A stretch of DNA of 8,439 nucleotides, from contig JALOPK010000133.1 of the NCBI GenBank assembly GCA_025453925.1, positions 1-8,439 of the forward strand. Reading direction: 5' to 3'. The stretch's first letter is position 1; each line of letters opens with the position of its first letter. The notes under the pieces are model-generated. The model saw only the letters and a list, made by a program, of their open reading frames with translations, ran no database searches and was not told the DNA's origin. The position numbers and the translations under genes were made by a program. Positions 1-8,439 of this stretch are shown here, one piece after another. Source of the stretch: Candidatus Eiseniibacteriota bacterium (lineage in GTDB: Bacteria; JAFGKV01).

Positions 1-397
1 TCTCGATCTCGCGAATGGCGACCAGACAGTCCTGTTCTGATTCCTGGATGACCGCCTGCTGGTCCGGCGTGTACTGGTCAGAGAGGGAGTTGTCGATGAT
101 CTCTTGGGTGCCCTCGGTGACCGCGTCCTTCATCGTGTCCGCACACCAGCCAGTAAACCCTTCGAGCAGGGTCGCAACCTTCAGGAAGAGATCGAGTGTG
201 GCCTTCAGAACTTCCCCCTGGTCGTACCAGTATTGGCACCAGTAGGTTGCGGACGCGGTCTCCGCAATCCGGTCCACCAGCGCAGCCTCGGCCTGCGTCA
301 CCCTCTCCCCGCGCGACATCAGCAGTTGTGCCCCTTGCGTCAGAGCTTCCTGGACCTGCGGCGCGGGGATTCGTGCGGCCGCGTTCGCCAAGAGCAC
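1..397 (-). CDS. Helical protein of unknown function, partial at left edge; probably the 3' part of the neighbouring secreted-protein gene
   Basis: I do not recognise a family. One minus-strand frame is open from about position 427 to the window edge, with protein-like composition. Alanine- and leucine-rich helices come first (about residues 1-45), then an aromatic cluster reading YWCQYWYDQG, then amphipathic helices with acidic residues. The C-terminus lies outside the window. A possible start is GTG at 397-395, preceded by GAGG with 8 nt spacing. However, the same frame continues upstream as good helical sequence (TRIAEFEAA) right up to the stop of the piece at 427-1001. One extra base at that stop would join the two into a continuous helix (ALEIA-LTRIAEFEAA). 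I therefore infer that this is the rest of the same gene after a frameshift. A separate, translationally coupled gene is the alternative. Confidence 0.6.
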   Translation of the reverse strand, partial: MLLANAAARIPAPQVQEALTQGAQLLMSRGERVTQAEAALVDRIAETASATYWCQYWYDQGEVLKATLDLFLKVATLLEGFTGWCADTMKDAVTEGTQEIIDNSLSDQYTPDQQAVIQESEQDCLVAIREIE

Positions 398-426
398 CGT
401 CGCTGCCTCGAACTCTGCGATCCGAG

Positions 427-1001
427 TCAGGCGATTTCCAATGCGCGCACTGTCTCCTCTGTCTGGCGGAGAGCCTCTTCCTGCCCCGGCGTTGCCGGGT
501 AGTCCGCCATCGCGCCGCGAAACCGGATCATGGCCTCGACCTCCGCGCTGCTCGCCACGGTGAGCACCTGCGCCCATGCGTCAATGGAGGCGGTCGTCTC
601 AATCACCTCGAACGATTCCTCGGCAACCTCATCAACGCCTTCGCCGTAGACAATGGCCCGCCACGTTCCCGCCGCGTCCAACGGGGGCGAACTCCAGGAG
701 AATCGGCCCTCTTCATCGCGGCTCGCGGCGCCGTTCACGGCAGCCTGATCGACGCCTTCAGGGGGTGGGAGCAGCGTCAGGTTCAGGTCGTGGGAACTGA
801 TGGACGGCGCATGCCATCCGATGACCGTGACCGGCGGCCCCCGGACCGCAGGGCAGGCGTGATCGCGAATTGAATGAACCGTACTTCATACGCCACGGCA
901 GTCCCCGGCGTCTTGCTCAAGAGAACGAGAGCCAGGAGACATCCCCAGGGTCCGAAGCCCACAGACCCGTGCTTCGACCCCCACGGACCGTTCCGGTACA
1001 T
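427..1001 (-). pseudogene. Exported protein with signal peptide and beta-sandwich-like region, split by an apparent frameshift
   Basis: The first segment starts at ATG 1001-999 or the in-frame GTG 39 bp later. It carries a good signal peptide: hydrophobic core LLALVLL and a plausible cleavage site after AVA, followed by the strand-like YEVRFIQFAI. This frame ends at 785-783. The protein continues in the next frame from a little upstream of position 840 to the TGA at 429-427, and that second frame is closed upstream by a stop at 888-886. The continuation has alternating strands (PPVTVIGW, LNLTLL, GRFSW, TWRAIVYG), suggesting an Ig-like or similar beta domain, and then helices. The five-G run at 838-842 (minus sense) is the likely lesion, since a sixth G would join the frames. 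The start lies 22 bp after the membrane-protein gene upstream, so the two look like an operon. The ribosome-binding site is poor because GAGG abuts the ATG. The function is unknown. Confidence 0.6.
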
Positions 1002-1023
1002 CCTCGCGCCCCGGCCGCCCAAA

Positions 1024-1385
1024 TCAGGGTGCGTCCCTGGTTTCCGAGTCCTGTGGCGAGAGGTGATGGGGAGATTCAATCATGGCCTGATACCGTCTCT
1101 CGACGGTGAAGACGGTGAATCCGAATCCGAGCATGACGGCGGTGGTCACGAAGCACCCCCGCACCGCAAGCGGCAGCGCGGCAGCCACGAGCTCGACGGT
1201 GCCGCGTTCCAGCGCGCCCTTCTCGATCCGGGTGGCGACGAAAAGGGGGTTGACCAGCGCGGGGGAACTGACGAAGAGCCCTGAGAGGAGCGCCACGAGC
1301 GGGAACAGAGAGATCCCCCCGCGGTCTTCCACGATCGGGCCGTCCGCGCCCGGTTCTACAGGAACCTCAGGTCGTCTTCACGCAT
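1024..1385 (-). CDS. Small two-helix membrane protein, apparent frameshift after codon 9
   Basis: No family is recognised. From about position 1332 leftward one frame encodes two hydrophobic segments. The first is in the run starting ISLFPLVALLSGLFV, the second around LPLAVRGCFVTTAVMLGFG. They are separated by a short charged linker (TRIEKGALERG), and a polar tail follows. In this frame the first ordinary start is GTG 1332-1330, which has no ribosome-binding site. By contrast, ATG 1385-1383 sits 9 nt after a perfect AGGAGG (1400-1395) but reads only MREDDLRFL before TAG at 1358-1356. One added base there gives MREDDLRFL-VEPGADGPIVEDRGG, running directly into the membrane protein. I infer that the original start is 1385 and that one base is missing. 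A nine-residue leader peptide in front of a GTG-started gene is the alternative. Confidence 0.6.
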
Positions 1386-1896
1386 CGTGGGGTTCCTCCT
1401 TCCTGGACGTCATCGGTGCGCGGATCACCACCAGTCGGCGGCGGCATGGCCGCTCGCGGGGCGGAGCGACGACACCGGGGTCGACTGTGGCAATGCTGGA
1501 ATGATCCACCGCGACTCAGCCGTGAGTGGGGCCTCTGGGTGAGGGCGCTCTCTGGTTTCTTGGGGCGGCGAGTATGGGCCGGTGGCAACCGGCCACTTGC
1601 CGTCGGAGGGGTGACCTTCCCTGGCCGCCCGACAGGGCCGGATTCGGTATGGCTCTCGGCATCGTGGTTGACACACGATCCGTGGATGCACCTGCGAGGG
1701 GGATGACGACAGCGATTGGTGAGCCGACCCACGTACTCTCACACAAAGCAGCAGACGACGCCGTGGCGCTGACCACGAAGGCGAAGGGGTTCGTGCGGCT
1801 TGACCGTTCGGCGGCTCGGCTCCTTCTTGCGAGCAGTGTCGTGCGTCCGCCGGTCCCGCGGGTACCGTGATCCCCGGAATTCGAGGAGGCGTGGTC
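1386..1896. other. Divergent spacer of about 510 bp, no confident gene
   Basis: This stretch lies between the minus-strand block (start at 1385) and the plus-strand methyltransferase (start at 1897), so promoters for both directions should be here. A perfect TTGACA hexamer occurs at 1668-1673 on the plus strand, but no convincing -10 element follows at 16-18 nt. An open frame at 1649-1870 (73 codons from ATG 1649, or 55 from ATG 1704) ends in GTGA at 1867-1870. It has no well-spaced ribosome-binding site and no recognised motif. I leave it uncalled, although a small gene or gene remnant cannot be excluded. Confidence 0.4.
1884..1889 (+). promoter_or_regulatory. Ribosome-binding site setting the methyltransferase start
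   Basis: AGGAGG lies 7 nt before GTG 1897. It rules out the longer in-frame GTG at 1867, which lies upstream of it, and GTG 1891, which is only 1 nt away. Confidence 0.8.
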
Positions 1897-2703
1897 GTGA
1901 AGGATGAGTATCCTCAACATGAGGCCAACCGTGCGATGTGGAACGCGCAGGCCACGGCATGGGCGAGGGGAACGGACGCTCGCGGTCTCTGGCGTCGGTG
2001 CCACCAGGATCCCTCGCTGGCGCTTTGCCCCACGGAGCGCGCCTTGCTCGGCACCATCGCCGGCCGCGAGACGTGCGTACTGGGCAGTGGCGACAATGAA
2101 GCAGTGTTCGCGCTGGCGGGAATGGGAGCCCTGGTCACGTCGGTAGACATCTCGGACGCCCAACTGGATATCGCCCGCGCCCGGGCCGAGAGCTTGAGCC
2201 TCGAGGTGCGTTTCGTGCGGTCGGATGTCTGTATCCTCACTGATCTGGCGGACGAGAGCTTCGACGTCGTGTACACCGGTGGCCACATCTCGGTCTGGAT
2301 CTCTGACCTCCGCCGCTACTACGCCGAAGCCGTGCGCATCCTGAGGCCACACGGGCTTTTCCTCGTCAACGACTACCATCCCACTCGGCGGATGTGGCAT
2401 GACAGCCAGGGCCCTGCGCCCGCGCACCGGTACTTCGACCGTGGTCCCTACCGCTATGTCTCCGAAGAAGGTCTGCCTCAATACGAGTACCATTGGACCA
2501 CGACCGATCATGTCCAAGCGATGCTGGATGCGGGTTGCACGCTGGTGAAGATCGAGGAGGACGGGGAGGGTGAGGAGGAGGGTGCCCATGCTGCGATGGT
2601 CCCCGCGGACCTCCCCCGCTCCCTGTTGCTCGGGGGCCGGAAGATGGGCGGGGGTGCTGTCGATCGTCCCGAGCCGGAATCGAGGGGTGCACCGTGCCGA
2701 TGA
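1897..2703 (+). CDS. Class I SAM-dependent methyltransferase
   Basis: The predicted cytoplasmic product has 268 residues starting at GTG 1897. It transfers a methyl group from S-adenosylmethionine to an unknown substrate. The Rossmann-type core is visible. Motif I, CVLGSGDN, is at residues 60-67. The acidic residue that would hold the SAM ribose is D84 in SVDIS. A motif IV-like segment, SFDVVYTGG, is at about 121-129. Then comes LRPHGLFLVND at about 149-159, the usual strand after a Methyltransf_11/25-type core. The N-terminal HEANRAMWNAQATAW is the helix commonly seen before such domains. The C-terminus has PRSLLLGGRK, matching the usual last strand of these enzymes, plus a short Pro/Arg-rich tail. 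Its TGA overlaps the ATG of a 19-codon ORF, which suggests coupling to the genes downstream. The enzyme class is clear; small molecule versus protein substrate is not. Confidence 0.9.
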   Translation: MKDEYPQHEANRAMWNAQATAWARGTDARGLWRRCHQDPSLALCPTERALLGTIAGRETCVLGSGDNEAVFALAGMGALVTSVDISDAQLDIARARAESLSLEVRFVRSDVCILTDLADESFDVVYTGGHISVWISDLRRYYAEAVRILRPHGLFLVNDYHPTRRMWHDSQGPAPAHRYFDRGPYRYVSEEGLPQYEYHWTTTDHVQAMLDAGCTLVKIEEDGEGEEEGAHAAMVPADLPRSLLLGGRKMGGGAVDRPEPESRGAPCR

Positions 2704-2759
2704 TCCGGTTCTTCCGGCGTGGCGACACCTCACCGTGGACTATTCAGGAGGCGGCGTGA
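2700..2759 (+). CDS. Possible 19-residue ORF overlapping the methyltransferase stop
   Basis: This ORF begins with ATGA at 2700-2703, sharing bases with the methyltransferase stop. It reads MIRFFRRGDTSPWTIQEAA and ends at TGA 2757-2759. It is basic at the N-terminus with no recognised motif, and has only a distant GAGGGG as ribosome-binding site. It is either a coupling element that carries ribosomes towards the downstream gene or a chance ORF. Confidence 0.3.
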   Translation: MIRFFRRGDTSPWTIQEAA

Positions 2760-2800
2760 ATCCCCCGCGTGGGCTGGCCCACAACAGGAGGCCTGCATGA
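2756..2800 (+). CDS. Possible 14-residue leader ORF before the TPR gene
   Basis: GTG 2756 overlaps the stop of the 19-residue ORF (GTGA) and has a perfect AGGAGG at 2746-2751, with 4 nt spacing. It reads MNPPRGLAHNRRPA and stops at TGA 2798-2800, overlapping the ATG of the TPR gene (ATGA at 2797-2800). Its tandem AGG-AGG arginine codons are themselves the ribosome-binding site of the TPR gene. Ribosomes translating this leader would therefore cover or expose that site. The regulatory role is inferred. Confidence 0.35.
   Translation: MNPPRGLAHNRRPA
2786..2791 (+). promoter_or_regulatory. Ribosome-binding site of the DUF2007/TPR gene
   Basis: AGGAGG lies 5 nt before ATG 2797 and 8 nt before the adjacent in-frame ATG 2800. 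It rejects the longer in-frame start at 2719, which lies upstream of it. Confidence 0.8.
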
Positions 2801-3981
2801 TGGAACCGAATCATGTCGCGGAACTGTGCCGAGCGTTGTCGGTGAAGGATCTCCTGCGTGCGACGACGGTGGACGCGGAGGACTATGAGCCGGCTTTCCA
2901 CGCCGCGGCGCAGCGGGAGCTTTCCCGACGCGGGCATGAGGTGGCCACCACCAAGAGTCGTGCCAGGCTGATCTACCCTGACGGGACGACTCTTGAGGTC
3001 AACGTTGAGGACATCGACGCGATGTTGCCCCGCGAGTTCGCCGAGGGGGCGATGGTGGGCATCGAGAACTGTGTCGATGATGTCCTGGTGTTTCAGCGAC
3101 ATCGCACCCAGTGGGTTGCGCACCACGCGGCTCACAACGGCCACAAGGGCTCGTGGATTTGCCCCTCCGATGAGGCGATGCACGCCGCCGCGAGGGGGTT
3201 CGCAAGGCTGGAGGATTGGCATTGCGGGCTCGTCGGGGACGTCCCGCTTTCTGACTGGGTCGTGATCGAACCCTCCTGCGGGACGCGCTACGTTCAGCGT
3301 GCAATGGAGGCGATGGAAGCTGAGGGCATTGACGCCCGCGCCGTGCCGGCTCCTCCCCGTTCACTGTGTCGGGGGGCGTGCATCGAGGTGCCCGGGTATG
3401 TACTCATGGTTCCAGTGGCGGACGAGGAGCGATCCCGGGCCGTCCTCGCAACGTTTTCCGAGGTGGTCGCGGGCCTCCATTCACAGGCAGCGCTCCATGC
3501 GGAGCGGGCCGAGGCCGTCGAGGAGCTGGCCGCCTACGAAGAAATCCTGGCACTGGCGCCGGAGGACCAGGTGGCCCTGTTCAATCGCGGAGTACTGCTC
3601 ATGGAAACAGGGCGCCACGAAGAGGCCCTCGACTGTCTAGTTCCGCTGATCGGCAGGGTCGAGGACGATACGTTGGCGGACATCCATCACCATCTCCAGG
3701 GAATCTCCCGACGTGCGCCGTCCATTCCCGTGTTCCATGCGATGGCGGACATCGAGCGGGTGCGGGGAGACGTTGATGCCGTCCGCCGGCATCTGGAGGA
3801 CGCCCTTCGGATGGACGCGAATGACGCGATGACCCACCTGACCCTCGCCTATCTGTTCTATGAAGATGCCGGATCTGACACCGAGTCGGCATCACACTTC
3901 CGGAGATACCTTGATCTTGTTCCTGACGCCGATGACCGGGAGGTCATCGAGACGATTTTGGAGGGGATGGACGGGCGGTAG
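2797..3981 (+). CDS. DUF2007-like signal-transducing domain protein with C-terminal TPR repeats
   Basis: The product has 394 residues, no signal peptide and no membrane segment, so it is probably cytoplasmic. The N-terminal motif LLRATTVDAEDYEPAFHAAA (about residues 19-38), followed by RELSRRG, resembles the short helical lead-in found on many DUF2007 proteins. Residues about 45-150 form a mixed region with a His/Trp-rich patch that I do not recognise. Residues about 153-220 fit the DUF2007 pattern: an opening strand WVVIEPSC, a helix ending in MEAEGIDARAV, and a closing VLMVPVADEERSRAVL. Residues about 235-394 are TPR-like helix pairs, for example ILALAPEDQVALFNRGVLLM, RRHLEDALRMDANDAMTHLT and FRRYLDLVPDADDREVIETI. 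TPRs mediate protein-protein contacts, so this is probably a scaffold or regulatory protein. It sits directly after the methyltransferase through a chain of stop/start overlaps, 59 bp before the L7/L12-like gene. DUF2007 biochemistry is not established, and I assign no specific role. Confidence 0.88.
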   Translation: MMEPNHVAELCRALSVKDLLRATTVDAEDYEPAFHAAAQRELSRRGHEVATTKSRARLIYPDGTTLEVNVEDIDAMLPREFAEGAMVGIENCVDDVLVFQRHRTQWVAHHAAHNGHKGSWICPSDEAMHAAARGFARLEDWHCGLVGDVPLSDWVVIEPSCGTRYVQRAMEAMEAEGIDARAVPAPPRSLCRGACIEVPGYVLMVPVADEERSRAVLATFSEVVAGLHSQAALHAERAEAVEELAAYEEILALAPEDQVALFNRGVLLMETGRHEEALDCLVPLIGRVEDDTLADIHHHLQGISRRAPSIPVFHAMADIERVRGDVDAVRRHLEDALRMDANDAMTHLTLAYLFYEDAGSDTESASHFRRYLDLVPDADDREVIETILEGMDGR

Positions 3982-4040
3982 CACCGACAGCGCGGTCCGT
4001 GACGGGTACCCACTCTGGGTTCTGAGAGGGAGAGGTAGGG

Positions 4041-4532
4041 ATGACTGTTCCATTTCCGCTGGCTGCGGCGGTGGTCGTGATCATCGCGTGGTTGGTGATT
4101 CGCGCCCGTGGCGTGCGCACGGAACACCAGACACGGCGTTCGGGAATCCACCGGGAGTCACCCACGGTCCTGCGTCCGGCCGAAGTCCCTTGCGTACCGG
4201 CAGCGGCAGAAGATCACTTGAAGGATCTCCTCTCGCGCCGGAAGAAGATCGCCGCCATCAAACTGGTTCGCGAGGCCACCGGGTGGGGGCTGAAGCATGC
4301 CAAGGCGTACGTCGAATGGCGGATGGATCCGCGGCGTCCGATGCCCGACATCGCGCCTTCTCACGCTCCCGCGCAGGCAGCCCCCGAGGACCTCGATGCC
4401 GAGGTCCGGCGCCTCGTGTCGGCCGGGTGCCGCCTCGACGCCGTGAGGCATGTGGTGGATCGCACAGGCTGGCCTCTCAAGAAAGCGGTGGGCTATGTGA
4501 CAGACCTGGACCATCCCGATGAATCCCATTGA
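4041..4532 (+). CDS. Membrane-anchored protein with two L7/L12 C-terminal-domain-like repeats
   Basis: The product has 163 residues starting at ATG 4041, after GGAGAGG at 4029-4035. A single hydrophobic segment at about residues 5-21 (LAAAVVVIIAWLVI) is followed by basic residues, consistent with an N-terminal anchor with the rest in the cytoplasm. Residues about 59-93 contain KIAAIKLVREATGWGLKHA, closely resembling the helix-turn-helix of the ribosomal stalk protein L7/L12 C-terminal domain, which contacts translation factors. Residues about 118-155 repeat the pattern (LDAVRHVVDRTGWPLKKAVG). The two copies share T-G-W, then L-K, then A and Y-V at equal spacing. The linker between them is Pro/Ala-rich. 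The protein lacks the L7/L12 N-terminal dimerisation domain and is not the ribosomal protein. It is probably a stalk-like adaptor tethered to the membrane, partner unknown. It may be the last gene of the plus-strand cluster. Confidence 0.85.
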   Translation: MTVPFPLAAAVVVIIAWLVIRARGVRTEHQTRRSGIHRESPTVLRPAEVPCVPAAAEDHLKDLLSRRKKIAAIKLVREATGWGLKHAKAYVEWRMDPRRPMPDIAPSHAPAQAAPEDLDAEVRRLVSAGCRLDAVRHVVDRTGWPLKKAVGYVTDLDHPDESH

Positions 4533-4597
4533 GCCCCATCAGGCTGACCTGCGTCGTGTCACGCATTCGACTGAGTCAGAGCATGGATAGACTGACT

Positions 4598-4637
4598 ATG
4601 CAGGTGACTATTCTAACATTAGAATAGTCACCTGCAT
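4598..4637. repeat. 40-nt palindrome with 19-bp perfect arms and a 2-nt centre
   Basis: The left arm, ATGCAGGTGACTATTCTAA (4598-4616), is exactly complementary to 4619-4637, with CA between. The inner 24 bases are AT-rich against a GC-rich surrounding. The heptamer TGACTAT occurs at 4593-4599 and 4605-4611 (12 bp apart), and inverted at 4624-4630. No T-tract follows on the plus strand, so a standard intrinsic terminator is not supported. Its position 66 bp after the L7/L12-like stop fits a U-less terminator, an operator, or a mobile palindromic element. Confidence 0.9.
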
Positions 4638-4863
4638 GCTCCACTCCCCGCGAGCCGCCGGCCCACGCCGCGGCGAATGGCCAGGGCGGATCTCCCGCAG
4701 CCGAATCCAGAGGGTGTTCCGCGGAGGTGGCCTTCCGGGCGGACGGAGGCGGCGAAGGTGGGGGATCGAGAGTGGTCATCCTTCACCCAGCAGATCGCTG
4801 GGGGGCTTGACCTGCCTGAGTCAACCGGTTTCTTGAGGTTCCTCCGGGAGCTGGCACACCATC

Positions 4864-4869
4864 GGGAGG
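4864..4869 (+). promoter_or_regulatory. Ribosome-binding site of the PLD-like gene
   Basis: GGGAGG lies 7 nt before ATG 4877. This supports the longer N-terminus over ATG 5057, which has no ribosome-binding site. Confidence 0.7.
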
Positions 4870-4876
4870 CATCAAG

Positions 4877-7800
4877 ATGGCCGCAGGCGAGACGGAGATG
4901 ACTTTCGCATCACAGGATGCACGTTCTGAGGGGGCGTCGGGACCCCCGTCAACCCGCTTCCCTGGACGAAGCTCGCCGCAGCACGAGGTGGCATTCCCGG
5001 GACGCATCGCTCCGGTTCTCCCTTCGCAACCAACCGTCTGCAACTTCCTCCTGCGCATGGCCTCGCGCCCGGGGCGCGCCGCGGGCATTGCGCCGCGCTC
5101 TTGGTCTCGTGCACTGGCCCTTGTGATCCCCTTCCAGGTCGCTGTTTCGCCGTCGTGGGCTGACCCTGCGCTCTCCGGGGGCGGCGCATTCCCGTCGCCG
5201 CCCCTTTCTCTCGGTCAGCCGCCGAGAGTGACCGTCGGCTGGGGGCCGAGCGCGGGGTACTCACTCAGTCGTGAAACCCTGGAGGGACGACTCACCGTCA
5301 CCGTCTCCGGCGAAGCGCTTCTTCCTCACTTCGGCATCGCCCAGCTCTCCGTGGAGGGCGAGGTGATCGGCAGGGAGTCGCCATTGGACTACGCCGTGGC
5401 GACGTACGCGAAGCTCCCCTGGATCAGGGCGGGGGTCGAGTACCGGCTCGACACCCGGGCGTTTACTCCGGCATTCTCAATTTCGATCGTGCCACGGCGG
5501 GGCGGGCTTCTCGGTCAGGGGGACGTCCTTCGAATCGACTACCGTTCCCGTGACCGCACCGTCCTGGCGGGGATCTCCTTCAGCCGGCTGTTCGCCACGT
5601 ACCGGCGCGGCCGGCCGGCCGACGAGTATGCGAAGGTGCCACGCGGCGGCGTCCCTTCTGCGCCCCGTGGCGGCCGGTCTCCGCTCCTGAGCCCCCAGAT
5701 CGAGTTTTGTGTCAGGCGCATCGAGGATTCGATGGAGCGACTGGACGGGTTCCTGACGCCGCACTTCACACCGGGGGACGACTTCGCGAAGAACGCGGCA
5801 CAGTACCGGGCCCAGATCCGGGACGAGGGTCGCTCATTCGCGGGGGAAGATGCGACATATCACGCGGAGATGGTCAACGCCTTCACCCTTGCCGCCGAAG
5901 GCGACGGAGAACTCGGGCGGGCTATGGCTGACCGGGCCGAGTGTCTCCTCCTCAATCATGTTGTTCTTCCGTTCAACCGGCTCTTCGGGCAGAACAAGCG
6001 ACCACATCGAGTAGGAGGATATCTTCGCGTTGCCCTGCGGGAGTTCGACGCCTATCTGGACAGCGTGGCGTCAAGCCCCGGCACCTGCGCGAGAAACAGC
6101 GGCCCCGCCGGGGCGCGGGAGGTGTTCCGGCGCGTCCTCGCGCAGGTCGACGAGGTCGCGCTGCATGGACGGTCGCGGTGGCTCCAGCGACATCTGTTCT
6201 GGCTCCACCAGTCCCGTTTGGTCTGGCTGCCGCTGAACTACGGCCTCCGCCCGGAGCAGTACGACACCCAGGAGGAGTGGAACGGGATCCTCGAGTCGGT
6301 TTCCGGAATCCGATTCACGAATGCCAACCGCATCGTCTACCTGGTCAACGAGCAGTTCCATCCTGAACTGAAGCGGATGATCAGAGAAACGGAATCGTAT
6401 CACGTGCTGTGGTTGCACGATCTCCGCGGGCGCCACGGCAAGGGTGAGACCGATGCCATCGGATGGGATCTGGTGATCGACGGCTACCTTCCGGCTTTCC
6501 TCCAGGCGCTGCACGACGTGGAGGCAGGTCTGCGGACGGGCCTTCCGCAGTTTATGATCTTCCTCGATGAGCTCTACTATCAGGAGAACCGCTCACGGGA
6601 AATCATCACTTTCCTGGAGAACCCCCTCGAGGAAGCCGTTCCCGATCTGAAAGACGGGGAGATCCGGCGGTGCGTCACATCGATGCAGCGGGCTCTTGCG
6701 TCGGCCGCTGCGCACTCCCCCGCGCTCGCCTCGCTGACGCCCCGGGAGATCCGAGATCTTTTCCGGGTTCACGTGAGCGTGACCAACCAGTATGATCCCG
6801 CCTTCGGCGCCGACGCGACCATGCGTGATCATCGTAAGATCGCCTTTTGCGACGTCAGCGAGGACGATCCGGGTTCCGGTGAGGGGATCTTCACGGGCAA
6901 GGGCGTCGGAGAGCACTATGAAGGGGGGGAGTGGGAAGATCGGAGCGTGCTCGTCCAAGGTCCCGCCTTGCTGACCGTCAAACATGCTGCCGGGAGAATG
7001 CTCCGCGGGCAGGGTGTGCGGGCATGCGACCTCCCTCTTTGCCTTCGCGAACGCCCGGTGCCTGCGGACTACGAACGGCTTTGCCGGAGTCTTCGGCAAC
7101 AGGGTTGGCGCAGTTCGGTCTCCCTGGCGATGAACGACACCGGGCACGGCCTGAAGCAATGCACCGCTCTCAAGGCGGCCATCTACAACCTCGCTGTTCC
7201 GGGCGGCACGCTTCTGTCCTTCGATTCGCTGTGGATCAGCGAGTACTGGGCCAGTATGCTCATCGGCGCCGCGCTCAGAGGAGTCCGCGTCTACACCGTG
7301 ACGCCGGCGCCCGGGCACGCGCCCAGCAGTGCCGTGCCGACCATGATCCTCCTGCGGGAGACCCAGGATCTCTTCTTCCGGGCCAGGGAGTTCTTCGCCG
7401 ATGAAATCGCCGGGCGTGGCGGAGCCCTCCACACGGGTTTCTACACTCTCGACGCTCCGGTCACGTCCTTCGAGGCGCGGGTGGATGCCCTTCGGGAGGG
7501 ACTGCGGCGCAATCCGCACGTGCCGCACGGGCCAGCCGGGCAGGATGCTATCCTGACCGGCCTCGACACCGTGGTGAGAGCGGTCCGCCGGGCAACCGGA
7601 TCCGGACCCTGCCCTGGCATTCCGCGGGCCCACCTTCCGTATCTGCACCTCAAGGCGCAGTACTACGCGTCTGTGCCGATCGACGATTTGCTTTCCTCCC
7701 GTGGGTGGTCATGGGCCGTCCGCCAGCACTGGACGATCCGTCACGCGCAACTCGCTGGCTGTCCGGCCCCGGCCCTCGTTCCTGATGGGCTCTTGCTGGA

Positions 7801-8110
7801 CGAGCCGGGCGACGACGGGCGCACGCGCGAGGAGGTCGGCGCCGAGGGATCCGCCGTCGCAGGCGCGGCCCACATCCAGTCCTGGCTGATCGGGTCACAG
7901 AATCAGGATCGGCGATCGATGATGCTGGACGGCGAGGTCATGGTGGCCGTTTCAGGGTTAGACAGCGCGGTCGCTCTGCCGGACTTTGTCTTCCTTCTGG
8001 CAACCGCGGTCTGGCCCGGGAATCGAGCTGCCTTCGCCGAGGTGTTCCCCGAGATCGAAGGGCCGGGGTTCCTCAAGCGGGCGGTCCGATACCTCAAAGA
8101 TCAGATTTGA
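4877..8110 (+). CDS. Large exported phospholipase-D-superfamily (HKD) protein with beta-rich N-terminal region
   Basis: The product has 1077 residues. A polar lead (1-60) precedes a basic stretch and a hydrophobic core at about 79-92, with a plausible signal-peptidase site after A95 (SWA-DP). Residues about 116-245 are alternating beta strands (PRVTVGWG, RAGVEYRL, VLAGISFS) that resemble outer-membrane or beta-barrel sequence. A Gly/Pro/Arg-rich linker and a helical region (about 276-450) follow. The C-terminal part is a two-lobed PLD fold. Lobe 1 has HRKIAFCD (H652, K654, D659) and the later W-x-D...GP pattern (W686, D688). Lobe 2 has HLKAQYYA (H924, K926, Ala at 931 where Asp is usual) and GSQNQDRRS (1006-1014) with E1020. 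PLD-family enzymes cleave or transfer phosphodiester head groups through a phosphohistidine. The substrate could be phospholipid, nucleic acid or another phosphodiester. An envelope or extracellular site is inferred from the signal peptide. The gene is intact over 3.2 kb. Confidence 0.88.
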   Translation: MAAGETEMTFASQDARSEGASGPPSTRFPGRSSPQHEVAFPGRIAPVLPSQPTVCNFLLRMASRPGRAAGIAPRSWSRALALVIPFQVAVSPSWADPALSGGGAFPSPPLSLGQPPRVTVGWGPSAGYSLSRETLEGRLTVTVSGEALLPHFGIAQLSVEGEVIGRESPLDYAVATYAKLPWIRAGVEYRLDTRAFTPAFSISIVPRRGGLLGQGDVLRIDYRSRDRTVLAGISFSRLFATYRRGRPADEYAKVPRGGVPSAPRGGRSPLLSPQIEFCVRRIEDSMERLDGFLTPHFTPGDDFAKNAAQYRAQIRDEGRSFAGEDATYHAEMVNAFTLAAEGDGELGRAMADRAECLLLNHVVLPFNRLFGQNKRPHRVGGYLRVALREFDAYLDSVASSPGTCARNSGPAGAREVFRRVLAQVDEVALHGRSRWLQRHLFWLHQSRLVWLPLNYGLRPEQYDTQEEWNGILESVSGIRFTNANRIVYLVNEQFHPELKRMIRETESYHVLWLHDLRGRHGKGETDAIGWDLVIDGYLPAFLQALHDVEAGLRTGLPQFMIFLDELYYQENRSREIITFLENPLEEAVPDLKDGEIRRCVTSMQRALASAAAHSPALASLTPREIRDLFRVHVSVTNQYDPAFGADATMRDHRKIAFCDVSEDDPGSGEGIFTGKGVGEHYEGGEWEDRSVLVQGPALLTVKHAAGRMLRGQGVRACDLPLCLRERPVPADYERLCRSLRQQGWRSSVSLAMNDTGHGLKQCTALKAAIYNLAVPGGTLLSFDSLWISEYWASMLIGAALRGVRVYTVTPAPGHAPSSAVPTMILLRETQDLFFRAREFFADEIAGRGGALHTGFYTLDAPVTSFEARVDALREGLRRNPHVPHGPAGQDAILTGLDTVVRAVRRATGSGPCPGIPRAHLPYLHLKAQYYASVPIDDLLSSRGWSWAVRQHWTIRHAQLAGCPAPALVPDGLLLDEPGDDGRTREEVGAEGSAVAGAAHIQSWLIGSQNQDRRSMMLDGEVMVAVSGLDSAVALPDFVFLLATAVWPGNRAAFAEVFPEIEGPGFLKRAVRYLKDQI

Positions 8111-8185
8111 CGCGCGCCGTCCACGCACCGGCACCGCGCGACAGTAGTCAACGGGGCCGGGCAAGGAGTGAAGCGCGGAGCAAGG
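8111..8185. other. Short convergent intergenic region
   Basis: The PLD-like gene and the ThyX-like gene converge across about 75 bp. I see no strong terminator hairpin, only short GC-rich inverted matches (GCGCG...CGCGC near 8112-8140). Confidence 0.3.
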
Positions 8186-8439
8186 TCAGGAACCCTGCGG
8201 CATCCCGGGGAGGCCCATGGCGAGGGCAAGCTCGGGGAGATCGACCCAGATCCGGTCGGTCATCCGGCGAACGTGCTGGCGAATGTCCCATTGGGCATGA
8301 CGGTCAAGACGCAGCATGGCCAACTGGTGGAAGGCCCGGGCGTTGAGTATGAGTACCACCTCTCGACGGTGTGCATTGAGCAGCGCGTACGCAGCCGCGG
8401 CGGGATGCTGCCCTTTGATGGCGAGGGCAAGCTCCTCCG
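8186..8439 (-). CDS. thyX: FAD-dependent thymidylate synthase (ThyX)-like protein, C-terminal part
   Basis: The last 83 residues of a minus-strand gene enter from the right edge and stop at 8188-8186. ThyX makes dTMP from dUMP using methylene-tetrahydrofolate, with FAD and NADPH for the reduction. The match lies in the conserved C-terminal segment. ALLNAHRREVVLILNARAF corresponds to the family's LPNA...NAR element. HQLAMLRLDRHAQWDIRQH corresponds to the segment ending LR...AQWEIR, whose arginine and neighbouring residues take part in dUMP and FAD binding. A leucine replaces the usual proline of LPNA, so this may be a divergent paralogue. The RHRxxS signature lies outside the window, so activity cannot be judged. 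The two ELALA(M/I) stretches are encoded by an identical 17-bp sequence. The gene converges on the PLD-like gene. Confidence 0.8.
   Translation of the reverse strand, partial: EELALAIKGQHPAAAAYALLNAHRREVVLILNARAFHQLAMLRLDRHAQWDIRQHVRRMTDRIWVDLPELALAMGLPGMPQGS
8217..8434. repeat. Pair of 17-bp direct repeats inside the ThyX-like gene
   Basis: ATGGCGAGGGCAAGCTC occurs at 8217-8233 and 8418-8434, 201 bp apart and in the same reading frame. Each encodes the ELALA part of the ThyX-like protein. Confidence 0.85.

Follow-up and report, generated by a model that had tools for sequence, protein, structure and literature searches.

The gene at positions 4877–8110 of the window, the whole 8,439-bp contig analysed here (from a 3.9-Mb draft genome that is 82% complete), encodes a large, probably exported protein that can be placed firmly in the phospholipase D (PLD) superfamily on sequence profiles and predicted fold. 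While the PLD kind is known, the family architecture, in which β-rich and helical N-terminal regions precede two PLD lobes with an incomplete second HKD motif, appears to be undescribed. The protein is akin to Cls-like enzymes and, on balance, probably carries out phosphatidyl transfer or hydrolysis on envelope phospholipids. Its features are listed in Table 1.

Table 1. Features of the PLD-like gene and its product (positions are those of the window).
Feature	Position	Strand	Evidence
In-frame 5' extension, residues 1–60, probably untranslated	4877..5056	+	Unmatched in homologues; GC flat
Probable CDS of PLD-like protein, M61 to stop, 1,017 aa	5057..8110	+	Homologue starts, codon-position GC
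Signal-peptide-like N terminus, M61–A95, ...AVSPSWA-D, no lipobox Cys	5057..5161	+	Sequence, homologue N termini
Gly-rich β-strand region, residues 116–245, candidate small outer-membrane barrel or sandwich	5222..5611	+	Hydrophobicity alternation
α-Helical region, about residues 250–480	5624..6316	+	Helical periodicity
PLD lobe 1, about residues 477–725	6305..7051	+	hhalign probability 96.5, P 8.8e-10; fold search
Motif 1, H652-R-K654-x4-D659	6830..6853	+	Invariant in 28/28
TGKGVG, residues 673–678, equivalent of GGxNIG	6893..6910	+	Gly invariant at Asn position
PLD lobe 2, about residues 746–1040, two insertions	7112..7996	+	hhalign segments at profile 711–789 and 945–983
Motif 2, H924-L-K926	7646..7654	+	His, Lys invariant
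Insertion between HxK and GSxN, 79 residues	7655..7891	+	73–82 residues in all members
GSQNQDRRSMMLDGE, residues 1006–1020	7892..7936	+	G, S, N, R, D, E invariant

The forward-strand ORF of 1,077 codons is present as described and, as homologue searches and alignment show, is kept across two phyla. The original prediction envisaged a secreted protein of 1,077 residues; the ORF is real and the N terminus signal-peptide-like, but the first 60 residues are probably untranslated. Homologue N termini align at M61 (5057), where a signal peptide is followed by an SLGQP-like motif, and residues 1–60 have no counterpart in any aligned homologue. Codon-position GC is 0.70/0.50/0.78 over 5057–8107 compared with a flat 0.67/0.62/0.67 over 4877–5056. 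Because homologues begin at M61 and codon-position GC is flat upstream of it, translation probably starts there instead of at M1, although a GGGAGG located 7 nt 5' of the ATG at 4877 leaves some plausibility to the longer start. Complete homologues have comparable N-terminal signal sequences; read by eye, neither the window protein around its cleavage site nor the aligned homologues at the same point have a lipobox Cys. The protein is thus probably exported.

Profile–profile comparison (hhalign) between the family and 14 PLD-family ORFs returned a probability of 95.2 (P 2.8e-8, score 77.3, 330 columns), compared with a maximum score of 22.7 for reversed and column-shuffled decoys. Against nine mostly Cls-like ORFs, several from Gemmatimonadota, the probability was 96.5 (P 8.8e-10, score 89.9; decoy maximum 19.8). 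The main match spans lobe 1 and the start of lobe 2, a separate and weaker match (P 2.5e-4) falls at GSxNxDxRSxxxDGE, and the HxK of motif 2 sits in the unaligned stretch between the two; the β-rich and helical N-terminal parts found no PLD match in this comparison. The family HMM also directly matched PLDs of 400–510 aa over lobe 1 (E about 2e-4 to 4e-4). An AlphaFold model of residues 446–1077, built template-free from four alignment rows, has a mean pLDDT of 51, with values mostly of 50–75 in lobe 1 and below 50 beyond about residue 930, in lobe 2. A fold search with the lobe-1 model retrieved almost only PLD-superfamily structures (best Z 8.2), among them PssA, Streptomyces PLD, NucT, Zucchini, PLD3/4, FAM83B, TrmB and PPK1, and VIA-align showed that these matches cover model residues 22–280. 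Z values of 6–8 are moderate taken alone; the PLD assignment, which agrees with the original prediction, is firm because the list of fold matches is uniform and the sequence evidence is independent of it. A p53-fusion match (phmmer, E 1.8) was attributed to chance.

The fold search also bears on the substrate. Lobe 1 matches NucT, Zucchini and PLD3/4 at Z values similar to those of phospholipases and, as secreted nucleases occur in the superfamily, the protein could be an exported nuclease of the PLD type, comparable to Nuc, NucT or PLD3/4, that breaks down nucleic acid in the periplasm or outside the cell. Such a role is, however, unlikely. In comparisons whose profiles were those of PLD-family and Cls-like proteins, 290–330 columns resembled cardiolipin-synthase-like proteins, including a WxDxx(V/L)xxxGPA block, and the linkage to DUF900 hydrolase lipoproteins described below suggests lipids.

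Two HxK motifs, one per lobe, are found in all 28 aligned members, and the predicted motif residues (H652/K654/D659, TGKGVGE from 673, H924/K926, A931 and G1006–N1009) were all confirmed. Every row retains H, K, D and G-x-G-(I/V)-G in lobe 1, and H, K, GSxN, R and D-x-E in lobe 2; GSQNQDRRSMMLDGE contains G1006-S-x-N1009-x-D-x-R-S and aligns with the GSxNxDxRS...xE of cardiolipin synthases. The asymmetry of the HKD pair, originally noted in the one protein, extends to the whole family. Asp occurs in motif 1 of all 28 members and in motif 2 of none, the equivalent position (Ala931 in the window protein) being Ala in 22, Ile in three and Gly, Met or Leu in one each; the classical arrangement, with Asp in both motifs, is therefore not found. 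Classical HKD enzymes also carry a GG/GS motif about six residues past each HKD (PMC8004604), which neither lobe reproduces: the distance from D659 to TG is 13 residues across the family, seven more than the usual six, and in lobe 2 the distance from K926 to GSxN is 73–82. The original estimate of about 80 residues between HxK and GSxN was accurate (79 between K926 and G1006 in the window protein, 73–82 in 28 of 28 rows), but not the 15–20 residues given as usual, as the ordinary PLDs compared have HxKx4Dx6GS, a canonical spacing of 11. Since the lobe-2 insert measures 73–82 residues everywhere, it is an old family trait and not a local accident. TGKGVGE does stand in place of GG/GSxN in lobe 1, with Gly invariant at the Asn position, but ordinary Cls-like PLDs of Gemmatimonadota, including the closest ones, have GGxG or GGxC there (TGGIGIG, GGFCVG). 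Loss of the lobe-1 Asn is therefore not family-defining and was rejected as a hallmark. At the level of sequence the hallmarks are the 13-residue D-to-TG spacing, a lobe-2 HxK without Asp, the 73–82-residue insert, and the β-rich and helical regions.

The absence of the lobe-2 Asp from all members, the absence of the lobe-1 Asn and a 79-residue insertion that could cover the site are compatible with a PLD scaffold of reduced or no catalytic activity, which would bind phospholipid or phosphate but not turn it over. We consider this quite unlikely. All 28 members, the deeply diverged ones at 26–32% identity among them, retain both His and both Lys, which is unexpected for dead sites, and ordinary relatives likewise lack the lobe-1 Asn. 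Tdp1 is active with HKN motifs that lack both Asp residues, illustrating that HxK plus Asn can be catalytic; it is a precedent at the level of the motif, and no sequence relation to it was found. In the putative cardiolipin synthase ClsD of Acinetobacter baumannii, Tyr replaces the lobe-2 Asp (PMC12846801). Activity without this Asp is possible in the window family, as its lobe-2 His, Lys and Asn are invariant.

The two N-terminal regions were also recognised in the original prediction, and sequence periodicity supports both. Over residues 116–245, of which glycine makes up 16%, the mean β moment was 0.91 compared with 0.635 ± 0.068 in column shuffles, about 4 sd above, an amphipathic-strand signal that makes this region a candidate for a small barrel. 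The long helical region is supported by helical periodicity, using the same measure. A structure model of the whole mature protein from four rows (mean pLDDT 35.8) yielded no confident fold for the β region. Matches to apolipoprotein structures in the PDB (best E 3e-4) were rejected as reflecting helix composition; they lie entirely within the helical region and have no motif in common with the protein.

The family comprises about 30 known homologues, nearly all from Gemmatimonadota, a soil phylum, and complete members are about 1,000–1,050 residues long and align end to end. It is present in 30 of 298 sampled Gemmatimonadota genomes (about 10%), several of which (six listed) carry two or three copies, some fragmentary; a further 200 genomes of the phylum that were searched mostly overlap with this sample. 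Two Fermentibacterota genomes also carry the family. When its profile was run over 386 genomes, most of them representing distinct genera and families, only two already-known genomes were positive. None of the approximately 383 other genomes sampled outside the Gemmatimonadota and Fermentibacterota carriers contained the gene, which is also absent from a genome congeneric with the window's. Profile searches had been put forward as the means to define an uncharacterised PLD subfamily and its range, and their outcome supports such a subfamily. The window protein found no match in Pfam or NCBIfam even at E = 1, and Pfam PLDc_2 (PF13091), which misses it, weakly matched five of the 28 members (best E 0.0029). 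PADLOC defence models did not match the family, viral contigs contained no relative of the protein, and no paper describing the family was found in the open-access literature. The family is thus unnamed in the three model libraries searched.

A direct search identified two copies: the nearest relative of the window protein, 60% identical, in a Candidatus Fermentibacteria genome that shares its family with the window's genome, and another, 41% identical, in one Gemmatimonadota genome. The reading frame of the former is broken by a frameshift in lobe 1 (near 1383–1384 of its locus), which points to gene decay or to a fault in the assembly. In the tree these two copies and the window protein form a single clade with support of 100/100, and the Gemmatimonadota genome encodes a second, distant family copy besides. 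This cross-phylum clade, together with the second copy in the same genome, suggests that the gene moved between phyla, in either direction.

At six Gemmatimonadota loci a gene for a lipoprotein-like DUF900 α/β hydrolase lies directly upstream of the family gene on the same strand, at gaps of −4, −4, −4, 2, 8 and 155 nt. The six hydrolases are 39–55% identical to each other, and the two that were scanned matched PF05990 (E 8e-17 and 8e-18); DUF900 has received little description in the literature searched. At four other loci a small protein is encoded directly downstream, with an overlap of 4 nt in three, and the one example scanned weakly matched OMP_b-brl (E 0.0019). These links are specific to two clades, within each of which the family proteins are 53–79% identical. 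The PLD gene in the window has neither a DUF900 hydrolase nor an OMP_b-brl-like neighbour; the upstream genes encode a methyltransferase, a TPR protein and an L7/L12-like protein. A secreted phospholipase released to acquire nutrients or to attack neighbouring cells would fit the signal peptide without a lipobox and the DUF900 partner at some loci, but is very unlikely given that the amphipathic β pattern near the N terminus and the outer-membrane barrel genes next to some homologues argue for a protein that stays in the outer membrane, and that neither PADLOC defence models nor a Pfam toxin-delivery domain were matched.

Several other features of these loci were recorded. The L7/L12-like protein (4041–4532, forward strand, 163 aa) appears to carry a membrane segment at its N terminus and matches part of the ribosomal L7/L12 C-terminal domain (PF00542, E 8.7e-7; NF005269, E 6.7e-12, in two stretches). 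The gap between its gene and the PLD gene contains, at 4598–4637, a perfect 19-nt inverted repeat with a 2-nt loop, ATGCAGGTGACTATTCTAA CA TTAGAATAGTCACCTGCAT, which is AT-rich in GC-rich surroundings; it was considered as a possible mobile repeat but occurs as a single copy in the genome. At one homologue locus a 477-aa strand-rich protein without a Pfam match is encoded just upstream on the reverse strand (4652–6086 as oriented), and resembles, as an impression only, a BamA-type outer-membrane barrel. The window's genome encodes two further PLDc_2 proteins, at least one of them exported-looking, and a polyphosphate kinase; this 82%-complete assembly showed no ordinary membrane-bound cardiolipin synthase.

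Since the PLD superfamily also includes nucleases and kinases, a lipid substrate can only be inferred. Export, the strand-rich N terminus and the lipase-like partners point to envelope phospholipids, and the reading we favour remains an exported, Cls-like phosphatidyl transferase or hydrolase. In the superfamily one His forms a phosphohistidine while the other activates the acceptor (PMC8004604). Following this precedent, the two HxK motifs would meet in one bilobal active site, where H652 would attack the phosphodiester to form the phosphohistidine, and H924 would protonate the leaving group and activate the acceptor. With water as acceptor this would be a phospholipase D reaction, whereas the glycerol hydroxyl of another lipid would give transphosphatidylation, as in cardiolipin synthesis. 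The enzyme may act in the periplasm or at the outer membrane, with the N-terminal β region as a putative anchor and, in some Gemmatimonadota, jointly with the lipase-like DUF900 lipoprotein encoded just upstream. A more specific proposal, which we advance tentatively and regard as rather doubtful, is that a PLD lipid transferase and a small β-barrel of the outer membrane are joined in this one protein, which would act on the phospholipids of that membrane in Gemmatimonadota through a composite site that combines the lobe-1 Asp with the lobe-2 Asn. It would then be a barrel-anchored counterpart, of separate origin, of ClsO, the surface-exposed outer-membrane cardiolipin synthase of A. baumannii, which serves as an analogy for PLD-family lipid synthesis at this membrane (PMC12846801).

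The family architecture is constant through a sizeable part of a phylum in which the lipids of the outer membrane have received little attention, yet is covered by none of Pfam, NCBIfam and PADLOC. With respect to known enzymes, lobe 1 shares its fold with PssA (3hsi, Z 8.1, 150 residues at 3.3 Å) and Streptomyces PLD (Z 6.4–7.1, about 160–184 residues at 3.9–4.9 Å), although both lack the N-terminal β and helical regions and neither is detectable as a phmmer sequence match. The resemblance to ClsA/B/C-type PLDs (PLDc_2, PF13091) is closer, as these have two lobes and two HxK motifs in the same order, a W-x-D block and then G-P-A past motif 1, A-x-R-G-V-x-V before motif 2, and GSxNxDxRS-x-E after it. 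In contrast to Cls-type PLDs, the members of the window family are about twice as long, have a signal peptide and β-rich and helical N-terminal regions, place 13 instead of six residues between D659 and TG, lack the Asp of motif 2 and contain the 73–82-residue insert; the window protein itself falls below Pfam detection. It shares with ClsO membership of the PLD superfamily, export and a proposed action on envelope phospholipids, but ClsO has two HKD motifs and is a lipoprotein, while the window protein has no lipobox, a β-rich region and an incomplete second HKD. It is thus neither a ClsO nor a classical two-HKD enzyme. If phosphatidyl transfer in the outer envelope is indeed its role, the ClsO precedent would gain a companion from another phylum that is anchored in a different way, and it would become apparent which elements of the HKD signature an active PLD can do without.
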